Part shown: piece after piece, positions 1 through 64,000 of the stretch
Position numbering within the stretch: position 1 is the stretch's first letter
How the letters are laid out: the number at the start of each line of letters is the position of its first letter
Assembly (NCBI RefSeq): GCF_014224355.1
Contig: NZ_VNWP01000002.1
Coordinates: 124,001-188,000 of the forward strand
Direction of reading: 5' to 3'
Length of the DNA: 64,000 nucleotides
DNA from: Synechococcus sp. BSA11S
GTDB taxonomy: Bacteria; Cyanobacteriota; Cyanobacteriia; PCC-6307; Cyanobiaceae
The notes under the pieces: model-generated
The model's input: the letters and a program-made list of their open reading frames with translations, nothing else
Database searches by the model: none
Told to the model about the DNA's origin: nothing
Position numbers and translations under genes: made by a program

Positions 1-725
1 TCGAGCAGGGGGTCACCGGCCGGGATCACCACCAGTCCATCGGGACGCAGGGCCGCCACGATCTCGCACTTGGCGGTGGCGATCGCCTCGCGGCTGCCCA
101 GCCGGCCGATGTGGGCGGTGCCGATGTTGGTGATCACGGTGATGTCGGGCTCGGCGCAGCGGCTGAGCCGCTCGATCTCCCCCAGACCGCGCATCCCCAT
201 TTCCACCACCACGGCCCGGTGCTCCCCACCGGACTTGAGCAGGGTGAGGGGCACGCCCACGTCGTTGTTTTCGTTGCCCACGCTGGCCAGCACCGGACCC
301 AGGGGGGCCAGCACGGTGCGGATCAGCTCGCGGGTGGTGGTCTTGCCGGCTGAGCCGGTCACGGCGATCACCGGGGCGGTGCCCTGGCGGCGCCAGAGGC
401 GCCCCAGCTGCTGGTAGGCCCCCTGGGTGTCGTCCACCAGCCAGATCCGGCCGCCGCTGGAGCGCACCAGGGCTTCGGCCTGCTCGGTGCTGAGGCGGTC
501 ACGTTGGGCCAGGGCGGCCAGCGCCCCCTGCTCCAGGGCCGCTGCCAGGAAGCGGTGGCCATCAAAGCGCTCTCCCACCAGTGGCACGAACAGGCAGCCA
601 GGTTTCAGTTCGCGGCTGTCGGTGCAGACCCCGCTGAAGCTGGTGTCCGGATCGGCGGGAGCCGCTTCGATCGGCGCTCCCCAGAGCTCCACCAGGTTCT
701 CCAGCCGCATCGGTTCCGCTCGCAT
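1..725 (-). CDS. murF: MurF, UDP-N-acetylmuramoyl-tripeptide--D-alanyl-D-alanine ligase (partial, 3' end outside window)
   Basis: MurF adds D-Ala-D-Ala to the UDP-MurNAc tripeptide in the cytoplasm, the last step of the soluble peptidoglycan precursor. Translating the minus strand from the ATG at 725 gives an open frame that runs off the window edge, about 241 codons. It shows an N-terminal Mur domain, then the ATP-binding loop GSAGKTTT near residue 120 and the following NENNDVGVPLTLL block typical of MurF rather than MurC/D/E. The ATG lies 4 bases after the stop of the upstream membrane-protein gene, so the two are probably co-transcribed with glgA. Family assignment is firm; the C-terminal half cannot be checked here. 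Confidence 0.9.
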   Translation of the reverse strand, partial: MRAEPMRLENLVELWGAPIEAAPADPDTSFSGVCTDSRELKPGCLFVPLVGERFDGHRFLAAALEQGALAALAQRDRLSTEQAEALVRSSGGRIWLVDDTQGAYQQLGRLWRRQGTAPVIAVTGSAGKTTTRELIRTVLAPLGPVLASVGNENNDVGVPLTLLKSGGEHRAVVVEMGMRGLGEIERLSRCAEPDITVITNIGTAHIGRLGSREAIATAKCEIVAALRPDGLVVIPAGDPLL

Positions 726-729
726 CGGA

Positions 730-1416
730 TCAATCGAGCAGAATCATGCCGCCGCCCACGACCGCATTCCGGCCCAGTTCCGCGCCGCCGCTGTCGATCA
801 GCCGCAGCCGCTCGTAGCCGAGGCCAAGGGCCTGTTGCCACCACTGCTGCGCCAGCCGTTGCCGTTCGGGCTCCTCCAGGGCCTTGAAGGCCTGCGAGAT
901 CCGCAGCTCCAGCAGCGCTGCGATGCCGCTCTCCGGTGCCGCCATCACCAACCCTGAGTCGTCGCTGAAGCCCGGGGGCAGCGCGATCGCTTCAAGGCCG
1001 GGACTGGGTGCGACCGGTTCCTGCGGCTCCGCCTCGCGTGGATCTGGTCCTGCCACAGCAGGAGATTCCAGGGATGGCTCCGTGGCTTCCACCTCTGCCG
1101 CAGTTCCTTCAGCTGCGATCGGCAGCGATTCAACGGAGGCCTGGCCTGGGTTCTCCGCGCTGGGCGAACGCAGCAGTTGCACGGCAACCCCGCCCCCCAG
1201 CGTCAGCAGGAGCAAAGCCAGCAGCAGGGCCGGCCAGAACAGCGTGGCCTGACGCCGGGGCCAGAACGGAGGTACCGGCAGATCCCCCTCCCACTGGCGG
1301 CGCCACAGCCGCCTGAGGGCCAGCATGCAGCTGGCGGCCACGGCGCGCAGGTCCCTCCCCAGGGCCCGCCAGGGATTTTCGTAGACGACCGGCAGCTCGG
1401 AGCCGGAGCGCTCCAT
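730..1416 (-). CDS. Conserved hypothetical single-pass membrane protein
   Basis: A 228-residue protein of unknown function. Visible parts: a basic N-terminal cytoplasmic segment of about 55 residues, one strongly hydrophobic helix near residues 58-80 (WPALLLALLLLTLGGG), a low-complexity Glu/Pro/Ala-rich linker to about residue 145, and a folded C-terminal domain with conserved-looking aromatic and charged residues (AQQWWQQALGLGYERLRLID). The topology suggests a periplasmic or lumenal C-terminal domain tethered to the membrane. It sits 2 bases downstream of glgA and 4 bases upstream of murF, so it is probably in one transcript with them. I recall similar proteins at this place in other picocyanobacteria but cannot name a family. 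Confidence 0.75.
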   Translation of the reverse strand: MERSGSELPVVYENPWRALGRDLRAVAASCMLALRRLWRRQWEGDLPVPPFWPRRQATLFWPALLLALLLLTLGGGVAVQLLRSPSAENPGQASVESLPIAAEGTAAEVEATEPSLESPAVAGPDPREAEPQEPVAPSPGLEAIALPPGFSDDSGLVMAAPESGIAALLELRISQAFKALEEPERQRLAQQWWQQALGLGYERLRLIDSGGAELGRNAVVGGGMILLD

Positions 1417-1418
1417 GC

Positions 1419-2972
1419 TCAGCTCTGGCCGCGGCGCAGCAGGGCGGAGAGGGGGTTGCGCGGGCCGCCGCCTTCCTGCCTGGAGGGCTTGGCTGCAGGT
1501 TCAGCTGTCTTGGCTGGGGCACCCCCCGGGCTGAGGCTGGGATCGGCCTCCTGGCCGAGGGAGAACTGCTCCACATCGGCGGCCGAGGGGGTGGGCTGCT
1601 TGACCCCACGTACATCGCGGTACATGGCGTCGTAGTCGAGTGCCGAGCGGGTCCAGCTGTGGTCGACGGCCATGGCGCGCAGCTGCAGCTCCCGCCAGCT
1701 TTGGCTGTGGCGGTAGGCCTCCCAGGAGCGCACGATCGCGGTGTAGAAGTCGACCGGCTCATAGCGATCGAAGCAGAAGCCGGTGCCGCTGTGGCTTGCT
1801 GGCACATGGGGCTGGACGGTGTCGACCAGGCCCCCCACCTTGCGCACGATCGGGATGCAGCCGTAGCGCATCGCCAGCATCTGGCTGATGCCGCAGGGCT
1901 CGAAGCGGCTGGGCATCAGGAAGGCATCGGCGCCGGCATAGATCAACCGCGCCAGGGCATCGTCGTAGGTGAGGAACACCGAGAAGCGGCCGGGATGGCG
2001 GGCGGCCATCTGCCAGAGGCCCGATTCATAGTTGCGGTCGCCTGTTCCCAGCACCACGATCTGGCTGTCGGAGTAGGCGAGCACCCGATCGGCCACCTGC
2101 AGCAGCAGATCCACCCCTTTCTGGTCGACCAGACGGCTGACCATCCCCATCAGGTAGGTGTCGGCATTGACCCCCAGGCCCATGCGCTCCTGCAGCACCT
2201 GTTTGTTGGTGGCCCTCGGCGCCATGTCGCTGGCGCTGTAGCGGGCAGGCAGCAGGCTGTCGCTGGCAGGATTCCAGGCTTCGGTGTCGATGCCGTTGAG
2301 GATGCCGCGCAGCTTGCCGCTGATGTAATTCAGCAGGCCTTCGAGGCGTTCGCCGTATTCGGGCGTGCGGATTTCCTGGGCATAGGTGGGCGAGACGGCA
2401 TTGACCCGATCGGCATAGAGCAGGGCGGCGGCCATGGTGTGGTCCCCCTGCATGTACCAGGGAATCCAGGTCATGCGCTCGAGTTTCCAGCGCCAGGGGC
2501 CCTGATATTCGAGGTTGTGGATGGTGAAAACGGTGCTGATCTCGGGGTCCTGGTGCATCCAGACCGGGATCATGCCCGTGTGCCAGTCATGGCAGTGAAA
2601 GACCTCCGGCTTCCAGTGGTTCCAGGCGAATTCGGCGGCGGCGTTGGCAAAGAAGGTGAAGCGCCAGTCCTCATCTTCTCCGCCGTAGATGCGCTCCGGA
2701 TCGAACACTGGATGACCGACCAGATACAGCGGCAGCCCATGGACTGGATGCTGTGTTTCGTAGACGGCGAAGTCGTTGCCCATCGCCCAGCCACGAAAGA
2801 CGGGCTCCGAGGGGATCTTCAGGCGGCTCCAGAGCTTCCCGTAACCCGGCATGATCGTGCGCACGTCGTGGCCCAGGGCTGCCACCGCCGGCGGCAGGGA
2901 TCCCACCACATCACCCATGCCCCCCACCTTGATCATCGGGGCGCACTCGGCGGCGGCGAACAACACGCGCAT
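1419..2972 (-). CDS. glgA: Glycogen synthase (ADP-glucose)
   Basis: GlgA transfers glucose from ADP-glucose to growing glycogen chains, a GT5 glycosyltransferase. The 517-residue product starts [28 protein letters not shown] is the ADP-glucose-binding KxGGL-type loop. The C-terminal Rossmann half contains the [16 protein letters not shown] segment that binds the sugar nucleotide. Length is slightly above the usual 470-490 because of a Pro/Ala/Ser-rich tail of about 50 residues. ATG at 2972 is unambiguous because the homologous N-terminus begins there. It belongs with glgB at 38330 in glycogen storage, though the two are unlinked. A 13-bp inverted repeat separates it from the upstream L,D-transpeptidase. 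Confidence 0.95.
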
Positions 2973-3007
2973 GGGGAGAACCCAGGGAAGGGCCGAACTC
3001 TACGTTT

Positions 3008-3035
3008 CCTGCCCTGAGCGAACGCTCAGGGCAGG
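3008..3035. repeat. Perfect 13-bp inverted repeat overlapping the end of the L,D-transpeptidase gene
   Basis: CCTGCCCTGAGCG followed by AA and the exact reverse complement. The stop codon and last two codons of the minus-strand transpeptidase gene lie inside one arm. It could act as a factor-independent-like transcript end or a 3' stabilising hairpin before glgA; there is no T-tract on either side, so it is not a classical terminator. Confidence 0.7.
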
Positions 3036-3685
3036 ACCGTGACCACGGTTCCCATGCGCACCAGCTCGAAGAGGTCACGCACGTTTTCCTCGTACATGCG
3101 CACGCAGCCGTGGGAGACCGCCTGGCCGACCGTCTCCCGATGGGGGGTGCCGTGGAAGCCGGCGGTGACACAGCCCTTCACCTCAAGATGCTGCTGACCG
3201 TTGAACCCCCGCTTGCCGGCGCAATCGCGGTGGAAGCCGATCCAGCGGCTTCCCAGGGGGTTGTTCGGCCCTGGAGGGTAGAGCTTGCCGCTCACCGGGT
3301 GCTTCCAGACCGGATCGGGCGCCATTTCGATCACCTGGAAACGGCCAAGAGGAGTTTCCCAGCCGGGCATGCCCACACCCACCGGGAAGCGACGCAGCTC
3401 GCGGCCATTTTCGATCACCACCACCTGCCGCTTGCTGCGGTGAATCACCAGGCTGCGTTCAGGGCGTGGTGAGCTGATCGCCACTTCGGCGTCTCGCCGC
3501 GCCTGCGGCTTCGGCTGAGGTTGCGGTTGCGGTTGCAGAGCAGGGGTGTGGGGGAGCGCCACAGGGGGATGCCATGTCTCTTGAGCCGAGGCGGGAGGCT
3601 GGGCCTGAGCCATGGCTCCGGCTGGCGTCAGCAGGCCGCCACCGAGCAGCAGGGTCACCAGGGGGAACGTGAAGCGGGGAGGCAC
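3026..3685 (-). CDS. Secreted L,D-transpeptidase (YkuD domain)
   Basis: A periplasmic peptidoglycan cross-linking enzyme family that joins meso-diaminopimelate residues through a catalytic cysteine. The 219-residue product has a signal peptide (residues 1-27, ending near GAMAQA), a Pro/Gln-rich linker to about residue 65, and a YkuD domain ending with the signature VSHGCVRMYEENVRDLF near the C-terminus, where the Cys of HGCVR is the nucleophile. The upstream His of the family is present in GFHGT. The start codon is GTG at 3685; no better ATG precedes it. No linked partner gene is apparent. What it cross-links in this organism cannot be told from sequence. Confidence 0.9.
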   Translation of the reverse strand: MPPRFTFPLVTLLLGGGLLTPAGAMAQAQPPASAQETWHPPVALPHTPALQPQPQPQPKPQARRDAEVAISSPRPERSLVIHRSKRQVVVIENGRELRRFPVGVGMPGWETPLGRFQVIEMAPDPVWKHPVSGKLYPPGPNNPLGSRWIGFHRDCAGKRGFNGQQHLEVKGCVTAGFHGTPHRETVGQAVSHGCVRMYEENVRDLFELVRMGTVVTVLP

Positions 3686-4016
3686 AGCCAGGCGTCGGTT
3701 CAGAAACTTTTGAATCCAGTTTAAGGAGCTGGCTCCTGAGCAGGCTGTCAGCAGATTGCAATCAACTCCTGCGCTGCCTCGAAGCCTGAAGCCACCAACG
3801 ATCTACTGGGTTCTGGATGGTTCGCAGGAGGAGATCTGTGTGGTTTCACGTTTCTGAGATGGCTGCAGGGACTCGATCTGCAGCCGACTTTGTTGTACTT
3901 GAGTTGGCTGAATGCTTGCTGCCGCAGATCTGGCTGACAACCCGCGACGCCAGCTTGCGAAATTCAGCTGCTTGGCTCCAGGGGCCACTGTGTCAGTGCC
4001 TTCCGCTGCTCAACCC
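3686..4016. other. Non-coding gap between divergent genes
   Basis: About 330 bases separating the divergently read L,D-transpeptidase and the hypothetical gene at 4017. It must hold both promoters. I see no RNA gene, no clear sigma-70 pair and no strong hairpin. The downstream frame stays open back to an ATG at 3912, so the right-hand gene could be 35 codons longer, but that extension looks compositionally unlike a protein start. Confidence 0.5.
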
Positions 4017-4406
4017 ATGACTGCCGCTCCCTATCTGATCGCCCTGGCCCTGCTGGAGCAGGGGGGGCAGCGGGCGATGCCGCTCCAGGGACAGTCGTTG
4101 GTGGAGGCTCTCCCGGCTGAAGGGGATCCTGGCGACGTCGGCCGCCAGCAGGCCCTCGAGCTCCTGGTGCGGGTGTGGCAGCGCAGTGAGGAGGGTGCGC
4201 TGCGGAGGGCGGCCGGCGAGCACAGCCTGCTGCTGCTGGAGTTGCCGATCGAGGCCTTACAGGAGACCTTGCCCGCGATCAAGGCCCGGTGGATCGCCAC
4301 CGGCGACACCATGGCTCTGTTGCAACAGCTGAGGGAGCTGGCGGGTGGGCTCTGGACCCTGGGACTGGAGCGCCGTGAGCCGCTCTGCTTCCGGCGGCTT
4401 CAGTAG
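4017..4406 (+). CDS. Small conserved-looking hypothetical protein
   Basis: A 129-residue soluble protein rich in Leu, Glu and Ala, predicted almost entirely helical. No motif I recognise. The chosen ATG at 4017 gives the start MTAAPYLIALALLEQG; an ATG at 3912 in the same frame is possible but adds an atypical segment. It converges on menB, with 35 bases between the two stop codons. GC-rich third positions match the surrounding genes, which is the main support for it being real. Confidence 0.55.
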   Translation: MTAAPYLIALALLEQGGQRAMPLQGQSLVEALPAEGDPGDVGRQQALELLVRVWQRSEEGALRRAAGEHSLLLLELPIEALQETLPAIKARWIATGDTMALLQQLRELAGGLWTLGLERREPLCFRRLQ

Positions 4407-4441
4407 TTGCGCCGGTCCAGTGGCTTGATGGCCATTTGGGT

Positions 4442-5338
4442 TCAGGGCAGCCAGGGGGCATCGCTGAAGTCGGGATCGCGCTTCTCCAGGAAGGCATTGC
4501 GGCCCTCCTGACCCTCGGCGGTTCGATAGAAGAGATGGGTGGCCTGGCCCGCCAGTTCCTGGATGCCGGCCAGGCCATCGGTTTCAGCGTTGAAGGAGGC
4601 CTTGAGGCAACGGATCGCCGTGGGGCTGTGCTGCAGCACCTCCCGGGCCCAGCGCACCCCCTCAGCCTCCAGCTCCTGCAGCGGCACCACCGCGTTCACC
4701 AGTCCCATGGCCAGGGCCTCCTCGGCGTTGTACCGGCGGCAGAGGAACCAGATTTCACGGGCCTTGCGCTGGCCCACCAGGCGCGCCAGATAGCCGGCGC
4801 CGAAGCCGCCGTCGAAGCTGCCCACCCGCGGCCCCGTCTGGCCGAACGCCGCGTTTTCCGCCGCCAGGCTGAGGTCGCAGAGCAGATGCAGCACCTGGCC
4901 GCCGCCGATGGCGTAGCCCGCCACCAGGGCGATCACCACCTTGGGCAGGGAGCGGATCTGGCGTTGCAGATCGAGCACGTTCAGTCGCGGCAGGCCGCTG
5001 TCATCGAGGTAGCCGCCATCGCCGCGCACGCTCTGGTCCCCGCCGGCGCAGAAGGCGTAGCCCCCGTCGGCCGCCGGGCCCACGCCGGTGAACAGCACCA
5101 CCCCCACCCGTGGGTCGTCGCGCACCCGGCTGAAGGCGTCGTGGAGCTCCACCACCGTGCGAGGGCGGAAGGCGTTGCGTTTGGCCGGACGGTTGATGGC
5201 GATGCGGGCGATTCCCTCGTCGCAGAGGTCAAAGCGGATGTCGTCGTAGCTGGCGGCGGGCTGCCAGCGCACCGGGCTCTCCCCCGGCAGCACCGGGCCG
5301 GGGCTTGGGACGTCAGCCGGCGTGGGATCGGCGCTCAT
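4442..5338 (-). CDS. menB: 1,4-dihydroxy-2-naphthoyl-CoA synthase
   Basis: MenB closes the second ring of the naphthoquinone by a Dieckmann-type cyclisation of succinylbenzoyl-CoA, part of phylloquinone (vitamin K1) synthesis for photosystem I. The 298-residue crotonase-fold protein carries the CoA/oxyanion segments [11 protein letters not shown] (about residues 97-107) and [16 protein letters not shown], and the MenB-specific [14 protein letters not shown] and [18 protein letters not shown]. It is about 20 residues longer than usual at the N-terminus. Its ATG overlaps the stop of menD by four bases (5335-5338), so the two steps are translationally coupled. Confidence 0.95.
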
Positions 5339-7209
5339 CGCGGCGGGGGCTGGGGAGGAGCCATTCTGAGCTGCGGGCGTGGGCAGTCCTGGCGCAAGCG
5401 CTGGCGCAGCTGGGCATCGGCGAGGCGGTCGGTTTTCACCTCCAGCAGAGCCACCGGCTGCCTCAGGGCCCAGCCCAGGGCCTCGCCCAACTCCGCCAGG
5501 GCCGCCACCCGACGCCAGGGCACCCCATGGGCGGCCGCCAGGGCGGTGTGCTCCAGCGGCTGCCCCATGGCGAACAGGCGCTCGAAATCCAGGGGCGGTG
5601 AGGCCCGGATCGGCAGTTGCTCGAAGATGCCGCCGCCTCCGTTCTCGATCAGCACCACGGTGAGCTGGCCCCGCAGCTGGTGGTGCCAGAGCCAGCCGTT
5701 GCTGTCGTGGAGCAGGGCCAGGTCGCCGCAGAGCAGCACCAGCCCACCGAGACTCTCCGCCAGGCCGGCCGCCAGTGAGAGCGTGCCATCGATTCCCGAC
5801 GCCCCCCGGAAGCCGTACAGGGGCCTGGCGGGGCCGCTGGGATCGGAGAAGCTCTCCCAGTCACGGACGGGGCTGCTGCTGGCCAGCATCACCGCCCGGC
5901 CCGGCGGTAACAGCCGGCCGAGGGCCCGGACCAGGCTGGGTTCATCGGGCCTGGCGCCGCTGGTCTGCTGCTGGAGCTGCCTGTTCAGCCAGCTCTGACT
6001 GCTTGTTTCGGAGGTCCGCCAGAGGGCCAGGAAGTCCTGGTTGGCCCTGGTGCCGGTGCTCCCCTGCCAGAGCGCGGCGGGCAGGGCAGCGCTCCAGGCC
6101 TCCAGCCCACCGCTGTGGCGCGCCGTCGCTGTGCCCAGGGGATCAAGGTCACGCGGATCCGCTTCGCTGATCAGCACCTGATGGCCGCCGCTGGCTGAGA
6201 GCCAGGCCTGCAGCCGCCGGCTGGCCGGCAGCGGCCCCAGCCTCAGCATCTGGCCGGGGGCCAGGGCGGGATCGGGGTCCTCGAGGATCAGGTCGTAGCC
6301 GGCCACCAGCTGCAGCCCCGCCTGACCCCGCAGGCCGGAGAGCCCATCCGCCAGCAGTGGCCAGCCACTGCGCTGCTGCCAGCGCCCTACAGCGGCGGCG
6401 AAGCCGGGCCAGTGCTCGGGCCTGCCCCGCCAGGGTCCCGCCACGATCACACCGGGGCGATCGGGATCCAGGCCGAGCAGGTGATCGCTGCCCATGGTTT
6501 CGCCGGCGCTGGCCGGCTCAGCGGGGCTGACTCCGGGATCCTGGCCCGGTCCACCACTGATCTCTGCAGCGGTCCGATCGATTCCTCCAAGCTCATCGAC
6601 CAGCCGTTGCAGGGCCTCCGCTCCCGCATGGAGCGGCTCCTCGAAGGGCAGATTCAGGTGCACGGGCCCCATCGGAGCGGCCAGGGCCATCCGATGGGCC
6701 CGCCTGGCCAGGGCCTGGAGGGCAGCGCGGTCCATGGCGTCCAGGCCCCGGTTGTCGCCCTGGCCGAACCAGCGGCAGCAGGGGGCGAGGAATGCCTCCT
6801 GGTTCACGGTCTGATTGGCCCCGCGATTCTTCAGCCGCAGCGGACGGTCGGCGCTGAGCAACAGCAGCGGAATGGCGCCGCTGTCGGCTTCCACCACAGC
6901 GGGCAGAAGGTTGGCCACGGCGGTCCCGGAGGTGGTGATCACCGCCGACGGTTTGCCCTCGGCCCTGGCCAGGCCCACGGCGAAGAACCCCGCCGATCGC
7001 TCATCGATGGCCGTGTGCAGCTTCAGCCCCCGGTGCAGCAGCAGCCCGGCCGCCGCCGCCAGGGGCCCCGAGCGGCTGCCCGGGCAGAGCACGACTCGCT
7101 CAACCCCAAGCGCCAGCAGCTCCAGCAGCAGGTGCGCCGCTGCCCTGAGATTGGCCTCGGCCCGATCACCCTGCCGTCTGGGCTGCTCCTGGCTCACCGG
7201 GTCCGCCAC
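5335..7209 (-). CDS. menD: MenD, SEPHCHC synthase (2-succinyl-5-enolpyruvyl-6-hydroxy-3-cyclohexene-1-carboxylate synthase)
   Basis: MenD is the thiamine-diphosphate enzyme that joins 2-oxoglutarate to isochorismate in phylloquinone synthesis. The 624-residue product shows the N-terminal Pyr-domain signature [10 protein letters not shown] and [17 protein letters not shown], a central region, and the ThDP/Mg-binding block [15 protein letters not shown] near residue 500. The start codon is GTG at 7209 (an in-frame GTG 12 bases downstream is an alternative). It heads a menD-menB unit and is divergent from lepB with only 20 bases between the start codons, so at least one promoter must lie inside the opposite coding region. 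Confidence 0.94.
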
Positions 7210-7229
7210 CGCTTCAGGATGGAGCGATC

Positions 7230-7835
7230 ATGCCCAATCCCCCTCCATCTCCTTCGGCCATGTCCCCGTCCGGCGCAAGCCGCCGCTGGGGCGTGGCCCG
7301 CCAGCTGATTCCCCTGCTGCTCTGGGTGGGGGTGGCCCTGCTGCTGCGCTGGCAGGTGATGGAACCCCGTTGGATCCCCTCCGGCTCCATGCTGCCCACC
7401 CTTCAGCTGGAGGACCGGATCCTGGTGGAGAAGCTCAGGCCCCGGCTGGTTGCAACGCTGCCGCGGGGGTCGATCGTGGTGTTCCATCCACCCGATCCTC
7501 TGCTCGCCGCCGGTTACGACCCCCGGGCCGCCCTGATCAAGCGGGTGGTGGGGGTGCCTGGCGATCGGATTGAGGTGGCTGATGGTGAGCTGCGGCGCAA
7601 CGGCGCGGTGGTGAGCGAGCCCTGGCGGGCCGAGCCGATCGATTACGAGCTCCCACCGCTGACCGTGCCGGCTGGGCATCTGCTGGTCATGGGGGATAAC
7701 CGCAATGCCAGCCTCGACTCCCACCTCTGGGGACCCCTGCCGTCCGATCACGTGATCGGTACGGCCGTGTTCCGTTACTGGCCCCTGCGCCATCTGGGCC
7801 CGATACGGTTCTCACCCACCACCGCGACTGGGTGA
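7230..7835 (+). CDS. lepB: Signal peptidase I
   Basis: Membrane-bound S26 serine protease that removes signal peptides at the plasma and thylakoid membranes. The 201-residue protein has one N-terminal transmembrane helix (residues about 25-42), then box B WIPSGSMLPTL with catalytic Ser53, box D ALIKRVVGVPGD with the general base Lys104, and box E MGDNRNASLDSHLWG. Short single-helix form, as is common in cyanobacteria. ATG 7230 is used here; an ATG at 7260 would shorten the cytoplasmic tail by ten residues. A 7-bp inverted repeat (7811-7817/7830-7836) sits on its stop codon without a T-tract. Confidence 0.93.
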   Translation: MPNPPPSPSAMSPSGASRRWGVARQLIPLLLWVGVALLLRWQVMEPRWIPSGSMLPTLQLEDRILVEKLRPRLVATLPRGSIVVFHPPDPLLAAGYDPRAALIKRVVGVPGDRIEVADGELRRNGAVVSEPWRAEPIDYELPPLTVPAGHLLVMGDNRNASLDSHLWGPLPSDHVIGTAVFRYWPLRHLGPIRFSPTTATG

Positions 7836-7850
7836 GCTGAACGCTTGCGT

Positions 7851-7884
7851 TATGGTGCAGCCTCAGAAACGGATCACGCCGGAG
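7851..7884 (+). promoter_or_regulatory. Candidate -10 element and strong ribosome binding site for the DUF760 gene
   Basis: TATGGT at 7851-7856 matches a -10 box. GGAGG at 7880-7884 lies 4 bases before the ATG at 7889. This Shine-Dalgarno match is unusually good for the window, where most genes have none, and it fixes the start of the DUF760 protein. Confidence 0.45.
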
Positions 7885-7888
7885 GGGC

Positions 7889-8236
7889 ATGTTCAACCCG
7901 GAGTTCCTGACCACCGACAGCGAAGCGATCAGCGGCAATTCCCTGATCGAATACCTGCAGGATCAGTCACCCGATGTGCTTCAGAGGGTTGCACGCTCGG
8001 CCAGCGGCGACATCCAGGACATCATTCGCCATAACGTTCAGGGCCTGCTGGGGATGCTCCCCGGTGAGCAGTTCGAAGTGAAGATTCAGACCAGCCGCGA
8101 CAATCTGGCCGGTCTGCTTGCTTCCGCCATGATGACCGGCTACTTCCTGCGCCAGATGGAGCAGCGCATGGAGCTGGAAACCACGCTCTTCGGCGAGGGC
8201 GGTCTGGATGCCGACCCGGGCGAACTCAAGCTCTGA
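7889..8236 (+). CDS. DUF760 family protein
   Basis: A 115-residue cytoplasmic protein of the DUF760 family, found in cyanobacteria and plastids, function unknown. Recognisable features are the N-terminal helix with SLIEYLQDQSPDVLQRVA, the central MLPGEQFEVKIQTSRDNLAGLLASAMMTGYFLR block that is the core of the family, and an acidic tail. A strong GGAGG ribosome binding site just before ATG 7889 supports the start. It stands alone between lepB (same strand) and a convergent DUF4336 gene. Confidence 0.85.
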   Translation: MFNPEFLTTDSEAISGNSLIEYLQDQSPDVLQRVARSASGDIQDIIRHNVQGLLGMLPGEQFEVKIQTSRDNLAGLLASAMMTGYFLRQMEQRMELETTLFGEGGLDADPGELKL

Positions 8237-8267
8237 GATCCGGCCGACCAGCCGCCAGACCCTCTGC

Positions 8268-9437
8268 TCAGCTCACTGGTTCGATCGGCACGACTCCCCA
8301 GCGCACCAGGGCCTGATCGATGCCGGCCAGATACGACCAGGAGCCCTCAGACGGAGCCCAGGCCCGTTCGTTGAGGGCCGCTGCCAGAGCAAGCAGATCG
8401 TCTCCGCAGCAGGCCACCGGGGCGTCGTAGTGCGCTGGCACCAGCCAGCGCAGCTCCTTCAGTGTGCCCAGGTTTTCGAGCCAGTGGATCAGGGCCTCCC
8501 GGCAGCGTGGGAACACCAGACGCTCCAGCACTGGTGCCACCTGCAGGCGCGGCTGCCCGTCAGGGCCCAGCATGGACCTGAATTCCTGCTCCCAGCCGGG
8601 CGCCCAGCGAAAGGGATAGAGGCCGAAGTAGGCGCTCGGATGGCGCAGGCCCGGTTGCAGGGCCTGGCTGAACACCTCTCTGATCCCAGGCACTGATACG
8701 GCCTCGGGTCGCAGGTAGGAGGCGAACAGCACCATCCGCCACCAGCCGCGCCGTCGTTGCTCAGGGCTGTCGGCCAGAGGCTGATCGCCCCGGTCACGGC
8801 CATGGAAGAGAAGCGGAGTGGGGTCGGCCTCGAACAGCTCAGGCGGCTCCGGCGGGATGGCCACCAGGGCGTCGGTGACCAGCAGGCTCCCACTGGCTCG
8901 GTGCAGACAGGCCACCTCCATGAACGTGCCTGCCCCCAGGTCGATGGGGCCGAGCGGGTGCCAGGAGAGTTCCTGCCCGTGGGGCACACCATCCTCGAAG
9001 AGCACCCGCGTGCGGGAGGGGGGGAAGCCCAGCCAGGGGAGCGGCAGCGTCAGTGGAAAACTCCATTGCCTGGGGCTCACCCACACCTCCGCCTGAGGGA
9101 AGGCCCTGGCCATGGCCGGCACCGGCAGTTTGTGCTCAAGGCCCGAGCTGGTGGGCAGCACGATCGTGCGCACGGCTCCATAGCGCTGCTCCAGGGCACG
9201 CAGCTCCCCCAGCAGCTCCTCGGTGGGGGCCACCGGGGCGTACAGCAACAGGCCCTCTCGCAGACGCAGCACCGTCATGCGGATCGGCACTGCCACGTAG
9301 AGGATCCCCTGCAGTTGCTCGAAGCTCCAGACCTGAGCGGGGATCAGTGTGCGCACCAGGGTGCGGCGAAGGCCGTAGGGGTAGAGGGGCAGCAGGGGCC
9401 ACCAGGGCCAGCTCCGGCTTGGCCTTGGCTGATCCAC
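8268..9437 (-). CDS. DUF4336 domain-containing protein
   Basis: About 389 residues, matching the cyanobacterial/plant DUF4336 family of unknown function. Diagnostic stretches are WSFEQLQGILYVAVPIRMTV, YAPVAPTEELLGELRALE, VLPTSSGLEHKLPVPAMARAFP and LLVTDALVAIPPEPP. The family resembles metallo-beta-lactamase folds without the full metal motif. The frame is open to 9554, but that would overlap the permease gene by over 100 bases; GTG at 9437, 6 bases after the permease stop, gives a start (VDQPRPSRSWPWW) consistent with the family. Same-strand position suggests read-through from the mnt genes. Confidence 0.8.
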   Translation of the reverse strand: MDQPRPSRSWPWWPLLPLYPYGLRRTLVRTLIPAQVWSFEQLQGILYVAVPIRMTVLRLREGLLLYAPVAPTEELLGELRALEQRYGAVRTIVLPTSSGLEHKLPVPAMARAFPQAEVWVSPRQWSFPLTLPLPWLGFPPSRTRVLFEDGVPHGQELSWHPLGPIDLGAGTFMEVACLHRASGSLLVTDALVAIPPEPPELFEADPTPLLFHGRDRGDQPLADSPEQRRRGWWRMVLFASYLRPEAVSVPGIREVFSQALQPGLRHPSAYFGLYPFRWAPGWEQEFRSMLGPDGQPRLQVAPVLERLVFPRCREALIHWLENLGTLKELRWLVPAHYDAPVACCGDDLLALAAALNERAWAPSEGSWSYLAGIDQALVRWGVVPIEPVS

Positions 9438-9442
9438 CGGCG

Positions 9443-10282
9443 TCAACGGCGCTGCTGGGCCAGCAGGCCGTGCCGGGGGGCGAACAGGAAGCTGAGCAGA
9501 AACAGCCCCGTCTGCACCAGCACGATGCAGCCCGCCGTGGAGGCATCCATCCAATAGCTCCAGTAGATGCCCAGCACGCTGGAGAGAACGGCTGAGCCGA
9601 TGGCGATCCAGGTCATCCGGTCGAAGCGGTCAGTGAGCAGGTAAGCGGTGGCTCCCGGTGTCACCAGCATCGCCACCACCAGAATGATGCCCACGGTCTG
9701 CAGGCCCGCCACCGCCGCCAGGGAGAGCACCGAGAGCAGCAGGTAGTGGAGGAAGCCCGTGTTCACCCCGATCGAGCGGGCGTGGGTGGGGTCGAAGCAG
9801 AACAGGATCAGGTCGCGCCGGAACAGCAGCAGCAACGCCAGCACCAGCAGGCTGATCAGCACGGTCTGCCGGATGTCGTCGGCGCTGATGCCCAGCACGT
9901 TGCCGAACAGGATGTGGGTGAGGTCGATGGTGCTGCGCACCTTTGAGACCAGCGTGAGACCCAGTGCGAAGAACCCGGTGAAGACCAGGCCGATCACCGT
10001 GTCCTCCTTGATCCGGGTCATCTGCTTGATGTAGCCGATCACGGCAACCGAGCCCACCCCGAACACGAAGGCCCCCAGGGCGAAGGGCAGGTTCAGCGCA
10101 TAGGCGATCACCACCCCCGGCATCACGGCGTGGGAGACCGCATCCCCCATCAGGGCCCAGCCCTTGAGGGTCATGAAGCAGGAGAGCAGCCCGCAGACTC
10201 CCGCCACCAGAGCGCTCACCAGAAGAGCCCGCACCATGAAGTCGTGGCGCAACGGCTCCAGCAGCCAGACCAGGGGATCCAT
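9443..10282 (-). CDS. mntB: Metal ABC transporter permease, probably manganese
   Basis: A 279-residue integral membrane protein of the ZnuB/MntB (ABC-3) family with about eight hydrophobic helices. Family segments: LKGWALMGDAVSHAVMPGVV near residue 40, VGIILVVAMLVTPGATAYLLT near residue 200. It forms the membrane channel of a divalent-metal importer. Its start overlaps the end of the ATPase gene at base 10282, so the two are coupled. Zn and Mn permeases of this family are hard to tell apart by sequence; manganese is preferred because of cassette order and the psbA neighbour. Confidence 0.88.
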   Translation of the reverse strand: MDPLVWLLEPLRHDFMVRALLVSALVAGVCGLLSCFMTLKGWALMGDAVSHAVMPGVVIAYALNLPFALGAFVFGVGSVAVIGYIKQMTRIKEDTVIGLVFTGFFALGLTLVSKVRSTIDLTHILFGNVLGISADDIRQTVLISLLVLALLLLFRRDLILFCFDPTHARSIGVNTGFLHYLLLSVLSLAAVAGLQTVGIILVVAMLVTPGATAYLLTDRFDRMTWIAIGSAVLSSVLGIYWSYWMDASTAGCIVLVQTGLFLLSFLFAPRHGLLAQQRR

Positions 10283-11085
10283 CAGGGCTCGCTCCCCGTT
10301 TCCGGCTGTGGCTCCACTCCCGGGCTGGTCAGCAGTTGCGCCGGACTGCCGCCGAAGGTTCGCGCCAGGTTCTCTTCGGTGAACACCTCGGAGGTCTCGC
10401 CGTAGGCCAGCACGGTCTTGTTGATCAGCACCACCTCATCGCAGAAACCGGTCACATGGGAGAGGTCGTGGGTGGAGATCAGCAGGGTGCGTCCCTCGGC
10501 GCGGAACTGCTGGAACAGCTCGATCATCAACCGCTCCGTGCGGATGTCGACGCCGGCGAAGGGCTCATCGAGCAGCAGCACCGAGGCGCCCTGGGCCAGG
10601 GCCCGCGCCAGGAAGGCCCTTTTGCGCTGACCGCCGGAGAGTTCACCGATCTGGCGGTGGCGCAGATGCCAGAGCTCCACCCGCTCCAGGCTTTTGCGCA
10701 CGGCCCGGTGGTCGTCACGGCCTGGAATGCGCAGCAGGTTCATGCCGCCGTAGCGGCCCATCATCACCACGTTGGCCACGTGGATCGGGAAATTCCAGTC
10801 GACGCTCTCCATCTGGGGCACGTAGGCCACCGCCTGACGACGCAGGGCCTGACGCAGGGGCAGGCCGTTGATGCTGATCTCCCCCTGGGAGGGGCGCACA
10901 AAGCCCATCAGGGCCTTGAACAGGGTTGATTTGCCGGCTCCGTTGGTGCCCACCAGGCCACAGATGCTGCCGGCATTCACCTTCAGAGAGACGTCGTGGA
11001 GGGCCACGACCCCGTGGTAGCTCACGCAGAGGTGGCTGACGCGGATGCGCTCGGCGTTGGGGGCCAGGTCGGGGTGGGCGGCCAT
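10282..11085 (-). CDS. mntA: Metal ABC transporter ATP-binding protein, probably manganese
   Basis: A 267-residue cytoplasmic ATPase. Walker A GTNGAGKS at about residues 46-53, signature IGELSGGQRKRAFLARAL near residue 147, Walker B SVLLLDEPFAGVD, and the switch His in STHDLSH. The YVPQMESVDWNFPI segment is typical of the Zn/Mn ABC-3 ATPases. ATG 11085 lies 4 bases after the stop of the binding-protein gene. It energises import through the permease encoded immediately downstream. Confidence 0.9.
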   Translation of the reverse strand: MAAHPDLAPNAERIRVSHLCVSYHGVVALHDVSLKVNAGSICGLVGTNGAGKSTLFKALMGFVRPSQGEISINGLPLRQALRRQAVAYVPQMESVDWNFPIHVANVVMMGRYGGMNLLRIPGRDDHRAVRKSLERVELWHLRHRQIGELSGGQRKRAFLARALAQGASVLLLDEPFAGVDIRTERLMIELFQQFRAEGRTLLISTHDLSHVTGFCDEVVLINKTVLAYGETSEVFTEENLARTFGGSPAQLLTSPGVEPQPETGSEP

Positions 11086-11089
11086 GCGA

Positions 11090-12073
11090 TCAGCTTCCCT
11101 TCAGGCCCTTGATCAGGGTGCTCACGTTGTGGCGCTGCAGCTTCAGCAGGGTCGGGGCGTCCCCCTGCGGCGAGGAGAGCGAATCGACGTAGAACACACC
11201 ACCGAAGCGGGCACCGCTCTGCTGGGCCACCTGGCGTTGCACCTTGTCGCTGACGGTGCTCTCACAGAAGACAGCCGGCACCTGCCGCTGGCGCACGGTG
11301 GCGATCAGCCGCGCCATCCGCTGGGGGGTGACCTGGGACTCTGCATTCACCGGCCAGAGGTAGGCCTCATCGAGGCCGTAGTCCTTCGCCAGGTAGGTGA
11401 AGGCCCCCTCGCAACTGGCCAGCACCCGCCTGGGCGCCGGGATCGTGGCCAGCTCGCGGCGCAACTCCTGGTCGAGCGCCCGCAGCTGGCCGCGATAATC
11501 CTCGGCGCGGCGACGGTAATCCTCGGCGTTGGCCGGATCGAGCTGGCTGAAGGCCTCACGGATGTTGTCCACGTAGATCTCAGCGAGGCGAGGGGACATC
11601 CAGGCATGGGGATTGGGTTTCCCTTGGTAGGCATCCTCGGTGATCGGCAGTGGCGTGATCCCAGCGGTGAGGGTGGAACGCTTCAGCTTCGGCATTCCTG
11701 CCAGGAAGCGATCACTCCAGCGCTCCAGGTTCAGGCCGTTCTCCAGCACCAGCGAGGCCCCCTCGACCCGGCGCAGATCGCTCGGGGTGGGCTCGTAGCC
11801 ATGGATCTCCGCCCCCAGCTTGGTGATCGATTCCACGCGGAGATGATCACCGGCCACGTTGCGGGCCATGTCGGCCAGAACGGTGAAGGTGGTGATCACC
11901 AGGGGGCGATCATCTGACCCACCGGCAGGGCTGGAAGGGGGCGAGGCGGCGGGTTCTGAGCCGCGGCAGCTCACCAGGGCCGGCAGCACGAGGGCGGCGA
12001 TCAGCCAGCTCAGGGCCCCAGCGCCAGGGCTCCGGCCTGCGGCCGATGCCTCTCCCCCTGGACGAGATCCCAA
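11090..12073 (-). CDS. mntC: Metal-binding lipoprotein of ABC importer, probably manganese (MntC-like)
   Basis: Cluster-9 solute-binding protein that captures a divalent metal outside the membrane. The four metal ligands of the family are visible: His in HGYEPTPSDL, His in NPHAWMSPRL, Glu in FCESTV and Asp in YVDSLS. A lipoprotein signal ends in LVSC. There is no ATG; TTG at 12073 gives a 34-residue signal peptide. The frame stays open to 12148, but that extension runs into the psbA terminator and lacks any reasonable start. No His-rich loop is present between the ligands, which argues for Mn rather than Zn. First gene of mntCAB. Confidence 0.85.
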   Translation of the reverse strand: MGSRPGGEASAAGRSPGAGALSWLIAALVLPALVSCRGSEPAASPPSSPAGGSDDRPLVITTFTVLADMARNVAGDHLRVESITKLGAEIHGYEPTPSDLRRVEGASLVLENGLNLERWSDRFLAGMPKLKRSTLTAGITPLPITEDAYQGKPNPHAWMSPRLAEIYVDNIREAFSQLDPANAEDYRRRAEDYRGQLRALDQELRRELATIPAPRRVLASCEGAFTYLAKDYGLDEAYLWPVNAESQVTPQRMARLIATVRQRQVPAVFCESTVSDKVQRQVAQQSGARFGGVFYVDSLSSPQGDAPTLLKLQRHNVSTLIKGLKGS

Positions 12074-12095
12074 ACGCCGCCACTCAGAGACGACA

Positions 12096-12101
12096 ATCCT
12101 A
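12096..12101 (-). promoter_or_regulatory. Candidate -10 box for mntCAB
   Basis: On the minus strand this reads TAGGAT, about 23 bases before the TTG start and downstream of the psbA terminator. No convincing -35 is seen, as is usual for many cyanobacterial promoters. Weak support. Confidence 0.3.
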
Positions 12102-12146
12102 GAGAAGCTCTGTCCGCAACAGCAGGCAGGCTGTTCACCCGGCAGC

Positions 12147-12173
12147 AAAAAGCCCCTGCCACAGGCAGGGGCT
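12147..12173 (-). terminator. Rho-independent terminator of psbA
   Basis: Read on the minus strand: AGCCCCTGCC, three-base loop, GGCAGGGGCT, then TTTT. A ten-base perfect GC-rich stem followed by a U-run, 46 bases beyond the psbA stop. It separates psbA from mntCAB. Confidence 0.85.
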
Positions 12174-12218
12174 GGAAGGATCCGGACTGTCGCTGCGAAG
12201 GAGCGGAACCAGCCTGGA

Positions 12219-13295
12219 TCAGCCGATGGAGGGAGCGGTCAGTGCCAGGGGCACGATCTCGCTGGTGGCCAGATCGAGCGGGAAGTTGTGGGCGTTGCGC
12301 TCGTGCATCACCTCGAAGCCGAGGTTGGCGCGGTTGATCACATCGGCCCAGGTGTTGATCACACGGCCCTGGGAATCCAGGATCGACTGGTTGAAGTTGA
12401 AACCGTTCAGGTTGAAGGCCATCGTGCTCACGCCGAGGGCGGTGAACCAGATGCCGACCACAGGCCAGGCAGCCAGGAAGAAGTGCAGGCTGCGGCTGTT
12501 GTTGAAGGAGGCGTACTGGAAGATCAGGCGACCGAAGTAACCGTGGGCAGCCACGATGTTGTAGGTCTCTTCTTCCTGACCGAACTTGTAACCGTAGTTC
12601 TGGCTCTCGCTCTCGGTGGTTTCACGCACCAGGGAGGAGGTCACCAGCGAACCGTGCATGGCGGAGAACAGGGAGCCACCGAACACACCGGCCACACCCA
12701 GCATGTGGAAGGGGTGCATCAGGATGTTGTGCTCAGCCTGGAACACCAGCATGAAGTTGAAGGTGCCGGAGATGCCGAGGGGCATGCCGTCGGAGAAGGA
12801 GCCCTGACCGAAGGGATAGATCAGGAAAACGGCGAAGGCGGCCGAGAGGGGCGCCGAGTAGGCGACGCAGATCCAGGGGCGCATGCCCAGGCGGTAGGAG
12901 AGCTCCCACTGGCGGCCCATGTAGCAGGCGATGCCGATCAGGAAGTGGAAGACAACCAGCTGGTAGGGGCCGCCGTTGTACAGCCACTCATCGAGGCTGG
13001 CGGCTTCCCAGATCGGGTAGAAGTGCAGGCCGATGGCGTTGCTCGAAGGAACAACGGCGCCGGAGATGATGTTGTTGCCGTAGAGGAACGATCCTGCGAC
13101 GGGCTCCCGGATGCCGTCGATGTCGACGGGGGGAGCAGCGATGAAGGCAATGATGAAGCAGATGGTGGCTGAGAGAAGACAGGGAATCATCAGCACACCG
13201 AACCAACCGACATAGATGCGGTTGTCGGTGGAGGTGACCCACTGACAGAAGCTTTCCCAGGAGCCAGCGCGTCCGCTGCGAACGGCCGTGGTCAT
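12219..13295 (-). CDS. psbA: Photosystem II D1 protein, Gln130 (low-light, D1:1-like) form
   Basis: D1 is the photosystem II reaction-centre core subunit, a five-helix thylakoid protein that binds the Mn4CaO5 cluster, P680 chlorophylls, pheophytin and QB. The 358-residue sequence is intact and collinear with known D1: [18 protein letters not shown] at the N-terminus, the QB pocket [18 protein letters not shown], and the Mn-ligand tail [18 protein letters not shown]. Processing after that Ala leaves a 15-residue extension starting TSEIVP. The MGRQWELSY segment has Gln at canonical position 130, typical of the D1:1 low-light isoform. Start is ATG 13295; frame upstream to 13394 is leader. Own terminator downstream. 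Confidence 0.98.
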
Positions 13296-13506
13296 TGGAA
13301 GAATGAGGACGGGATGGATACGCTTGTCGTGCTCTGGCTCGGATCGGGCTGAAGCAACCAGAACCCAGCTTGAAACGTAAGAAGCGCTTCCCAACGCTAA
13401 GTAGAGCCCCTGAGTTGGTCAGGAAATCCTTCGAAACGTTGCCTGTATTTGAATAACTTCATGAACTGCTTCATCAACTCGTCATGAAGCATTGGTTTCG
13501 AGCCGG
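13296..13506 (-). promoter_or_regulatory. psbA upstream region
   Basis: About 210 bases between psbA and the upstream same-strand DUF697 gene. It should contain the psbA promoter and 5' leader. Visible structure: a perfect 10-bp palindrome GAAGCGCTTC at 13381-13390, and around 13455-13490 a near-direct repeat CTTCATGAAC/CTTCATCAAC followed by an inverted copy (GTCATGAAG). I cannot place a definite -35/-10 pair. Confidence 0.45.
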
Positions 13507-14904
13507 TCAGTCTGCTGTCCTGACCCCAGCACCGGGCTGGCTGAGCAGCCAGGCCTGCCCCTGCTGAAGAAATCCTTTCCAGTCGAGCCGTTCCGCTTCA
13601 GCAGCCCTGGCCACCAGCAGCGGGGCCTGCTGCTTGAGGGCCTGCAGGTCCATCTCGGCAACACCGCTGGAGAGGGCGAGCACGTCGGCCATCGCATGGG
13701 CCACCACCCGGGTGAGGTAGGCGGCGCTGAGGGCCTGCAGCGTTCCACCCACCAGCCAGGTGGTGCCCTCCAGCCGCATCGCGCTGAGCAGAGCCTGGCT
13801 GGTCCATTCCGTGATGCCCAGCGCCAGGGCTGCCTTGGTCAGTTCCGTGGCCGCTTCCCGCAGTTGCTGCATCTGCCAGGGGCAGGACCAGAGCTCGGCC
13901 ATCTCCTTGAGCATCAGGCCGTTGGCCACGGCCAGCACCAGCAGATCGACGCTGGGCAGCGGAGCCGTGAACACGCCTGCGGCCACCAGCCACTGGGTTC
14001 GCCGCACCAGTCCCTCCAGGCGCTGACGCCGAAGGCCCTCCAGCAGGCTCTGCCATTCCCCATGGAGGGCCTCCAGGCAGCGAAGCTCGGTCTGCAGCAG
14101 CAGGTTCCGGCCACGGGCCCGCAGCATCCGGCTGCAGGGCTCGAGCACCTCGCCGAGATCGTCGCCCTGGCCGCTCCAGAGGATCACCTGATCGGAAAGG
14201 TTCGCGGGCAGCTGGGCACGCAATTCCTGAAGCAGCCCTGGCTGCGACCCAGTGCAGGGGCTTGCCACCAGCAGGGCCACCGTCTGGCCCGCGGGGAGCG
14301 CTTCAAGCCAACGCAGATCAGCCGCCCGCAGGGGGGGCTCCAGGTGGAAGAGCAGCAGATCGCAGCGCTCGAACAGCTGCGGCCAGCGCCAGTCGGAGCT
14401 GTGGCCGCTCAGCGGATAACCCCAATGCAGACAGAGCGGCAGGGGAGCCCTCAGGGCCTGCGTCAGCGCTGGCTGGAGGCCTGCGGGCGGCAGGGTCATC
14501 CCGGCAAGGCCCACCTGAAGTTGCCGGCGGGGTTGACGGTCGCGCAATTCCTGGAGCCGCTGCCTGCGCAACTGCTGGTCAGCAGCCGTTTCGGGGCCGG
14601 CGGGCCCTGCCCGGAGCTGCTCAAACTGCTCGAGCAATCCCTCCAGGCGCTCCATCCACCCGCTCCAGCTGGAGGGAAGGCGGGGCTTGATCGGTGTTTT
14701 GCCTCTGCTCAGCCACCACATCCCGGCGGCAGCGGCGGCGGCCATCACAGCTCCTGACCAGCCGCCATGCAGGCTGTCTCCCACTACCAGCCCACCTGCC
14801 AGCACCAGCGCCGCTGGCATCCAGGGCATCCCCGGCCGCCACGTCGCGGCCCTGGCTTCGCTGGAGTGATCGGCCTGGGCCTGGGAGGCGGCGGGAGTGG
14901 TCAA
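13507..14904 (-). CDS. DUF697 (YcjF-like) membrane protein with degenerate GTPase domain
   Basis: A 465-residue protein. N-terminal hydrophobic pair (about residues 27-65), a middle domain where a P-loop would be expected but the sequence reads GLAGMTLPPAGLQPAL with no GxxxxGK[ST], and a C-terminal DUF697 domain (about residues 310-430) with LPSVDLLVLAVANGLMLKEMAEL and TLQALSAAYLTRVVAHAM. Cyanobacterial DUF697 proteins are commonly fused to Era/Obg-like GTPases; here nucleotide binding appears lost. Start is uncertain: TTG 14904 is the longest, ATG 14829 or 14820 would begin just before the first helix. Lies upstream of psbA on the same strand. Confidence 0.78.
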   Translation of the reverse strand: MTTPAASQAQADHSSEARAATWRPGMPWMPAALVLAGGLVVGDSLHGGWSGAVMAAAAAAGMWWLSRGKTPIKPRLPSSWSGWMERLEGLLEQFEQLRAGPAGPETAADQQLRRQRLQELRDRQPRRQLQVGLAGMTLPPAGLQPALTQALRAPLPLCLHWGYPLSGHSSDWRWPQLFERCDLLLFHLEPPLRAADLRWLEALPAGQTVALLVASPCTGSQPGLLQELRAQLPANLSDQVILWSGQGDDLGEVLEPCSRMLRARGRNLLLQTELRCLEALHGEWQSLLEGLRRQRLEGLVRRTQWLVAAGVFTAPLPSVDLLVLAVANGLMLKEMAELWSCPWQMQQLREAATELTKAALALGITEWTSQALLSAMRLEGTTWLVGGTLQALSAAYLTRVVAHAMADVLALSSGVAEMDLQALKQQAPLLVARAAEAERLDWKGFLQQGQAWLLSQPGAGVRTAD

Positions 14905-15007
14905 GGGGGTGGGGCTCTGCCGAAGCAGAGTCTCTCTAGCTCAGCCGACCAGTCCTGCACAGAGTGGCTGGATCACCCCCAGACTGGAGGAGTCGTGCGG
15001 CCTCGCC

Positions 15008-15538
15008 ATGGTTGAGACGGCTCTGCCCACCAGTCTGAAGCTCACCCCACGCCTGGAGCTGCAGCTGGCCCGGCGCCTGCGCGGGCAGCAGCGGGAGGAT
15101 CACTGGCACGGACGCCTGCCGGTGCTGCTGCTGGATCGTTGCTGGTTGCAGCTCCAGGAGGTGGCTGTGGAGCGGCTGGCGGCTCAGCTTCCCCCGGATT
15201 GCACTGCCGCCGCTCCCGAGCTGGCGGCATTCCGCAACTGGTGCAGGCAGGGCCTGAGTCCGGAAGCGGCCGAGGCCCACTGCTGGCAGGAGTTCGGTCA
15301 GGAGGCCTGCGGTCTGGCTCTGAAACGCCACTGGCAGGCCCAGGAGCGGGGTCATGGCGGTTGGACCCTGACGATGTATCTCGACTTCCTCTCCCGCTAC
15401 CGCCGCTGCTTCGCCATGGCGGGGCCTCGGCCCTTGCCGCTTCTGGTGATGGCCCGTATCGGTAGTGGCGAGCCCCATCGGCTGCTCTGGCTGGTGGCCC
15501 CGGGAACGCTTGATGCGGCACACTTGCCCCCTGATTGA
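15008..15538 (+). CDS. Conserved hypothetical protein
   Basis: A 176-residue soluble protein with no motif I recognise. It has an Arg/Leu-rich amphipathic N-terminus, several Cys and Trp residues in the middle (FRNWCRQGLSPEAAEAHCWQEFG) and an ordered C-terminal part ending RLLWLVAPGTLDAAHLPPD. ATG 15008 is chosen because the upstream extension is compositionally odd; GGAGGAG at 14984-14990 is rather far (about 17 bases) to serve it. It is followed 12 bases later by another hypothetical gene and then trpS, probably one transcript, and is divergent from the DUF697 gene. Confidence 0.65.
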   Translation: MVETALPTSLKLTPRLELQLARRLRGQQREDHWHGRLPVLLLDRCWLQLQEVAVERLAAQLPPDCTAAAPELAAFRNWCRQGLSPEAAEAHCWQEFGQEACGLALKRHWQAQERGHGGWTLTMYLDFLSRYRRCFAMAGPRPLPLLVMARIGSGEPHRLLWLVAPGTLDAAHLPPD

Positions 15539-15550
15539 AGGGCTCCGGCG

Positions 15551-16042
15551 ATGGCCGACGAGAACACAGCAGCAGTGCCCCAGCCTGAGCAGGAGCAGGC
15601 CGCCCGCACCCGGCGGATCGAGTCAGGACGTGGCGGCGGCGGCGGGCGTGATCGTGATGCGGGCGGTTTCCGCATCCGCCTGAGCGATAACGAGCTGCGG
15701 GCCGCCCATGCCATTCAGGAGGCCTTCCAGCTCCGCTCCACAGTGGCGGCACTGGGTTTCTCGATCCGAACCGTCGCCCAGTTGCTGGAGCAGGGGCAGC
15801 TTGAGGCCGTGCTGGCCGAGCACCGTGCCCATGGCGGCGGCGCCCGCCACGAAGGCGCTCCCCGAGAGGGGCAACGTACCCGCCGCGGAGCGGCGGAGGG
15901 TCGTGGTGAGCGGCGCTCCAGCCGACCGGATCCTTTCGCCCGGCCCAGTCGTCCCCCGGCCCCTCCAGCCGAGGCGGAGATCTCCGCTCCAGTGGATGAC
16001 GCGCCTCAGCCCTCCGTCGAGGCGGCTGAGATCCAACCGTGA
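15551..16042 (+). CDS. Conserved hypothetical basic protein with disordered ends
   Basis: A 163-residue protein with a Glu/Gln/Arg-rich N-terminus containing a run of glycines (GRGGGGGRDRD), a central folded segment of about 55 residues (FRIRLSDNELRAAHAIQEAF to VAQLLEQGQLEAVLAEHR) that looks like a small helical DNA- or RNA-binding module, and a Gly/Arg then Pro-rich tail. The flanking low-complexity basic regions suggest nucleic-acid contact, but that is inference. Its stop overlaps the GTG start of trpS by four bases. Confidence 0.65.
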   Translation: MADENTAAVPQPEQEQAARTRRIESGRGGGGGRDRDAGGFRIRLSDNELRAAHAIQEAFQLRSTVAALGFSIRTVAQLLEQGQLEAVLAEHRAHGGGARHEGAPREGQRTRRGAAEGRGERRSSRPDPFARPSRPPAPPAEAEISAPVDDAPQPSVEAAEIQP

Positions 16043-17055
16043 GCGGCAGGCCCCGGGTTCTCTCCGGTGTGCAACCCACCGGCGCACTTCACCTCGGCAA
16101 CTGGCTCGGGGCCATTCGCAACTGGGTCAGCCTCCAGGACAGCCACGACACCTTCTTCTGTGTCGTCGACCTTCACGCCATCACCGTTCCCCACGACCCT
16201 GCGCTGCTGGCGGAGAACACCCGTCGCACGGCGGCCCAGTACCTGGCCAGTGGCATCGATCCGGCCCGCTCCTGTGTCTTCGTGCAGAGCCAGGTCACGG
16301 CCCACAGCGAACTCACCTGGCTGCTGAATTGCGTCACGCCGCTCAACTGGCTGGAGCGGATGATCCAGTTCAAGGAAAAGGCCCGCAAGCAGGGCGAGAA
16401 CGTCTCGGTGGGGCTGCTGGACTATCCCGTGCTGATGGCGGCCGACATCCTGCTCTACGACGCCGATCTGGTGCCGGTGGGGGAAGACCAGAAGCAGCAT
16501 CTGGAACTGGCTCGCGACATCGCTCAGCAACGCATCAATGCCCGCTTCGCCCCTGAGGAGCGGCCGCTGCTGAAGGTGCCTGAGCCGTTGATCCTCACGG
16601 AGGGGGCCCGGGTGATGAGCCTGGCGGATGGGCGCAGCAAGATGAGCAAGAGCGATCCCAATGAGGGCTCTCGCATCAACCTGCTCGATCCCCCCGAGCT
16701 GATCAGCCGCAAGATCAAACGGGCCAAAACCGATCCGGTGATGGGGCTGGAGTTCGACAATCCCGAGCGTCCGGAGGCCGATAACCTGCTGGCGCTTTAT
16801 GCCCTGCTGAGTGGGGTGGGCCGCGAGGCCGCCGCCCGGGAGTGCGCCTCGATGGGCTGGGGCCAGTTCAAACCTCTGCTGGCGGAGGCGGCTGTGGAAG
16901 CCCTGCGCCCCCTGCAGGAGCGCTACGAGGCCATCCTCGCGGAACCGGGCTATCTCGATCAGGTGCTGCGCAGCGGCCGTGAGAGGGCCTCAGCAGTGGC
17001 GGAGGGCTCGCTGACGCGGGTGCGTGAGGCGATGGGATTCCTGCCGGCAAGCTGA
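16039..17055 (+). CDS. trpS: Tryptophanyl-tRNA synthetase
   Basis: Class I synthetase charging tRNA-Trp. The 338-residue product has the HIGH-type motif ALHLGNWLGAIRNW near residue 16 and KMSKSDPN near residue 200, plus the TrpS-specific LLNCVTPLNWLERMIQFKEK and DYPVLMAADILLYDADLVPVGEDQKQH. Length is normal for bacterial TrpS. GTG 16039 overlaps the preceding stop (GTGA), so translation is coupled to the upstream hypothetical gene. Confidence 0.96.
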   Translation: MSGRPRVLSGVQPTGALHLGNWLGAIRNWVSLQDSHDTFFCVVDLHAITVPHDPALLAENTRRTAAQYLASGIDPARSCVFVQSQVTAHSELTWLLNCVTPLNWLERMIQFKEKARKQGENVSVGLLDYPVLMAADILLYDADLVPVGEDQKQHLELARDIAQQRINARFAPEERPLLKVPEPLILTEGARVMSLADGRSKMSKSDPNEGSRINLLDPPELISRKIKRAKTDPVMGLEFDNPERPEADNLLALYALLSGVGREAAARECASMGWGQFKPLLAEAAVEALRPLQERYEAILAEPGYLDQVLRSGRERASAVAEGSLTRVREAMGFLPAS

Positions 17056-17299
17056 TCGTCGGCTTGAGATGGATCAGCGGCCCTGATCATCCAGCCCCCC
17101 GGGCAGGGCTTGCTTCTTGAGTTGCGTGTGGTAGGTCGGAGGGTCAGGGCCCCAGTGCTGGCCCTGCTTCGGCCCTGGTGGGCCCGCCGTAGCACGCGAT
17201 GTACACATCGAAGCCTAATTGTCCAGCCCTGGGCGACCACTGTTCCGGATGTGGTGTGCCAACCAGCACAGTTTCGCAATCTTTAAGATTTGATTCTGC
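17056..17299. other. Intergenic region with several inverted repeats
   Basis: 244 bases between trpS and the lysozyme-like gene. Seen: CAGGGCC at 17145-17151 pairing with GGCCCTG at 17160-17166, a further GGCCCTGG just after, and a perfect 14-bp palindrome CGATGTACACATCG at 17197-17210. A TAAGAT at 17284-17289 could be a -10 box only if the downstream mRNA is nearly leaderless. No tRNA-like fold and no T-run terminator. Confidence 0.4.
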
Positions 17300-18007
17300 A
17301 TGGTTGGCAAGGGAAAATCCCGCGGGCCCATCGACGCCCTGGGCAGCACCGCCCTGCTGCTGGCCCTGCCGGCCCTGATCTCCAGCCGCTACAGCTCGGC
17401 CCTGGCCGCCGTCCCCAGTCCTCCGGTTGCTGTTGCCGCCAGCTCCACCCCCTCCACCACGGAGCCTGAGGCCAAGCCGGAGACGCTCGTGCCGCCCACC
17501 TCGGAGAACGCCGCCCGCTACGACCTCACCCCCCATCGCAGGGCCCTGCTGGCCACGATCCGCTTCGCGGAGGGCACATGGGCCGACGGTTCCCCCCAGG
17601 GCTACCGCACCCTCTACGGAGGCCAGCTGGTGGGTTCTCTGGAGCGCCACCCCGACACCGTGGTGGTGAAGCGCTACGCCAGTGCCGCCGCCGGTGCCTA
17701 TCAGATGTTGCCCGCCACCTGGAGGTCGGCCAGCCGGAGTCTGAGTCTGCGCGGCTTCGGGCCCGCCAACCAGGACCAGGCGGCTCTCTACCTGGCCGAT
17801 CAGCGCGGGGCCCTCGAGCTGATCGACCGGGGTCAGCTCTGCAACGAGGCGATGGCGCGCCTGGCCGGAGAGTGGGCCTCCTTCCCCCTGCACCACGGAG
17901 GCAGTGCCTACGGCCAGCCGGTCAAGAGCGCCACCCAGCTGCGCCGCTTCTTTCAGCAGCAGCTCGATCGCCAGCCACCGCAGCTGGCGGACAGCCGTCT
18001 GGGTTGA
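17300..18007 (+). CDS. Secreted lambda-endolysin-like muramidase (GH104-type)
   Basis: Predicted to cleave the glycan strands of peptidoglycan in the periplasm. The 235-residue protein has a signal peptide (about residues 1-36), a Pro/Thr/Glu-rich linker to about residue 73, and a catalytic domain collinear with phage lambda R endolysin: ATIRFAEGT with the catalytic Glu, a GGQL...HPDTVV stretch, AAGAYQMLPATW, GFGPANQDQAALYL, RGALELIDRG and WASFPLHHGGSAYGQ. Phage endolysins lack a signal peptide; the presence of one plus host-like codon use suggests a chromosomal cell-wall enzyme rather than prophage remnant. No holin or phage gene is nearby. Confidence 0.83.
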   Translation: MVGKGKSRGPIDALGSTALLLALPALISSRYSSALAAVPSPPVAVAASSTPSTTEPEAKPETLVPPTSENAARYDLTPHRRALLATIRFAEGTWADGSPQGYRTLYGGQLVGSLERHPDTVVVKRYASAAAGAYQMLPATWRSASRSLSLRGFGPANQDQAALYLADQRGALELIDRGQLCNEAMARLAGEWASFPLHHGGSAYGQPVKSATQLRRFFQQQLDRQPPQLADSRLG

Positions 18008-18496
18008 TCAGGGCTCCCGGTAGACCACCCGGCCGCGCTCGTCGTTGCCCACATCCAGCAGATCGTCGTGCAGAAGCCGCTCGATTTCCTGGCGGACTGT
18101 CTCGCGGGGGGTGTCGCGGGGGAGCTTGCACTCCAGCAGGGCATCGTTGTATGTGAAACCGCTCGCGCCGGCCCTGCGGGCCAGGGACAGCAGCTGGAGA
18201 TCCAGGGGTGGCAGGGTCGTTCCAGCGGGATCACTGGCTTCAAGGGCCTCCAGGGCTTCCGCCAGCAACAGGGGCTGGTTGGCCTGATCCACCAGCTCCG
18301 GGATCAGAAACAGATCCACCAGCTGACCGATGTAGCAGAGGCCGAAGGTGAGCAGCCAGAGGGTCCCGCTCACGGGCTTACGGGCATAGAAGCGCTGCAG
18401 ACCGCAGATCCCGAACAAACCCAGGGCCCAGAGCAGATACCCAGGCGCCACCTGGCGGTGGCGCGGTGTGATCGATCGAGATCTTGGGCGGTTCAA
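18008..18496 (-). CDS. TM2 domain protein
   Basis: A 162-residue membrane protein. Two closely spaced hydrophobic helices (about residues 18-60) contain the TM2 pattern: LLWALGLFGICGLQRFYARK, a turn, then LWLLTFGLCYIGQLVDLFLIP. The C-terminal 90 residues are soluble and charged (PRETVRQEIERLLHDDLLDVGNDERG) and may be a winged-helix-like fold. Function of TM2 proteins is unknown. The start is TTG at 18496, overlapping the stop of the DUF2605 gene by four bases; a GTG 45 bases inside is the alternative. Confidence 0.82.
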   Translation of the reverse strand: MNRPRSRSITPRHRQVAPGYLLWALGLFGICGLQRFYARKPVSGTLWLLTFGLCYIGQLVDLFLIPELVDQANQPLLLAEALEALEASDPAGTTLPPLDLQLLSLARRAGASGFTYNDALLECKLPRDTPRETVRQEIERLLHDDLLDVGNDERGRVVYREP

Positions 18497-18867
18497 GACT
18501 TGGGGGGTGGGGGCAGCTCGGGCAGCACAACCCCCGCCTGGCGCAGCTCAGACGAGAGGTTCCAGACGCTCAGCACCAGCCGGTGCCAGGGGGCCATGGC
18601 CTGCATGTCGAGGGCCATGCTCACCGGCGCGGCCGAACGCAGGGTCCGCGCGGCCACCAGCTCCTTGCGGGCGGTCTGCAGGCGCTCGCAGAGGGCGTTC
18701 TGCTCGACGGTGGCCAGCACCGTGGCGGGACAGTGCTCCAGCAGCACCAGCCCGCGCTGGAACCAGAAGTCGAAATCCACCAGGAGCGAGCCCAGCAGCT
18801 GGTCCAGCAGCTCGCCCGCTGCCCCTGGAATCGGGGTCGAATCCGGTGTGGAGGGAACGTCACTCAC
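18493..18867 (-). CDS. DUF2605 family protein
   Basis: A 124-residue cytoplasmic protein of the cyanobacteria-restricted DUF2605 family, function unknown. The family core is GELLDQLLGSLLVDFDFWFQ followed by RGLVLLEHCP, with a helical second half (ALCERLQTARKELVAARTL) and a Pro-rich tail ending PPPPKS. ATG 18867 is the natural start. It is divergent from thrS with 76 bases between them and is followed by the TM2 gene with a four-base overlap. Confidence 0.78.
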   Translation of the reverse strand: MSDVPSTPDSTPIPGAAGELLDQLLGSLLVDFDFWFQRGLVLLEHCPATVLATVEQNALCERLQTARKELVAARTLRSAAPVSMALDMQAMAPWHRLVLSVWNLSSELRQAGVVLPELPPPPKS

Positions 18868-18943
18868 CTCTCAAGCTTAGGAATCGATGGGCCTGCGAGG
18901 CTGAATCCGATGCGTAGGATCTGCCCTGGCCTCGCCGAATTCC

Positions 18944-20818
18944 GTGTCCCCAACCCCGTCGACGCTCCAGGCCGCTGGCCATGGCCCGAGCATGGAGCCG
19001 GCGGTGACCCTGGGCGGTGACACCGCCCCGCTCCGCTTGCCGCGCACGAGCGAGAGTCCGGAGCTGCTGCGGATTCGCCATTCCATGAGCCATGTGCTGG
19101 CCATGGCGGTTCAGAAGCTGTTTCCCAAGGCCCAGGTCACGATCGGTCCCTGGACCGAGAACGGCTTCTACTACGACTTCGACAACCCCGAACCCTTCAC
19201 CGAGGCCGATCTCAAGGCCATCAAGAAGGAGATGGGCAAGATCATTGCCCGCAGATTGCCCCTGCAGCGCCTCGAAGTGAGCCGTGCGGAGGCCGAGGCG
19301 CGCATCAAGGCCCAGAACGAGCCCTACAAGCTTGAGATTCTTGCCGGAATCCAGGAGCCCATCACCCTCTACACCCTGGGCGAGGAGTGGTGGGATCTCT
19401 GCGCCGGGCCCCACGTGGCCGACACCGGCGAGCTCAACCCCAAGGCCTTCGAGCTCGAGAGCGTGGCCGGCGCCTACTGGCGCGGTGATGAAACCAGGGC
19501 CCAGCTGCAGCGGATCTACGGCACCGCCTGGCAGACAGCGGAGCAGCTGGCGGAATACAAGCACCGCAAGCAGGAGGCTCTGCGCCGTGATCACCGCCGC
19601 CTCGGCACCGACCTCCAGCTGTTCTCGATCGAGGATGAGGCCGGCGCCGGTCTGGTGTTCTGGCATCCCCGCGGCGCGCGCATGCGCCTGCTGATTGAGG
19701 ATTACTGGCGGCAGGCCCACTTCGCGGCGGGCTACGACCTGCTCTACACGCCCCATGTGGCGGACCTGAGCCTGTGGAAAACTTCCGGCCACCTCGACTT
19801 CTACAGCGAGAGCATGTTCGGGCCGATGGAGGTGGATGAGCGGAAGTATCAGCTCAAGCCGATGAACTGCCCGTTCCACGTGCTCACCTACGCCAGCACC
19901 CTGCGCTCCTACCGCGAGCTGCCGATCCGCTGGGCCGAGCTGGGAACGGTGTACCGCTACGAGCGACCCGGCGTGATGCATGGTCTGATGCGCGTGCGCG
20001 GCTTCACCCAGGACGATGCCCACATCTTCTGTCTGCCCGAGCAGATCGGCGATGAGATTCTCGGAGTGCTCAACCTCACCGAAACAATTCTCTCCAGCTT
20101 CGACTTTCATACCTATGAGGTGAACCTGTCCACCCGGCCGGAGAAATCGATCGGAGACGATGCTGTCTGGGATCTCGCCACCGCCGGCTTGATGGAGGCC
20201 CTAGATCGCAAGGGATGGCCCTACAAAGTTGATGAGGGTGGCGGAGCCTTCTATGGCCCCAAGATCGACATCAAGATCGAAGATGCCATCGGCAGGATGT
20301 GGCAATGCTCCACGATTCAGCTTGATTTCAATCTTCCTGAGCGCTTCGATCTCCATTACGTTGCCGCCGATGGAACACGCCAGCGGCCGATCATGATTCA
20401 CAGGGCCATCTTCGGCTCCCTGGAGCGATTCTTCGGGATCATGGTCGAGAACTATGCCGGGGACTTTCCCTTCTGGCTGGCCCCCGAACAGGTGCGCCTG
20501 CTGCCGGTCACCGATGGGGTGATTCCCTATGCCGAGGAGCTGCTGGGTCAGCTTCGGGTTGCAGGCGTGCGCGCCGCCATCGATCGCAGTGGCGATCGCC
20601 TCGGCAAGCTGATCCGCCAGGGGGAGCAGCAGAAGATCCCCGTGCTGGCGGTGATCGGTGCCAAGGAGGCAGAGCAGGGCAGTGTCAGCCTCCGCTCCCG
20701 CCGCGATGGCGACCTTGGCAGCGTGCGGGCTCAAACCCTGGTGACGGCGGCACGGGCAGCCAGTGAGACCCGCGCCTCCGGTCTGTCCCTGGAGCCGTCG
20801 CCGGCCTCCAGCGCCTGA
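18944..20818 (+). CDS. thrS: Threonyl-tRNA synthetase lacking the TGS domain
   Basis: Class II synthetase charging tRNA-Thr. Of 624 residues, the first 40 are unrelated to the usual TGS domain; homology begins with the second (editing, SAD) domain at IRHSMSHVLAMAVQKLFP. Catalytic core: motif 1 around GARMRLLIEDYWR, the zinc Cys in MNCPFHVLTY (about residue 307), motif 2 YRYERPGVMHGLMRVRGF, motif 3 HRAIFGSLERFFGIMVENY; anticodon-binding domain from about residue 520. GTG 18944 or ATG 18992 may be the start. Bases about 20090-20460 have noticeably lower third-position GC than the rest. Confidence 0.95.
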   Translation: MSPTPSTLQAAGHGPSMEPAVTLGGDTAPLRLPRTSESPELLRIRHSMSHVLAMAVQKLFPKAQVTIGPWTENGFYYDFDNPEPFTEADLKAIKKEMGKIIARRLPLQRLEVSRAEAEARIKAQNEPYKLEILAGIQEPITLYTLGEEWWDLCAGPHVADTGELNPKAFELESVAGAYWRGDETRAQLQRIYGTAWQTAEQLAEYKHRKQEALRRDHRRLGTDLQLFSIEDEAGAGLVFWHPRGARMRLLIEDYWRQAHFAAGYDLLYTPHVADLSLWKTSGHLDFYSESMFGPMEVDERKYQLKPMNCPFHVLTYASTLRSYRELPIRWAELGTVYRYERPGVMHGLMRVRGFTQDDAHIFCLPEQIGDEILGVLNLTETILSSFDFHTYEVNLSTRPEKSIGDDAVWDLATAGLMEALDRKGWPYKVDEGGGAFYGPKIDIKIEDAIGRMWQCSTIQLDFNLPERFDLHYVAADGTRQRPIMIHRAIFGSLERFFGIMVENYAGDFPFWLAPEQVRLLPVTDGVIPYAEELLGQLRVAGVRAAIDRSGDRLGKLIRQGEQQKIPVLAVIGAKEAEQGSVSLRSRRDGDLGSVRAQTLVTAARAASETRASGLSLEPSPASSA

Positions 20819-20846
20819 CGGTGGCCTTTCCTGAGCGGCCCTCTCC

Positions 20847-21878
20847 ATGACCACCCTGCTGGCCGGTGACATCGGTGGCACCAAGACCCTGCTGGCCATC
20901 TACCGGCTGGAGGGCTGCTCGCTGGTGCAGCTTCGCTGCCAGCGTTACCCATCGGCGGCCTGGGACGACTTTTCGGCCCTGCTGAGCCATTTCCTCGCCG
21001 GCGGCGATCCCGGATCCGAGCGCCCCAGCCACGGTTGTCTGGCCATCGCCGGGCCTGTGCAGGACCGGCGGGTGCGGCTGACCAACCTCCCCTGGGAGCT
21101 GGAGGAGCCCCAGCTGGAGGCGGCCTGCGGCCTGGAGCGGCTGGAGTTGGTGAACGACTTCGCCGTGCTGATCTACGGGCTGCCCCACCTCGGGGCCGAG
21201 CAACAGGCGATGGTCCGTCCGGGCCAGTCCAGGCCTGGGCCCCTGGCGATCCTCGGGGCCGGAACAGGCCTGGGGGTGGCCATCGGGGTCCCAGGCCCCC
21301 AGGGTCTGATCGCCCTGGCCAGCGAGGCCGCCCACGGGGAATTCGCGCCGCGTCTGGAGCGGGAGTGGCGGTTGAAGCAGTGGCTGCAGGAGGATCTGGC
21401 GCTGGAGCGGGTCTCGATCGAGCGGATCGTCAGCGGCACCGGGCTGGGCCATGTCTTCCGCTGGGTCCTCAACAATTCCGGGACCAGCTCCACCCATGCC
21501 CTGGCGGAGTCCGCAGGCCTGTGGGCTCTGGCCGAACGCCGGGGGGAGGCGGAGCGACCGGATCTGCCCGCCCTGGTGGCCGCCGCCGCGGGCGAAGGGG
21601 ACGCCCCGGCCGGTGATGCCCTCGACCTCTGGCTGGGTGCCTACGGCAGCGTGGCCGGAGATCTGGCCTTGCAGAGCCTCTGCCGCGGTGGCCTCTGGCT
21701 GGGGGGCGGCACCGCCGCGAAGCTGCTGCCCCGGCTGCGATCCCAGGCCTTTCTCGGACCTTTTGCCGCCAAGGGACGCCTGACGCCCGTGCTTGAGGAG
21801 ATCCCGCTGCGCGCCCTGAGTGATCCCGAGGCCGGTCTGTTCAGCGCCGCCTGCAGGGCGAGGATGCTGCTGGGCTGA
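20847..21878 (+). CDS. glk: Glucokinase (Glk family)
   Basis: Phosphorylates glucose with ATP, feeding free glucose into glycolysis and the pentose phosphate pathway. The 343-residue sequence has the phosphate-1 loop LLAGDIGGTKT at residues 4-14, ELVNDFAVL with the catalytic Asp, GAGTGLGVAIG and the Glk-family SEAAHGEFAPR. This is the hexokinase-like Glk family, not ROK, while a ROK kinase is encoded at 29143. It lies 28 bases after thrS on the same strand. Confidence 0.92.
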   Translation: MTTLLAGDIGGTKTLLAIYRLEGCSLVQLRCQRYPSAAWDDFSALLSHFLAGGDPGSERPSHGCLAIAGPVQDRRVRLTNLPWELEEPQLEAACGLERLELVNDFAVLIYGLPHLGAEQQAMVRPGQSRPGPLAILGAGTGLGVAIGVPGPQGLIALASEAAHGEFAPRLEREWRLKQWLQEDLALERVSIERIVSGTGLGHVFRWVLNNSGTSSTHALAESAGLWALAERRGEAERPDLPALVAAAAGEGDAPAGDALDLWLGAYGSVAGDLALQSLCRGGLWLGGGTAAKLLPRLRSQAFLGPFAAKGRLTPVLEEIPLRALSDPEAGLFSAACRARMLLG

Positions 21879-21938
21879 GGCTGCTCGGCCCGGGGCTGAT
21901 CGGGTGGATGGGACACTGGCCCGAGCAGAACGGTCGTG

Positions 21939-22889
21939 ATGGTGAGGCCCCGCATCGGGCAGGGTGTGCAGGTGGATGTGCCGGCGACCACCGCCAACCT
22001 CGGTCCAGGGTTCGATTGTCTGGGTGCCGCCCTGGAGTTGAACAACCGCTTCGAACTGCGCTGCATCGAGGGCGATGGCGAGCGCTTCGATCTGCTGATC
22101 GAGGGCAGCGAGGGCGCCCACCTGCGCGGTGGACCCGACAACCTCGTCTACCGCTCCGCCCAGAGGGTGTGGAAGGAGGCGGGGCAGCAGCCGGTGGCTC
22201 TCGAGGCGCGGGTTCGCCTGGCGGTTCCTCCGGCCCGGGGGCTGGGAAGCAGCGCCACGGCGATCGTGGCGGGGCTGATCGGTGCCAACGCCCTGGTGGG
22301 TGAACCGCTGAGCAAGGAGAAATTGCTGGAACTGGCCATCGACATCGAGGGGCATCCCGACAACGTGGTGCCCTCCCTGCTGGGTGGCCTCTGCATGACC
22401 GCGAAAGCGGCCTCCCACCGCTGGAGGGTGGTGCGCTGCGAGTGGCACGAGAGCGTCAAGGTGGTGGTGACGATTCCAGCCATCCGTCTCTCCACCAGTG
22501 AGGCACGGCGGGTGATGCCCAAGGTGATTCCGATTTCCGACGCCGTGGTCAATCTGGGTTCACTCACTCTCCTGCTGCAGGGTCTGCGCACCGGCAATGG
22601 CGATCTGATCGCTGATGGTATGCACGACCGCCTGCATGAGCCCTACCGCTGGGGGCTGATCCAGGGGGGGCGCCAGGTGCGGCAGGCGGCCCTCGGCGCC
22701 GGTGCGTGGGGCTGTGTGATCAGCGGCGCCGGGCCCAGCCTGCTGGCCCTGGCCAGCGCCGACCATGCCCAGGCCGTGAGCCGGGCGATGGTGGCGGCCT
22801 GGGAGCGGGAGGGCGTCGCATCCCGGGCTGAGGTGCTGCAGATCCAGTTGAGCGGTAGCCGCTGGCATGACCTCCCCGATCGCCCCTGA
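21939..22889 (+). CDS. thrB: Homoserine kinase
   Basis: GHMP-family kinase that phosphorylates homoserine in threonine synthesis. The 316-residue protein begins RIGQGVQVDVPATTANLGPGFDCLG, the GHMP substrate loop, and contains the ATP-binding motif PPARGLGSSATA near residue 97 and the C-terminal glycine-rich WGCVISGAGPSLLAL. ATG 21939 is preferred over the GTG one codon upstream. Same-strand neighbour of glk and ndhD, with about 60 bases on the left. Confidence 0.94.
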   Translation: MVRPRIGQGVQVDVPATTANLGPGFDCLGAALELNNRFELRCIEGDGERFDLLIEGSEGAHLRGGPDNLVYRSAQRVWKEAGQQPVALEARVRLAVPPARGLGSSATAIVAGLIGANALVGEPLSKEKLLELAIDIEGHPDNVVPSLLGGLCMTAKAASHRWRVVRCEWHESVKVVVTIPAIRLSTSEARRVMPKVIPISDAVVNLGSLTLLLQGLRTGNGDLIADGMHDRLHEPYRWGLIQGGRQVRQAALGAGAWGCVISGAGPSLLALASADHAQAVSRAMVAAWEREGVASRAEVLQIQLSGSRWHDLPDRP

Positions 22890-22921
22890 GCGGTCACGCC
22901 TGAGTACAACTACCTAACTGA

Positions 22922-22927
22922 TACATT
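22922..22927 (+). promoter_or_regulatory. Candidate -10 element for ndhD
   Basis: TACATT preceded by TGA, resembling an extended -10 box. A start of transcription near 22934 would give a leader of about 45 bases before the ATG at 22981 and would rule out the GTG at 22930 as the ndhD start. Confidence 0.35.
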
Positions 22928-22980
22928 CAGTGCCCGAAAGCCGGTCCAGCCGGCTACAACCAACGCTGCCGCCGGCTCGA

Positions 22981-24555
22981 ATGGACGTCACTCTGCCCCT
23001 GACGGTTGCGTCCAGCCTGCCTGCATCATTTCCCTGGCTCAGCCTGATCGCCCTGCTGCCAGCGGCGGGTGCGCTGCTGATGCCCCTGCTCCCCGGTGAT
23101 GGCACCGACCCCCGGGCCCCCCGCAGCATCGCCCTGGTGGTCCTGCTGCTCGACCTGCTTCTGATGCTGTGGGTGTTCAGCCAGCACTTCGATGGCGGGT
23201 TCAGTGGCCTGCAGCTCGTGGAGCGGTTGCCCTGGGTGCCACTCCTCGGTCTGGAATGGTCGCTTGGAGCCGATGGCCTCTCGGCTCCCCTCGTGGTCCT
23301 CAGTGGTCTGGTCACCCTGCTGGCTGTGGCGGCCAGTTGGAATGTCAACCGCAAAACCCAGCTCTACTTCGGTCTGTTGCTGCTGCAGGCTTCGGCTCAG
23401 TCCCTGGTTTTTCTGTCCCAGGATTTCCTGCTCTTCTTTCTGGCCTGGGAACTGGAGCTGGTGCCGGTCTATCTGCTGATTGCGATCTGGGGTGGCAGCC
23501 AGCGTCAGTATGCCGCCACCAAATTCATTCTCTACACCGCCACAGCCTCCCTGCTGATTCTGATCAGCGGCCTGGCTCTGGCCCTGGGCGGTGACGGCTT
23601 CACCCTCAATCTTCAGGAGCTCAGCCAGCGGTCCTACGGGGGAACTTTCGGTCTGCTCTGTTATCTGGGTTTCCTGATCGGCTTCGGGGTCAAATTGCCG
23701 ATGTTCCCTCTGCACACCTGGCTGCCCGACGCCCATGGTGAGGCCAATGCGCCCGTGTCGATGTTGCTGGCGGGTGTGCTGCTGAAGATGGGTGGTTATG
23801 CCCTGCTGCGCTTCAACGTTCAGATGTTGCCAGAGGCCCATGTGCAACTCGCTCCTGCCCTGGTGGTGCTGGGCATCGTCAACATCATCTACGGGGCCCT
23901 CAACGCCTTTGCCCAGGACAACGTCAAGCGGCGCATCGCCTGCAGCTCCGTGAGCCACATGGGCTTCGTCCTGCTGGGCATCGGGGCCATCGACAGCCTC
24001 GGCATGAGTGGCGCGATGCTGCAGATGATCAGCCACGGCCTGATCGCCGCCTCGATGTTTTTCGTCACAGGGGTGTTCTACGAGCGCACCAGGACCCTCT
24101 CGATTCCCAACATGGGCGGCCTCGCCAAGGTGCTGCCGATCACCTTCGCCTTCTTCCTGGCCAGTTCGCTTGCATCCCTGGCCCTGCCGGGGATGAGCGG
24201 TTTCATCAGCGAGATCACCGTGTTCCTCGGAATCACCTCCAACGATGGCTTCACCGTGCCCTTCAGGGTGGTCACGATCGTTCTGGCGGCCATCGGCCTG
24301 GTGCTCACTCCCGTGTACCTGCTCTCTCTCTGCCGTCGTGTTTTCTTCGGCCCCAGGATTCCGGCTCTGGCTGTGGTGGGCGACATGAAGCCCCGGGAGC
24401 TGGTGATCGGCCTCTGCCTGCTGGTGCCCACCCTGGCCATCGGCTTCTGGCCGCGTCTGGCGATCGATTTCTACGGCGCCACGACCACGGCCCTGGCTGA
24501 GGGTCTGAGCAGTCCCAGCGTGATGGCGATCGGACGGCTTTCCGCTCTCGGCTGA
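22981..24555 (+). CDS. ndhD: NAD(P)H-quinone oxidoreductase subunit NdhD (chain 4), NdhD1-like
   Basis: Proton-pumping membrane subunit of the cyanobacterial NDH-1 complex in the thylakoid, working in respiration and cyclic electron flow. About 524 residues with roughly 14 transmembrane helices. Diagnostic stretches: [23 protein letters not shown] with the conserved Glu, [21 protein letters not shown] with the central Lys, [23 protein letters not shown], and [19 protein letters not shown]. Closest in pattern to NdhD1 of the NDH-1L complex rather than the CO2-uptake NdhD3/D4 forms, an inference from remembered sequences. ATG 22981 is chosen; the frame is open to a GTG at 22930. Confidence 0.94.
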
Positions 24556-24610
24556 ACCGCCAAGGCGCCGCTGATCGGCTGGAATGGGCTCACCGAAGCG
24601 GACCACCGCC

Positions 24611-26746
24611 ATGAGCGCCTCCCTGCTGTCCCCTCCCCTGTTGCGGGGCGAAGGCCTGCCTGACTTTCCAGCGATCAAGCCCGAGCAGGTGCGCCAGCAG
24701 ATTCCGCTGCTGCTCCAGGAGCTCAATGCCGGCCTGAGTGATCTGGAGGATGGCCTGAACATGACCCTGGGGTCTGGCGAACCCCTGGGCTGGTCCCAGG
24801 TGATGGACCCCCTGCAGCGGCTGGGGGAGAGGCTGCGCTGGAGCTGGGGCGTGGTCAGCCATCTCAATGGCGTCTGCAACAGCCCGGAGCTGCGTGAGGC
24901 GCACCGGAGCCAGCAGGGGGCCGTGGTGGCCTTCGGCAATCGCGTTGGCCAGAGTCGCTCGATCTACCACGCCCTGGAGCGCCTGCAGGAGCAGCACGGG
25001 GCCGGCAGTCTGCCCCTGGATCCCACCCAGGAGCGCATTCTCGAGGCTGAGCTGCTTGACATGCAGCTGCGGGGGGTGGCTCTGGAGGGCGAAGCCCAGG
25101 CCGCCTTCAATGCGGCCAGTGAGGAGATCGCCGAGCTCGCCACCCGTTTCGGGAATCACGTGCTCGATGCCACCAACGGCTGGAGCCTCGCCCTGAACTC
25201 CACCGAGGAGGTGGACGGTCTGCCTGAGAGCCTGCGCCAGCTGCTGGCCCAGGCGGCACGGGATGCGGGTCTGAAGGCGGCGGACGGGAGCGAGCCCAGC
25301 GCTGAGAAGGGCCCCTGGTTGCTGGGGCTGGACATGCCCCGGGCCATGCCGTTCCTCAAATACAGCCGCCGCCGCGACCTGCGCGAGCGGCTCTACAAGG
25401 CCCAGGTGAGCCGTGCCTCATCGGGGGATCTCGACAACAGTCCGCTGATCGAGCGCATTCTCACCCTCAAACGTGAGCAGGCTGCTCGGCTGGGCTACGC
25501 CACCTGGGCCGAGGTGAGCCTGGCCTCGAAGATGGCCGACTCCGTCGATGCGGTGGAACGCCTGCTGGAGGACCTGCGCGCGGCGGCCTATCCGGCGGCG
25601 CAGCGGGAGCTGAAGGCCCTGGCCGCCTGCGCCGAGCGCCATGGCGCTCCCGAAGCCGGCGCGCTCAAACCCTGGGACGTGAGCTTCTGGGCCGAGGTGC
25701 TGCGTCGGGAGAGCTTCGACCTGCATGGGGAGGCCCTGCGTCCCTGGTTCCCCCTGCCGCGGGTGCTCGAAGGGCTGTTCGCCCTCTGCGGGCGGCTGTT
25801 CGGCATCCGCATCGAAGCTGCTGATGGCGAGGCGCCGGTCTGGCATCCCGATGTGCGGTTCTTCCGTGTTTTCGATGCGGCCAACGACAAAGCCATCGCC
25901 GGCTTCTATCTCGATCCCTACAGCCGTCCGGGCAGCAAGCGTGGCGGCGCCTGGATGGACGATTGCCTGGGTCGCTCCCGGGATGCCGCCGGCAACCCTG
26001 TGCTGCCGGTGGCCTACCTGATCTGCAACCAGAGTCCGCCGGTGGGGGACACCCCCAGCCTGATGACCTTCGAGGAGGTGGAAACTCTCTTCCATGAATT
26101 CGGCCATGGGCTGCAGCACATGCTCACCACCGTCGAGCGTCCCCAGGCCGCGGGCATCAACCATGTGGAGTGGGATGCGGTTGAGCTGCCCAGCCAGTTC
26201 ATGGAGAACTGGTGTTACGACCGTTCCACGCTGCTGGGCATGGCCCGGCACTGGCAGAGCGGTGAGCCCCTTCCCGAGGCTGAGTTCGCCAAGCTGCTGG
26301 CGGCGCGCACCTTCATGGGCGGCAGCGCCACCCTGCGCCAGGTGCACTTCGCCCTGGTGGATCTGCGCCTGCACAGTGCCTGGAGTCCCGCCACGGGCCT
26401 GAGCCCTGAGGACCTGCGCCGCCAGATCGCCACCACCACCACTGTGCTGCCTCCGATTCCGGAGGATTCCTTTCTCTGCGCCTTCAGCCACATTTTTGCG
26501 GGAGGATATTCAGCCGGGTATTACTCCTACAAGTGGGCCGAGGTGCTCAGCGCCGATGCCTTCAGCGCCTTCGAGGAGGTGGGCCTGGACAATGAGCCAG
26601 AGGTCAAGAGCACGGGGCGTCGCTTCCGCGACACGGTGCTCGGCCTCGGCGGCAGCCGAAGCCCCTCCGAGGTGTTTGAAGCCTTTCGCGGCCGGGAGCC
26701 CTCCGCCGAGGCCCTGATCCGTCATTCAGGCCTGTTGGCAGCCTGA
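24611..26746 (+). CDS. prlC: M3 family oligopeptidase (oligopeptidase A-like)
   Basis: Cytoplasmic zinc metallopeptidase degrading short peptides, including cleaved signal or transit peptides. The roughly 711-residue protein has the zinc motif ETLFHEFGHGLQHML near residue 495 with the third ligand Glu in the following NHVEWDAVELPSQFMENW, and the M3 substrate-pocket segment FAGGYSAGYYSYKWAEVLSAD. ATG 24611 (MSASLLSPPLLRGEGLPDF) fits the family start better than the in-frame ATG at 24584. It follows ndhD by about 55 bases. Confidence 0.92.
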   Translation: MSASLLSPPLLRGEGLPDFPAIKPEQVRQQIPLLLQELNAGLSDLEDGLNMTLGSGEPLGWSQVMDPLQRLGERLRWSWGVVSHLNGVCNSPELREAHRSQQGAVVAFGNRVGQSRSIYHALERLQEQHGAGSLPLDPTQERILEAELLDMQLRGVALEGEAQAAFNAASEEIAELATRFGNHVLDATNGWSLALNSTEEVDGLPESLRQLLAQAARDAGLKAADGSEPSAEKGPWLLGLDMPRAMPFLKYSRRRDLRERLYKAQVSRASSGDLDNSPLIERILTLKREQAARLGYATWAEVSLASKMADSVDAVERLLEDLRAAAYPAAQRELKALAACAERHGAPEAGALKPWDVSFWAEVLRRESFDLHGEALRPWFPLPRVLEGLFALCGRLFGIRIEAADGEAPVWHPDVRFFRVFDAANDKAIAGFYLDPYSRPGSKRGGAWMDDCLGRSRDAAGNPVLPVAYLICNQSPPVGDTPSLMTFEEVETLFHEFGHGLQHMLTTVERPQAAGINHVEWDAVELPSQFMENWCYDRSTLLGMARHWQSGEPLPEAEFAKLLAARTFMGGSATLRQVHFALVDLRLHSAWSPATGLSPEDLRRQIATTTTVLPPIPEDSFLCAFSHIFAGGYSAGYYSYKWAEVLSADAFSAFEEVGLDNEPEVKSTGRRFRDTVLGLGGSRSPSEVFEAFRGREPSAEALIRHSGLLAA

Positions 26747-26767
26747 TGCGCACAACCGCGGAGGCCG

Positions 26768-27361
26768 TCAGGGGCGCAACAACTCCCGATGCAGCACCTT
26801 CAGCGACGCCGGTGCGCTGAGCACGTTCTGGTGCAGCCAAACCGGCAGGGCCCTGGCCGGCCCGAAGGGCAGGATCGCCTTCCAGCCAGGCACCACCACC
26901 TGGTCGGTTGGAGTGTAGAAGCTCAGGCACTCCACCCCTGCCAGGGCTTGAGGATCCTCGTTGAGCTGGCGCAGCAGCGGACTGCCGGGTTTCATGTCGG
27001 CGATTCCCCCCAGCAGGAACGACGGCCAGGGCTGGGCGGTGATCGTTCCCTGCTGAGGGCTGGCCACGCTGATGAAGCGGCGGGTGCGCTGCTCTCCACC
27101 CAGCAGCTGCAGCCAGCAACGGGCGATCACACCGCCCATCGAGAACCCGAGCAGATCGATCGGTTCCTCGGCTCCGAAACGTGCCTCGATGGCCTGACCC
27201 AGCCGCTCGGCCAGGTGGAGCAGGGGCGTGGCGCCCAGACGGTGGCTCAGGTGGGGAACCAGCAGCGGATCGCGGGCCCCCGCCAGGAGCTTCTCCAGGC
27301 GCCGGAACAGGCGGGGCGAATCCCAGAGCCCATGCACCATCACCAGGGGTGGGTAGGTCAT
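26768..27361 (-). CDS. Alpha/beta-hydrolase, lipase-like
   Basis: A 197-residue alpha/beta hydrolase. It begins TYPPLVMVHGLWDSP with the oxyanion HGLW turn, has the nucleophile elbow DLLGFSMGGVIAR with Ser near residue 72, a candidate Asp in YTPTDQVV and a terminal His in LHQNVLSAP. The architecture resembles small class 2 lipases/esterases. Substrate unknown. ATG 27361 lies 5 bases after the folB stop; an upstream start at 27385 would overlap folB. Same-strand tail of a proA-folB-hydrolase series. Confidence 0.8.
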   Translation of the reverse strand: MTYPPLVMVHGLWDSPRLFRRLEKLLAGARDPLLVPHLSHRLGATPLLHLAERLGQAIEARFGAEEPIDLLGFSMGGVIARCWLQLLGGEQRTRRFISVASPQQGTITAQPWPSFLLGGIADMKPGSPLLRQLNEDPQALAGVECLSFYTPTDQVVVPGWKAILPFGPARALPVWLHQNVLSAPASLKVLHRELLRP

Positions 27362-27365
27362 CGAC

Positions 27366-27776
27366 TCAGCCGCCTGCAGGGGCATGGCGCCAGCGCTCCA
27401 CCTGCACCAGGCCGCTGAAGCCGCTCACGGGGGGAGCGCATTTGCCCAGGATCACCCGCTGGGTCACCGGGCCGTAGAGCTGGTCGATCCGCTCCATGAT
27501 CCTCTCGGCGTAGTGCTCGAGCGTGAGGCAGCGGATCGATCGAGCCTGCTCCTGCAGGGCCTGGATCGCCAGGCCGTAATCCAGGCTGAGGGCCAGATCA
27601 TCGCTGCGGCCTGCGGGGCCGAGGTCGTGCCAGAGGCTGAAGGCGAGCTCGAACCATTGCCCCAGGTCCCGCTCCTGCTCAAGCACACCCACGTGAGCCC
27701 AGAGCCGCAATCCGTGCACATGGATCGCCTCGCCCTTCGCGACGACTGGATGCATTTGGGGGGGCGGAGCGTTCAT
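27366..27776 (-). CDS. folB: Dihydroneopterin aldolase
   Basis: Cleaves 7,8-dihydroneopterin to hydroxymethyl-dihydropterin in folate synthesis. A 136-residue protein with the family features: IHVHGLRLWAHVGVLEQERDLGQWFELAF, LDYGLAIQALQEQ, the Glu of LTLEHYAERIMERI and the catalytic Lys in VILGKCAPPVSGFSG. The frame is open upstream into proA, but ATG 27776, 8 bases past the proA stop, gives the natural start. No other folate gene is nearby, so the placement after proA is probably just convenience of transcription. Confidence 0.88.
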   Translation of the reverse strand: MNAPPPQMHPVVAKGEAIHVHGLRLWAHVGVLEQERDLGQWFELAFSLWHDLGPAGRSDDLALSLDYGLAIQALQEQARSIRCLTLEHYAERIMERIDQLYGPVTQRVILGKCAPPVSGFSGLVQVERWRHAPAGG

Positions 27777-27783
27777 CGGGTCG

Positions 27784-29103
27784 TCAGAGGAGCAGGGAAC
27801 GGTGCGTGAAACGTCGCTCGCCACTGGCGTAGTCGGCCACGACGTGCCCCTCTCCGCGCAGGTGGTAGCGGTAGGTGACCAGGCCTTCCAGCCCAACGGG
27901 GCCTCGGGGTGGCAGGGTCTGGGTGCTGATGCCCACTTCGGCACCGAAGCCGTAGCGGAAGCCATCGGCGAAGCGGGTGGAACAGTTGAGGAAGACTCCT
28001 GAGCTGTCCACGGCAGCGAGGAAGCGCCGGGCCGCTTCGGGATCGTTCGTGCAGATCGCGTCGGTGTGCCGGGACCCGTGGCGGGCGATGTGCTCGAGGG
28101 CCTGCTCGAGGTTGTCCACCACCTTCACCGCCAGGATTCGGTCGGAGAATTCCTTGCCCCAGTCGTCTTCGCTGGCTGGGTTGGCCACCCCCAGGGCACA
28201 GGCCTCGGGGCAGCCCCGCAGTTCCACCGCCTCCGCCGCGAAGGCGGCGATCGCCGCAGGCAGGAAGCTGAGAGCGGCTTCCCGATGCACCAGCAGGGTT
28301 TCGATCGCGTTGCAGGCGGCCGGGTACTGGGTCTTGCTGTCGATCGCCAGGCGCAGGGCCTGCTGGGGATCCGCAGCCCGGTCCACCAGCAGATGGCAGA
28401 CCCCGTCGGCATGGCCCAGCACGGGGATGCGGGTGTGGTCCTGGATGAAGCGCACCAGCGCGTTCGATCCCCTGGGAATGATCAGATCCACCAGGCCATC
28501 AAGCCTGAGCATCCCAAGGCTCTCCTGGCGGGTGGTGAGCAGGGCGATGGCCCCCGGATCCACCGCACTGGCCGCCAGACCCGTCTGCAGAGCCTGGAAG
28601 ATCGTTGCGCAACTCCGGCTGGCCTCGCGTCCCCCCTTGAGCAAAGCGCCGTTGCCGGAGCGGACCGCCAGCGACGCGATCTGGATCAGGGCATCCGGCC
28701 GGGCCTCGAAGATCACCCCCACCACCCCAAGGGGCACGCTGATCCGCTCCAGCACCAGGCCGGCATCCAGCTCGGTGTGCAGCTGACGCCGCCCCACGGG
28801 ATCGGGAAGCGCGGCCAGCTGACGCACCCCCTCGATCGCGCTGGCGAGTTTGGTGCCATCGAGCTTCAGGCGGGCCACCAGGGCCGGGGCCAGCTGATCC
28901 GCCGCCGCTGCCTCCAGATCGGCCTCATTGGCGGCCACAATCGTGTCGCCATCCTGCTCGAGCGCCTGGGCCATCGCCAGCAGTGCCTGCCGGCGCTGCT
29001 CATCCGTGCACTGCCCCAGGGCCATGGCGGCGCGGCGAACGGCACCGGCGCGGCTGAGCAGCTCGGGGCTTGGATCGGGGACGCCGGTTGGGGTGGAAGC
29101 CAT
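27784..29103 (-). CDS. proA: Gamma-glutamyl phosphate reductase
   Basis: NADPH-dependent reduction of gamma-glutamyl phosphate to the semialdehyde in proline synthesis. About 439 residues, aldehyde-dehydrogenase fold. Signatures: [58 protein letters not shown] and the catalytic Cys in [17 protein letters not shown] near residue 264. ATG 29103 is preferred; ATG 29127 in frame would add eight residues. The partner proB is not in the window. Confidence 0.94.
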
Positions 29104-29142
29104 CTGACCATCATTCCAGCCGCCCATTCCTGCCCCCCCGAC

Positions 29143-30027
29143 TCAGGCCGGCAGGGTGTCCAGGGCCAGCCGCACCGCCCCCAGCCGTCCGGCCCCGTTG
29201 CCCAGGGCACAGCGGCGAATCTCCAGGCCCTGGCGACTCTCCGGCAGCACCCGCTGCTCCACCTCCCGCCAGACAGCCGGCAGGATGTGGTCGCTGGCGG
29301 CACTGAGGCCACCGCCGATCAGCACCAGCTCCGGAGTGAGCACATAGAGAAGTGAACTCAGACCGATCCCCAGCCAGCGGCCGTAGCGGTCCCAGACGGC
29401 CAGGGCTTCGGGATCACCCCCGTCGGCGCGGCGGCAGAGCTCGGCTGGATCCAGCGGGCTGAGGCGGCCCAGCCCCGTGATGCTGCAGAACTGCTCGAGC
29501 GAGCCCCGGTTTCCGCTGCGGCAGGGGGGACCCTCAGGGTCGATGCCGATCAGGCCGGGCTCGATCGCCGCCCCATCCCGGCCGGTGAACAGCTGGCCCC
29601 CCAGCAGGGCCGCTCCACCCACACCCGTGCCCAGGGTCAGCAGCAGCACGTCGCTCCGGCCCCGGGCCGCCCCCAGCCAGGCCTCCCCCAGCAAGGCGCA
29701 GTTGGCGTCATTGGCCAGGATCACCCGCCGCTCCAGCTGGGGCTCCAGCCAGTCGGCCAGGGGAACATCGTGCCAGCCGGGCAGGTTGATCGACACCCGC
29801 GCCACCCGGCCGCTGCGGTCCATCGGTCCGGGCAGGCCGATCCCCACCCGATCGGCCTTGCCTTCAGGATCCACGGCCGTGATCGCCTCCACCAGCGCCA
29901 TGCTCACCGCTCCGGGCAGGGCCGGTTGAGGGGTGGGGCACTCGAGTTCGGCCAGGCAGGCACCGCCGGCGTCGAAGCGGCCCAGCTTGATGGCGGTGCC
30001 CCCCAGATCCGCGCCGATCAGTTCCAT
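29143..30027 (-). CDS. ROK family sugar kinase (glucokinase-like)
   Basis: A 294-residue ROK protein with the ATP loop IGADLGGTAIKLGRF at the N-terminus, the catalytic Asp in ILANDANCALLGEAWLGAAR, and TLGTGVGGAALLGG. It lacks the N-terminal DNA-binding domain of ROK repressors, so it is a kinase. The zinc site that is normally CxCGxxGCxE reads CRSGNRGSLE near residue 167: only the first Cys remains. Glucose is the likeliest substrate, giving the cell two unrelated glucokinases (see glk at 20847). It lies 40 bases upstream of proA and 15 bases downstream of the TamB-like gene, same strand. Confidence 0.85.
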   Translation of the reverse strand: MELIGADLGGTAIKLGRFDAGGACLAELECPTPQPALPGAVSMALVEAITAVDPEGKADRVGIGLPGPMDRSGRVARVSINLPGWHDVPLADWLEPQLERRVILANDANCALLGEAWLGAARGRSDVLLLTLGTGVGGAALLGGQLFTGRDGAAIEPGLIGIDPEGPPCRSGNRGSLEQFCSITGLGRLSPLDPAELCRRADGGDPEALAVWDRYGRWLGIGLSSLLYVLTPELVLIGGGLSAASDHILPAVWREVEQRVLPESRQGLEIRRCALGNGAGRLGAVRLALDTLPA

Positions 30028-30042
30028 CTCAAGCGGAGCCCA

Positions 30043-33000
30043 TCAGAAGCGGAAGAACAACTGCAGCTGGCTCTGCCAGCGCCCTTCGGTGTCGAAGGAT
30101 CCCTGCAGGCCCAGGGTGTCACTGGCCTGGTAGCGCAGGGTGAGCTGGGGGGGGATGTCGGTGCGGTTCGGTGCCGCCAGCACCGAGAAGTTGAAGCGCT
30201 CAGTGATGTCGAGGCCCAGCTCCGAGCCCAGCACCAGCTGGGCGGGAGCCCGGCGGGACTCCCGCCGTGATCCCGACGCATTGCTGCCCACCTCGTTCGC
30301 CGACGGGGAGAAGAAGGTGGGGAAAATCGAGAAACTCACCCGCTGGCCGAAGGCGTTGCTGAGGGTCCCGATCAGTGGCGAGAGCAGCGACTGACCGAAG
30401 ACCGTGGCCAGGGCCGTCGTGGCGTTGCCGCCGCTCAGACCCGCCAGGGAATTGCCGCCGATCAGCGCCACCAGCCGCTCTTGCGACAGGGGTGGGGAGC
30501 TGCGGATGGTGAGGGATTCCTGGATCCGGTCGGCCGGACCACTGGCGGTCACCACCACCTTGACCAGATTGAGCTGATCGAGCGGAGTGAAATCCCCCCG
30601 GAGGTCGGCGTCGTCGATCCCTCCCCGGCTCCGGCCCACCCTGAGGGTATCCGACACCCTTGTGCGCAGGGCGATGTCCACATAGGGGATCAGCCCGAGA
30701 CTCGGGGTGAACACCGCCACGTTGGGGGCGTCGGGATCGAGGGTGAAATTGGTGGTGAACAGGCTCAGGCGACCACCGAGCAGCCGCACCACACCACTGA
30801 TGCTGAGGCTGGGGTCGATCGGGCCATTGAGGGCGAGGCTGCCGCCCGTCTTGAAGTTGGCCACCGGTGGCACCACCACCTCCAGATCCGGGCCGAGGGC
30901 GAGGCGCAGGTTGTCCAGACGCAGAAGGGGTACCCGTGGCACCGATTCACGCAGGGACTGGGCCGTGTCACTCTCCACCTCGGGGCCGAGCAACACCAGG
31001 GGTTTCTCGAAGTTCCAGTCTTCCTCCGTCAGCCGCTTCGCCGGCTTCGGTTTGAGGACCCCGTCGGCGTCTTCCTGGGCCAGGGTCCCGGGCTGACCAT
31101 TGATCGTGCCCTTGCTCAAGCGCAATTCGCCGCTCAGCTGCGGTCGCAGCAAGCTGCCGCGCAGGGCCAGGCTGCCGTCGGTGAGCGCGTTGAGGCGGGG
31201 CCCGCTGATGCGGGCTTTGCTGATCGTCAGGTTGAGGGGTTGACGCTGGGTGATGTCTTTGAACAGACCCAGCCCCCCGCTGCCGTCGAGCTCGCCCTGG
31301 CTGCCCATGCGGGCCTTGAACTCCTGCACCAGCAACTCTTCGAAATCGAAGAGCACCGTGGCCTGGAGCTGGCGGATCTCCTGACCGCCGACCACCAGCT
31401 CGCCGTCTCGGAAGCGCAGGAAGCCGTTCGCCAGCGGTTGGAGCAGGCTGCCCCGCATCAGCAGCTCCAGGTCGGCGTTGCCCTTGCGCCATTGCAGTCC
31501 TTGTCCCACCAGGGTGCTGATGAAGCGCAGGCCATCGCCGCGGCTTGAGAGCCGCAGCTTCAACCCCTCCTCGCGGGGATCGAGGGGAATGGTGCCGCTG
31601 AGGTCGATGCTGCCGTCGGCCCCTTCGCTGCGCAGGGAGGCCGCCAGGGCCAGGGCTTCCCCTTCCAGGCTCACATCGGCGTCCTCGAGCCGCAGTGGGA
31701 TGCCGTTGAGGCTGGCGTTGCTCAGGCTCAGGCTGGTGCGGAATGCGCGCTCACGGGTGCCGGATCCCAGCTGATAAGAGCCCTCCAGATTCACCCCCCC
31801 ACGCAGGCTGTTGGGCACGGGTGTGGCCAGGGCCAGCAGGGTCAGGGGGAGGTTCTCAAGGCTGAAGCTGCCCTTCCCGCCCTGGATCGGTCCTTGAATG
31901 CGCACCCGGAAGGGATCGAGCTCGAGGGCCTGGTCGCGGTCGTCGGCCCGCATCCAGACGTGGCCCTTGGCGGCCACGTCGAGGTTGAGGCGTTCCAGAT
32001 CGGCTCCGGTCAGGTTGACGTCGAGATCGACCAGACCACGCAGGTCTTCGAGTTTCATTCGTGATCCGGCGGGCCTGGTGGGCCGAAACTCCGCCAGCCT
32101 TGCCTGAGCGGCCTGCAGGGCCTGCAACTGGCCATCGATCGAGCCCCCGAGGGTGTCGATCACGAGTGTGCCCAGATCGCTGGCCCTCCCCCTGGGCTGT
32201 GGAGCTTCGCCTCGCCAGATCGTCAGGGCCTGGGCCAACTCCTGGAACAATTGCAGTGGCAATCCCCGGCCTTCGATGCGGGTGCTCAGACTTCCCCTGC
32301 GCTGCCCATCGGCACTGAGGGCCACCGTTCCCCCGGTCAGGGGGGTGAACTCGCCCTTCAGGCGGAAACGCCCGGCGCTGTAACGGCCGGAGGCGGCCAG
32401 CCGCTGCCCGCGCACTCCCATCAGCATCGGCCTCTCCAGGGCCACGCTCCCCTCCATGGCCAGAGGCTGAAGATCCAGAATCCCCTTGCCGCTGAGCAGA
32501 CCATCCAGGGCCCTGGGCCTGGCGGGATCCCCCAGGGCCAGGCGCAGGCCCCTGAGGGGGAAGCGGGACGCCTGCCAGCGGTAGCGACGGGCATCGCCGT
32601 TGAAGGTCAGCAGTCCCTGCTGGCGCCGCAGCTCCACCTGGGTGGGCAACCAGGAGCGGTTCAGCTGTGCCTTCAGGCTTCCCCCCGAGGCAGGGGCAAC
32701 GGCGTCCAGAGCCAGGTCGCCGCCGCCGCCTGAGCGTGCCGTCAGCCTTCCTTCCCAGGTTTCCAGCAGTTGCAGCGGCCCCCCGCCGGGCTGACGCACC
32801 GACAGCCAGAGGTCGGGCCGCAGGGCCGAGAGGGGTCCGCTCAGGCGGCCCCGGGCACTGAGATCCCCCTGAAGCGTGGTGCCCAGCAAGGGGCCGATCC
32901 GGGCCAGGGCGTAAGGCCTGAGTTGGAGGTTCAGCCCCAGATCACCCGCCACCAGGCCGCGCCGGCGCTGCCAGCGAAGGGGGAGGTCGCCGTCGGCACT

Positions 33001-34611
33001 GAGCTCCGGACTCTCGAAACTCAGCAGACTGAGGCGATTGCTGGACCAGGCCAGATCGGCGCTGATGGGCCCGAGCAGCAGGGTGTCCTCCAGGCGGAGT
33101 CCGGAGGGGGCGCTCAGCCTGGCTTTCAGGCGTCCGAGGGGACCAGAGCGGTCGCCGTCAGGACCGGCGCTGGCCTGGAGGTTGAGCAGGGTGGTTCCCT
33201 GGCGTTGGAAGGTGGCGCTGAGGGTCGGCTCCCTCAGGCTTCCCCCCAGCAGAAGCCCCCCCTCCAGCCAAGAGTCACGGCCCAGCAGGCCCTGGGCCAC
33301 TGCTCCGGCAGGTTGCCAGAGGGATGGATGCAGCCTCAGCTGCTGGCTGCGCACATCAAGCCTGGGCCAGACCTGTCCCTGTGCCGTGAGTTCGGAGCGG
33401 CCGGAGCGCGCTTTCAGGCTCTCGAGACGCAGCTGAAGGCTGCGCCGCCAGTCGGCGCGAAACAGGGCGTTGAACTTCAGCGGTTGGGGGCTGGTGGGGG
33501 TTCCTTTGCCCAGGGGGATGTGGCCATCCAGTGCCAGAAGGGGCTGCCGCCAGGGTCCGCGCAACCCCAGTCCCAGCCGATCGCCGCGCTTGGGATCGTT
33601 GGCGGTGAGGCTCAGATCGAAACGGTTACCGGGAACCAGGGAGCCCTTGAGAGTCCCTTGCCAGTTCGCCATCCGCCAGGGGTCACCCTCCAGCAGGATC
33701 CGCTGCCCTCGGCAGCCGAGCGACAGGCGTCTGGCCTGGAGTGGAGCCGGCAGAAGGGGATCACGCAGCTCGAGTGCGGCCAGGCGCAGGGAACCTCTGC
33801 AGCTGGCCTTCCCCTGGCTTCTGCTGAGCTCGAGACGGCCGTTGGCGGTTCCCTTCAGAGCCTGTTGGCGCGGGGGACGGGCGCGGGGGATCAGCGACGC
33901 CAGGGGGGCCAGATCCCAGCGGCGCAGATCAAGGCCAAGCCGAACATCGCCATTGCCCCAGTTCGCCGACCCCCGCAGCAGGGCACGACCACGGGCCCTG
34001 CTGGCCCCAGCGCTGCCCTGAGCCCGCGGCCTGGCCGTGACACGCCAGTCGGCGCTGCGACGGTGCAACCTCACCTCCCCCCGACCCTGCAGCATGAGGT
34101 CGAGATCGCCAGCGCCGAGGCGAAAGCGTGCGGGCTGGTCCAGCAGAAGCTTGAAAGACAGTCTTGGCGGTGGTTTCGTGCCTGCCGGCCCGAAGACCCA
34201 GACCTGTCCCTTGGCGTTCGGGATGAGGTTGAGCTGGGCCCCCCGGGGCCGCAGTTGCAGCACCAGGGCACGCTCGAGGAGTGTGCCCGCCGGGTCCAGG
34301 CTTACCCCAAGCCCTTTCAGGCGCAGGTTGGAGCGGTCGGCCGGCCCGCTCAGCACACGGGTGGGACCGATGCTCAGACCCCAGGGCCTCAGCCCCTGAT
34401 AGGGACCGAGCTGGATCGGGTGGCCAAGCCCACGACCGATCAGGGTTTCCAGCCGGGGCCGCCAGCTGTCGTAGGCCCAGCGCGCCAGATGATCAGACCC
34501 CCACCAGGCTCCCAGCAGGCCTGCGCTTCCCCCCAGGACGGCCGCCAGCAGCAGCTGATTGCGGCGACTGCGGGGCTCGGTACCCGTCTCAGGCGAAGGC
34601 GGGGACCCCAT
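30043..34611 (-). CDS. tamB: TamB-like translocation and assembly module protein (DUF490), 1522 residues
   Basis: TamB-family proteins are single-helix inner-membrane anchors with a very long beta-rich groove spanning to the outer membrane, implicated in outer-membrane assembly and lipid transport. The N-terminus has one transmembrane helix (about residues 18-40: LLLAAVLGGSAGLLGAWWG). The following 1100 residues are repetitive beta-strand-rich sequence (short LRLxxL/GxLxLxG units). The C-terminal DUF490 domain, about residues 1150-1522, contains LPLTLLALATPVPNSLRGG-type strands, GRLSLFTTNFTLDPDAP and the terminal LGLQGSFDTEGRWQSQLQLFFRF. ATG 34611. It is divergent from ycf51. Confidence 0.88.
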   Translation of the reverse strand: MGSPPSPETGTEPRSRRNQLLLAAVLGGSAGLLGAWWGSDHLARWAYDSWRPRLETLIGRGLGHPIQLGPYQGLRPWGLSIGPTRVLSGPADRSNLRLKGLGVSLDPAGTLLERALVLQLRPRGAQLNLIPNAKGQVWVFGPAGTKPPPRLSFKLLLDQPARFRLGAGDLDLMLQGRGEVRLHRRSADWRVTARPRAQGSAGASRARGRALLRGSANWGNGDVRLGLDLRRWDLAPLASLIPRARPPRQQALKGTANGRLELSRSQGKASCRGSLRLAALELRDPLLPAPLQARRLSLGCRGQRILLEGDPWRMANWQGTLKGSLVPGNRFDLSLTANDPKRGDRLGLGLRGPWRQPLLALDGHIPLGKGTPTSPQPLKFNALFRADWRRSLQLRLESLKARSGRSELTAQGQVWPRLDVRSQQLRLHPSLWQPAGAVAQGLLGRDSWLEGGLLLGGSLREPTLSATFQRQGTTLLNLQASAGPDGDRSGPLGRLKARLSAPSGLRLEDTLLLGPISADLAWSSNRLSLLSFESPELSADGDLPLRWQRRRGLVAGDLGLNLQLRPYALARIGPLLGTTLQGDLSARGRLSGPLSALRPDLWLSVRQPGGGPLQLLETWEGRLTARSGGGGDLALDAVAPASGGSLKAQLNRSWLPTQVELRRQQGLLTFNGDARRYRWQASRFPLRGLRLALGDPARPRALDGLLSGKGILDLQPLAMEGSVALERPMLMGVRGQRLAASGRYSAGRFRLKGEFTPLTGGTVALSADGQRRGSLSTRIEGRGLPLQLFQELAQALTIWRGEAPQPRGRASDLGTLVIDTLGGSIDGQLQALQAAQARLAEFRPTRPAGSRMKLEDLRGLVDLDVNLTGADLERLNLDVAAKGHVWMRADDRDQALELDPFRVRIQGPIQGGKGSFSLENLPLTLLALATPVPNSLRGGVNLEGSYQLGSGTRERAFRTSLSLSNASLNGIPLRLEDADVSLEGEALALAASLRSEGADGSIDLSGTIPLDPREEGLKLRLSSRGDGLRFISTLVGQGLQWRKGNADLELLMRGSLLQPLANGFLRFRDGELVVGGQEIRQLQATVLFDFEELLVQEFKARMGSQGELDGSGGLGLFKDITQRQPLNLTISKARISGPRLNALTDGSLALRGSLLRPQLSGELRLSKGTINGQPGTLAQEDADGVLKPKPAKRLTEEDWNFEKPLVLLGPEVESDTAQSLRESVPRVPLLRLDNLRLALGPDLEVVVPPVANFKTGGSLALNGPIDPSLSISGVVRLLGGRLSLFTTNFTLDPDAPNVAVFTPSLGLIPYVDIALRTRVSDTLRVGRSRGGIDDADLRGDFTPLDQLNLVKVVVTASGPADRIQESLTIRSSPPLSQERLVALIGGNSLAGLSGGNATTALATVFGQSLLSPLIGTLSNAFGQRVSFSIFPTFFSPSANEVGSNASGSRRESRRAPAQLVLGSELGLDITERFNFSVLAAPNRTDIPPQLTLRYQASDTLGLQGSFDTEGRWQSQLQLFFRF

Positions 34612-34646
34612 CGGCTCGTTGCTGTCACCGCCTGAGGACGCCGCAA

Positions 34647-34652
34647 TATAAA
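34647..34652 (+). promoter_or_regulatory. Candidate -10 element for ycf51
   Basis: TATAAA in the 68-base gap between the divergent tamB-like and ycf51 genes, 27 bases before the ycf51 ATG. An unusually A/T-rich patch for this window; no clear -35. Confidence 0.4.
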
Positions 34653-34679
34653 GGGGTTTCCGCTTCTGCCCAGGCCGCC

Positions 34680-35147
34680 ATGCCCGTCGATCCGCTGTTG
34701 CTCAAAGCCGGACTATGGCTGGGGGCTGCCAGTGGAGTGCTGGCCCTGCTGATGGTGGCGGGATTCGTGCGGAGCTGGGGAATCCGCTTCCGCCTGGTGG
34801 GGGTCACCAGCTTCACGGTCCTGCTTTCCCTGTCCTGCCTCGCTTTTGCCATCAGTTATTCGCCGCGCACCCAGGTGGAGGGAGCCGTGACGGTGCCGGT
34901 GGTCTTCGACAACGGAACCAATCTTGTGGTCGCTGCAGCGCCCCCGGAGCTGTCGAGCGACACCTATGGCCCCACGGTGGAGCAGCTGGCCCTCAACCTG
35001 CGCGGCAGCGGTCGCAGCAGTGGCGATGGGCTGGTGCATGTGCGCCTGCGGCGGGTCGAGCCTGCCGGTGCCGGCAGCAGCCGCCCGGTGGTGCTGGCCG
35101 AGGCCACCCGCAGCCTCGAGGACGGCACGGTGACCGTGCTGCGCTGA
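34680..35147 (+). CDS. ycf51: Ycf51 family protein (DUF2518)
   Basis: A 155-residue membrane protein of the Ycf51/DUF2518 family, present in cyanobacteria and some algal plastid genomes, function unknown. Two N-terminal transmembrane helices (about residues 8-30 and 38-57) flank the diagnostic WGIRFRLVGVTSFTVLL. The rest is a soluble domain with VVFDNGTNLVVAAAPPELS and VHVRLRRVEP. ATG 34680 is well placed after the TATAAA element. Followed 14 bases later by a DUF4332 gene. Confidence 0.83.
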   Translation: MPVDPLLLKAGLWLGAASGVLALLMVAGFVRSWGIRFRLVGVTSFTVLLSLSCLAFAISYSPRTQVEGAVTVPVVFDNGTNLVVAAAPPELSSDTYGPTVEQLALNLRGSGRSSGDGLVHVRLRRVEPAGAGSSRPVVLAEATRSLEDGTVTVLR

Positions 35148-35161
35148 TCCCCCTGCTGCCG

Positions 35162-35551
35162 ATGCTTGATGTTCCTCCCCACTTCAGCGCTGAGCAGACC
35201 CAGCTGCAGCAGGCAGGCCTGCACGACTGGTCCTCCCTGGCCGCCCTGAGCGATCCGGCCCTGCGGCGCCTGGCCCGCCACGGAGCTTCCGAGCAGCGGC
35301 TGATCAGGTTGCGCGCCCAGGCTCGCCTGATCAGCGAGCTGGGTCTGGCCGCCGAGCAGGCCGCTCTGCTGCTGCATGCAGGCTTGGCCAGTTCCTCGGC
35401 TCTGGCTGAGGCCTCCCCCCAGCAGGCCCACCGCCAGCTCGGCCGCCTGCAGCGCTCGCTGATCGGATCCGCCCTGCCGGTGCCCACCCTTCCCGAGGTG
35501 CGCGCCTGGATCGCCACGGCCCGGCGGGCCTCCGGTCGCCCGGCAAACTGA
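35162..35551 (+). CDS. DUF4332 helix-hairpin-helix protein
   Basis: A 129-residue all-helical protein of the DUF4332 type, built from tandem helix-hairpin-helix-like units: LQQAGLHDWSSLAALSDPAL and LAAEQAALLLHAGLASSSAL. Such repeats often bind DNA or proteins without sequence specificity, but the role is unknown. ATG 35162 (MLDVPPHFSAEQ) lies 14 bases after the ycf51 stop, so it is probably in the same transcript. Confidence 0.72.
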   Translation: MLDVPPHFSAEQTQLQQAGLHDWSSLAALSDPALRRLARHGASEQRLIRLRAQARLISELGLAAEQAALLLHAGLASSSALAEASPQQAHRQLGRLQRSLIGSALPVPTLPEVRAWIATARRASGRPAN

Positions 35552-35619
35552 CCAGGATCTCTCCATCCAGACGCCGGCAGCCCCTCAAATGGAATGATCC
35601 CCCGAGTGGAGGACGTTTC

Positions 35620-35946
35620 TTGCCCTTGCCTTCTCTCCCCGGACGACAACGCCCACTCCAGCCAGCAGTGAGACGACTGGCCTTCACCTGCTTCGCGGTG
35701 CTTCTCAGCGCTGCCCTTCCCCTGCCTCCGCTGCAGGCCGCCTCACCCCTGCTGGAGTCGGTCAAGCAGAATCCGCAGCTGGCCAAGCGTCTCTGCGACG
35801 ACCTTCGGCAGCTCAACGGACGCGGGGTGACCTCCAAATCACCGGAAGCGATTGCGATGGTGGCCAAGAGCCAGGGGCTGAACTCCACCGATGCCGAGAT
35901 TCTCACCACCTATGTGGTGGGCCTGCACTGTCCCGACGTGCGCTGA
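35620..35946 (+). CDS. Small exported protein of unknown function
   Basis: A 108-residue precursor. A basic N-terminus and hydrophobic helix (LAFTCFAVLLSAALPLPPL) end in LQAAS, a clear signal-peptide site near residue 41. The mature part, about 67 residues, is helical with two Cys (RLCDDLRQLNGRG... VVGLHCPDVR) that could form a disulfide. The start is TTG 35620: GGAGGA at 35608-35613 lies six bases upstream, a strong ribosome binding site. GTG 35668 is the alternative. The family looks cyanobacterial but I cannot name it. Confidence 0.7.
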   Translation: MPLPSLPGRQRPLQPAVRRLAFTCFAVLLSAALPLPPLQAASPLLESVKQNPQLAKRLCDDLRQLNGRGVTSKSPEAIAMVAKSQGLNSTDAEILTTYVVGLHCPDVR

Positions 35947-35982
35947 GTCTTCCAGCTGGACACCGAAGTTCTCGAGGATTGG

Positions 35983-37527
35983 ATGCCCTGCCCTGACGGG
36001 GTGTTGCTGGCGACCCGAGTCTGGAAACCGACGCAGCCGGGCCGTTGGCCCCTGCTGCTCATGCGACAGCCCTACGGGCGGGCGATCGCGTCCACTGTCA
36101 CCTATGCCCATCCACGCTGGTACGCCAGCCAGGGCTATGCGGTGGCGGTGCAGGACGTGCGTGGGCGGGGGGCGTCCCAGGGAGAATTCAGGGGGTTTGC
36201 CCAGGAGGCTGCCGATGGCGGCTTGGCCCTGGCCTGGGCCCGCACCCTTCCCTATGCCAATGGACGGGTGGGAACCTATGGGTTTTCCTACCAGGGGCTC
36301 AGCCAGCTGTTGCTCAGCCCGGGAAGTCCGCTTCCCGATGCCCTGGCACCAGCGATGGCCGGTCTTGACGAACGGCTGCACTGGGCCAGCGAGGGGGGCG
36401 CCCACTGGTGGGGACTGGGCCTCGGCTGGGCGCTTCAGCTGGCGGCTGAAACCATGCGCCGCGCCGGGGACCCGAGCGCCTGGCATCGCATCCGCCGCAG
36501 CCTGCAGGACGGCACCTTTCCCACCGATGGCCTGGCCCTGCTGGAGTGCCATGACCCGGGGGGGATGGGGCTGGGCTGGTTACGGCTGGATCCTGGCCAG
36601 CCCCAGGGCTGGCGGCGGCATGAGCCTCCCGAAGCCCTCTTCCGCCAGCCGATGCTGCTGGTGGGGGGCTGGCATGATCCCCACCTGTCGGGGGTGCTGG
36701 ATCTGCTGGCCCGTGGCCGCGCCGCGGGCGCTGATCCCTGGGTGCGGATCGGGGCCTGGAGCCACCTGAACTGGAGCGGGGGACTCGATCGCCTGCAGCT
36801 GAGCTTCTTTGATCGGCACCTGCGGGGGAGGGAGGGACTGGAGGTTCATCCGAAGGAGGCGATCGCCGATCTGGGCAGCGGTCAGTGGCAGGGCCTGAGC
36901 GACGCCGGCAGCGGTCGACGGGACTGGGCCCTGGCCAGCGGGGGCCTGGCCGCCATTGACGCCGACGAAGGTCGCCTGCTCGCGGATGGCGACGGAGGAG
37001 GTGCCCTCTGGTTCGTTCACGACCCGTGGCGGCCGGTCCCGGGACGGGGGGGACACCTGGGGCTCGACGCCGGCCTGGTGGCCCGCACGGATCTCGATGC
37101 CCGCTCCGATGTGGCCTGCTTCACCACGGCCCCCCTGGATGAGCCGCTGCAGCTGGCGGGGCGGCCTGAGCTTGAGCTGGAGATCTGCGCTGATCAGGAC
37201 GGTTTCGATCTCTGTGGAGCTCTCTCGGTGATCCGCCGGGGAACGTCCTGGCAACTGAGCACGGGTGTGGCGCGCTTCCTCGGCCCCCACTGCCGTCGCA
37301 GGCAGCGGCGGCGCCTCAGCCTTCAGCCTCTGGTGGCCACCATCTCCGCCGGGGAACGGCTGCGGCTGTCCCTGGCCGCTTCAGCCTGGCCCCAGGTGGC
37401 GGTCAACCCGGGCACAGGCGAGTGTCCGCTGGGTCCTGTGGGCCCGGCCCACCGGGTGATCACCCTCGAACTGCACCTGGCCGATGCCCACCTGCGCCTG
37501 CTGCCGCTTGATCCTGGGGCAGACTGA
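35983..37527 (+). CDS. CocE/NonD family hydrolase (S15 peptidase-like)
   Basis: A 514-residue serine hydrolase related to X-Pro dipeptidyl peptidase and cocaine esterase; acts on acyl esters or amides, natural substrate unknown. The alpha/beta-hydrolase core has VQDVRGRGASQGEF, the nucleophile elbow GTYGFSYQG with Ser102, the acid in GGWHDPHLSG and the His in GAWSHLNW. A C-terminal jelly-roll domain starts near residue 320 (GHLGLDAGL onward). The first usable start is ATG 35983, yet homology to the family (EDW-PCPDGVLLATRVW) seems to begin slightly upstream, where only a CTG at 35956 is available. Confidence 0.85.
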   Translation: MPCPDGVLLATRVWKPTQPGRWPLLLMRQPYGRAIASTVTYAHPRWYASQGYAVAVQDVRGRGASQGEFRGFAQEAADGGLALAWARTLPYANGRVGTYGFSYQGLSQLLLSPGSPLPDALAPAMAGLDERLHWASEGGAHWWGLGLGWALQLAAETMRRAGDPSAWHRIRRSLQDGTFPTDGLALLECHDPGGMGLGWLRLDPGQPQGWRRHEPPEALFRQPMLLVGGWHDPHLSGVLDLLARGRAAGADPWVRIGAWSHLNWSGGLDRLQLSFFDRHLRGREGLEVHPKEAIADLGSGQWQGLSDAGSGRRDWALASGGLAAIDADEGRLLADGDGGGALWFVHDPWRPVPGRGGHLGLDAGLVARTDLDARSDVACFTTAPLDEPLQLAGRPELELEICADQDGFDLCGALSVIRRGTSWQLSTGVARFLGPHCRRRQRRRLSLQPLVATISAGERLRLSLAASAWPQVAVNPGTGECPLGPVGPAHRVITLELHLADAHLRLLPLDPGAD

Positions 37528-37555
37528 CGCGAGCCTGCTGTTCTCAGTCATCTCC

Positions 37556-38272
37556 ATGAACCTGCGTGTCCCTCTGCTGGCGATGGCCCTGGCTGCTGGC
37601 TTGCATGGGGGTCCCTCGTTGGCCACCTCCGCCCTGCCTCCGGCCCAGGCCCGCGCGGCCGGTCAGGTGTTGCTCGATGCCCTGAAACGCCAGGACAGTC
37701 AGGCCGTCTTCGATCGCCTGGCCCCTGATCTGAGGAAGCTCACCACGGTGGAGCGTGTTCGCCAACGACTGCGCGAACAGGGACCGATCCTCGGCAGCCG
37801 GATCACTGAGGTGTCTTCGGGTGTGGATGACAGCACCGTGGAGGCGGAGCTGAGGGGATCCTCCGGCAGCCGGCCCCTGGTGCTGGTGCTTGATGGCCAA
37901 GGACGACTCCTGGGCTGGGAACTGGATCAGCAGGACAAGCCGATCAAGCAGATCGCCACCACCTTCATCACCGCCCTCAGCGAGGGTCGTGTGGTGGATG
38001 CCCGCAGTCTGCTGATCCGCGAGCTTCAGGAGGAGATCACGCCCCAGGACCTCCTCAACCGCTGGAAGGATCTCGAGAAACTCACGGGTTCGTTTCAGCG
38101 CCTGCGCGGCACCGTGGTGGCCAGTGAAGGTGGTCCCCAGCAGCTGGTGCTCGTCACCACCCAGTTTCAGAGGGTCACCGACAACCTCTTCGTGATCTTT
38201 GATCCGGAGGGTCACATCATCGGCATCGACTTCCCCGAGGACCCGGAGCGCCCAGGCGTTCCCCTGCCCTGA
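37556..38272 (+). CDS. Exported protein with two DUF3887-like domains
   Basis: A 238-residue protein with a signal peptide (residues 1 to about 24, ending PSLATS). Two similar halves follow, each of the DUF3887/NTF2-like pattern: VLLDALKRQDSQAVFDRLAP...LVLVLDGQGRLLGWEL and FITALSEGRVVDARSLLI...LFVIFDPEGHIIGIDF. The internal duplication is easy to see. Such domains bind small ligands or proteins; no specific role is known. ATG 37556. It lies 28 bases after the hydrolase and 57 bases before glgB, all on the plus strand. Confidence 0.78.
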   Translation: MNLRVPLLAMALAAGLHGGPSLATSALPPAQARAAGQVLLDALKRQDSQAVFDRLAPDLRKLTTVERVRQRLREQGPILGSRITEVSSGVDDSTVEAELRGSSGSRPLVLVLDGQGRLLGWELDQQDKPIKQIATTFITALSEGRVVDARSLLIRELQEEITPQDLLNRWKDLEKLTGSFQRLRGTVVASEGGPQQLVLVTTQFQRVTDNLFVIFDPEGHIIGIDFPEDPERPGVPLP

Positions 38273-38329
38273 CCCAGGGAGGCGGCAGGAACGGCGGGCC
38301 TAAGCTCCCCTTCCGCCTGCCGTTGATCG

Positions 38330-40639
38330 ATGCCTTCCACCAGCCTCGAATGGATGGTCCAAGACGGGCAGAGGCTTCAGGACTGCCGGCACGATCATCC
38401 TTTCGCCGTGCTGGGGCCCCAGCCCCACGGCGAAGGATGGGTGGTGCGGGCCTGGATGCCGGAGGCCAGCCAGGTGCACCTCCTGCTCGACGGCCAGATC
38501 CTGCCCATGGCCACACCCCACCATCCCTGGGTGTTCGAAGCAGAGCTGAGCGCCGATCCCGGTCGGCGCTACCAGTACAGGGTGCAGCGCGGTGGCATCG
38601 AGCACCAGCAACACGATCCCTGGGCCTTCCGTGAGGAATGGATGGGCGAGCTCGATCGCCATCTGTTCGCCGAGGGCAACCACCATCACATCTGGCGCCG
38701 CCTCGGCGCCCATCCCTGTGAGCGCGAGGGCATCGCCGGTGTGCAGTTCGCCCTCTGGGCCCCCAATGCCCGCAGCGTGGCCCTGCTGGGCGAATTCAAC
38801 AGCTGGGATGGCCGTCATCACCCGATGCAGCTGCGCATTGGGGGAATCTGGGAACTGTTCGTCCCCGGTCTCACGACCGGCACGCTCTACAAATACGAGG
38901 TGCGCTCCCCCGAGGGCCACTGTTATCAGAAAGCGGATCCCTACGGCTTTCAGCACGAAGTCCGCCCCCAGACCGGTTCGGTGGTCACCCAGCTGGGCCA
39001 GTACCGCTGGGGCGACCAGGCCTGGCTGGCCGAGCGCGACAGCCGCGACCCCCTCAATCAGCCGATCTCGGTCTACGAACTGCACCTGGGCAGCTGGATG
39101 CATGGCCCGGCTGATCAGCCCTACATCGAGGCCGATGGCAGCCCGCGCCCGCCCGTGGCTGCCGCCGATCTCAAACCCGGCGCACGGCTGCTCACCTATC
39201 CCGAGCTGGCCGACCGGTTGATTCCCTATGTGAAGGAGCGGGGTTTCACCCACATCGAGCTGATGCCGATCGCCGAGCATCCCTTCGACGGCTCCTGGGG
39301 GTACCAGGTGACGGGCTTCTACGCCCCCACCAGCCGCTTCGGGCCGCCGGATGAATTCCGTGCCTTCGTGGACCGGTGCCACGCCGAAGGCCTTGGGGTG
39401 ATCCTCGACTGGGTGCCTGGCCACTTCCCCAAGGACAGCCATGGCCTGGCCTTCTTCGATGGCTGCCACCTCTACGAGCATGCCGATCCCCGCATCGGCG
39501 AGCACAAGGAATGGGGAACGCTGATCTTCAATTACAGCCGCAACGAGGTGCGCAACTTCCTCGTGGCGAATCTGGTCTATTGGTTCGAGGAGTTTCACCT
39601 CGACGGCATCCGCGTGGATGCGGTGGCGTCCATGCTCTACCGCGATTACCTGCGCCCCGATGGCGAATGGCTGGCCAACGAGGAGGGCGGCCGTGAAAAC
39701 CTCGAGGCGGTGCGCTTTCTGCAGCAGGCCAATTCAGTGCTGTTCCACCACTTCCCCGGTGCCCTCTCGATCGCCGAGGAATCCACCACCTGGCCAATGG
39801 TGACCAAGCCCACCGACATGGGTGGCCTCGGCTTCAACCTCAAGTGGAACATGGGCTGGATGCACGACATGCTCGATTATTTCGAGCTGGATCCCTGGTT
39901 CCGCCAGTTCCACCAGAACAATGTCACGTTCTCGATCATGTACCACTACACCGAGAACTTCATGCTTGCCCTCAGCCATGATGAAGTGGTGCATGGCAAG
40001 AGCCACCTGTTGCACAAGATGCCAGGTGACGACTGGCAAAAGTTCGCCAATGTGCGCGCTCTGCTCGCCTACATGTGGACCCACCCGGGCAAGAAGACGA
40101 TCTTCATGGGCATGGAGTTCGGCCAGCGCTCGGAATGGAACGTCTGGGGCGATCTGCAGTGGGACCTGCTGCAGTACGAGGCCCACCAGGGGCTGCGCAA
40201 TCTGGTCGACGATCTCAACCGTTTCTATCGCGAGGAGCCGGCACTCTGGAGGGAGGATTTCGACCACTACGGCTTCCAGTGGATCGACTGCAGCGACAGC
40301 CGCCATTCGGTGATCAGCTTCATGCGTCGGGAAACCCTTACGGGTCGCTGGGTGGTTGTGGTGGCCAACTTCACCCCCCAGAGCCATTCCCATTACCGGG
40401 TGGGGGTGCCGATGGAGGGCTACTACGCCGAAGTCTTCAATACCGATGGCAGCCGCTATGGCGGCAGCAACCTCGGCAATCTGGGGGGCAAATTCACCGA
40501 GGAGTGGGCGCTCCATGGCTACAGCCAGTCGCTCGACCTCTGCCTGCCGCCTCTGAGCGTGCTGGTGCTGCAGCGCGACCCGGTTCGCAGCCAGCCCCTC
40601 TGTGACGAAGCCACCGAAACAGGCGGTGCGCTCGGGTAG
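38330..40639 (+). CDS. glgB: 1,4-alpha-glucan branching enzyme
   Basis: GH13 enzyme that introduces alpha-1,6 branches into glycogen. The 769-residue protein has an extra N-terminal beta domain (residues 1-105), CBM48 ([22 protein letters not shown]), then the (beta/alpha)8 domain: [18 protein letters not shown], the nucleophile Asp in [13 protein letters not shown] (about residue 428), the acid Glu in IAEESTTWP (about 482) and [12 protein letters not shown]. Full length with both N-terminal domains, as in cyanobacterial GlgB. ATG 38330. Works with glgA at 1419. hemE follows after 26 bases. Confidence 0.96.
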
Positions 40640-40665
40640 GTTCGCCCCTGGCATTCCCTTCACCC

Positions 40666-41724
40666 ATGGTCGAATCGCTTCCCCTGCTGCTGCGCGCCGC
40701 CCGAGGTGAGCAGGTGGAGCGTCCACCGGTCTGGATGATGCGCCAGGCCGGGCGTTACATGAAGGTCTACCGCGACCTGCGCGATCGTCACCCGGGCTTC
40801 CGGGAGCGATCGGAGCAGCCCGATCTCTCTTACGAGATCTCCATGCAACCCTTCCGGGCCTTTCAGCCCGATGGGGTGATCCTTTTCTCCGACATCCTCA
40901 CGCCCCTGCCGGGGATGGGGATCGACTTCGACATCATCGAGAGCAAGGGACCGATCATCGATCCGCCGATCCGCAGCCTGGAGCAGGTGGAGGCACTGAG
41001 ACCCCTGGATGCCGCGGCTTCACTTCCGTTTGTGGGTGAGGTGCTGGGCCGGCTGCGCCAGAGTGTGGGCAATGAAGCCGCGGTACTGGGCTTCGTGGGT
41101 GCCCCCTGGACCCTGGCCGCCTACGCGGTGGAAGGCAAGAGCAGCAAGAACTACGCCGTGATCAAGGCGATGGCCTTCCAGGAGCCGGCGCTGCTGCATC
41201 GCCTGCTGGGCCTCCTGGCTGATTCGATCGCCGCCTATGTGAGCTATCAGATCGAAAGCGGTGCCCAGGTGGTGCAGCTGTTCGACTCCTGGGCCGGTCA
41301 GCTCAGCCCGATCGACTACGACGTGTTCGCAGCTCCCTATCAGAAACGGGTGGTGGATCAGGTCAAGGCGAAGCACCCCGACACCCCTTTGATTCTCTAC
41401 ATCTCCGGCAGCGCGGGTGTGCTCGAGCGGATGGCCACCACCGGCGTCGATTTCATCTCCCTGGATTGGACCGTGGACATGGCCGATGGCTGTGCCCGCC
41501 TGCCCGAACACCTCGGGGTGCAGGGCAATGTGGATCCTGGTCTGCTCTTTGGGACCCCGGAAGCGATCCGGGAGCGCATCGTCGACACCGTGCGCAAGGC
41601 CCGTGGCCGCCGACACATCCTCAACCTGGGCCATGGCATCCTGCCGGGCACCCCCGAGGACAACGCACGGGTCTTCTTCGAGGCGGGCAAGTCGGTGAAT
41701 GAGTTGCTGGGGGCAGCCGTTTGA
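40666..41724 (+). CDS. hemE: Uroporphyrinogen decarboxylase
   Basis: Decarboxylates uroporphyrinogen III to coproporphyrinogen III on the shared route to chlorophyll, haem and bilins. The 352-residue sequence carries the N-terminal signature [21 protein letters not shown], the catalytic Asp in [30 protein letters not shown] and [19 protein letters not shown] 40666. The stop overlaps the TTG start of the following epimerase gene by four bases. Confidence 0.96.
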
Positions 41725-42731
41725 GCGGCGCCAACGGGCACGCCCGTGTCTTGATCACCGGCGCCAGCGGCTGCGTCGGTCAGGCCATCGCCGAACAGCT
41801 CTATGTCAGTTCCGATGTCGAGCTGCTTCTCTGGCTGCGGGATCCTGCCAAGCTCACCGCCGTACCCCGGCAGGATCCGCGCATCACCCTGCTGGTGGGT
41901 GATCTGCGTGATCAGGAGCCCCATGCCGCCGCGATCGCCTCGGCCACCAGGGTGATCCACACCGCCACCGCCTGGGGCGATCCCGAGCGGGCTCATCAGG
42001 TGAACGTGGTGGCCGTCAAGGAGCTGCTGGGCCGCCTGGATCCCGCCCGGCTGGAGCAGATCATCTATTTCTCCACCGCCAGCATCCTCGATCGTCAGTT
42101 GCGATTGCTTCCCGAAGCGGCGGCTTATGGCACCGAGTACATCCAGACCAAGGCCCTCTGCCTGGAGCAGCTGGAGCGCCATCCCCTGGCCGAGCGGATC
42201 GTGGCGGTCTTCCCCACGCTGGTGTTCGGCGGTTCGGTGGGCCCAGGCGATCCCCACCCCACCAGCTACCTCACAGCCGGCCTCAAGGAAGCGGTGCGCT
42301 GGCTGTGGCTGGCGAAGTGGCTTCGGGCTGAGGCCAGCTTCCATTTCATCCATGCGGCCGACATCGCCCTGGTCTGCGCCCACCTGGCCCTCAACCCTCA
42401 CCAGTCCAATCCCGAGCCGGGTCAGGGGCCGGTGCGCCGGCTTGTTCTGGGCCAGCCGGCCGTCACGGTCGATGACACCGTGACCAGGCTCTGCCGCTGG
42501 CGCCGCAGCTGGAGGCCACCGCTGGGGCTGTCGCTGAACGGCTGGTGGATCGAAGCTCTGATCCGGGTGCTGCCGATCGAGGTGAATGCCTGGGATCGCT
42601 TCAGCATCCGTCAGCGTCACTTCATCCACGACCCGGTGAGCCCGCCGGAGCGCTTTGCGATGGTGAGCCATGCCCCCACCCTCGAGGCGGTGTTCGAGCA
42701 GGCAGGGCTGCCCCACCGCGGACGTATCTGA
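41721..42731 (+). CDS. NAD(P)-dependent epimerase/dehydratase (extended SDR)
   Basis: A 336-residue extended short-chain dehydrogenase. Rossmann motif [18 protein letters not shown] at the N-terminus, STASILD, and the YxxxK catalytic pair in [17 protein letters not shown], then [15 protein letters not shown]. Substrate unknown; sugar-nucleotide or hydroxysteroid/flavonoid-type reductions are typical. The TTG start at 41721 overlaps hemE (TTGA). Position between hemE and petE could hint at a pigment or cofactor role, but that is speculation. Confidence 0.8.
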
Positions 42732-42739
42732 AGACGACA

Positions 42740-42745
42740 TACAAT
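42740..42745 (+). promoter_or_regulatory. Candidate -10 element for petE
   Basis: TACAAT, 23 bases before the petE ATG at 42769 and just after the epimerase stop, a good match to the -10 consensus. It gives petE its own promoter, as expected for an abundant electron carrier. Confidence 0.45.
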
Positions 42746-42768
42746 GCCGCCAGTGTTTGGAATTCCTG

Positions 42769-43161
42769 ATGGTTCAAGCTTTCTTGGCAGCCCAGGCCCG
42801 GTTCGTGAAGGCCCTGGCGGGTTCCGCTCTTCTGGGGGCTCTGTTGCTCCTGGTGAGTTTCGCTTCCGTGCAGCCCGCCCAGGCGGCCACCGTGGAGGTG
42901 AAGCTCGGCACCGATGCCGGCATGCTGGCCTTCGAGCCCAGCGTGATCACCATCAGCAAGGGCGACACGGTTCGTTTCGTGAACAACAAGCTGGCCCCCC
43001 ACAACGCCGTCTTTGACGGCCACGAGGAGCTCAGCCACAGCACCCTTGCTTTTGCCCCCGGGGAATCCTGGGAGGAAACCTTCTCCGAAGCCGGCAGCTA
43101 CGACTACTGGTGTGAGCCCCACCGCGGTGCCGGCATGGTCGGCAAGGTGATCGTCGAGTGA
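42769..43161 (+). CDS. petE: Plastocyanin precursor
   Basis: Copper protein carrying electrons from cytochrome b6f to photosystem I in the thylakoid lumen. The 130-residue precursor has a signal peptide with hydrophobic core [17 protein letters not shown], cleaved near AQA at residue 39. Mature part begins [17 protein letters not shown]. The type-1 copper ligands are all present: His78 in APHN, then Cys115, His118 and Met123 in [14 protein letters not shown] 42769. petJ, an alternative carrier, follows 113 bases later. Confidence 0.96.
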
Positions 43162-43201
43162 TCCCCATCGGGGCTCGGTAACGAGATTGTTTCGATCCTT
43201 T

Positions 43202-43241
43202 CCCGTCGCCGGCGTTCAGCTGGCGGCGGGACTCTATTTTT
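43202..43241 (+). terminator. Possible terminator between petE and petJ
   Basis: CCCGTCGCC and GGCGGCGGG form a nine-base stem with one G-T pair, followed five bases later by TTTTT. It would separate plastocyanin and cytochrome c6 transcripts, which are regulated oppositely by copper in other cyanobacteria. The offset T-run makes it uncertain. Confidence 0.4.
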
Positions 43242-43274
43242 GTCGGGTTGCCCGCTCCCTTGCTCGCTCCCGTG

Positions 43275-43616
43275 ATGCGTCGCCTGCTTTCGTTCTTCGC
43301 CGTCTGCCTGGCGCTACTGCTGGGTGCCTCCCCCAGCTTCGCCGCAGACGCTGCCCACGGCGGGCAGATTTTCTCCGCCAACTGTGCGGCCTGCCACATG
43401 GGTGGCGGCAATGTGGTGAACGCCGAGCGCACCCTCAAGGCCGACGCTCTGGAGGCCTACCTGGCCAACTACAGCACCGACCATGAGGGCGCCATCGCTT
43501 ACCAGATCGCCAACGGCAAGAACGCCATGCCCGCCTTTGCCGGCAAGCTCACCGACGGTGACATCGCCGATGTTGCCGCTTACATCGAAGAGATGGCCTC
43601 CAAGGGCTGGGCCTGA
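43275..43616 (+). CDS. petJ: Cytochrome c6 precursor
   Basis: Soluble lumenal c-type cytochrome that can replace plastocyanin as donor to photosystem I. The 113-residue precursor has a signal peptide (RRLLSFFAVCLALLLGASPSF) cleaved near residue 23. The haem site is CAACH (Cys37, Cys40, His41), and Met85 in KNAMPAFAGKL is the sixth ligand. The ending GDIADVAAYIEEMASKGW is typical of cytochrome c6. ATG 43275 is preferred; an upstream in-frame start at 43248 would add nine residues before the signal peptide. A strong terminator follows. Confidence 0.95.
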   Translation: MRRLLSFFAVCLALLLGASPSFAADAAHGGQIFSANCAACHMGGGNVVNAERTLKADALEAYLANYSTDHEGAIAYQIANGKNAMPAFAGKLTDGDIADVAAYIEEMASKGWA

Positions 43617-43678
43617 TCCAGATTCGCCGGTACCCGCTCCTCTGGTCTGCGGTCATCGGCTTGCATGCCTTCCCTTCT

Positions 43679-43706
43679 CCACCCCTGCCTCAGGGGTGGT
43701 TTTTTT
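43679..43706 (+). terminator. Rho-independent terminator of petJ
   Basis: CCACCCCTG, loop CCT, CAGGGGTGG, then seven T. A nine-base perfect stem with a U-run, about 60 bases after the petJ stop. Confidence 0.92.
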
Positions 43707-43778
43707 GTCTTTGTGTCCTGAAGCTGTTCAGTGCCGGGCTGCGGCGCGATGGTGGGCAGGCCCGACGAAGCGGCTGAG

Positions 43779-44090
43779 ATGTCTCTGGAGCAACTGCGAC
43801 GCCTGGTGGCCGATGCCGAGCAGCAGCCGAGCCTGAGGGCCCTGCTCCGGCAGGCTGGCCCAGCGGCGAGACCAGCCAGGGGCCAGAGGCCTTGGGGGCA
43901 TCTGATTGAGCGCGCCAGAACCCTGGGCTATGCCATCAACTGGGCGGATCTGGAGCAGGCCTGTTCCGCTGAGGAGGCCGCTCGGTTCCTGAGCCAGGCC
44001 AGGATCGAGCCTGTGGCCGATCTGATGGCTTCCGTGCCTGGCCGGAGGGCTCAGCTGAGCTCTCGGCGCCTGGCGAGCACGTCGAGGTAG
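43779..44090 (+). CDS. Nif11-like domain protein without a peptide core
   Basis: A 103-residue protein. The start MSLEQLRRLVADAEQQPSLR followed by ALLRQA and, after a Pro/Arg/Gly-rich insert, LIERARTLGYAINWADLEQA matches the two helices of the Nif11 leader domain. Nif11 domains serve as leader peptides of lanthipeptides (prochlorosins) in marine picocyanobacteria, but this protein has no Gly-Gly cleavage site and no Cys-containing core: the tail is basic and Ser-rich. No LanM, transporter or other precursor is nearby. ATG 43779. Its 3' end overlaps a convergent gene by 40 bases. Confidence 0.65.
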   Translation: MSLEQLRRLVADAEQQPSLRALLRQAGPAARPARGQRPWGHLIERARTLGYAINWADLEQACSAEEAARFLSQARIEPVADLMASVPGRRAQLSSRRLASTSR

Positions 44091-44257
44091 AGGTCTTCGG
44101 GCACATCGCGGATGTCGTACTCGCTGGGCAGCACGCCATGGGCATGACGATGCACAGCGAGCCAGCAGTTCCGCTCCGGATCCTTGCTGGTGCCCTCGAA
44201 GTCGAGGGATTCCAGGGCCAGACGCTGGACCAGGGCCTCTCTCGCCTCGCTGCTCAT
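44051..44257 (-). CDS. Small conserved hypothetical protein
   Basis: A 68-residue acidic protein: SSEAREALVQRLALESLDFEG, a short linker (TSKDPERNCWLAVHRHAHGV) and a helical end (VPEDLYLDVLARRRELS). The region around NCWLAVHRHAHGVLPSEYDI looks conserved and well folded. No function known. ATG 44257 is chosen; ATGs at 44287 and 44290 are possible. Its last 40 bases overlap the Nif11-like gene on the other strand. Confidence 0.6.
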   Translation of the reverse strand: MSSEAREALVQRLALESLDFEGTSKDPERNCWLAVHRHAHGVLPSEYDIRDVPEDLYLDVLARRRELS

Positions 44258-44342
44258 GGCTGTTCCAGGTCCGTGGCCTGACGACATCATGGCAACAAGG
44301 CCCTGCTGACGGTGGTGGGGTGCCTGGAGCTCCGAGCGATGC

Positions 44343-44816
44343 TCAGCGGCAGCCGAACACAGAGATCGTGTAGCTGAAACCGGTGGCATTGGCGTTGTAC
44401 CCCGAGCCCACCTTCACGTTCACCTGGCTCACCAGCTTGCCGGCCGGTGGGTGGAAGGGACCGAACTGGCGAAACTGACCGGGCTGGGCATCGAGGGTTT
44501 CATTCACCACCTGCAGGTTGGTGCCATCGCTGAATTTCAGATAAGCCTGGATCGGGAATGGACCTGCCTTGGTGGAGGTGGATTTGAAGTTCACCTTGTA
44601 GCTGGAGTAGGCCCGACTCACGGTGAAATCGGTGTTGAAGTTGGTGCGCCCGAAGGGAAACACGAGCGGGCCGTTCAGTTGGATCGACTTGCTGACGCTG
44701 GTGCCTCCTCCCACGGCCGTCAGGTAAGTGCAGCTGGCTGCCGCAGCGCCGGGGGCCAGGCCCATGGCCAGGGCGGAGAGTGAGGCGAACGTGGCTAGGG
44801 AAAGGGTCCTGGGCAT
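44343..44816 (-). CDS. Exported beta-rich hypothetical protein
   Basis: A 157-residue secreted protein with a signal peptide (LSLATFASLSALAMGLAPGAAA, cleavage before about residue 28). The mature part is rich in Thr, Ser, Gly, Asn and aromatic residues with alternating hydrophobic pattern, suggesting a beta-sandwich. One Cys follows the cleavage site (ASCTYL) and one is at the C-terminus (VFGCR), likely a disulfide closing the domain. No family recognised. Divergent from clpB. Confidence 0.68.
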   Translation of the reverse strand: MPRTLSLATFASLSALAMGLAPGAAAASCTYLTAVGGGTSVSKSIQLNGPLVFPFGRTNFNTDFTVSRAYSSYKVNFKSTSTKAGPFPIQAYLKFSDGTNLQVVNETLDAQPGQFRQFGPFHPPAGKLVSQVNVKVGSGYNANATGFSYTISVFGCR

Positions 44817-44961
44817 GGGGCCTGGGGGGTGGGCTTGAAGTTAAGGACAGGCCTGGCCCGTCGTTCGGTTGATTCGCCAATTGTTTCGGCCTGCCCATCC
44901 TGCGTCGAACCCCCAGCTGTTCATAGCGTTCTCTCAGCGAATGATTGAGAGGAGTTCATCC

Positions 44962-47589
44962 ATGCACCCCACCGCCGAAGCGTTCACCGAGAAGGCCTGG
45001 GCCGCCGTCGTGGCCTCGCAGCAGCTGGCCCAGCAGCGCCGGCAGCAACAGTTGGAGAGCGAGCATCTGTTCGCCAGCCTGCTCAGCCAGCAGGGGCTGG
45101 CCACCCGCATCCTCGAGAAGGCCGGAGTCGACGTTGGGGCCCTGAGTCTGGCGGTGGAGGCTTTCCTCTCCCGTCAGCCCAGCCTGAGTGCAGCGCCCGA
45201 GAACGTCTTTCTGGGCAAAGGCCTCAATGAGGTGCTCGATCAGGCCGAGCAGCTGAAGGCGACCTACGGCGACAGCTTCATCTCGATCGAGCACCTGCTG
45301 CTGGCCCTGGCGATCGACGACCGCTGCGGCAAGCAGCTGCTGTCGGCGGCCGGCACCAGCGCTGACAAACTGAAGGATGCCGTCCAGGCCGTGCGCGGCA
45401 ACCAGAGCGTGACCGATCAGAACCCCGAAGGCACCTACGAATCCCTGGAGAAGTACGGCCGCGATCTCACCCAGGCGGCCCGTGACGGCAAGCTGGATCC
45501 GGTGATCGGCCGCGACGAGGAGATCCGCCGCACGATCCAGATCCTCAGCCGCCGCACCAAGAACAACCCCGTGCTGATCGGGGAGCCGGGCGTCGGCAAG
45601 ACCGCGATCGTGGAGGGCCTGGCCCAGCGGATCGTCAACGGTGATGTGCCTCAGGCCCTGCAGAACCGTCAGCTGATTGCCCTCGACATGGGCGCGTTGA
45701 TCGCGGGGGCCAAGTACCGCGGCGAGTTCGAAGAGCGTCTCAAGGCCGTGCTCAAGGAGGTGACCTCCAGCGAGGGTCAGATCGTGCTGTTCATCGATGA
45801 GATCCACACCGTGGTGGGTGCCGGTGCTGCCGGCGGCTCGATGGATGCCAGCAACCTGCTCAAGCCGATGCTGGCCCGCGGCGAACTGCGCTGCATCGGT
45901 GCCACCACCCTTGATGAGCACCGCCAGCACATCGAGAAGGATCCCGCCCTGGAGCGCCGCTTCCAGCAGGTGTTCGTCGACCAGCCCACGGTGGAAGACA
46001 CGATCTCGATCCTGCGGGGCCTCAAGGAGCGCTACGAGGTGCACCACGGCGTGCGCATCGCCGATAACGCTCTGGTGGCGGCCGCGGTGCTCTCCAGCCG
46101 CTACATCGCCGATCGCTTCCTGCCTGACAAGGCGATCGACCTGATGGATGAATCAGCAGCGCGCCTGAAGATGGTGATCACCTCCAAGCCGGAGGCGATC
46201 GATGAACTCGACCGCCGCATCCTGCAGCTGGAGATGGAGAAACTCTCCCTGGGCCGTGAATCCGATCCGGCCAGCAAGGACCGCCTGGAGAGGCTGGAGA
46301 AGGAACTGGCCGATCTGAGTGAGCAGCAGAGCACCCTCAATGCTCAGTGGCAGCAGGAGAAGGGGGCGATCGATCAGCTCAGCGCCATCAAGGAGGAGAT
46401 TGAGCAGGTTCAGCTCCAGGTGGAGCAGGCCAAGCGTCAGTACGACCTCAACAAGGCCGCCGAGCTGGAATACGGCACCCTGGCGGACCTCCACAAGAAA
46501 CTGACGGCCAAGGAGGCCGAGCTCAACGCCGGCGATGGCGAGAAAACCTTGCTGCGTGAGGAGGTGAGTGAAGACGACATCGCCGAGGTGATCGCCAAGT
46601 GGACCGGCATCCCCGTCTCGCGACTGGTGCAGAGCGAGATGGAAAAACTCCTTCATCTGGAGGATGAGCTGCACACCCGGGTGATCGGCCAGAGCCAGGC
46701 TGTGACCGCGGTGGCCGATGCCATCCAGCGCTCCCGTGCCGGGCTCTCGGATCCCAACCGCCCGATCGCCAGCTTTCTGTTCCTGGGTCCCACCGGCGTG
46801 GGCAAGACGGAGCTCTCCAAGGCCCTGGCCGCCCAGCTGTTCGACAGCGACGACGCCATGGTGCGCATCGACATGAGCGAGTACATGGAGAAGCACGCCG
46901 TGAGCCGTCTGATCGGAGCGCCTCCGGGCTATGTGGGCTACGAAGAGGGCGGTCAGCTGACCGAAGCTGTGCGGCGGCGCCCCTACGCCGTGATCCTGTT
47001 CGATGAGGTGGAGAAGGCCCACCCGGATGTGTTCAACGTGATGCTGCAGATCCTCGATGACGGCCGCGTCACCGATGGCCAGGGCCGCACGGTGGATTTC
47101 ACCAACACGGTGCTGATCCTCACCAGCAACATCGGCAGCAGCTCGATCCTCGATCTGGCCGGTGATCCCGCCCGCCACGGCGAGATGGAGAAACGGGTGA
47201 ACGAGGCCCTGCGGGCCCACTTCCGCCCCGAGTTCCTCAACCGCCTCGATGAAACGATCATCTTCCACAGCCTGCGAGCCGAGGAACTGCGTCAGATCGT
47301 GGAGCTGCAGGTGCAGCGGCTGCGCCAGCGCCTGGAGGATCGCAAGCTCGGCCTCGAGCTCGAGGGCGGCGCCCTCGACTGGCTGGCGGGGGTCGGCTAC
47401 GACCCCGTGTATGGCGCCAGGCCCCTGAAGCGGGCGATCCAGCGTCAGCTCGAAACCCCGATCGCCAAGGCGATCTTGGCGGGTCAGTTCCCCGAAGGCA
47501 GCACCATCGCTGTGGATGTGGATCCAGCGGCCGAGCAGGGTCGGTTGCGCCTGCAGCTCGCCAGGAGCCGGGAACTGGCCATGGTCTGA
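44962..47589 (+). CDS. clpB: ClpB disaggregase chaperone
   Basis: Hexameric AAA+ chaperone that rescues aggregated proteins with DnaK. The 875-residue protein has the N-domain (residues 1-145), first AAA+ domain with GEPGVGKT (about 206) and [14 protein letters not shown], the coiled-coil middle domain (about 410-530), second AAA+ with GPTGVGKT (about 609) and [13 protein letters not shown], and a C-terminal domain. AGGAG at 44950-44954 lies seven bases before ATG 44962, fixing the start. No CIRCE element (TTAGCACTC inverted repeat) is seen upstream. Confidence 0.96.
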
Positions 47590-47672
47590 TCCCTACCCTT
47601 TCGATCCAGACCCGATCGGGACTTCTGCGTGGGCACGATCGGTCACAATCCCCGTGTCCCGCTGCCGCTGCC

Positions 47673-48581
47673 ATGTCACCAATGTCTGACGGCCCACCCG
47701 ATCGGCGCGGGATCATCCTGGCGGGGGGCTCAGGGACTCGCCTGCACCCGATCACCCAGGCGGTGAGCAAGCAGTTGCTGCCCGTCTACGACAAACCGAT
47801 GATCTACTACCCGCTCAGCACCCTGATGCTGGCGGGACTGCGCGAGATCCTGGTGATCTCCACCCCCCGCGACCTGCCCCAGTTCAGGGATCTCCTCGGC
47901 GACGGGTCCGCCTGGGGGATCTCCCTCTCCTACGCCGAGCAACCCAGCCCCGATGGCCTGGCCCAGGCTTTCCTGATCGGTTCCGAGTTCCTCGCCGGCC
48001 GACCAGCAGCGCTGGTCCTCGGCGACAACCTCTTCTATGGGGATGATCTCTCGCGCAACCTGCAGGCCGCCAACGTCCGCTCCAGTGGCGCCTCGGTGTT
48101 CGCCTATCGCGTGGCTGATCCCCAGCGCTACGGCGTGGTGGGCTTCGATGAGCAGCGCCGGGTGGTGTCGATCGAGGAGAAGCCCGAGCGGCCCGCCTCC
48201 AACTACGCCCTGACGGGGCTTTACTTCTATGACGCCGATGTGGTGGAGCTGGCCCGCCAGGTGCGGCCGTCCTCCCGCGGCGAACTGGAGATCACAACCC
48301 TGAATCAGCTCTACCTCGATCGCGGCGACCTGCGCGTTGAGCTGCTCGGTCGCGGCATGGCCTGGCTCGACACCGGCACCTGCGACTCCCTCCATGAAGC
48401 CGGCAGCTACATCCGCACCCTCGAGCACCGCCAGGGGCTCAAGATCGGTTGCCCTGAGGAGGTGGCCTGGCGCCTGGGCTGGATCACAGACGCGGAGCTG
48501 GAGACCCTGGCGGTCCCCCTGCGCAAGTCAGGCTATGGCTCTTACCTGGAAAATCTCCTCCTGGAGGGTTCCACCCCATGA
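47673..48581 (+). CDS. rmlA: Glucose-1-phosphate thymidylyltransferase
   Basis: First step of dTDP-L-rhamnose synthesis: dTTP plus glucose-1-phosphate to dTDP-glucose. The 302-residue protein has [32 protein letters not shown] split across the nucleotide loop and catalytic Lys region, [13 protein letters not shown] and [26 protein letters not shown] 47673 or 47682. First gene of a four-gene operon; its end overlaps rmlD by four bases. Confidence 0.95.
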
Positions 48582-49540
48582 CCACGGCCAACGGGCCTGC
48601 ACCCGTGCTCGTGATCGGACACCAGGGCCAGGTGGCCTGCGCCCTGCGGCGGCTGGCGCCCAGCCGGCTCCCTGGGCGTCCGCTGATCGCCGTCGGTCGT
48701 CCGACCCTCGATCTCTCGACCCCGGTCGAGGACCTGGCCCAGCAGCTCGATGCCCTTGTCGGCGAGCACAGCCCGGCCCTGGTGATCAACGCTGCCGCCT
48801 ACACCCAGGTGGATCGGGCCGAGAGCGAAGCGGCGCTGGCCCATGCGGTCAACGCCAGAGCCGTCGGTGTCCTGGCCCGGGTCTGCGCCACCCATGCCAT
48901 TCCCCTGATCCATCTCTCCACCGACTACGTCTTCGATGGCAGCGGTGAGGTCCCCTGGCGGGAGGATGATCCCACCGGCCCGCTGGGCGTCTATGGCGCC
49001 AGCAAGCTCGCCGGCGAACAGGCCCTGCGTGAGGCTGGCGGCCGCCATCTGCTGCTGCGGGTGAGCTGGGTCTTCGGCCAGGAGGGCGCCAACTTCGTGC
49101 GCACCATGCTGCGGCTGGGGCGCGAGCGCTCTGCCCTTTCCATCGTTGCTGATCAGATCGGTGGTCCCACCAGCGCTGAGGCGATAGCAACCACCCTGCT
49201 GGACCTTCTCGAGCTGGCGATCACCGACCGTTCACCCCTGAACGCCGCAGCTTCTTTCCCCTGGGGCACCTACCACCTGGCGGGGGTTCCAGCCGTGAGC
49301 TGGTACGGATTTGCCACCGAGATCTTCGCGCAGGCCGTGAGAGTCGGTTTGCTGGAGCGAGCCCCGGAACTCACCCCGATTTCCACCAGCGCCTATCCAA
49401 CCCCGGCCGAACGCCCCGCCAATTCCCGACTGGACGGCTCCGCCTTTCTCCGGGACTTCGGATGCCCCATGCCCGACTGGCGCCGTGACCTCCATTCCTG
49501 TCTCCAGGCCTGGGCCAGTTCCACCACCACCACAGCCTGA
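48578..49540 (+). CDS. rmlD: dTDP-4-dehydrorhamnose reductase
   Basis: Last step of dTDP-L-rhamnose synthesis. A 320-residue [20 protein letters not shown] Rossmann start, [25 protein letters not shown] and the catalytic [32 protein letters not shown] and [16 protein letters not shown] are typical RmlD segments. It overlaps rmlA on the left and shares one base with rmlB on the right, so gene order is A-D-B-C rather than the enteric B-D-A-C. Confidence 0.94.
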
Positions 49541-50622
49541 TGCCCCCGATCCCTCGTCATCTCCTGATCACCGGCGGAGCTGGTTTCATCGCCGCCAATC
49601 TTGTTCACCACTGGGCCGCTGCCCACCCCGACGATCGGATCGTCGTGCTCGATGCCCTCACCTACGCGGGCAATCGGGCCACGATCGCGCCCCTGATCAA
49701 GGCCGGGCGCATCAGCTTCGTGCATGGTGATATCGGCGATCGACCATTGGTGGACGACCTCCTGGCAGAGCACGGCATCACCCATGTGGCCCATCTGGCC
49801 GCCGAATCCCATGTGGACCGTTCGATCACCGGGCCTGGAGCCTTTCTCAGCACCAACGTCACAGGCACCTTCACGCTGCTGGAAGCGTTCCGTGCCCACT
49901 GGCAGGCCGCAGGTTCTCCCGAAGTGTGGCGCTTCCTGCACGTGAGCACCGACGAGGTCTTCGGCAGCCTCGAGCCGGGTGATCCCCCATTCTCTGAGAC
50001 CACCCCCTACAGCCCCCGCTCCCCCTATGCCGCCAGCAAGGCCTCCAGCGACCACCTGGCCCGGGCCTGGCAACACACCTACGGGCTCCCCGTTCTGGTG
50101 AGCAACTGCTCCAACAATTACGGGCCTTTTCACTTTCCTGAGAAGCTGATTCCACTCACCCTGATCAACATCCTGCTGGGTCGACCGATCCCCGTCTATG
50201 GCGATGGCAGCAATGTGCGTGACTGGCTCTACGTGCAGGATCATTGCCGCGCCCTCGAGCGCATTCTGCTGGCCGGGGACCCTGGTCGTACCTACTGCAT
50301 CGGTGGCTGCAACGAGGTGGCCAACCTTGATCTGGTGCGGATGCTCTGTGATCTGATGGATGAGCAGGCTCCTGAACTACCTGTACGTCCCAGCCGCGAG
50401 CTGATCCGTTTCGTGGCCGACCGCCCCGGCCATGACCGGCGTTATGCCATCGACGCCACCCGCATCCGGGAGGAACTGGGCTGGCAGCCCCAGGTGACGG
50501 TGCAGGAGGGCCTGCGCCGCACAGTGCAGTGGTATCTCAGCCACCGTTCCTGGTGGCAGCCCCTTCTCTCCGAGGAGTACGCCAGTTACCTCGAGTCCCA
50601 GTACGCGTCTCGGCTCGCCTGA
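49540..50622 (+). CDS. rmlB: dTDP-glucose 4,6-dehydratase
   Basis: Second step of dTDP-L-rhamnose synthesis. The 360-residue extended SDR has LLITGGAGFIAANLVHHW, HLAAESHVDRSITGPGAFLSTN split over the sugar-nucleotide site, HVSTDEVFGSL with the catalytic Asp-Glu pair, YAASKASSDHLARAW with YxxxK, and NYGPFHFPEKLIPL. Full family length. Its ATG overlaps the rmlD stop by one base (TGATG). Confidence 0.95.
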   Translation: MPPIPRHLLITGGAGFIAANLVHHWAAAHPDDRIVVLDALTYAGNRATIAPLIKAGRISFVHGDIGDRPLVDDLLAEHGITHVAHLAAESHVDRSITGPGAFLSTNVTGTFTLLEAFRAHWQAAGSPEVWRFLHVSTDEVFGSLEPGDPPFSETTPYSPRSPYAASKASSDHLARAWQHTYGLPVLVSNCSNNYGPFHFPEKLIPLTLINILLGRPIPVYGDGSNVRDWLYVQDHCRALERILLAGDPGRTYCIGGCNEVANLDLVRMLCDLMDEQAPELPVRPSRELIRFVADRPGHDRRYAIDATRIREELGWQPQVTVQEGLRRTVQWYLSHRSWWQPLLSEEYASYLESQYASRLA

Positions 50623-50644
50623 CCGTTCAACCCCGTTTCATCTG

Positions 50645-51208
50645 ATGCAGATCGTTCCCCAGTCGATTCCCGACGTTCTTCTGTTCGTACCGAAGGTGTT
50701 CGGTGATGAGCGTGGCTTCTTTGTGGAAACGGCCAGGCAGACTGTTCTCAACGAGGCGGGTATTCCGCCCATGGTGCAGCACAATCAGTCACGCTCAGGT
50801 TGTGGTGTGCTGCGCGGACTGCACTATCAGCTGGTGCAACCCCAGGGGAAGCTGGTGCGATGCTCCCGGGGTTCGGTGTTCGATGTGGCGGTGGATGTAC
50901 GTCGTGGATCGCCGAGCTTCGGCCAGTGGGTCGGAGCGATTCTGGATGACGTGAATCACCACCAGCTCTGGGTGCCACCTGGTTTCGCCCACGGTTTCCT
51001 GGTGCTTTCGGAGCTGGCCGACTTCTGTTATCTCTGCTCCAATTATTATCACCCTGAGTCAGAACAGGGCATTCTCTGGAGCGACCCTGCTGTGGGGATC
51101 CTCTGGCCTGAATTGCCGCCGGGCGTGACCGTGCAGCTCTCCTTGAAAGACAGCTCCAACCCCTCCCTTGAGCACCAGGATCCTGCTCGGCTTCCAGCCC
51201 TGCTCTGA
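50645..51208 (+). CDS. rmlC: dTDP-4-dehydrorhamnose 3,5-epimerase
   Basis: Third step of dTDP-L-rhamnose synthesis. A 187-residue cupin-like epimerase with DERGFFVETARQTVLNEAG, QHNQSRSGCGVLRGLHYQ containing the catalytic His, LVRCSRGSVFDVAVDVRRGSPSFG and WVPPGFAHGFLVLSE. Codon use here is a little less GC-rich than in rmlA, D and B. It completes the pathway and ends three bases before the convergent xthA stop. Confidence 0.94.
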   Translation: MQIVPQSIPDVLLFVPKVFGDERGFFVETARQTVLNEAGIPPMVQHNQSRSGCGVLRGLHYQLVQPQGKLVRCSRGSVFDVAVDVRRGSPSFGQWVGAILDDVNHHQLWVPPGFAHGFLVLSELADFCYLCSNYYHPESEQGILWSDPAVGILWPELPPGVTVQLSLKDSSNPSLEHQDPARLPALL

Positions 51209-51211
51209 TTC

Positions 51212-52033
51212 TCACCAAGGAACCTCGTCCCCGTCCTCCGGCGGCCATTGCAGCTGCACCACCACCGGGGCGTGGTCACTGGGCTTCTCGTTGGCGCGAA
51301 CTGTTTTGTGGATCAGACAGCCGGTGGCCCGCTCCAGCAGCTCCTCGGAGAGATAGATGTGATCGATCCGCCAGCCGCTGTCGCGGTCCCAGGCTCCGCT
51401 GCGGTAGTCCCACCAGCTCCAGTGGCCCTGTTCCGGCTCGAAGATCCGGAACACGTCGCTCAGGCGTTCGTCCAGGGCCAGGCGCAGGGCCTGCCGCTCC
51501 GCCTCGCTGGCCATGATCCCGCCGCTGAGCCGTGAGGGGTCATGGATGTCGCGGTCTTCCAGGGCGATGTTGAAATCGCCCACCATGCAGAGGGGATCGC
51601 CGTCGCCGCCCTGGGCTTGAAGATAGCGACGCAGGCAGGCCAGCCATTCCAATTTGTAGGCGTACTTCTCCGAGCGCAACGACGAACCGTTGGGGACATA
51701 GAGGTTGAGCACGCGCACCCCCTCGATCAAGGCGCTGATCACCCGTTTCTGCTCGCTCAGGGCCAGCGCCTGGTCATCGGGCAGAAGCGCGTCAAAGCCG
51801 ATGCGGACATCCTCCAGCGGCAGGCGGCTGAGGATCGCCACTCCGTTGTACGCCTTCTGGCCGCTGATCACGGCGGTGTAGCCCAGGGCGGTGAACGCCT
51901 CGGTGGGGAAAGCTGCATCCTCCACCTTGGTTTCCTGCAGGCAGAGCACGTCGGGGGCTTCATGCTCCAGCCAGGCCACCACCTGCTCCAGCCGGCTGCG
52001 CACGGAGTTCACGTTCCAGGTGGCGATCCGCAT
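51212..52033 (-). CDS. xthA: Exodeoxyribonuclease III
   Basis: AP endonuclease and 3'-5' exonuclease of base excision repair. The 273-residue protein starts MRIATWNVNSVRSRLEQVVAW and has the metal-binding Glu in CLQETKVED, the catalytic NGSSLRSEKYAYK tyrosine region, GDFNIALEDRD and the terminal DHAPVV. ATG 52033 matches the family start; the frame is open a further 9 bases to a TTG. Confidence 0.95.
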   Translation of the reverse strand: MRIATWNVNSVRSRLEQVVAWLEHEAPDVLCLQETKVEDAAFPTEAFTALGYTAVISGQKAYNGVAILSRLPLEDVRIGFDALLPDDQALALSEQKRVISALIEGVRVLNLYVPNGSSLRSEKYAYKLEWLACLRRYLQAQGGDGDPLCMVGDFNIALEDRDIHDPSRLSGGIMASEAERQALRLALDERLSDVFRIFEPEQGHWSWWDYRSGAWDRDSGWRIDHIYLSEELLERATGCLIHKTVRANEKPSDHAPVVVQLQWPPEDGDEVPW

Positions 52034-52102
52034 CCCGTCCAATCAGCCACCATCGGTGACCCTTAGCATTGAGGCATCATCCTGTCCCGTCGCACGCCTG
52101 CC

Positions 52103-52420
52103 ATGGCCCGTCCCCTGGCCCTTGCGGCCTTCACCCTGCTCGCACTTCCTCTTCTCCCCCCAACCGCCCAGGCCCAGCTCAGCTCCTTCGGGCAATCGGT
52201 CCAGGAACAGCAGATCTACGACAACAGCCCCACAGGCCGACCCACTGGCGGCATTCTCGAATCGGGCAACCCGCTGGAGCTGATGAACAAACTGCGGCGC
52301 AACAGCGCCCTCGACAACGCCACCCAGCCCGGCGATGCCATCGATCAGGCCCTCAAGGACCTGGAGGTCCAGGCGGCTCCTGCCCCTGGGCCGGCTGGAC
52401 CCCTGGTGACGCCTCCTTAG
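52103..52420 (+). CDS. Small exported hypothetical protein
   Basis: A 105-residue precursor with a signal peptide (LALAAFTLLALPLLPPTAQA, cleavage near residue 24). The mature part is polar: QLSSFGQSVQEQQIYDNSPTG then GILESGNPLELMNKLRR, ending in a Pro/Ala tail. No family name known, though LESGNPLELMNKLR looks like a conserved core. ATG 52103. The last 68 bases overlap the end of the convergent TPR gene. Confidence 0.65.
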   Translation: MARPLALAAFTLLALPLLPPTAQAQLSSFGQSVQEQQIYDNSPTGRPTGGILESGNPLELMNKLRRNSALDNATQPGDAIDQALKDLEVQAAPAPGPAGPLVTPP

Positions 52421-53237
52421 GCGGCTTCCCCCCCCTGGCACGCCGCAATGGCTCCAGTCCCCAGGCGGCTGCCACCTCATCAAGGCGTGGGTCCGGTTGG
52501 TTCGGCTTGAGGCGCCGGGCTCGATCGAGCAACTCCAGGGCCTGCCGGGTCTGCCCCTGCTGCTGTCGCATCAGGGCCTGGCCCAGCAACGGCCTGGGAT
52601 CCTCCGGTTCTGTGGCGCTCAGCTGTTTGTAGAGGCCCTCTGCGGCCTTGAGCTGTCCGCGGCGCTGGTGCAGGTCGGCCAGCAGCAGCCCGATCGCCAG
52701 GGTCTGCTCTTTCTCCTTCTTTCGGCTGGCCTTTTGGTAGGCCTTGGTGAGCAGGGCCTCGGCCTCGGCACCGCGGCCCTGCTCCAGCTGGATCAGGGCC
52801 ATCAGCTGCAAGGCCTCGAGCAGCTCCGGTCTGAGGTTCAGAAGCTGGCGCACCTCCCGTTCAGCCCCAGTGGGGTCCTTCTGGTCACGGCGCAGTTCCG
52901 CCAGCATCAGGCGCAGACTCCAGCGCTGGGGCTGCTGGTCGGCCATGCGCTCCAGCAGCGCTGTGGCCTCAGCCTTGTCGTCGAGAGCCAGCAGCAGTTG
53001 CAACAGTCGTTGCTGCTGGCCCTCGCTGGCCTGCCCCCGATTCAGCTCTGCCCGCAGCCGGATCGCCTGCTGCTCCAGCTCCAGTCGGGAGCGATCCACA
53101 GGCTTTTGTTCCGGACTGCGCTGTCCCAACCACCACCCCGCCAGAAGCGAGGCCATGGTGAGGGCCACGGCTCCAAGCGCCAACAGCCAGGGCCTTGATC
53201 GGGTGTTCACGGCTGCGGCTGAGGGGCGGGATGGCAT
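52353..53237 (-). CDS. Membrane-anchored tetratricopeptide repeat protein
   Basis: A 294-residue protein with one N-terminal transmembrane helix (about residues 18-40: LLALGAVALTMASLLAGWWLG), a coiled segment, then TPR-like helical pairs from about residue 75 to 255 (DKAEATALLERMADQQPQRW, AEREVRQLLNLRPELLEAL, ALELLDRARRLKPNQPDPR). The tail is Pro/Gly-rich. It resembles the CcmH/NrfG-type TPR membrane proteins, but no cytochrome-biogenesis gene is adjacent. ATG 53237; the frame is open to a TTG at 53321 that would collide with the divergent gene. Confidence 0.75.
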   Translation of the reverse strand: MPSRPSAAAVNTRSRPWLLALGAVALTMASLLAGWWLGQRSPEQKPVDRSRLELEQQAIRLRAELNRGQASEGQQQRLLQLLLALDDKAEATALLERMADQQPQRWSLRLMLAELRRDQKDPTGAEREVRQLLNLRPELLEALQLMALIQLEQGRGAEAEALLTKAYQKASRKKEKEQTLAIGLLLADLHQRRGQLKAAEGLYKQLSATEPEDPRPLLGQALMRQQQGQTRQALELLDRARRLKPNQPDPRLDEVAAAWGLEPLRRARGGKPPKEASPGVQPAQGQEPPGPPGP

Positions 53238-53320
53238 GGATCCGGAGCCGGTTCCAGCAAGTCTGGCTCCTGGTGCCCTGGCTAGATTGAGATCCGGGCC
53301 ATTGGTTGCCCCCACCGACA

Positions 53321-54022
53321 ATGCGTCACCATCCCATTTCCCCGGTCACCGAACCGCTCCAGTACCGGGCCATCGGCGTGGTGCGTGGTCAGTACGTGCC
53401 CAGCGACCCCGAGCAGCTCACCCGCGGTCTGATCCGAACCGACGACGGCACCGAGATCGACGCCGTTGTGCTCGGCCGGGTGCTCAGCCTGGTGCGCCGT
53501 CATCTCGACCTGGAGCGCTCCCACCTCTGGGTGGTCTACCCGCGCTGCCGCGAACCCGGCTCCCTCCATCTCCAGATGGTGGGGGTGTGGGAGCCGAGCA
53601 CCCTCAGCGAGGCGGAAGCGGAACCGGAATCGAGCGCTGCTGCTGAGCCTCCCGCCGCTGAGCCCTCCCCTGACGACCTTCCCGAAGGCGACGACTACTT
53701 CTCGGTGCGGGGTGAGCTCATCTACACCCGCCCTGACTCCCAGGAGCTGGTGGTGAAGGTGCGCCAACGACCCCGTCCTGATGGCAACCGGCCCCAGCCA
53801 TTCAAGTTGCCCCTCCGCGGCGAGGTTCCTCTGGAGCATCTCCGTCACTTCGTTGCGCTGGACCTGCGCAGAATCGGGGAGGAACTGCACGTCGAGCGCT
53901 ATGAGGTGATCGCTCCTGTGGCCCAACGCGGCAACCGCGGCGGCAAGGGACGCCCGGAGCGGGGAGGCAGCGGTGGCGCCAGGGGCGGACACCGCAGCGC
54001 CGTGAGCCGCCCCGGCCGCTGA
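53321..54022 (+). CDS. Conserved cyanobacterial hypothetical protein
   Basis: A 233-residue soluble protein. N-terminal conserved block: EPLQYRAIGVVRGQYVPSD and GTEIDAVVLGRVLSLVRRHL, then HLWVVYPR. A second block after an acidic Glu/Pro/Ser/Ala linker (about residues 100-125): YFSVRGELIYTRPDSQELVVKVRQ, FKLPLRGEVPLEHLRHFVAL and LHVERYEVIAPVA. The tail is Gly/Arg-rich, which suggests RNA binding. I recall this pattern from other cyanobacteria without an assigned function. Next gene follows after one base. Confidence 0.72.
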   Translation: MRHHPISPVTEPLQYRAIGVVRGQYVPSDPEQLTRGLIRTDDGTEIDAVVLGRVLSLVRRHLDLERSHLWVVYPRCREPGSLHLQMVGVWEPSTLSEAEAEPESSAAAEPPAAEPSPDDLPEGDDYFSVRGELIYTRPDSQELVVKVRQRPRPDGNRPQPFKLPLRGEVPLEHLRHFVALDLRRIGEELHVERYEVIAPVAQRGNRGGKGRPERGGSGGARGGHRSAVSRPGR

Positions 54023-54023
54023 G

Positions 54024-54689
54024 ATGGAGCCGCGACCCCAGCTTGGTGATGGCTCGTCCACGGCTCTGCGGGTGGGAGCCGTGGTGGCCGGGGGCACCCT
54101 GCTGGCCGTGCTCGGTCCAGTCCTGGGGTTGTCGCCCTGGCTGGTGGCCCTCGCCGCCGGAGGGGGTCTCTCTGGTCTCACTGTCGACGCGGCCCGGTTC
54201 GGTGGCCGGGGCGGCCACCTGCTGGCGGAAACCCTCCCCGGTGGTCTCTGGCGCTTGCGCCGCATCGCCATCCACGAGGCTGGCCATGCCCTGGTGGCCG
54301 AGCAGGAAGGGCTGCCCGTGAAGCAGGTGCTGGTGGGCAGCCTGGCCTGCCTGCGTGCCGGCATCGGCGCCAGTGGCAGCACCGAATTCGAGCCCCCCGA
54401 GCACGCCAAGCTGCCCCCGGAGGATCTTCGCCGCTGGAGCCGGGTGCTCCAGGCCGGGATGCTCGCTGAGCGTCTCCTCTACGAGCAGGCCCGCGGTGGC
54501 GCCGACGATCGCGCTCTCCTGGGTCGCCTCTGGGGTCTCTCCGGCTTCGATGTCGACACCGCCCAGCGGGAACAGCGGCGCGCCCGCCGCGAGGTGGAGC
54601 AACTGCTGCGCCGCCGCCAGCCGGAACTGGTGGCCCGCGCCGAGGAGCTTCTGCAGGCGGCCCCCCGGCTGCTTCGGAGCGCTGCCTGA
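54024..54689 (+). CDS. Stand-alone M41 (FtsH-type) zinc protease domain without AAA+ module
   Basis: A 221-residue membrane protein. One or two transmembrane helices (about residues 16-52) precede a peptidase M41 domain: RIAIHEAGHALVAEQEGLP with zinc ligands His84 and His88 and catalytic Glu85, and a candidate third ligand Asp161/162 in ARGGADDRALLGRLWG. FtsH proteins place an AAA+ ATPase between these parts; here it is missing, so proteolysis would be ATP-independent or need a partner. Target unknown. It lies one base after the previous gene and five bases before larC. Confidence 0.8.
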   Translation: MEPRPQLGDGSSTALRVGAVVAGGTLLAVLGPVLGLSPWLVALAAGGGLSGLTVDAARFGGRGGHLLAETLPGGLWRLRRIAIHEAGHALVAEQEGLPVKQVLVGSLACLRAGIGASGSTEFEPPEHAKLPPEDLRRWSRVLQAGMLAERLLYEQARGGADDRALLGRLWGLSGFDVDTAQREQRRARREVEQLLRRRQPELVARAEELLQAAPRLLRSAA

Positions 54690-54694
54690 GTTCC

Positions 54695-55921
54695 ATGGTG
54701 CTGGCCTTTCTGGATTGCCCCACCGGCCTGGCCGGCGACATGCTCCTGGCCGCCCTGCTGGATCTGGGGCTGCCTGAGCCGGCGATCCATCGGCCCCTGG
54801 CCCAGCTGGGGCTGGAGGGCCGCTATCGCCTTCACCACCAGGATGGCCGCAGCGGCGGCCTGCGTGGGCGGAGGCTCACGGTGGAGACCCTCGAGGCCGA
54901 CTCTCCCCACCGCTCCTGGGGCAGCCTGCGCCAGACCATCGCCACCAGTGCGCTCGAGCCGCCCCTGCGCGAGCGGGTGCTGGCGGTCTTCAGCCTGCTG
55001 GCGGAGGTGGAGGGGACGGTCCATGGCCATGCCCCGGAGCAGGTGTACTTCCATGAGGTGGGTGCTCTCGATGCCCTGGTGGATGTGGTGGGGGTCTGTG
55101 CCGGCCTCCTGCACTTTGAGGTGGACCGGCTGATCTGCGGGTCTCCCCCTGCCGGCCATGGCAGCGTGGACACCGCCCATGGCCGGCTGCCCCTGCCGGC
55201 GCCGGCGGTGCTGGAGCTGGCCAGCCGCTGTCTCGTTCCCCTGGCGAGCGCTGAGGGTTTCCCTCCCGGGGAGCTCACCACACCCACGGGGCTGGCCCTG
55301 ATGGCTTGCTGGGCCGATCGCTTCGGAGTGGCTCCGGCCCTGGTGCCCTCACGGGTGGGGATCGGCCTGGGCCATCGGGAGCTGGATCGCCCGAACCTGC
55401 TGCGGCTCTGGCTCGCGACACCTTCCCCTGAAAGTGATTCACGCAGCGGGCCTGCGCTGGAAACGGTGCTGCAGCAGCAGGCTCAGATTGATGACGCCAC
55501 CCCCGAAGACCTCGCCTTCGTGGTGGAGGAGCTTCGCCGCGCTGGAGCTCTCGAGGTGTTCACTGCCGCCATTCAGATGAAGAAGGGCCGTCTGGGGGTG
55601 TTGCTCACCGCACTGGCGTGGCCGGATCAGGCCGGTGCTCTGCGCGAGGTCTGGTGGCGCCATGGCACCAGCCTGGGTGTGCGCGAACAGCTGCAGCATC
55701 GCTGGGCCCTGCCTCGCCGCACGCTCAGCCTCAGCACCGATCTGGGGATGGTTCGCCTCAAGCAGGCCGGCGTGCCCGGCGGCCCACCCCGCTACAAAGC
55801 CGAGCACGACGACCTGGCGGCCCTTGCCCGCCGCCATGGCCTCAGCCTCGCCGAGGTGCGCATGGCAGTGGATGACGCCCTGGCGAAGGACAATGCCCTC
55901 GCCCCACCCGAGAGTGGCTGA
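54695..55921 (+). CDS. larC: LarC-like nickel insertion protein (DUF111)
   Basis: LarC inserts nickel into the pincer cofactor of lactate racemase-type enzymes using CTP. The 408-residue protein shows the family start FLDCPTGLAGDMLLAALLDLG, YFHEVGALDALVDVVG, CGSPPAGHGSVDTAHGRLPLPAPA, GELTTPTGLALM and, in the C-terminal half, TPEDLAFVVEELRRAGALEVF. Single uninterrupted frame (some LarC genes are split by a frameshift). larA, larB and larE are not in the window, so either they are elsewhere or the protein serves another nickel or metal process. Its stop overlaps the next ATG by one base. Confidence 0.88.
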   Translation: MVLAFLDCPTGLAGDMLLAALLDLGLPEPAIHRPLAQLGLEGRYRLHHQDGRSGGLRGRRLTVETLEADSPHRSWGSLRQTIATSALEPPLRERVLAVFSLLAEVEGTVHGHAPEQVYFHEVGALDALVDVVGVCAGLLHFEVDRLICGSPPAGHGSVDTAHGRLPLPAPAVLELASRCLVPLASAEGFPPGELTTPTGLALMACWADRFGVAPALVPSRVGIGLGHRELDRPNLLRLWLATPSPESDSRSGPALETVLQQQAQIDDATPEDLAFVVEELRRAGALEVFTAAIQMKKGRLGVLLTALAWPDQAGALREVWWRHGTSLGVREQLQHRWALPRRTLSLSTDLGMVRLKQAGVPGGPPRYKAEHDDLAALARRHGLSLAEVRMAVDDALAKDNALAPPESG

Positions 55922-56988
55922 TGCCCTCCCCCCCGCAGCTGTGGTCGTTGCTGATCACCCGGGCGCAGTCCCTTGCAGCAGGCCTGAAGCGGGTGTCCTG
56001 GCGACTGCCGCCTCTCCCTGGGGGCGCCCGCCTCTGGGTGACACTGTTGAGCCTCGGTTTTCTGCTGGCAGCTCTCAAGGGCAATGGTGAGCAGCTGCTG
56101 GCCCAGCGCCCTGATTCCCAGGGCTGGCTCTGGCTGCTGATCGGGGTGGGGCTGAGTCTGCTCAGCCTGGTGATCAACGGCCTGGCCTGGGCGGTGGGGC
56201 TGCGCTGGTTCAGGCTTCGGCCCCGCTGGGGTCTGAGTGTGAGGGAGTACCTGAGCACCAACCTGCTCAAGTACCTGCCGGGGGGCATCTGGCACCTGGC
56301 GGCGCGCGTGCGCCTGCTCGGCCTGGGCGAGCCACTGCTCGTTGGTCAGGCCAGCCCGGTGGGCACACCCCTGGCCCTGGCGGCAACCCTGCTGGATCCG
56401 CTGCTGGCGGCCAGTGCCGCCCTGGCGATCGCCGCTGTGGCGGGTTGGAGGGTCGGCTGGCCCCTGTTGGGCCTGCTGCCGCTGCTGGTCCTCGCGCCAC
56501 GCTGGTTCCAGCCGCTTCTGCAGCGTCTGGAGCGCTCCCGCGAGCGGCAACTCGCGCGGGCCCAACGAAGTGAAAGTGAGCCTGCGCTCCCTGGCTCAGG
56601 CGGGTTTCTGCTGCCCGGCTATCCGCTTGTGCCGTTGCTGGCTCAGGCCCTGTTCGTCGTCTTTCGCTTTGCGGGATTTGCCGCCTGCGTGCTGGCGTTC
56701 GATCAGCAGCTCTCCCTGGCCTGGGGCGCCTGGCTGCTGGGCTTCTGTCTGGCCTGGACGGCAGGACTGGTGGTGCCGGGCGCCCCAGGGGGACTTGGCG
56801 TGTTCGAGGCGGTGCTTCTGCTTCAGCTCGGGGGTCAGCTGGCGGAAGCGCCCCTGCTGGCCGTGGCGCTCAGCTACCGCCTGGTGGTCACGGCCGCTGA
56901 TCTGCTGGGTGCCCTGACAGCCCGGCTGGATCAGGCCATCGATCGGCAGCACGCCCATGGCGCCCAACCTGAGCAGCACGACGTCTGA
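55921..56988 (+). CDS. Flippase-like integral membrane protein (LPG synthase TM-domain family)
   Basis: A 355-residue protein with about eight transmembrane helices, similar to the AglD/MprF-N-terminal (UPF0104) family. Typical parts: NGLAWAVGLRWFRL, YLSTNLLKYLPGGIWHLAAR with the conserved KYLPG-H core, and VVPGAPGGLGVFEAVLLLQLG. No aminoacyl transferase domain follows, so it is the membrane part alone, a family linked to moving lipids or sugar-lipids. Substrate unknown. The ATG overlaps the larC stop. Confidence 0.8.
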   Translation: MPSPPQLWSLLITRAQSLAAGLKRVSWRLPPLPGGARLWVTLLSLGFLLAALKGNGEQLLAQRPDSQGWLWLLIGVGLSLLSLVINGLAWAVGLRWFRLRPRWGLSVREYLSTNLLKYLPGGIWHLAARVRLLGLGEPLLVGQASPVGTPLALAATLLDPLLAASAALAIAAVAGWRVGWPLLGLLPLLVLAPRWFQPLLQRLERSRERQLARAQRSESEPALPGSGGFLLPGYPLVPLLAQALFVVFRFAGFAACVLAFDQQLSLAWGAWLLGFCLAWTAGLVVPGAPGGLGVFEAVLLLQLGGQLAEAPLLAVALSYRLVVTAADLLGALTARLDQAIDRQHAHGAQPEQHDV

Positions 56989-56999
56989 TCAGCTAGTTC

Positions 57000-57026
57000 G
57001 CAATTGAAGGACCTGTTGAGAATTGC
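57000..57026 (+). promoter_or_regulatory. Inverted repeat upstream of fur
   Basis: GCAATT and AATTGC arms separated by 15 bases containing TTGAGA, a half-site like those of cyanobacterial Fur boxes. It lies just before a TAGGAT -10 candidate (57031-57036), a position suited to autoregulation of fur. Confidence 0.4.
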
Positions 57027-57032
57027 AGGCTA

Positions 57033-57059
57033 GGATCACCCTGACGTACGGGGTGATCC
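57033..57059 (+). promoter_or_regulatory. Perfect 9-bp inverted repeat adjoining the fur start codon
   Basis: GGATCACCC, nine-base spacer, GGGTGATCC; the right arm ends one base before the GTG at 57061. It could be an operator at the transcription start, or in RNA a hairpin that blocks ribosome access to the fur start. Confidence 0.55.
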
Positions 57060-57060
57060 G

Positions 57061-57573
57061 GTGCCATCCCGATCGCCGGCAGGGTCGCAGTCCCGCTCCG
57101 CCTCAGCCGCCACCATTCCTGCCAGCACAAGTCCGGCCACGGAGCTGCGCTCCAGCCTGCATGGGAGAGGCCAGCGGCTCACGCCCCAGCGGCAGAAGGT
57201 GCTCACGCTGTTCGAGCGGATCGGTGAAGGCAGTCACCTCAGCGCCGAGGAAGTCCATCAGCGCCTCCTGCGTGCGGACGAACGGGTGTCTCTGGCCACC
57301 GTGTACCGCACCCTGCGGTTGCTCAGTTCGATGGAGCTGCTGCGGGAACTGGAATTGCCCGAAGGGGGGCGTCGCTTCGAGCTGGCCAGTGATGCCCACC
57401 GCGATCACCATCACCTGGTCTGTGTGGGTTGCGGGCGCACCGAGGAGTTCGAGAGTGCCGTGGTGCTGGCGGAAGGCCGCCAGGCCGCCAGCAGTCTTGG
57501 CTTCCGCCTGATCGAGTGCGTGCTCAACGTGAGGGCTTTGTGTCCTCGCTGCGCCGCCGGCGAACCCGCCTGA
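57061..57573 (+). CDS. fur: Fur-family metalloregulator
   Basis: A 170-residue winged-helix repressor. After a 30-residue Ser/Ala-rich extension, the DNA-binding domain contains RLTPQRQKVLTLFERIGEG, HLSAEEVHQRLL and the recognition helix VSLATVYRTLRLL. The C-terminal dimerisation domain has the metal residues HRDHHHLVCVGCG and CPRC (Cys121, Cys124, Cys161, Cys164 as structural zinc). Iron sensing (Fur) is favoured over Zur or PerR because a Crp-family regulator and the FutAB iron importer lie just downstream, but the sequence alone does not decide. Start is GTG 57061; no other start exists before the domain. Confidence 0.85.
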   Translation: MPSRSPAGSQSRSASAATIPASTSPATELRSSLHGRGQRLTPQRQKVLTLFERIGEGSHLSAEEVHQRLLRADERVSLATVYRTLRLLSSMELLRELELPEGGRRFELASDAHRDHHHLVCVGCGRTEEFESAVVLAEGRQAASSLGFRLIECVLNVRALCPRCAAGEPA

Positions 57574-57832
57574 GCGGGGGGTGGTTGGCCCCGTGGGCAG
57601 TGAGAGCGGCGAGAAGGGTGGCGCGATCGCCGTGGAGCCTGAGCATCGCAGTGGTGCGGCAACGACCTGAGGCTGGGCCCAGCCGGGGCGGGCCGGCGCC
57701 CCAGGGGGCACGACTGCAGGCGTGAAAAGGCACATCCCGGCGACGCTTCCACGACGGTCTGCGCCCGGGCCGGGGCTTTCAACAATGGGAGTTATTGAGA
57801 ACAGATTGCAAAAAGGGGCCTCCACTGATTAG

Positions 57833-57851
57833 ATTGCGAGTCATTCGCAAT
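57833..57851 (+). promoter_or_regulatory. Perfect 7-5-7 palindrome, candidate Fur box for the Crp-family gene
   Basis: ATTGCGA-GTCAT-TCGCAAT, 12 bases before the GTG start at 57864. It resembles the 19-bp cyanobacterial Fur box (ATTGAGA-N5-TCTCAAT) in size and outer bases. A partial second copy (ATTGAGA...ATTGCAA) lies about 40 bases further upstream. Confidence 0.6.
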
Positions 57852-57863
57852 AGCGTCTGTTCC

Positions 57864-58460
57864 GTGAGCTTCCGTTTCCTGCCCGAGCAGCCCCTCTCCT
57901 GCGTGCGGATGCCGGCCGGCCAGACCGCGCTGCTTGACCCCACCCGCCGCCCCGGTGGCAGTTCCATCGAGGTGCTGGAAGGCATCGCCCGCGTCTACTG
58001 CCCCTGCGAGGAGACCGAGAGCATGACTCTCGCTTTCCTCCAGCCTGGTGATCAGCTCCGCACCGATCGGCTCTGCAGTGAAGGGGTCTGCGTGGAGGCC
58101 CTCACTCCGCTCAGCTTCCGCTCGGAGGTGGAGCCGGCCGGTGAGACCGGCTTCGATGCGGTGAACGAATGGACCTTGCAGCTGCTGCGGATCCGCCATC
58201 TCGGCTCAGCGGAGCAGCGGCTTCATGCCCTGTTCGGGCTGCTGGTGCGTCGTCTCGGGCGACGCTGCGGACCCTGGTGTGATCTGCCCTTCCGCCTCAC
58301 CCACGAACGCATCGGTGAGTTGATCGGCACCACCCGCGTCACCACCACCCGATTGATCTCCAGGATCCGCCAGGCCCAGCTGCTGGAAGCCCCTGCGGGC
58401 GAACCCGGCCTGCGCCTGGCGCCTTCCCTGGTGGAATCCGCTCCCCTGGCCGCCGCCTGA
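57864..58460 (+). CDS. Crp/Fnr family transcriptional regulator, iron-linked by context
   Basis: A 198-residue regulator. The N-terminal cyclic-nucleotide-like beta barrel is short and degenerate (RMPAGQTALLD to FLQPGDQLRTD), with no canonical cAMP-binding RxS motif and no Fe-S cysteine set. A dimer helix (DAVNEWTLQLLRIRHLGSAE) leads to a winged helix with FRLTHERIGELIGTTRVTTTR as helix-turn-helix. Start is GTG 57864, giving SFRFLPEQPLSC; the frame is open to 57795 but that would run through the palindrome. Placement between fur and futAB recalls IdiB, the iron-responsive Crp-type activator of idiA in Synechococcus. Confidence 0.82.
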   Translation: MSFRFLPEQPLSCVRMPAGQTALLDPTRRPGGSSIEVLEGIARVYCPCEETESMTLAFLQPGDQLRTDRLCSEGVCVEALTPLSFRSEVEPAGETGFDAVNEWTLQLLRIRHLGSAEQRLHALFGLLVRRLGRRCGPWCDLPFRLTHERIGELIGTTRVTTTRLISRIRQAQLLEAPAGEPGLRLAPSLVESAPLAAA

Positions 58461-58465
58461 TCCCC

Positions 58466-59467
58466 CTGCCCACGCCGGCCCCGCCACCACCCCCGCTCCT
58501 GCCCTGCCCGCTCACGGCCGGCTGGGAGCTGGTCGCCCACGCGGTCCTTCCGTCTCAGGGAGTCGATGGACGACGCCTGGGGGGGTTCTCCGCTGCGGCC
58601 ACCGATCCCCACGATGGGCGCCTCTGGTTGCTCAGCGACCGTGCGGAGCCCGAACTGCTGCCCATCTGGGACCTGGCCAGCCTCGGCCGGCGCCCTCTGC
58701 GTATCGGTGATCGTCTGCCCCTGCGCCCCAGCGCAGGGGATCGCTTCCCGGTGCCCCTGGACGGCGAAGGCCTGGTGCTTGAGGGTTCCGACGCCTGGAT
58801 CGTGAGCGAGGAGCGTCGCAGCGCTGATCGGCCCGCTCAGCTGCTCCGTTTCGATCGTGGCAGTGGCCGGCTGCGTCAGGCTCTGCCTCTGCCTCCGGCG
58901 TGGAGGGCAGCCCCTGACCAGGGCCTCGGCGCCAACCAGGGCCCGGAATCGCTCACACGCCTCCCGGGCGCTCCCCTGGTCCTGCTGCTGGCGGCGGAGC
59001 GCCCCTTGCTTCAGGACCCCCCCGATCAGCTGCGTCTGCTCAAGCACGGACCCGATGGCTTCCGGCCGGCGGGGGCACTGCGCCTGTCTCTGCCAGGTCC
59101 TCACTGGGGGCTCACCGAGCTGCTCGCCCTTCCGAGCGGTGGTCTGCTCGGACTGGTGCGAGGATTTGAGCCCCCCGCCCGCTGGTGGGCCCAGCTGCTG
59201 CAGCTGCCTTCCCCGGAAGCGGCCGGTTCGGTGCAGCGTCCACTCATGCGCTGGGATCTGCTGGCCACGGGACTTCCCCCCGACAACTGGGAGGGACTGG
59301 TTATGGGGCCTCCCCTGCCGGATGGCCGTCCCACAGTGCTGCTGGTGAGCGACGACAATTTCAGCCCCCTGCAGGCCAGCCGCCTGGCCCGCCTTGCCCC
59401 ACGCCGGCAACCCGGCTGCAGCGATGGCTCAGTCGCGGCTCTCGAGGGTGGGGATCAGGGCCAGTGA
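58466..59467 (+). CDS. Esterase-like/phytase-like family protein with non-canonical start
   Basis: A roughly 330-residue beta-propeller-like protein of the phytase-like (esterase-like) family. The family N-terminus is readable upstream of any ATG, GTG or TTG: GWELVAHAVLPSQGVDGRRL followed by GGFSAAATDPHDGRLWLLSD. The first standard start, TTG 58628, would cut into this conserved block. CTG at 58466, or CTG 58457 overlapping the Crp stop, are the only candidates. Later segments GPESLTRLPGAPLVLLLAAE and NWEGLVMGPPLPDGRPTVLL and LVSDDNFSPLQASRL are typical. Its last 39 bases overlap the convergent futB. Confidence 0.68.
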   Translation: MPTPAPPPPPLLPCPLTAGWELVAHAVLPSQGVDGRRLGGFSAAATDPHDGRLWLLSDRAEPELLPIWDLASLGRRPLRIGDRLPLRPSAGDRFPVPLDGEGLVLEGSDAWIVSEERRSADRPAQLLRFDRGSGRLRQALPLPPAWRAAPDQGLGANQGPESLTRLPGAPLVLLLAAERPLLQDPPDQLRLLKHGPDGFRPAGALRLSLPGPHWGLTELLALPSGGLLGLVRGFEPPARWWAQLLQLPSPEAAGSVQRPLMRWDLLATGLPPDNWEGLVMGPPLPDGRPTVLLVSDDNFSPLQASRLARLAPRRQPGCSDGSVAALEGGDQGQ

Positions 59468-60979
59468 GGCCACCATCCCCAGGGTCATGATGATCAGGGC
59501 CGGGGCCATCGCCGCACCAACCCGCTCATCACTGGCGTACTGGAAGACACGCACGGCCAGGGTGTCGAAATCGAACGGACGCAGGGAGAGTGTCAGCGGC
59601 AGTTCCTTCACCACATCCACGAACACCATCAACCCGCCCACCAGCACCGGACCGCGCAGCAGGGGCAGGTGAACCCGCCGCAGCACCTGGGTCCAGCTGC
59701 AACCCAGACTGGTGGCCGACTCATCGATGCTGGGGGGTATCCGCTCCAGGCCGGCGTCGAGGCCCTGCTTGGCCACGGCCATGAAGCGCACCCCATAGCC
59801 CCAGAGCAGCAGCAGCAGTGGGCTGAGCAACCAGGGACCCCCCAGCAGCATCAGACCCAGAGCCAGGACGCTGCCCGGAACGGCGTAGCCCATCCCCGCC
59901 AGGAAACTGAGCTGCCGCACCAGCAGACGCGGGCTCCAGCGGCGGATGATCGCCAGCAGCAGGGCCGCCACGCCGGTGAGCAGTGTGGCCACCAGCGCCA
60001 GGGCGAGGCTCCGGCCCGCCAGGACCAGCTGCTCACCCAGCGGTTCCTCCAGCAGGTTGCGCCAACCTTCCGTCACCCAGACCAGTGGAATGACCAGCAC
60101 CAGAAGGGGTGGAAGGGCTGACACCAGCTGGGCCAGCAGCGCCCGCCAGCCCTGCAACACGTAGGCCTGCGCCTCGCCACTCGAGGAACCCAGATTCCAG
60201 CGCCGACTGCGCCGACGCAGGGAACGCTCGGCGGCCACAAGGATCACGACGATCCCCAGGGCGATCAGTGAGAGCAACGCCGCCCCGCGGGGATCACCTT
60301 CCACTTGCCAGCGATCGAGGATGCCCGCCGAGAGGCTGGGAACCCCCAGCAGCCGCACAGCCCCCAGTTCATTCACCACCTCCATCGCGCTCAGGGCCAC
60401 CCCGGCTCCGATCGCCGGCAGGGCGATGGGCAGCGCGACCCGCCGGAACGCCTGCCAGGGCCCCACGCCCAGGCTGCGGCTGGCTTCCAGCAACTGGCCA
60501 CCGGTGATCGAGAAACTTTCGGTGCTCAGCAGAAAGACATAGGTGTAATTGCCCAGAGCGAGGAGCAGCACAGCCCAGCCCAGACCGTGGATGCGCAGGC
60601 CATGGCTGCTGCCCCAGTCGATCAGGCTGGCCGCCAGCAGATAAGCCGGAAAGGCCAGCGGCAGCAACTGGGCCATGCGCAACCAGCGCCGACCGGGAAA
60701 GCGGCAGGCCGCCGTGAGCCAGCCGATGGCGGTGCCCATCACGGCACCGCAGACCCCCTCTCCAAGCACCAGCACCAGGGTGCCGCGAATCTGATCCGCA
60801 CCATCGAAGCCCAGACCCAGCCCCCCCAGCAGCGAGGGCTGCATGACGGCATCGCCGAACAACGCAGCCAGCGGCAGCAGAGCCAGCACAACAATCACCA
60901 CCACCATGGCGGTGAGCGCCGGACGGCTGGAGGGGTTGACCTGCGCGAGCGGGCGTGGGGCGAGCAGGGTCACTTCCAC
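59429..60979 (-). CDS. futB: Ferric iron ABC transporter permease (FutB-like)
   Basis: A 516-residue fused double permease of the ThiP/AfuB type with about twelve transmembrane helices. Each half carries an EAA-type loop: EASRSLGVGPWQAFRRVALPIALPAI and DESATSLGCSWTQVLRRVHLPLLRGP (each shown in family position). It imports Fe3+ across the plasma membrane using an ATPase (FutC) not encoded here. Its start overlaps the futA stop region by ten bases. Iron is inferred from the futA neighbour. Confidence 0.9.
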   Translation of the reverse strand: MEVTLLAPRPLAQVNPSSRPALTAMVVVIVVLALLPLAALFGDAVMQPSLLGGLGLGFDGADQIRGTLVLVLGEGVCGAVMGTAIGWLTAACRFPGRRWLRMAQLLPLAFPAYLLAASLIDWGSSHGLRIHGLGWAVLLLALGNYTYVFLLSTESFSITGGQLLEASRSLGVGPWQAFRRVALPIALPAIGAGVALSAMEVVNELGAVRLLGVPSLSAGILDRWQVEGDPRGAALLSLIALGIVVILVAAERSLRRRSRRWNLGSSSGEAQAYVLQGWRALLAQLVSALPPLLVLVIPLVWVTEGWRNLLEEPLGEQLVLAGRSLALALVATLLTGVAALLLAIIRRWSPRLLVRQLSFLAGMGYAVPGSVLALGLMLLGGPWLLSPLLLLLWGYGVRFMAVAKQGLDAGLERIPPSIDESATSLGCSWTQVLRRVHLPLLRGPVLVGGLMVFVDVVKELPLTLSLRPFDFDTLAVRVFQYASDERVGAAMAPALIIMTLGMVASLALIPTLESRD

Positions 60980-62013
60980 CCAGTTTCCGCCATCAGCGCG
61001 CTGGCCTCTCGGTTGCCGCTGGCCAGTTGATCCGCACTGACCGGCGAAGGCTGAAAGTTGCCGAAGCCATTGAGGATCGGGTTTTCCCCGAAGCCCTGCA
61101 GCGGGTATTCATTGTTGGCGGCCGCATAGCCCTTGCCTGAGCTCGGGGAGGCCAGAAATTCGATCAACCGGGTGGCCGCCTCGGGGTTGCTGGCATGGCG
61201 GGTGACACCGGCGGCGGTGATGTTCACGTGGGTGGGGGATGGGAACACCACCTTGATCTTCTGCGCCAGGGCTTTGTCCTCCGGTTTGGCCTCGCTGGAG
61301 AGCATGCGCGCCAGGTAGTACTGGTTGGCCACGGTCACCCCGCACTCACCACGGCCGACCGCCCGCAGCATCGGGGTGTCGCTGGTGAAGAAGGGTGGTT
61401 TCACATTGGCCACCAGGCCCTCCAGCCAGCTTCTGGTGGCGGCGGCTCCCTGTTGCTGGAGGATGTCGGCCACCAGTGACTGGTTGTAGACGCTGGCCCG
61501 GTTGCGCAGGCAGAGCTTGCCCTTCAGTTCCGGCTTGGCCAGATCGGCGTAGCTGTTCAGGCTGGAGGGGTCCACCAGGGCAGGGTTCACCATGATCGGC
61601 CTGGCGCGGCGGGTGAGGGCGTACCAGCTGCCGGCTGGATCCCGCAGGTTGGCAGGCACGTCGCGGTTGAGGGCCTCGGAGCTGATCGGCTGGAACAGCT
61701 CGTCCTGGCGGGCACGCTGAATCCTGGCGGCGTCCACCAGCACCAGCACATCAGCGGGGCTGTTCTCCCCTTCGCTCTTGAGGCGCACGATCAATTCATC
61801 GTCCTTGCCCTCGAGCAGGTTCACCTTGATGCCGGTCTCGGCTGTGAACTGCTTGTAAAGCTCCTTGTCGGTGTTGTAGTGGCGGCCGGAGTAGATGTTC
61901 ACTTCCCCGTCTGACTTCTGCGGCGCTGCGCAACCAGTGAGGACGGCCAGGCCGAGCGCTCCGGCGAGGGCGAGCGCCCTGGAGCGAATCAGGGGGGGAC
62001 GATGCTGAGTCAC
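60970..62013 (-). CDS. futA: Ferric iron-binding lipoprotein (FutA/IdiA-like)
   Basis: Periplasmic Fe3+-binding protein of the FutA/IdiA family; some members also protect photosystem II under iron stress. The 347-residue precursor has a lipobox LTGC with Cys28. The binding residues of the family are recognisable: GRHYNTDKELYKQFTAETGI with Tyr near the N-terminus, WYALTRRARPIMVNP, and the Tyr pair in VANQYYLARML. The start is GTG 62013. Divergent from the P-loop fusion gene with 58 bases between. A clear Fur box is not seen in that gap. Confidence 0.92.
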   Translation of the reverse strand: MTQHRPPLIRSRALALAGALGLAVLTGCAAPQKSDGEVNIYSGRHYNTDKELYKQFTAETGIKVNLLEGKDDELIVRLKSEGENSPADVLVLVDAARIQRARQDELFQPISSEALNRDVPANLRDPAGSWYALTRRARPIMVNPALVDPSSLNSYADLAKPELKGKLCLRNRASVYNQSLVADILQQQGAAATRSWLEGLVANVKPPFFTSDTPMLRAVGRGECGVTVANQYYLARMLSSEAKPEDKALAQKIKVVFPSPTHVNITAAGVTRHASNPEAATRLIEFLASPSSGKGYAAANNEYPLQGFGENPILNGFGNFQPSPVSADQLASGNREASALMAETGWK

Positions 62014-62071
62014 GGACGAAAACTGATCGAGCAGGCAAGGTACGGAGCCGGCCCATGGCCTCCGCGTTCAA

Positions 62072-63751
62072 TTGCTTCCAACTGATGTGACATCGGCTAC
62101 CCCTGCTCATCCCACCGGCCCGGAACCGCCGCTGGATCTGGCCAGTCTGATCAGGGCCCTGAGCCGCGCCGAGGCCTATCCAGACGACGCCTGGGGAGAG
62201 CTTCCAGTGGAGCAACGCCGGGTGGAGGTGGTTCAGACCCACATCAGCGTGGTCTTCCTCAGCGGCCGGCGCGCCTACAAGCTCAAGAAGCCCCTGAGCT
62301 TCTGGGGTCTGCTCGATTACGGCAGTGCCGAGCAGCGTCTGCACTGGTGTCGCGAAGAAGTCAGGCTCAACAGCCGCCTGGCACCTGATCTCTACCTCGG
62401 GGTGGCGCCGGTGCTGCGCTTCACAGACGGCGGGGCCAGGGTCGGTGCCCTCGACACGGAGCTGGAGGGGGGGGAGCACGTGGTGGTGATGCGCCGCTTC
62501 GAGGCCGGAGCCACCCTCGCCAGCCGGCTGGCGGCCGGCCGGGTCAGCGAAGCGGATCTGCAGCGTCTGGGCGAGCGCATCGCCGGCTTCCACGATCAGA
62601 ACCGGCTGGAGCCCGCCCTGGCCAAGGGCGCCGACCGGCGCTTTGCGGCGGTGCTGCGCAGCAATGTCTGCGCCACCCGCCGCTCGGTTCCTGAGCTGTT
62701 TCCTGCGGGTGTTCATGAGCTGCTCGTCGGCGGCCTGGCCCTGGCCCTTCGCCGATCCCGCCACGTCCTGCGCCAGCGGCTGGCGGCGGGAGCGGTCGTG
62801 GATGGCCACGGCGACCTGCGGCTTGAGCACGTGCTGCTCGAGCCGGCGCTGGCCGTGGTCGATGGAGTGGAGTTCAACGCCGACCTGCGCCAGGTGGATC
62901 GGGCCTCCGACCTCGCCTTTCTGGTGATGGACCTGCAGGCCTCGGGTCACGCCGCTTGCATCCCAGCCTTGCTGAAGGGCTACGGCCAGATGATCGAGCC
63001 AGCCGTGCTTGGGCTCTTCTGTGCCTACCGTGCCCACGTGCGGGCCAAGGTGGAAGCAGCCACCAGCGGCGAAGCGGAGATCCCCCGGCCCCAGCGCCAG
63101 GGCGCCGAGGTGATGGCGCGGCGCTACCTCAGCCTGGCGCTGGCCTATGCCTTCAGGGGGCTGAGCCCCCCGGCCCTGATCCTGCTCCATGGTCTCTCCG
63201 GCAGTGGCAAGAGCCATCTGGCCAAACGACTGACCCCCTGGCTGCTGGCCGGCCTCCACCGCAGCGACCTGATCCGCAAACGGCTGCACGGTCTGCAGCC
63301 CCTGCAGCGGCCATCACTCCAGGAGACACGGCAGCTCTACGGCCCCATCGCCGATCAACGCACCGAGGCTGCCCTGCTCGACGCCGCCGCGGCCAGCCTG
63401 ACCAGGGGGGACTGGGTGCTGCTGGATGCCACACACCTGAAGTCCGCCAGCCGGGAGAGAGCCATGCAACTGGCAGGGCGCCTCGGGGCGATCAGCCTCG
63501 TGCTGGACGTTCAGGCCGATCAGGCCTTGCTAAAGCAGCGCTTGGAGCGGCGCGGGCTGCTGGATGACGATCCCAGCGATGCGAATCTGCCCGTCCTGCA
63601 GGAGCAGATGCGTTCTGCCGAACCACTCACCCCAGGTGAGCAGGAATGCAGCGTGGTAGTGGATTCTCGGACGGACCTGGATGACTCGGCTGTGCTGATG
63701 GCGCTGTGGGAGCACTGGCGGGCACGGCTGAAAACCCTGCGCCGTGCGTGA
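62072..63751 (+). CDS. Two-domain protein: aminoglycoside phosphotransferase-like plus P-loop kinase
   Basis: A 559-residue fusion. Residues about 20-345 resemble the kinase-like COG2187 domain: VVFLSGRRAYKLKKPLSFWG with a Lys pair, VVMRRFEAG, DGHGDLRLEHVL with the catalytic-loop Asp, and VDGVEFNADLRQVDRASDLA with the metal Asp. Residues about 365-555 are a P-loop kinase with LLHGLSGSGKSHLAKRL (Walker A near 375), HRSDLIRKRLHG and WVLLDATHLKS, like the COG0645/zeta-toxin-type kinases. Substrate unknown. TTG 62072 or GTG 62087 is the start; there is no ATG nearby. Divergent from futA. Confidence 0.83.
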   Translation: MLPTDVTSATPAHPTGPEPPLDLASLIRALSRAEAYPDDAWGELPVEQRRVEVVQTHISVVFLSGRRAYKLKKPLSFWGLLDYGSAEQRLHWCREEVRLNSRLAPDLYLGVAPVLRFTDGGARVGALDTELEGGEHVVVMRRFEAGATLASRLAAGRVSEADLQRLGERIAGFHDQNRLEPALAKGADRRFAAVLRSNVCATRRSVPELFPAGVHELLVGGLALALRRSRHVLRQRLAAGAVVDGHGDLRLEHVLLEPALAVVDGVEFNADLRQVDRASDLAFLVMDLQASGHAACIPALLKGYGQMIEPAVLGLFCAYRAHVRAKVEAATSGEAEIPRPQRQGAEVMARRYLSLALAYAFRGLSPPALILLHGLSGSGKSHLAKRLTPWLLAGLHRSDLIRKRLHGLQPLQRPSLQETRQLYGPIADQRTEAALLDAAAASLTRGDWVLLDATHLKSASRERAMQLAGRLGAISLVLDVQADQALLKQRLERRGLLDDDPSDANLPVLQEQMRSAEPLTPGEQECSVVVDSRTDLDDSAVLMALWEHWRARLKTLRRA

Positions 63752-63992
63752 CAGGCGAGCCAAGACCGCGAATGGCTCAGCCAGGTTGTGCTCAAGCACA
63801 TTGACAACCAACCCCAGCCTCGCTTCCGTCATCGAGGGCACGTCTGGCTCTGAGGGAGCCACATTGGGGCTTCAGCTCGGCGGTGTTGGTTCGGCGAGGG
63901 CTGGGGAAGGGCAGGCGAGAAAGATCAACCTCGTAAATCATTGCAGAGTTCTCTGATTGTTCTTGACGGGAGACCAACAGGAGTCCGGCACC
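63752..63992. other. Intergenic region at right edge
   Basis: About 240 bases with no convincing gene. A TTGACA at 63799-63804 could be a -35 box, but no matching -10 follows at the proper distance. Short frames on both strands here look unlike proteins. Confidence 0.4.
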
Positions 63993-64000
63993 ATGATCCC
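63993..64000 (+). CDS. Start of next gene (partial)
   Basis: An ATG at 63993 preceded by AGGAG, about nine bases upstream, at the very edge of the window. Only the first two codons are visible, so nothing can be said about the product. Confidence 0.35.

Follow-up and report, generated by a model that had tools for sequence, protein, structure and literature searches.

A conserved pair of putative Fur boxes at a Crp-family gene, and a possible route to iron uptake control in picocyanobacteria

What does the palindrome in front of a Crp-family gene control, at a locus that also carries fur and the iron transporter genes futAB? The question arises from a 64-kb stretch of the genome of Synechococcus sp. 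BSA11S (the whole stretch analysed, hereafter the window), in which ATTGCGAGTCATTCGCAAT is followed, after 12 bases, by the GTG start codon of the Crp-family gene at 57864. A preliminary description had presented this site as a perfect 19-bp palindrome and as a candidate Fur box with a link to iron. The site and its position stand, but its perfection does not: the outer 7+7 bases are perfectly symmetrical, and in the inner GTCAT the T-A pair about the central C fits whereas the G-T pair is mismatched. The neighbourhood is as described, with fur upstream (57061-57573) and futB and futA downstream on the minus strand, a phytase-like ORF lying between. FutA is securely identified, by homology, as an iron-binding protein. 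The features of the locus are as follows.

57061..57573, plus strand: fur, Fur-family gene (Pfam FUR, E 1.1e-32; a Fur structure is best in the PDB search)
57795..57811, plus strand: box A, TTGAGAACAGATTGCAA, putative Fur operator, starting 39 bp before the box B 17-mer
57806..57811, plus strand: likely -35 hexamer TTGCAA, the right half of box A; assigned from its sequence and from a position conserved in relatives
57830..57835, plus strand: likely -10 hexamer TAGATT, 18-nt spacer from TTGCAA; assigned from its sequence and from a position kept in relatives
57833..57851, plus strand: box B, palindrome ATTGCGAGTCATTCGCAAT, putative Fur operator over the probable -10 and transcription start
57864..58460, plus strand: crp, Crp-family regulator, 198 aa (Pfam HTH_Crp_2, PF13545, E 3.7e-8; NtcA-like predicted fold)
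59429..60979, minus strand: futB, iron ABC transporter permease (Pfam BPD_transp_1, E 3.3e-21; substrate assigned by the neighbouring futA)
60970..62013, minus strand: futA (idiA), iron-binding protein (PDB 8c4y, E 3e-97; 2pt1, E 4.3e-86)
62087..62100, minus strand: CRP-type palindrome GTAGCCGATGTCAC before futA, putative Crp target

Two boxes over the probable crp promoter

The palindrome has a companion. The pattern TTGMGA-N5-TYKCAA occurs exactly at two places in the 64 kb, box A and the 17-mer core of box B (57834-57850), and in none of 100 shuffles. The perfect 19-mer is found once in the window and, as that same single site, once in the 2.88-Mb genome; up to two mismatches, 7 further genome places appear, against 0 for the reversed control. 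Both boxes are odd-centred inverted repeats of the 7-1-7 type, TGCGAGT-C-ATTCGCA for B and the less symmetrical TGAGAAC-A-GATTGCA for A, and this geometry is that of Fur sites. By hand count, B matches only 9 and A only 8 of the 14 positions of what we take to be the GATAAT-type Fur consensus, which is that of E. coli.

TTGCAA and TAGATT stand 18 nt apart, which would place A over the -35 element and B over the -10 element and the start point, transcription being predicted to begin at about 57842, within box B. This pair agrees with the promoter consensus at 8/12 positions by hand count, and similar hexamers recur at like spacing in relatives. A consensus promoter scanner found no -35/-10 above threshold at crp and did not list the TTGCAA/TAGATT pair, so that we infer the promoter from the conserved spacing. 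The earlier statement that the palindrome overlaps the leader of the gene was therefore an understatement: the site lies on the probable promoter, and box A had gone unnoticed.

The 19-mer is unchanged in 9/9 genomes of the genus, and the upstream region reads TTATTGAGAAYNGATTGCAAAA ... TTTAGATTGCGAGTCATTCGCAATA in all nine, the window having AACAGATTGC and GATTAGATT; the box B form recurs across the family. A protein search gave Synechococcus sp. RedBA-s, Cruz-7E5 and CS-1329 among the near relatives of the source genome. Where Fur-family genes were searched for, in nine genomes, each had them, and this genome has four, the fur of the window being our candidate source of the protein that binds A and B. 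Upstream of this fur (window 56997-57022), we also noted TTCGCAATT and GTTGAGAA half-sites, kept in 6/6 genus loci viewed, which perhaps serve Fur autoregulation.

Conservation and targets of the paired module

To compare upstream regions, we used 208 loci with crp and at least 120 nt upstream, picked for crp and not for box A and many of them sharing genera, which gave 129 distinct regions. Box A has at least 17/21 consensus positions in 129/129 of these and 21/21 in 54, and is the more conserved of the two. Box B reaches at least 10/12 in 112/129 regions, with an A-to-B offset of 38-40 bp in 111 of these (39 in 83); it falls below 8/12 in ten, nine of them decayed and mostly Prochlorococcus-like, and one (L132) too short to judge. 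In the Prochlorococcus loci L153, L155, L159, L160, L163 and L175, box A is kept and a recognisable box B is lost, so one box may suffice there.

A strict pattern of 55-57 bp, TTGNGAA-N4-TTGCAA-N21..23-TTGNNA-N5-TNNCAA, was then used to locate the exact A+B module in 151 family genomes. It matches 85 places in 73 of them, and its reversed control matches in 0/151; its absence from 78/151 is explained in part by variants that so strict a pattern misses. Among the 85 places, 69 could be classified, a contig end truncates 11 within 95 bases and 5 were unfetched. Directly upstream of crp stand 62 of the 69 (57 placed from known crp coordinates and five by tblastn, one of these a contig-end fragment). 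Six are at iron loci, three of them before uptake genes (futAB in G086, the second futA with futB in G032, feoA-feoB in G040) and three, in G000, G006 and G144, before a small ORF that adjoins ferritin. The last precedes a 50-aa ORF without assigned kind, also in G032.

Exact single-box sites number five in the source genome, two at crp, two in a feoB/ferritin cluster and one (C12:8918) away from both iron loci. At crp and in the cluster alike, the sites are pairs 39 bp apart. Ferritin and FeoB of this cluster were identified by Pfam and a second ferritin by likeness; the A+B there precedes a 132-aa ORF without assigned function. Scanning the genome for sites at iron genes, as had been suggested, thus yielded the ferritin/feoB cluster, but no A+B directly before feoB, isiB, futC or idiA in this genome. 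Matches with one mismatch (16/10) showed no excess over the reversed control (12/12). Looser, matrix-style scanning would therefore mislead; it was dropped as noise, and only exact or paired sites were used. Lone A matches within or ahead of unrelated genes (for example L233, L234, L235, L239, L242), and a single A-like site before feoA in L241, were discounted as targets.

Several small genes recur around these modules. The iron clusters L211 (G000:C6:48500-55500, 2101-6175) and L212 (G006:C23), with ferritin, a small ORF, feoB and a second ferritin-like gene, are very alike in two species of the genus and were perhaps recently transferred; they include a Crp-like ORF of 213 aa in G006 and just 152 aa in G000. 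A family of about 90-130 aa with a SLCREVD.IR-like motif (L211:2689-3087, L231:2085-2381, L288:4156-4437, L386:3044-3334) recurs after crp, or after an A or A+B module beside ferritin, and a Pfam/NCBIfam scan of three members gave no match. Directly after an A+B-like module, two genera (L355:2562-2714, L240:3064) have an ORF of 46-50 aa (M.RLFG.RDDLL), possibly an unrecognised small iron-stress protein. Finally, in L232 near 3035, on the minus strand, a perfect box A precedes a 51-aa cysteine-rich ORF adjoining futB.

The module is also found where crp is not. Matches to crp at E <= 1e-35 are present in 248/300 family genomes and 53/59 genera, and 8 of the 52 genomes without such a match were re-searched. 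G013 and G093 have pieces of crp at contig ends; in G086, G051, G110, G040, G032 and G077, crp hits have at most 40% identity and the orthologue is apparently missing. In the five of these six that were followed further (G086, G051, G110, G032 and G040), A+B was found, before futAB in G086, G051 and G110, before the second futA with futB in G032, and before feoA-feoB in G040; A+B was identified by eye in G051 and G110, and FeoA of G040 was assigned by Pfam. The longest reading of the ORF would start inside or before the boxes in G086, G051, G110 and G032, and we therefore assume a start codon further down. In three of the crp-less genomes, G086, G051 and G032, a fur of the window type (67-72% identity) adjoins futAB and a futC-like ATPase. 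Such ATPases were named futC by position, and match ABC families with no specific cut-off passed among the matches listed. Thus, crp-less genomes keep the boxes, and do so at genes one would expect to be under Fur. The search for sites near iron genes had a stronger outcome in these relatives, before futAB and feoAB, than in the source genome, and comparative genomics backs the proposal of a putative Fur box linked to iron.

The Crp-type protein and the palindrome before futA

The product of crp has a Crp-type winged helix (PF13545, 33.6 bits for a cut-off of 27), and a fold search agrees. Its AlphaFold model (pLDDT 84) consists of a beta-rich half and the winged helix, with NtcA structures as nearest solved folds (TM about 0.7, about 20% identity). 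No Pfam match to the cNMP_binding domain was obtained in Crp at E 0.001, the N-terminal half of the model being beta-rich. Outside the family, a search of 195 genomes of the class gave only distant hits, the best by E-value having E 2.9e-13 and 34% identity over 139 residues, and most others covering the helix-turn-helix alone.

Four cysteines, C46, C48, C71 and C76, are invariant in 113/113 distinct aligned orthologues and lie in or beside loops of the model; C135 and C139 are each present in 110/113. A 41-45% identical paralogue (L014-L021), found in eight other genomes of the genus and not in this one, lacks all four in 8/8 and has one cysteine elsewhere in the region. That the four (CPC, CSExxC) hold an Fe-S cluster or form a thiol switch, which would make Crp an iron or redox sensor, is an idea that we put forward with considerable doubt.

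In many freshwater-type loci, crp is linked to fut genes, in either arrangement. In the marine-Synechococcus-like genus g5, crp is followed by a protein of about 98 aa and flavodoxin, with an iron uptake porin, ferritin and futA nearby (L286, L289); in the Prochlorococcus-like L287, L288 and L290, it is followed by a similar protein of about 90 aa, ferritin and a futC-like ATPase. No fut genes were found in the available flanks of other crp loci, including, for futA, the named Prochlorococcus loci.

Before futA, the palindrome GTAGCCGATGTCAC stands 44 nt from TACCTT at 62042-62037. It is the one match to GTRRC-N4-GYYAC in the 64-kb window, where 0.67 would be expected by chance. The perfect motif is present in 22/38 distinct futA upstream regions of crp-containing genomes (0.002 per sequence in shuffles) and in 0/2 crp-less regions of the same 40-region set; it was also found neither in the region of G110 nor at either futA copy of G032, both crp-less. 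The motif was derived from sequences that were later counted, and a single genus contributes six of the 22; 22/38 therefore rules out composition and does not prove the exact motif. The palindrome is followed 44 nt later, at a class I-like distance, by a TAnnnT hexamer in the window, in L080 and in L105; for L110 and similar loci, the nearest one is apparently about 10 nt further on. The motif is weak or absent in marine- and Prochlorococcus-like loci, and its counts there (at least 9/10 positions) are mostly near those of shuffles, L286 being an exception with 15 matches vs 4.0 in shuffles, most of them inside ORFs. We therefore claim the futA site for freshwater-type loci only.

A proposed two-step iron response, its rivals and its known relatives

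The CRP-type palindrome that futA often has in crp-containing genomes suggests that Fur represses crp and that Crp activates futAB. With plentiful iron, Fe-Fur, probably from the adjoining fur, would bind both boxes, which lie 39 bp apart (A at the -35, B at the -10 and the start), and so shut crp off. Upon a drop in iron, Fur would leave, crp would be transcribed, and the Crp-type protein would activate futAB from the palindrome, which stands some 44 nt ahead of the presumed futA -10. Where a lineage has no crp, A+B directly before futAB or feoAB would give Fur control without the middle step. As a whole, this combination of a two-box Fur-controlled crp promoter, Crp at futA and direct Fur control where crp is missing is the best explanation we have, and we regard it as fairly probable. 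That Fur binds A and B, we hold with good confidence; that the entire cascade runs from Fur through crp to futAB, we favour only slightly.

Other proteins could in principle bind the two boxes. They might be autoregulatory sites of the Crp-type protein itself and not Fur boxes, in line with the 62 of 69 classified places at the crp promoter and with a box A that is better conserved, but less symmetrical, than would be required of a plain Fur box. Yet five genomes that lack a crp orthologue have A+B ahead of futAB or feoAB, which argues that the boxes are independent of Crp and points to Fur; a dependence of A and B on Crp is unlikely given these genomes. Moreover, futA in crp-containing genomes often has a different, even-centred CRP-type palindrome, and A and B are odd-centred (N5), as is unusual for the Crp family. 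Autoregulation is therefore improbable in our view. We give equally little credence to another Fur-family member, Zur or PerR, with a circuit that answers zinc or peroxide: Zur and PerR boxes resemble Fur boxes and this genome has four Fur-family genes, but, one small ORF aside, every classified target is crp or a locus for iron uptake or storage, and the fur found close to futAB in G086, G051 and G032, all crp-less, is of the window type. Besides, G086 also has a divergent Fur-family gene beside cobW, which looks like a zur. As for a chance inverted repeat, matches with three mismatches do arise by chance in the window, but the identity in 9/9 genus members and the recurrence of A+B in 73/151 genomes, with 0 in the control, already refute it and leave it practically no probability.

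The second step is more exposed. The GT..AC palindrome at futA may belong to NtcA or another Crp-family protein, crp and futA being mere neighbours. Several of the sites also read GTA-N8-TAC, which is the NtcA site form; other sites are GTGAC-N4-GTCAC and not GTA...TAC. The crp-less genomes have other Crp-family hits (in those of g44, another Crp protein weakly grouped with IdiB-like ones, 81/84), and the motif is weak in marine-like loci; the crp-less genomes, however, keep their other Crp-family genes and yet lack the futA site, and the linkage of crp and fut is frequent and occurs in more than one arrangement. We thus consider an NtcA-type reader at futA unlikely, but to be taken seriously, and prefer Crp as the protein that would read this site.

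Like known Fur operators, the boxes are odd-centred 7-1-7 repeats before iron genes and near fur, and they would lie over promoter elements. They differ from the usual Fur-box consensus, which consists of GATAAT repeats, by their TTGMGA...TYKCAA core, by their usual pairing at 38-40 bp and by an asymmetrical upstream box that hardly varies throughout the family.

IdiB of Synechococcus elongatus is a Crp-family activator of idiA, and the locus had been likened to a picocyanobacterial version of its circuit. As an analogy this holds: a Crp-family gene lies beside idiA/futA in the window and in many relatives, not all, and would be expected to act under low iron. Orthology, in contrast, we reject. 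The Crp-type protein forms a separate clade (100/99 at the split, with the IdiB-like proteins, the CysR-like ones and two further Crp proteins of the source genome on the other side, several branches being long), and its four cysteines are absent from IdiB-like proteins. In two 2.7-Mb genomes, termed S. elongatus-like partly on idiA and cluster content, the orthologue profile scores the IdiB-like gene beside idiA at E 5.5e-11 and 7e-12, below the CysR-like one (1e-17 and 6e-19). Crp may thus work like IdiB but is not IdiB. The CysR-like proteins (G326, G308; CysR being a name that we assume for the Crp-like protein of sulfate clusters) are the best-scoring relatives outside the family, with 34-35% identity over about 139 residues, and their gene sits among sulfate transporter genes (sulfate-binding protein above cut-off), not iron genes. 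With NtcA, CRP and PtrA, the protein shares its predicted fold, the winged helix and GTR...YAC half-sites at the supposed target; it differs by the lack of a cyclic-nucleotide domain match and by the four-cysteine region, and stays far below the cut-offs of the NCBIfam models for NtcA (TIGR03697, 25.2 vs 244.95 bits) and PtrA (NF053664, 38.9 vs 300 bits).

In the accessible portion of PMC11979508, IdiB is listed among characterised local regulators. The available part of PMC11221513 presents IutR as an iron activator of Synechocystis that is rare in Prochlorococcus; IutR, too, adds an activator to cyanobacterial iron control, but is of the AraC family. According to the sections of PMC2633013 at hand, CRP-like sites occur in 13 cyanobacterial genomes lacking CRP, as possible targets of other Crp-family proteins, and four marine Synechococcus show no such signal, in agreement with the weakness of the futA motif in marine-like loci. 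The literature searched, with most subscription journals outside it, named in its accessible portions neither a picocyanobacterial Fur operator nor a Crp regulator of fut genes; the A/B site and the Crp regulator are likewise undescribed in the available parts of PMC7170224, PMC11979508, PMC11221513, PMC9723758, PMC2441476, PMC7522525, PMC2633013, PMC8786288, PMC3475125 and PMC3598940. While an IdiB-like cascade is of a known kind, the picocyanobacterial A+B/Crp version is, as read from sequence comparison, a widely conserved, new variant.

Iron limits picocyanobacteria in parts of the ocean. The strict 55-57-bp pattern offers a ready marker for likely direct Fur targets. The Crp-type protein could fill the place of IutR in picocyanobacteria, and its circuit with futA may explain part of the CRP-like sites reported in the consulted sections of PMC2633013. 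Should the cysteines indeed hold a cluster, Prochlorococcus and Synechococcus would read iron twice before futAB opens, first through Fur at the promoter of crp and again through the cluster that Crp carries, and A+B, present across the family, would act as the switch through which the iron regulon of these very abundant phototrophs is entered. Lastly, the direct control of futAB in some lineages and its Crp-mediated control in others would constitute a natural experiment.
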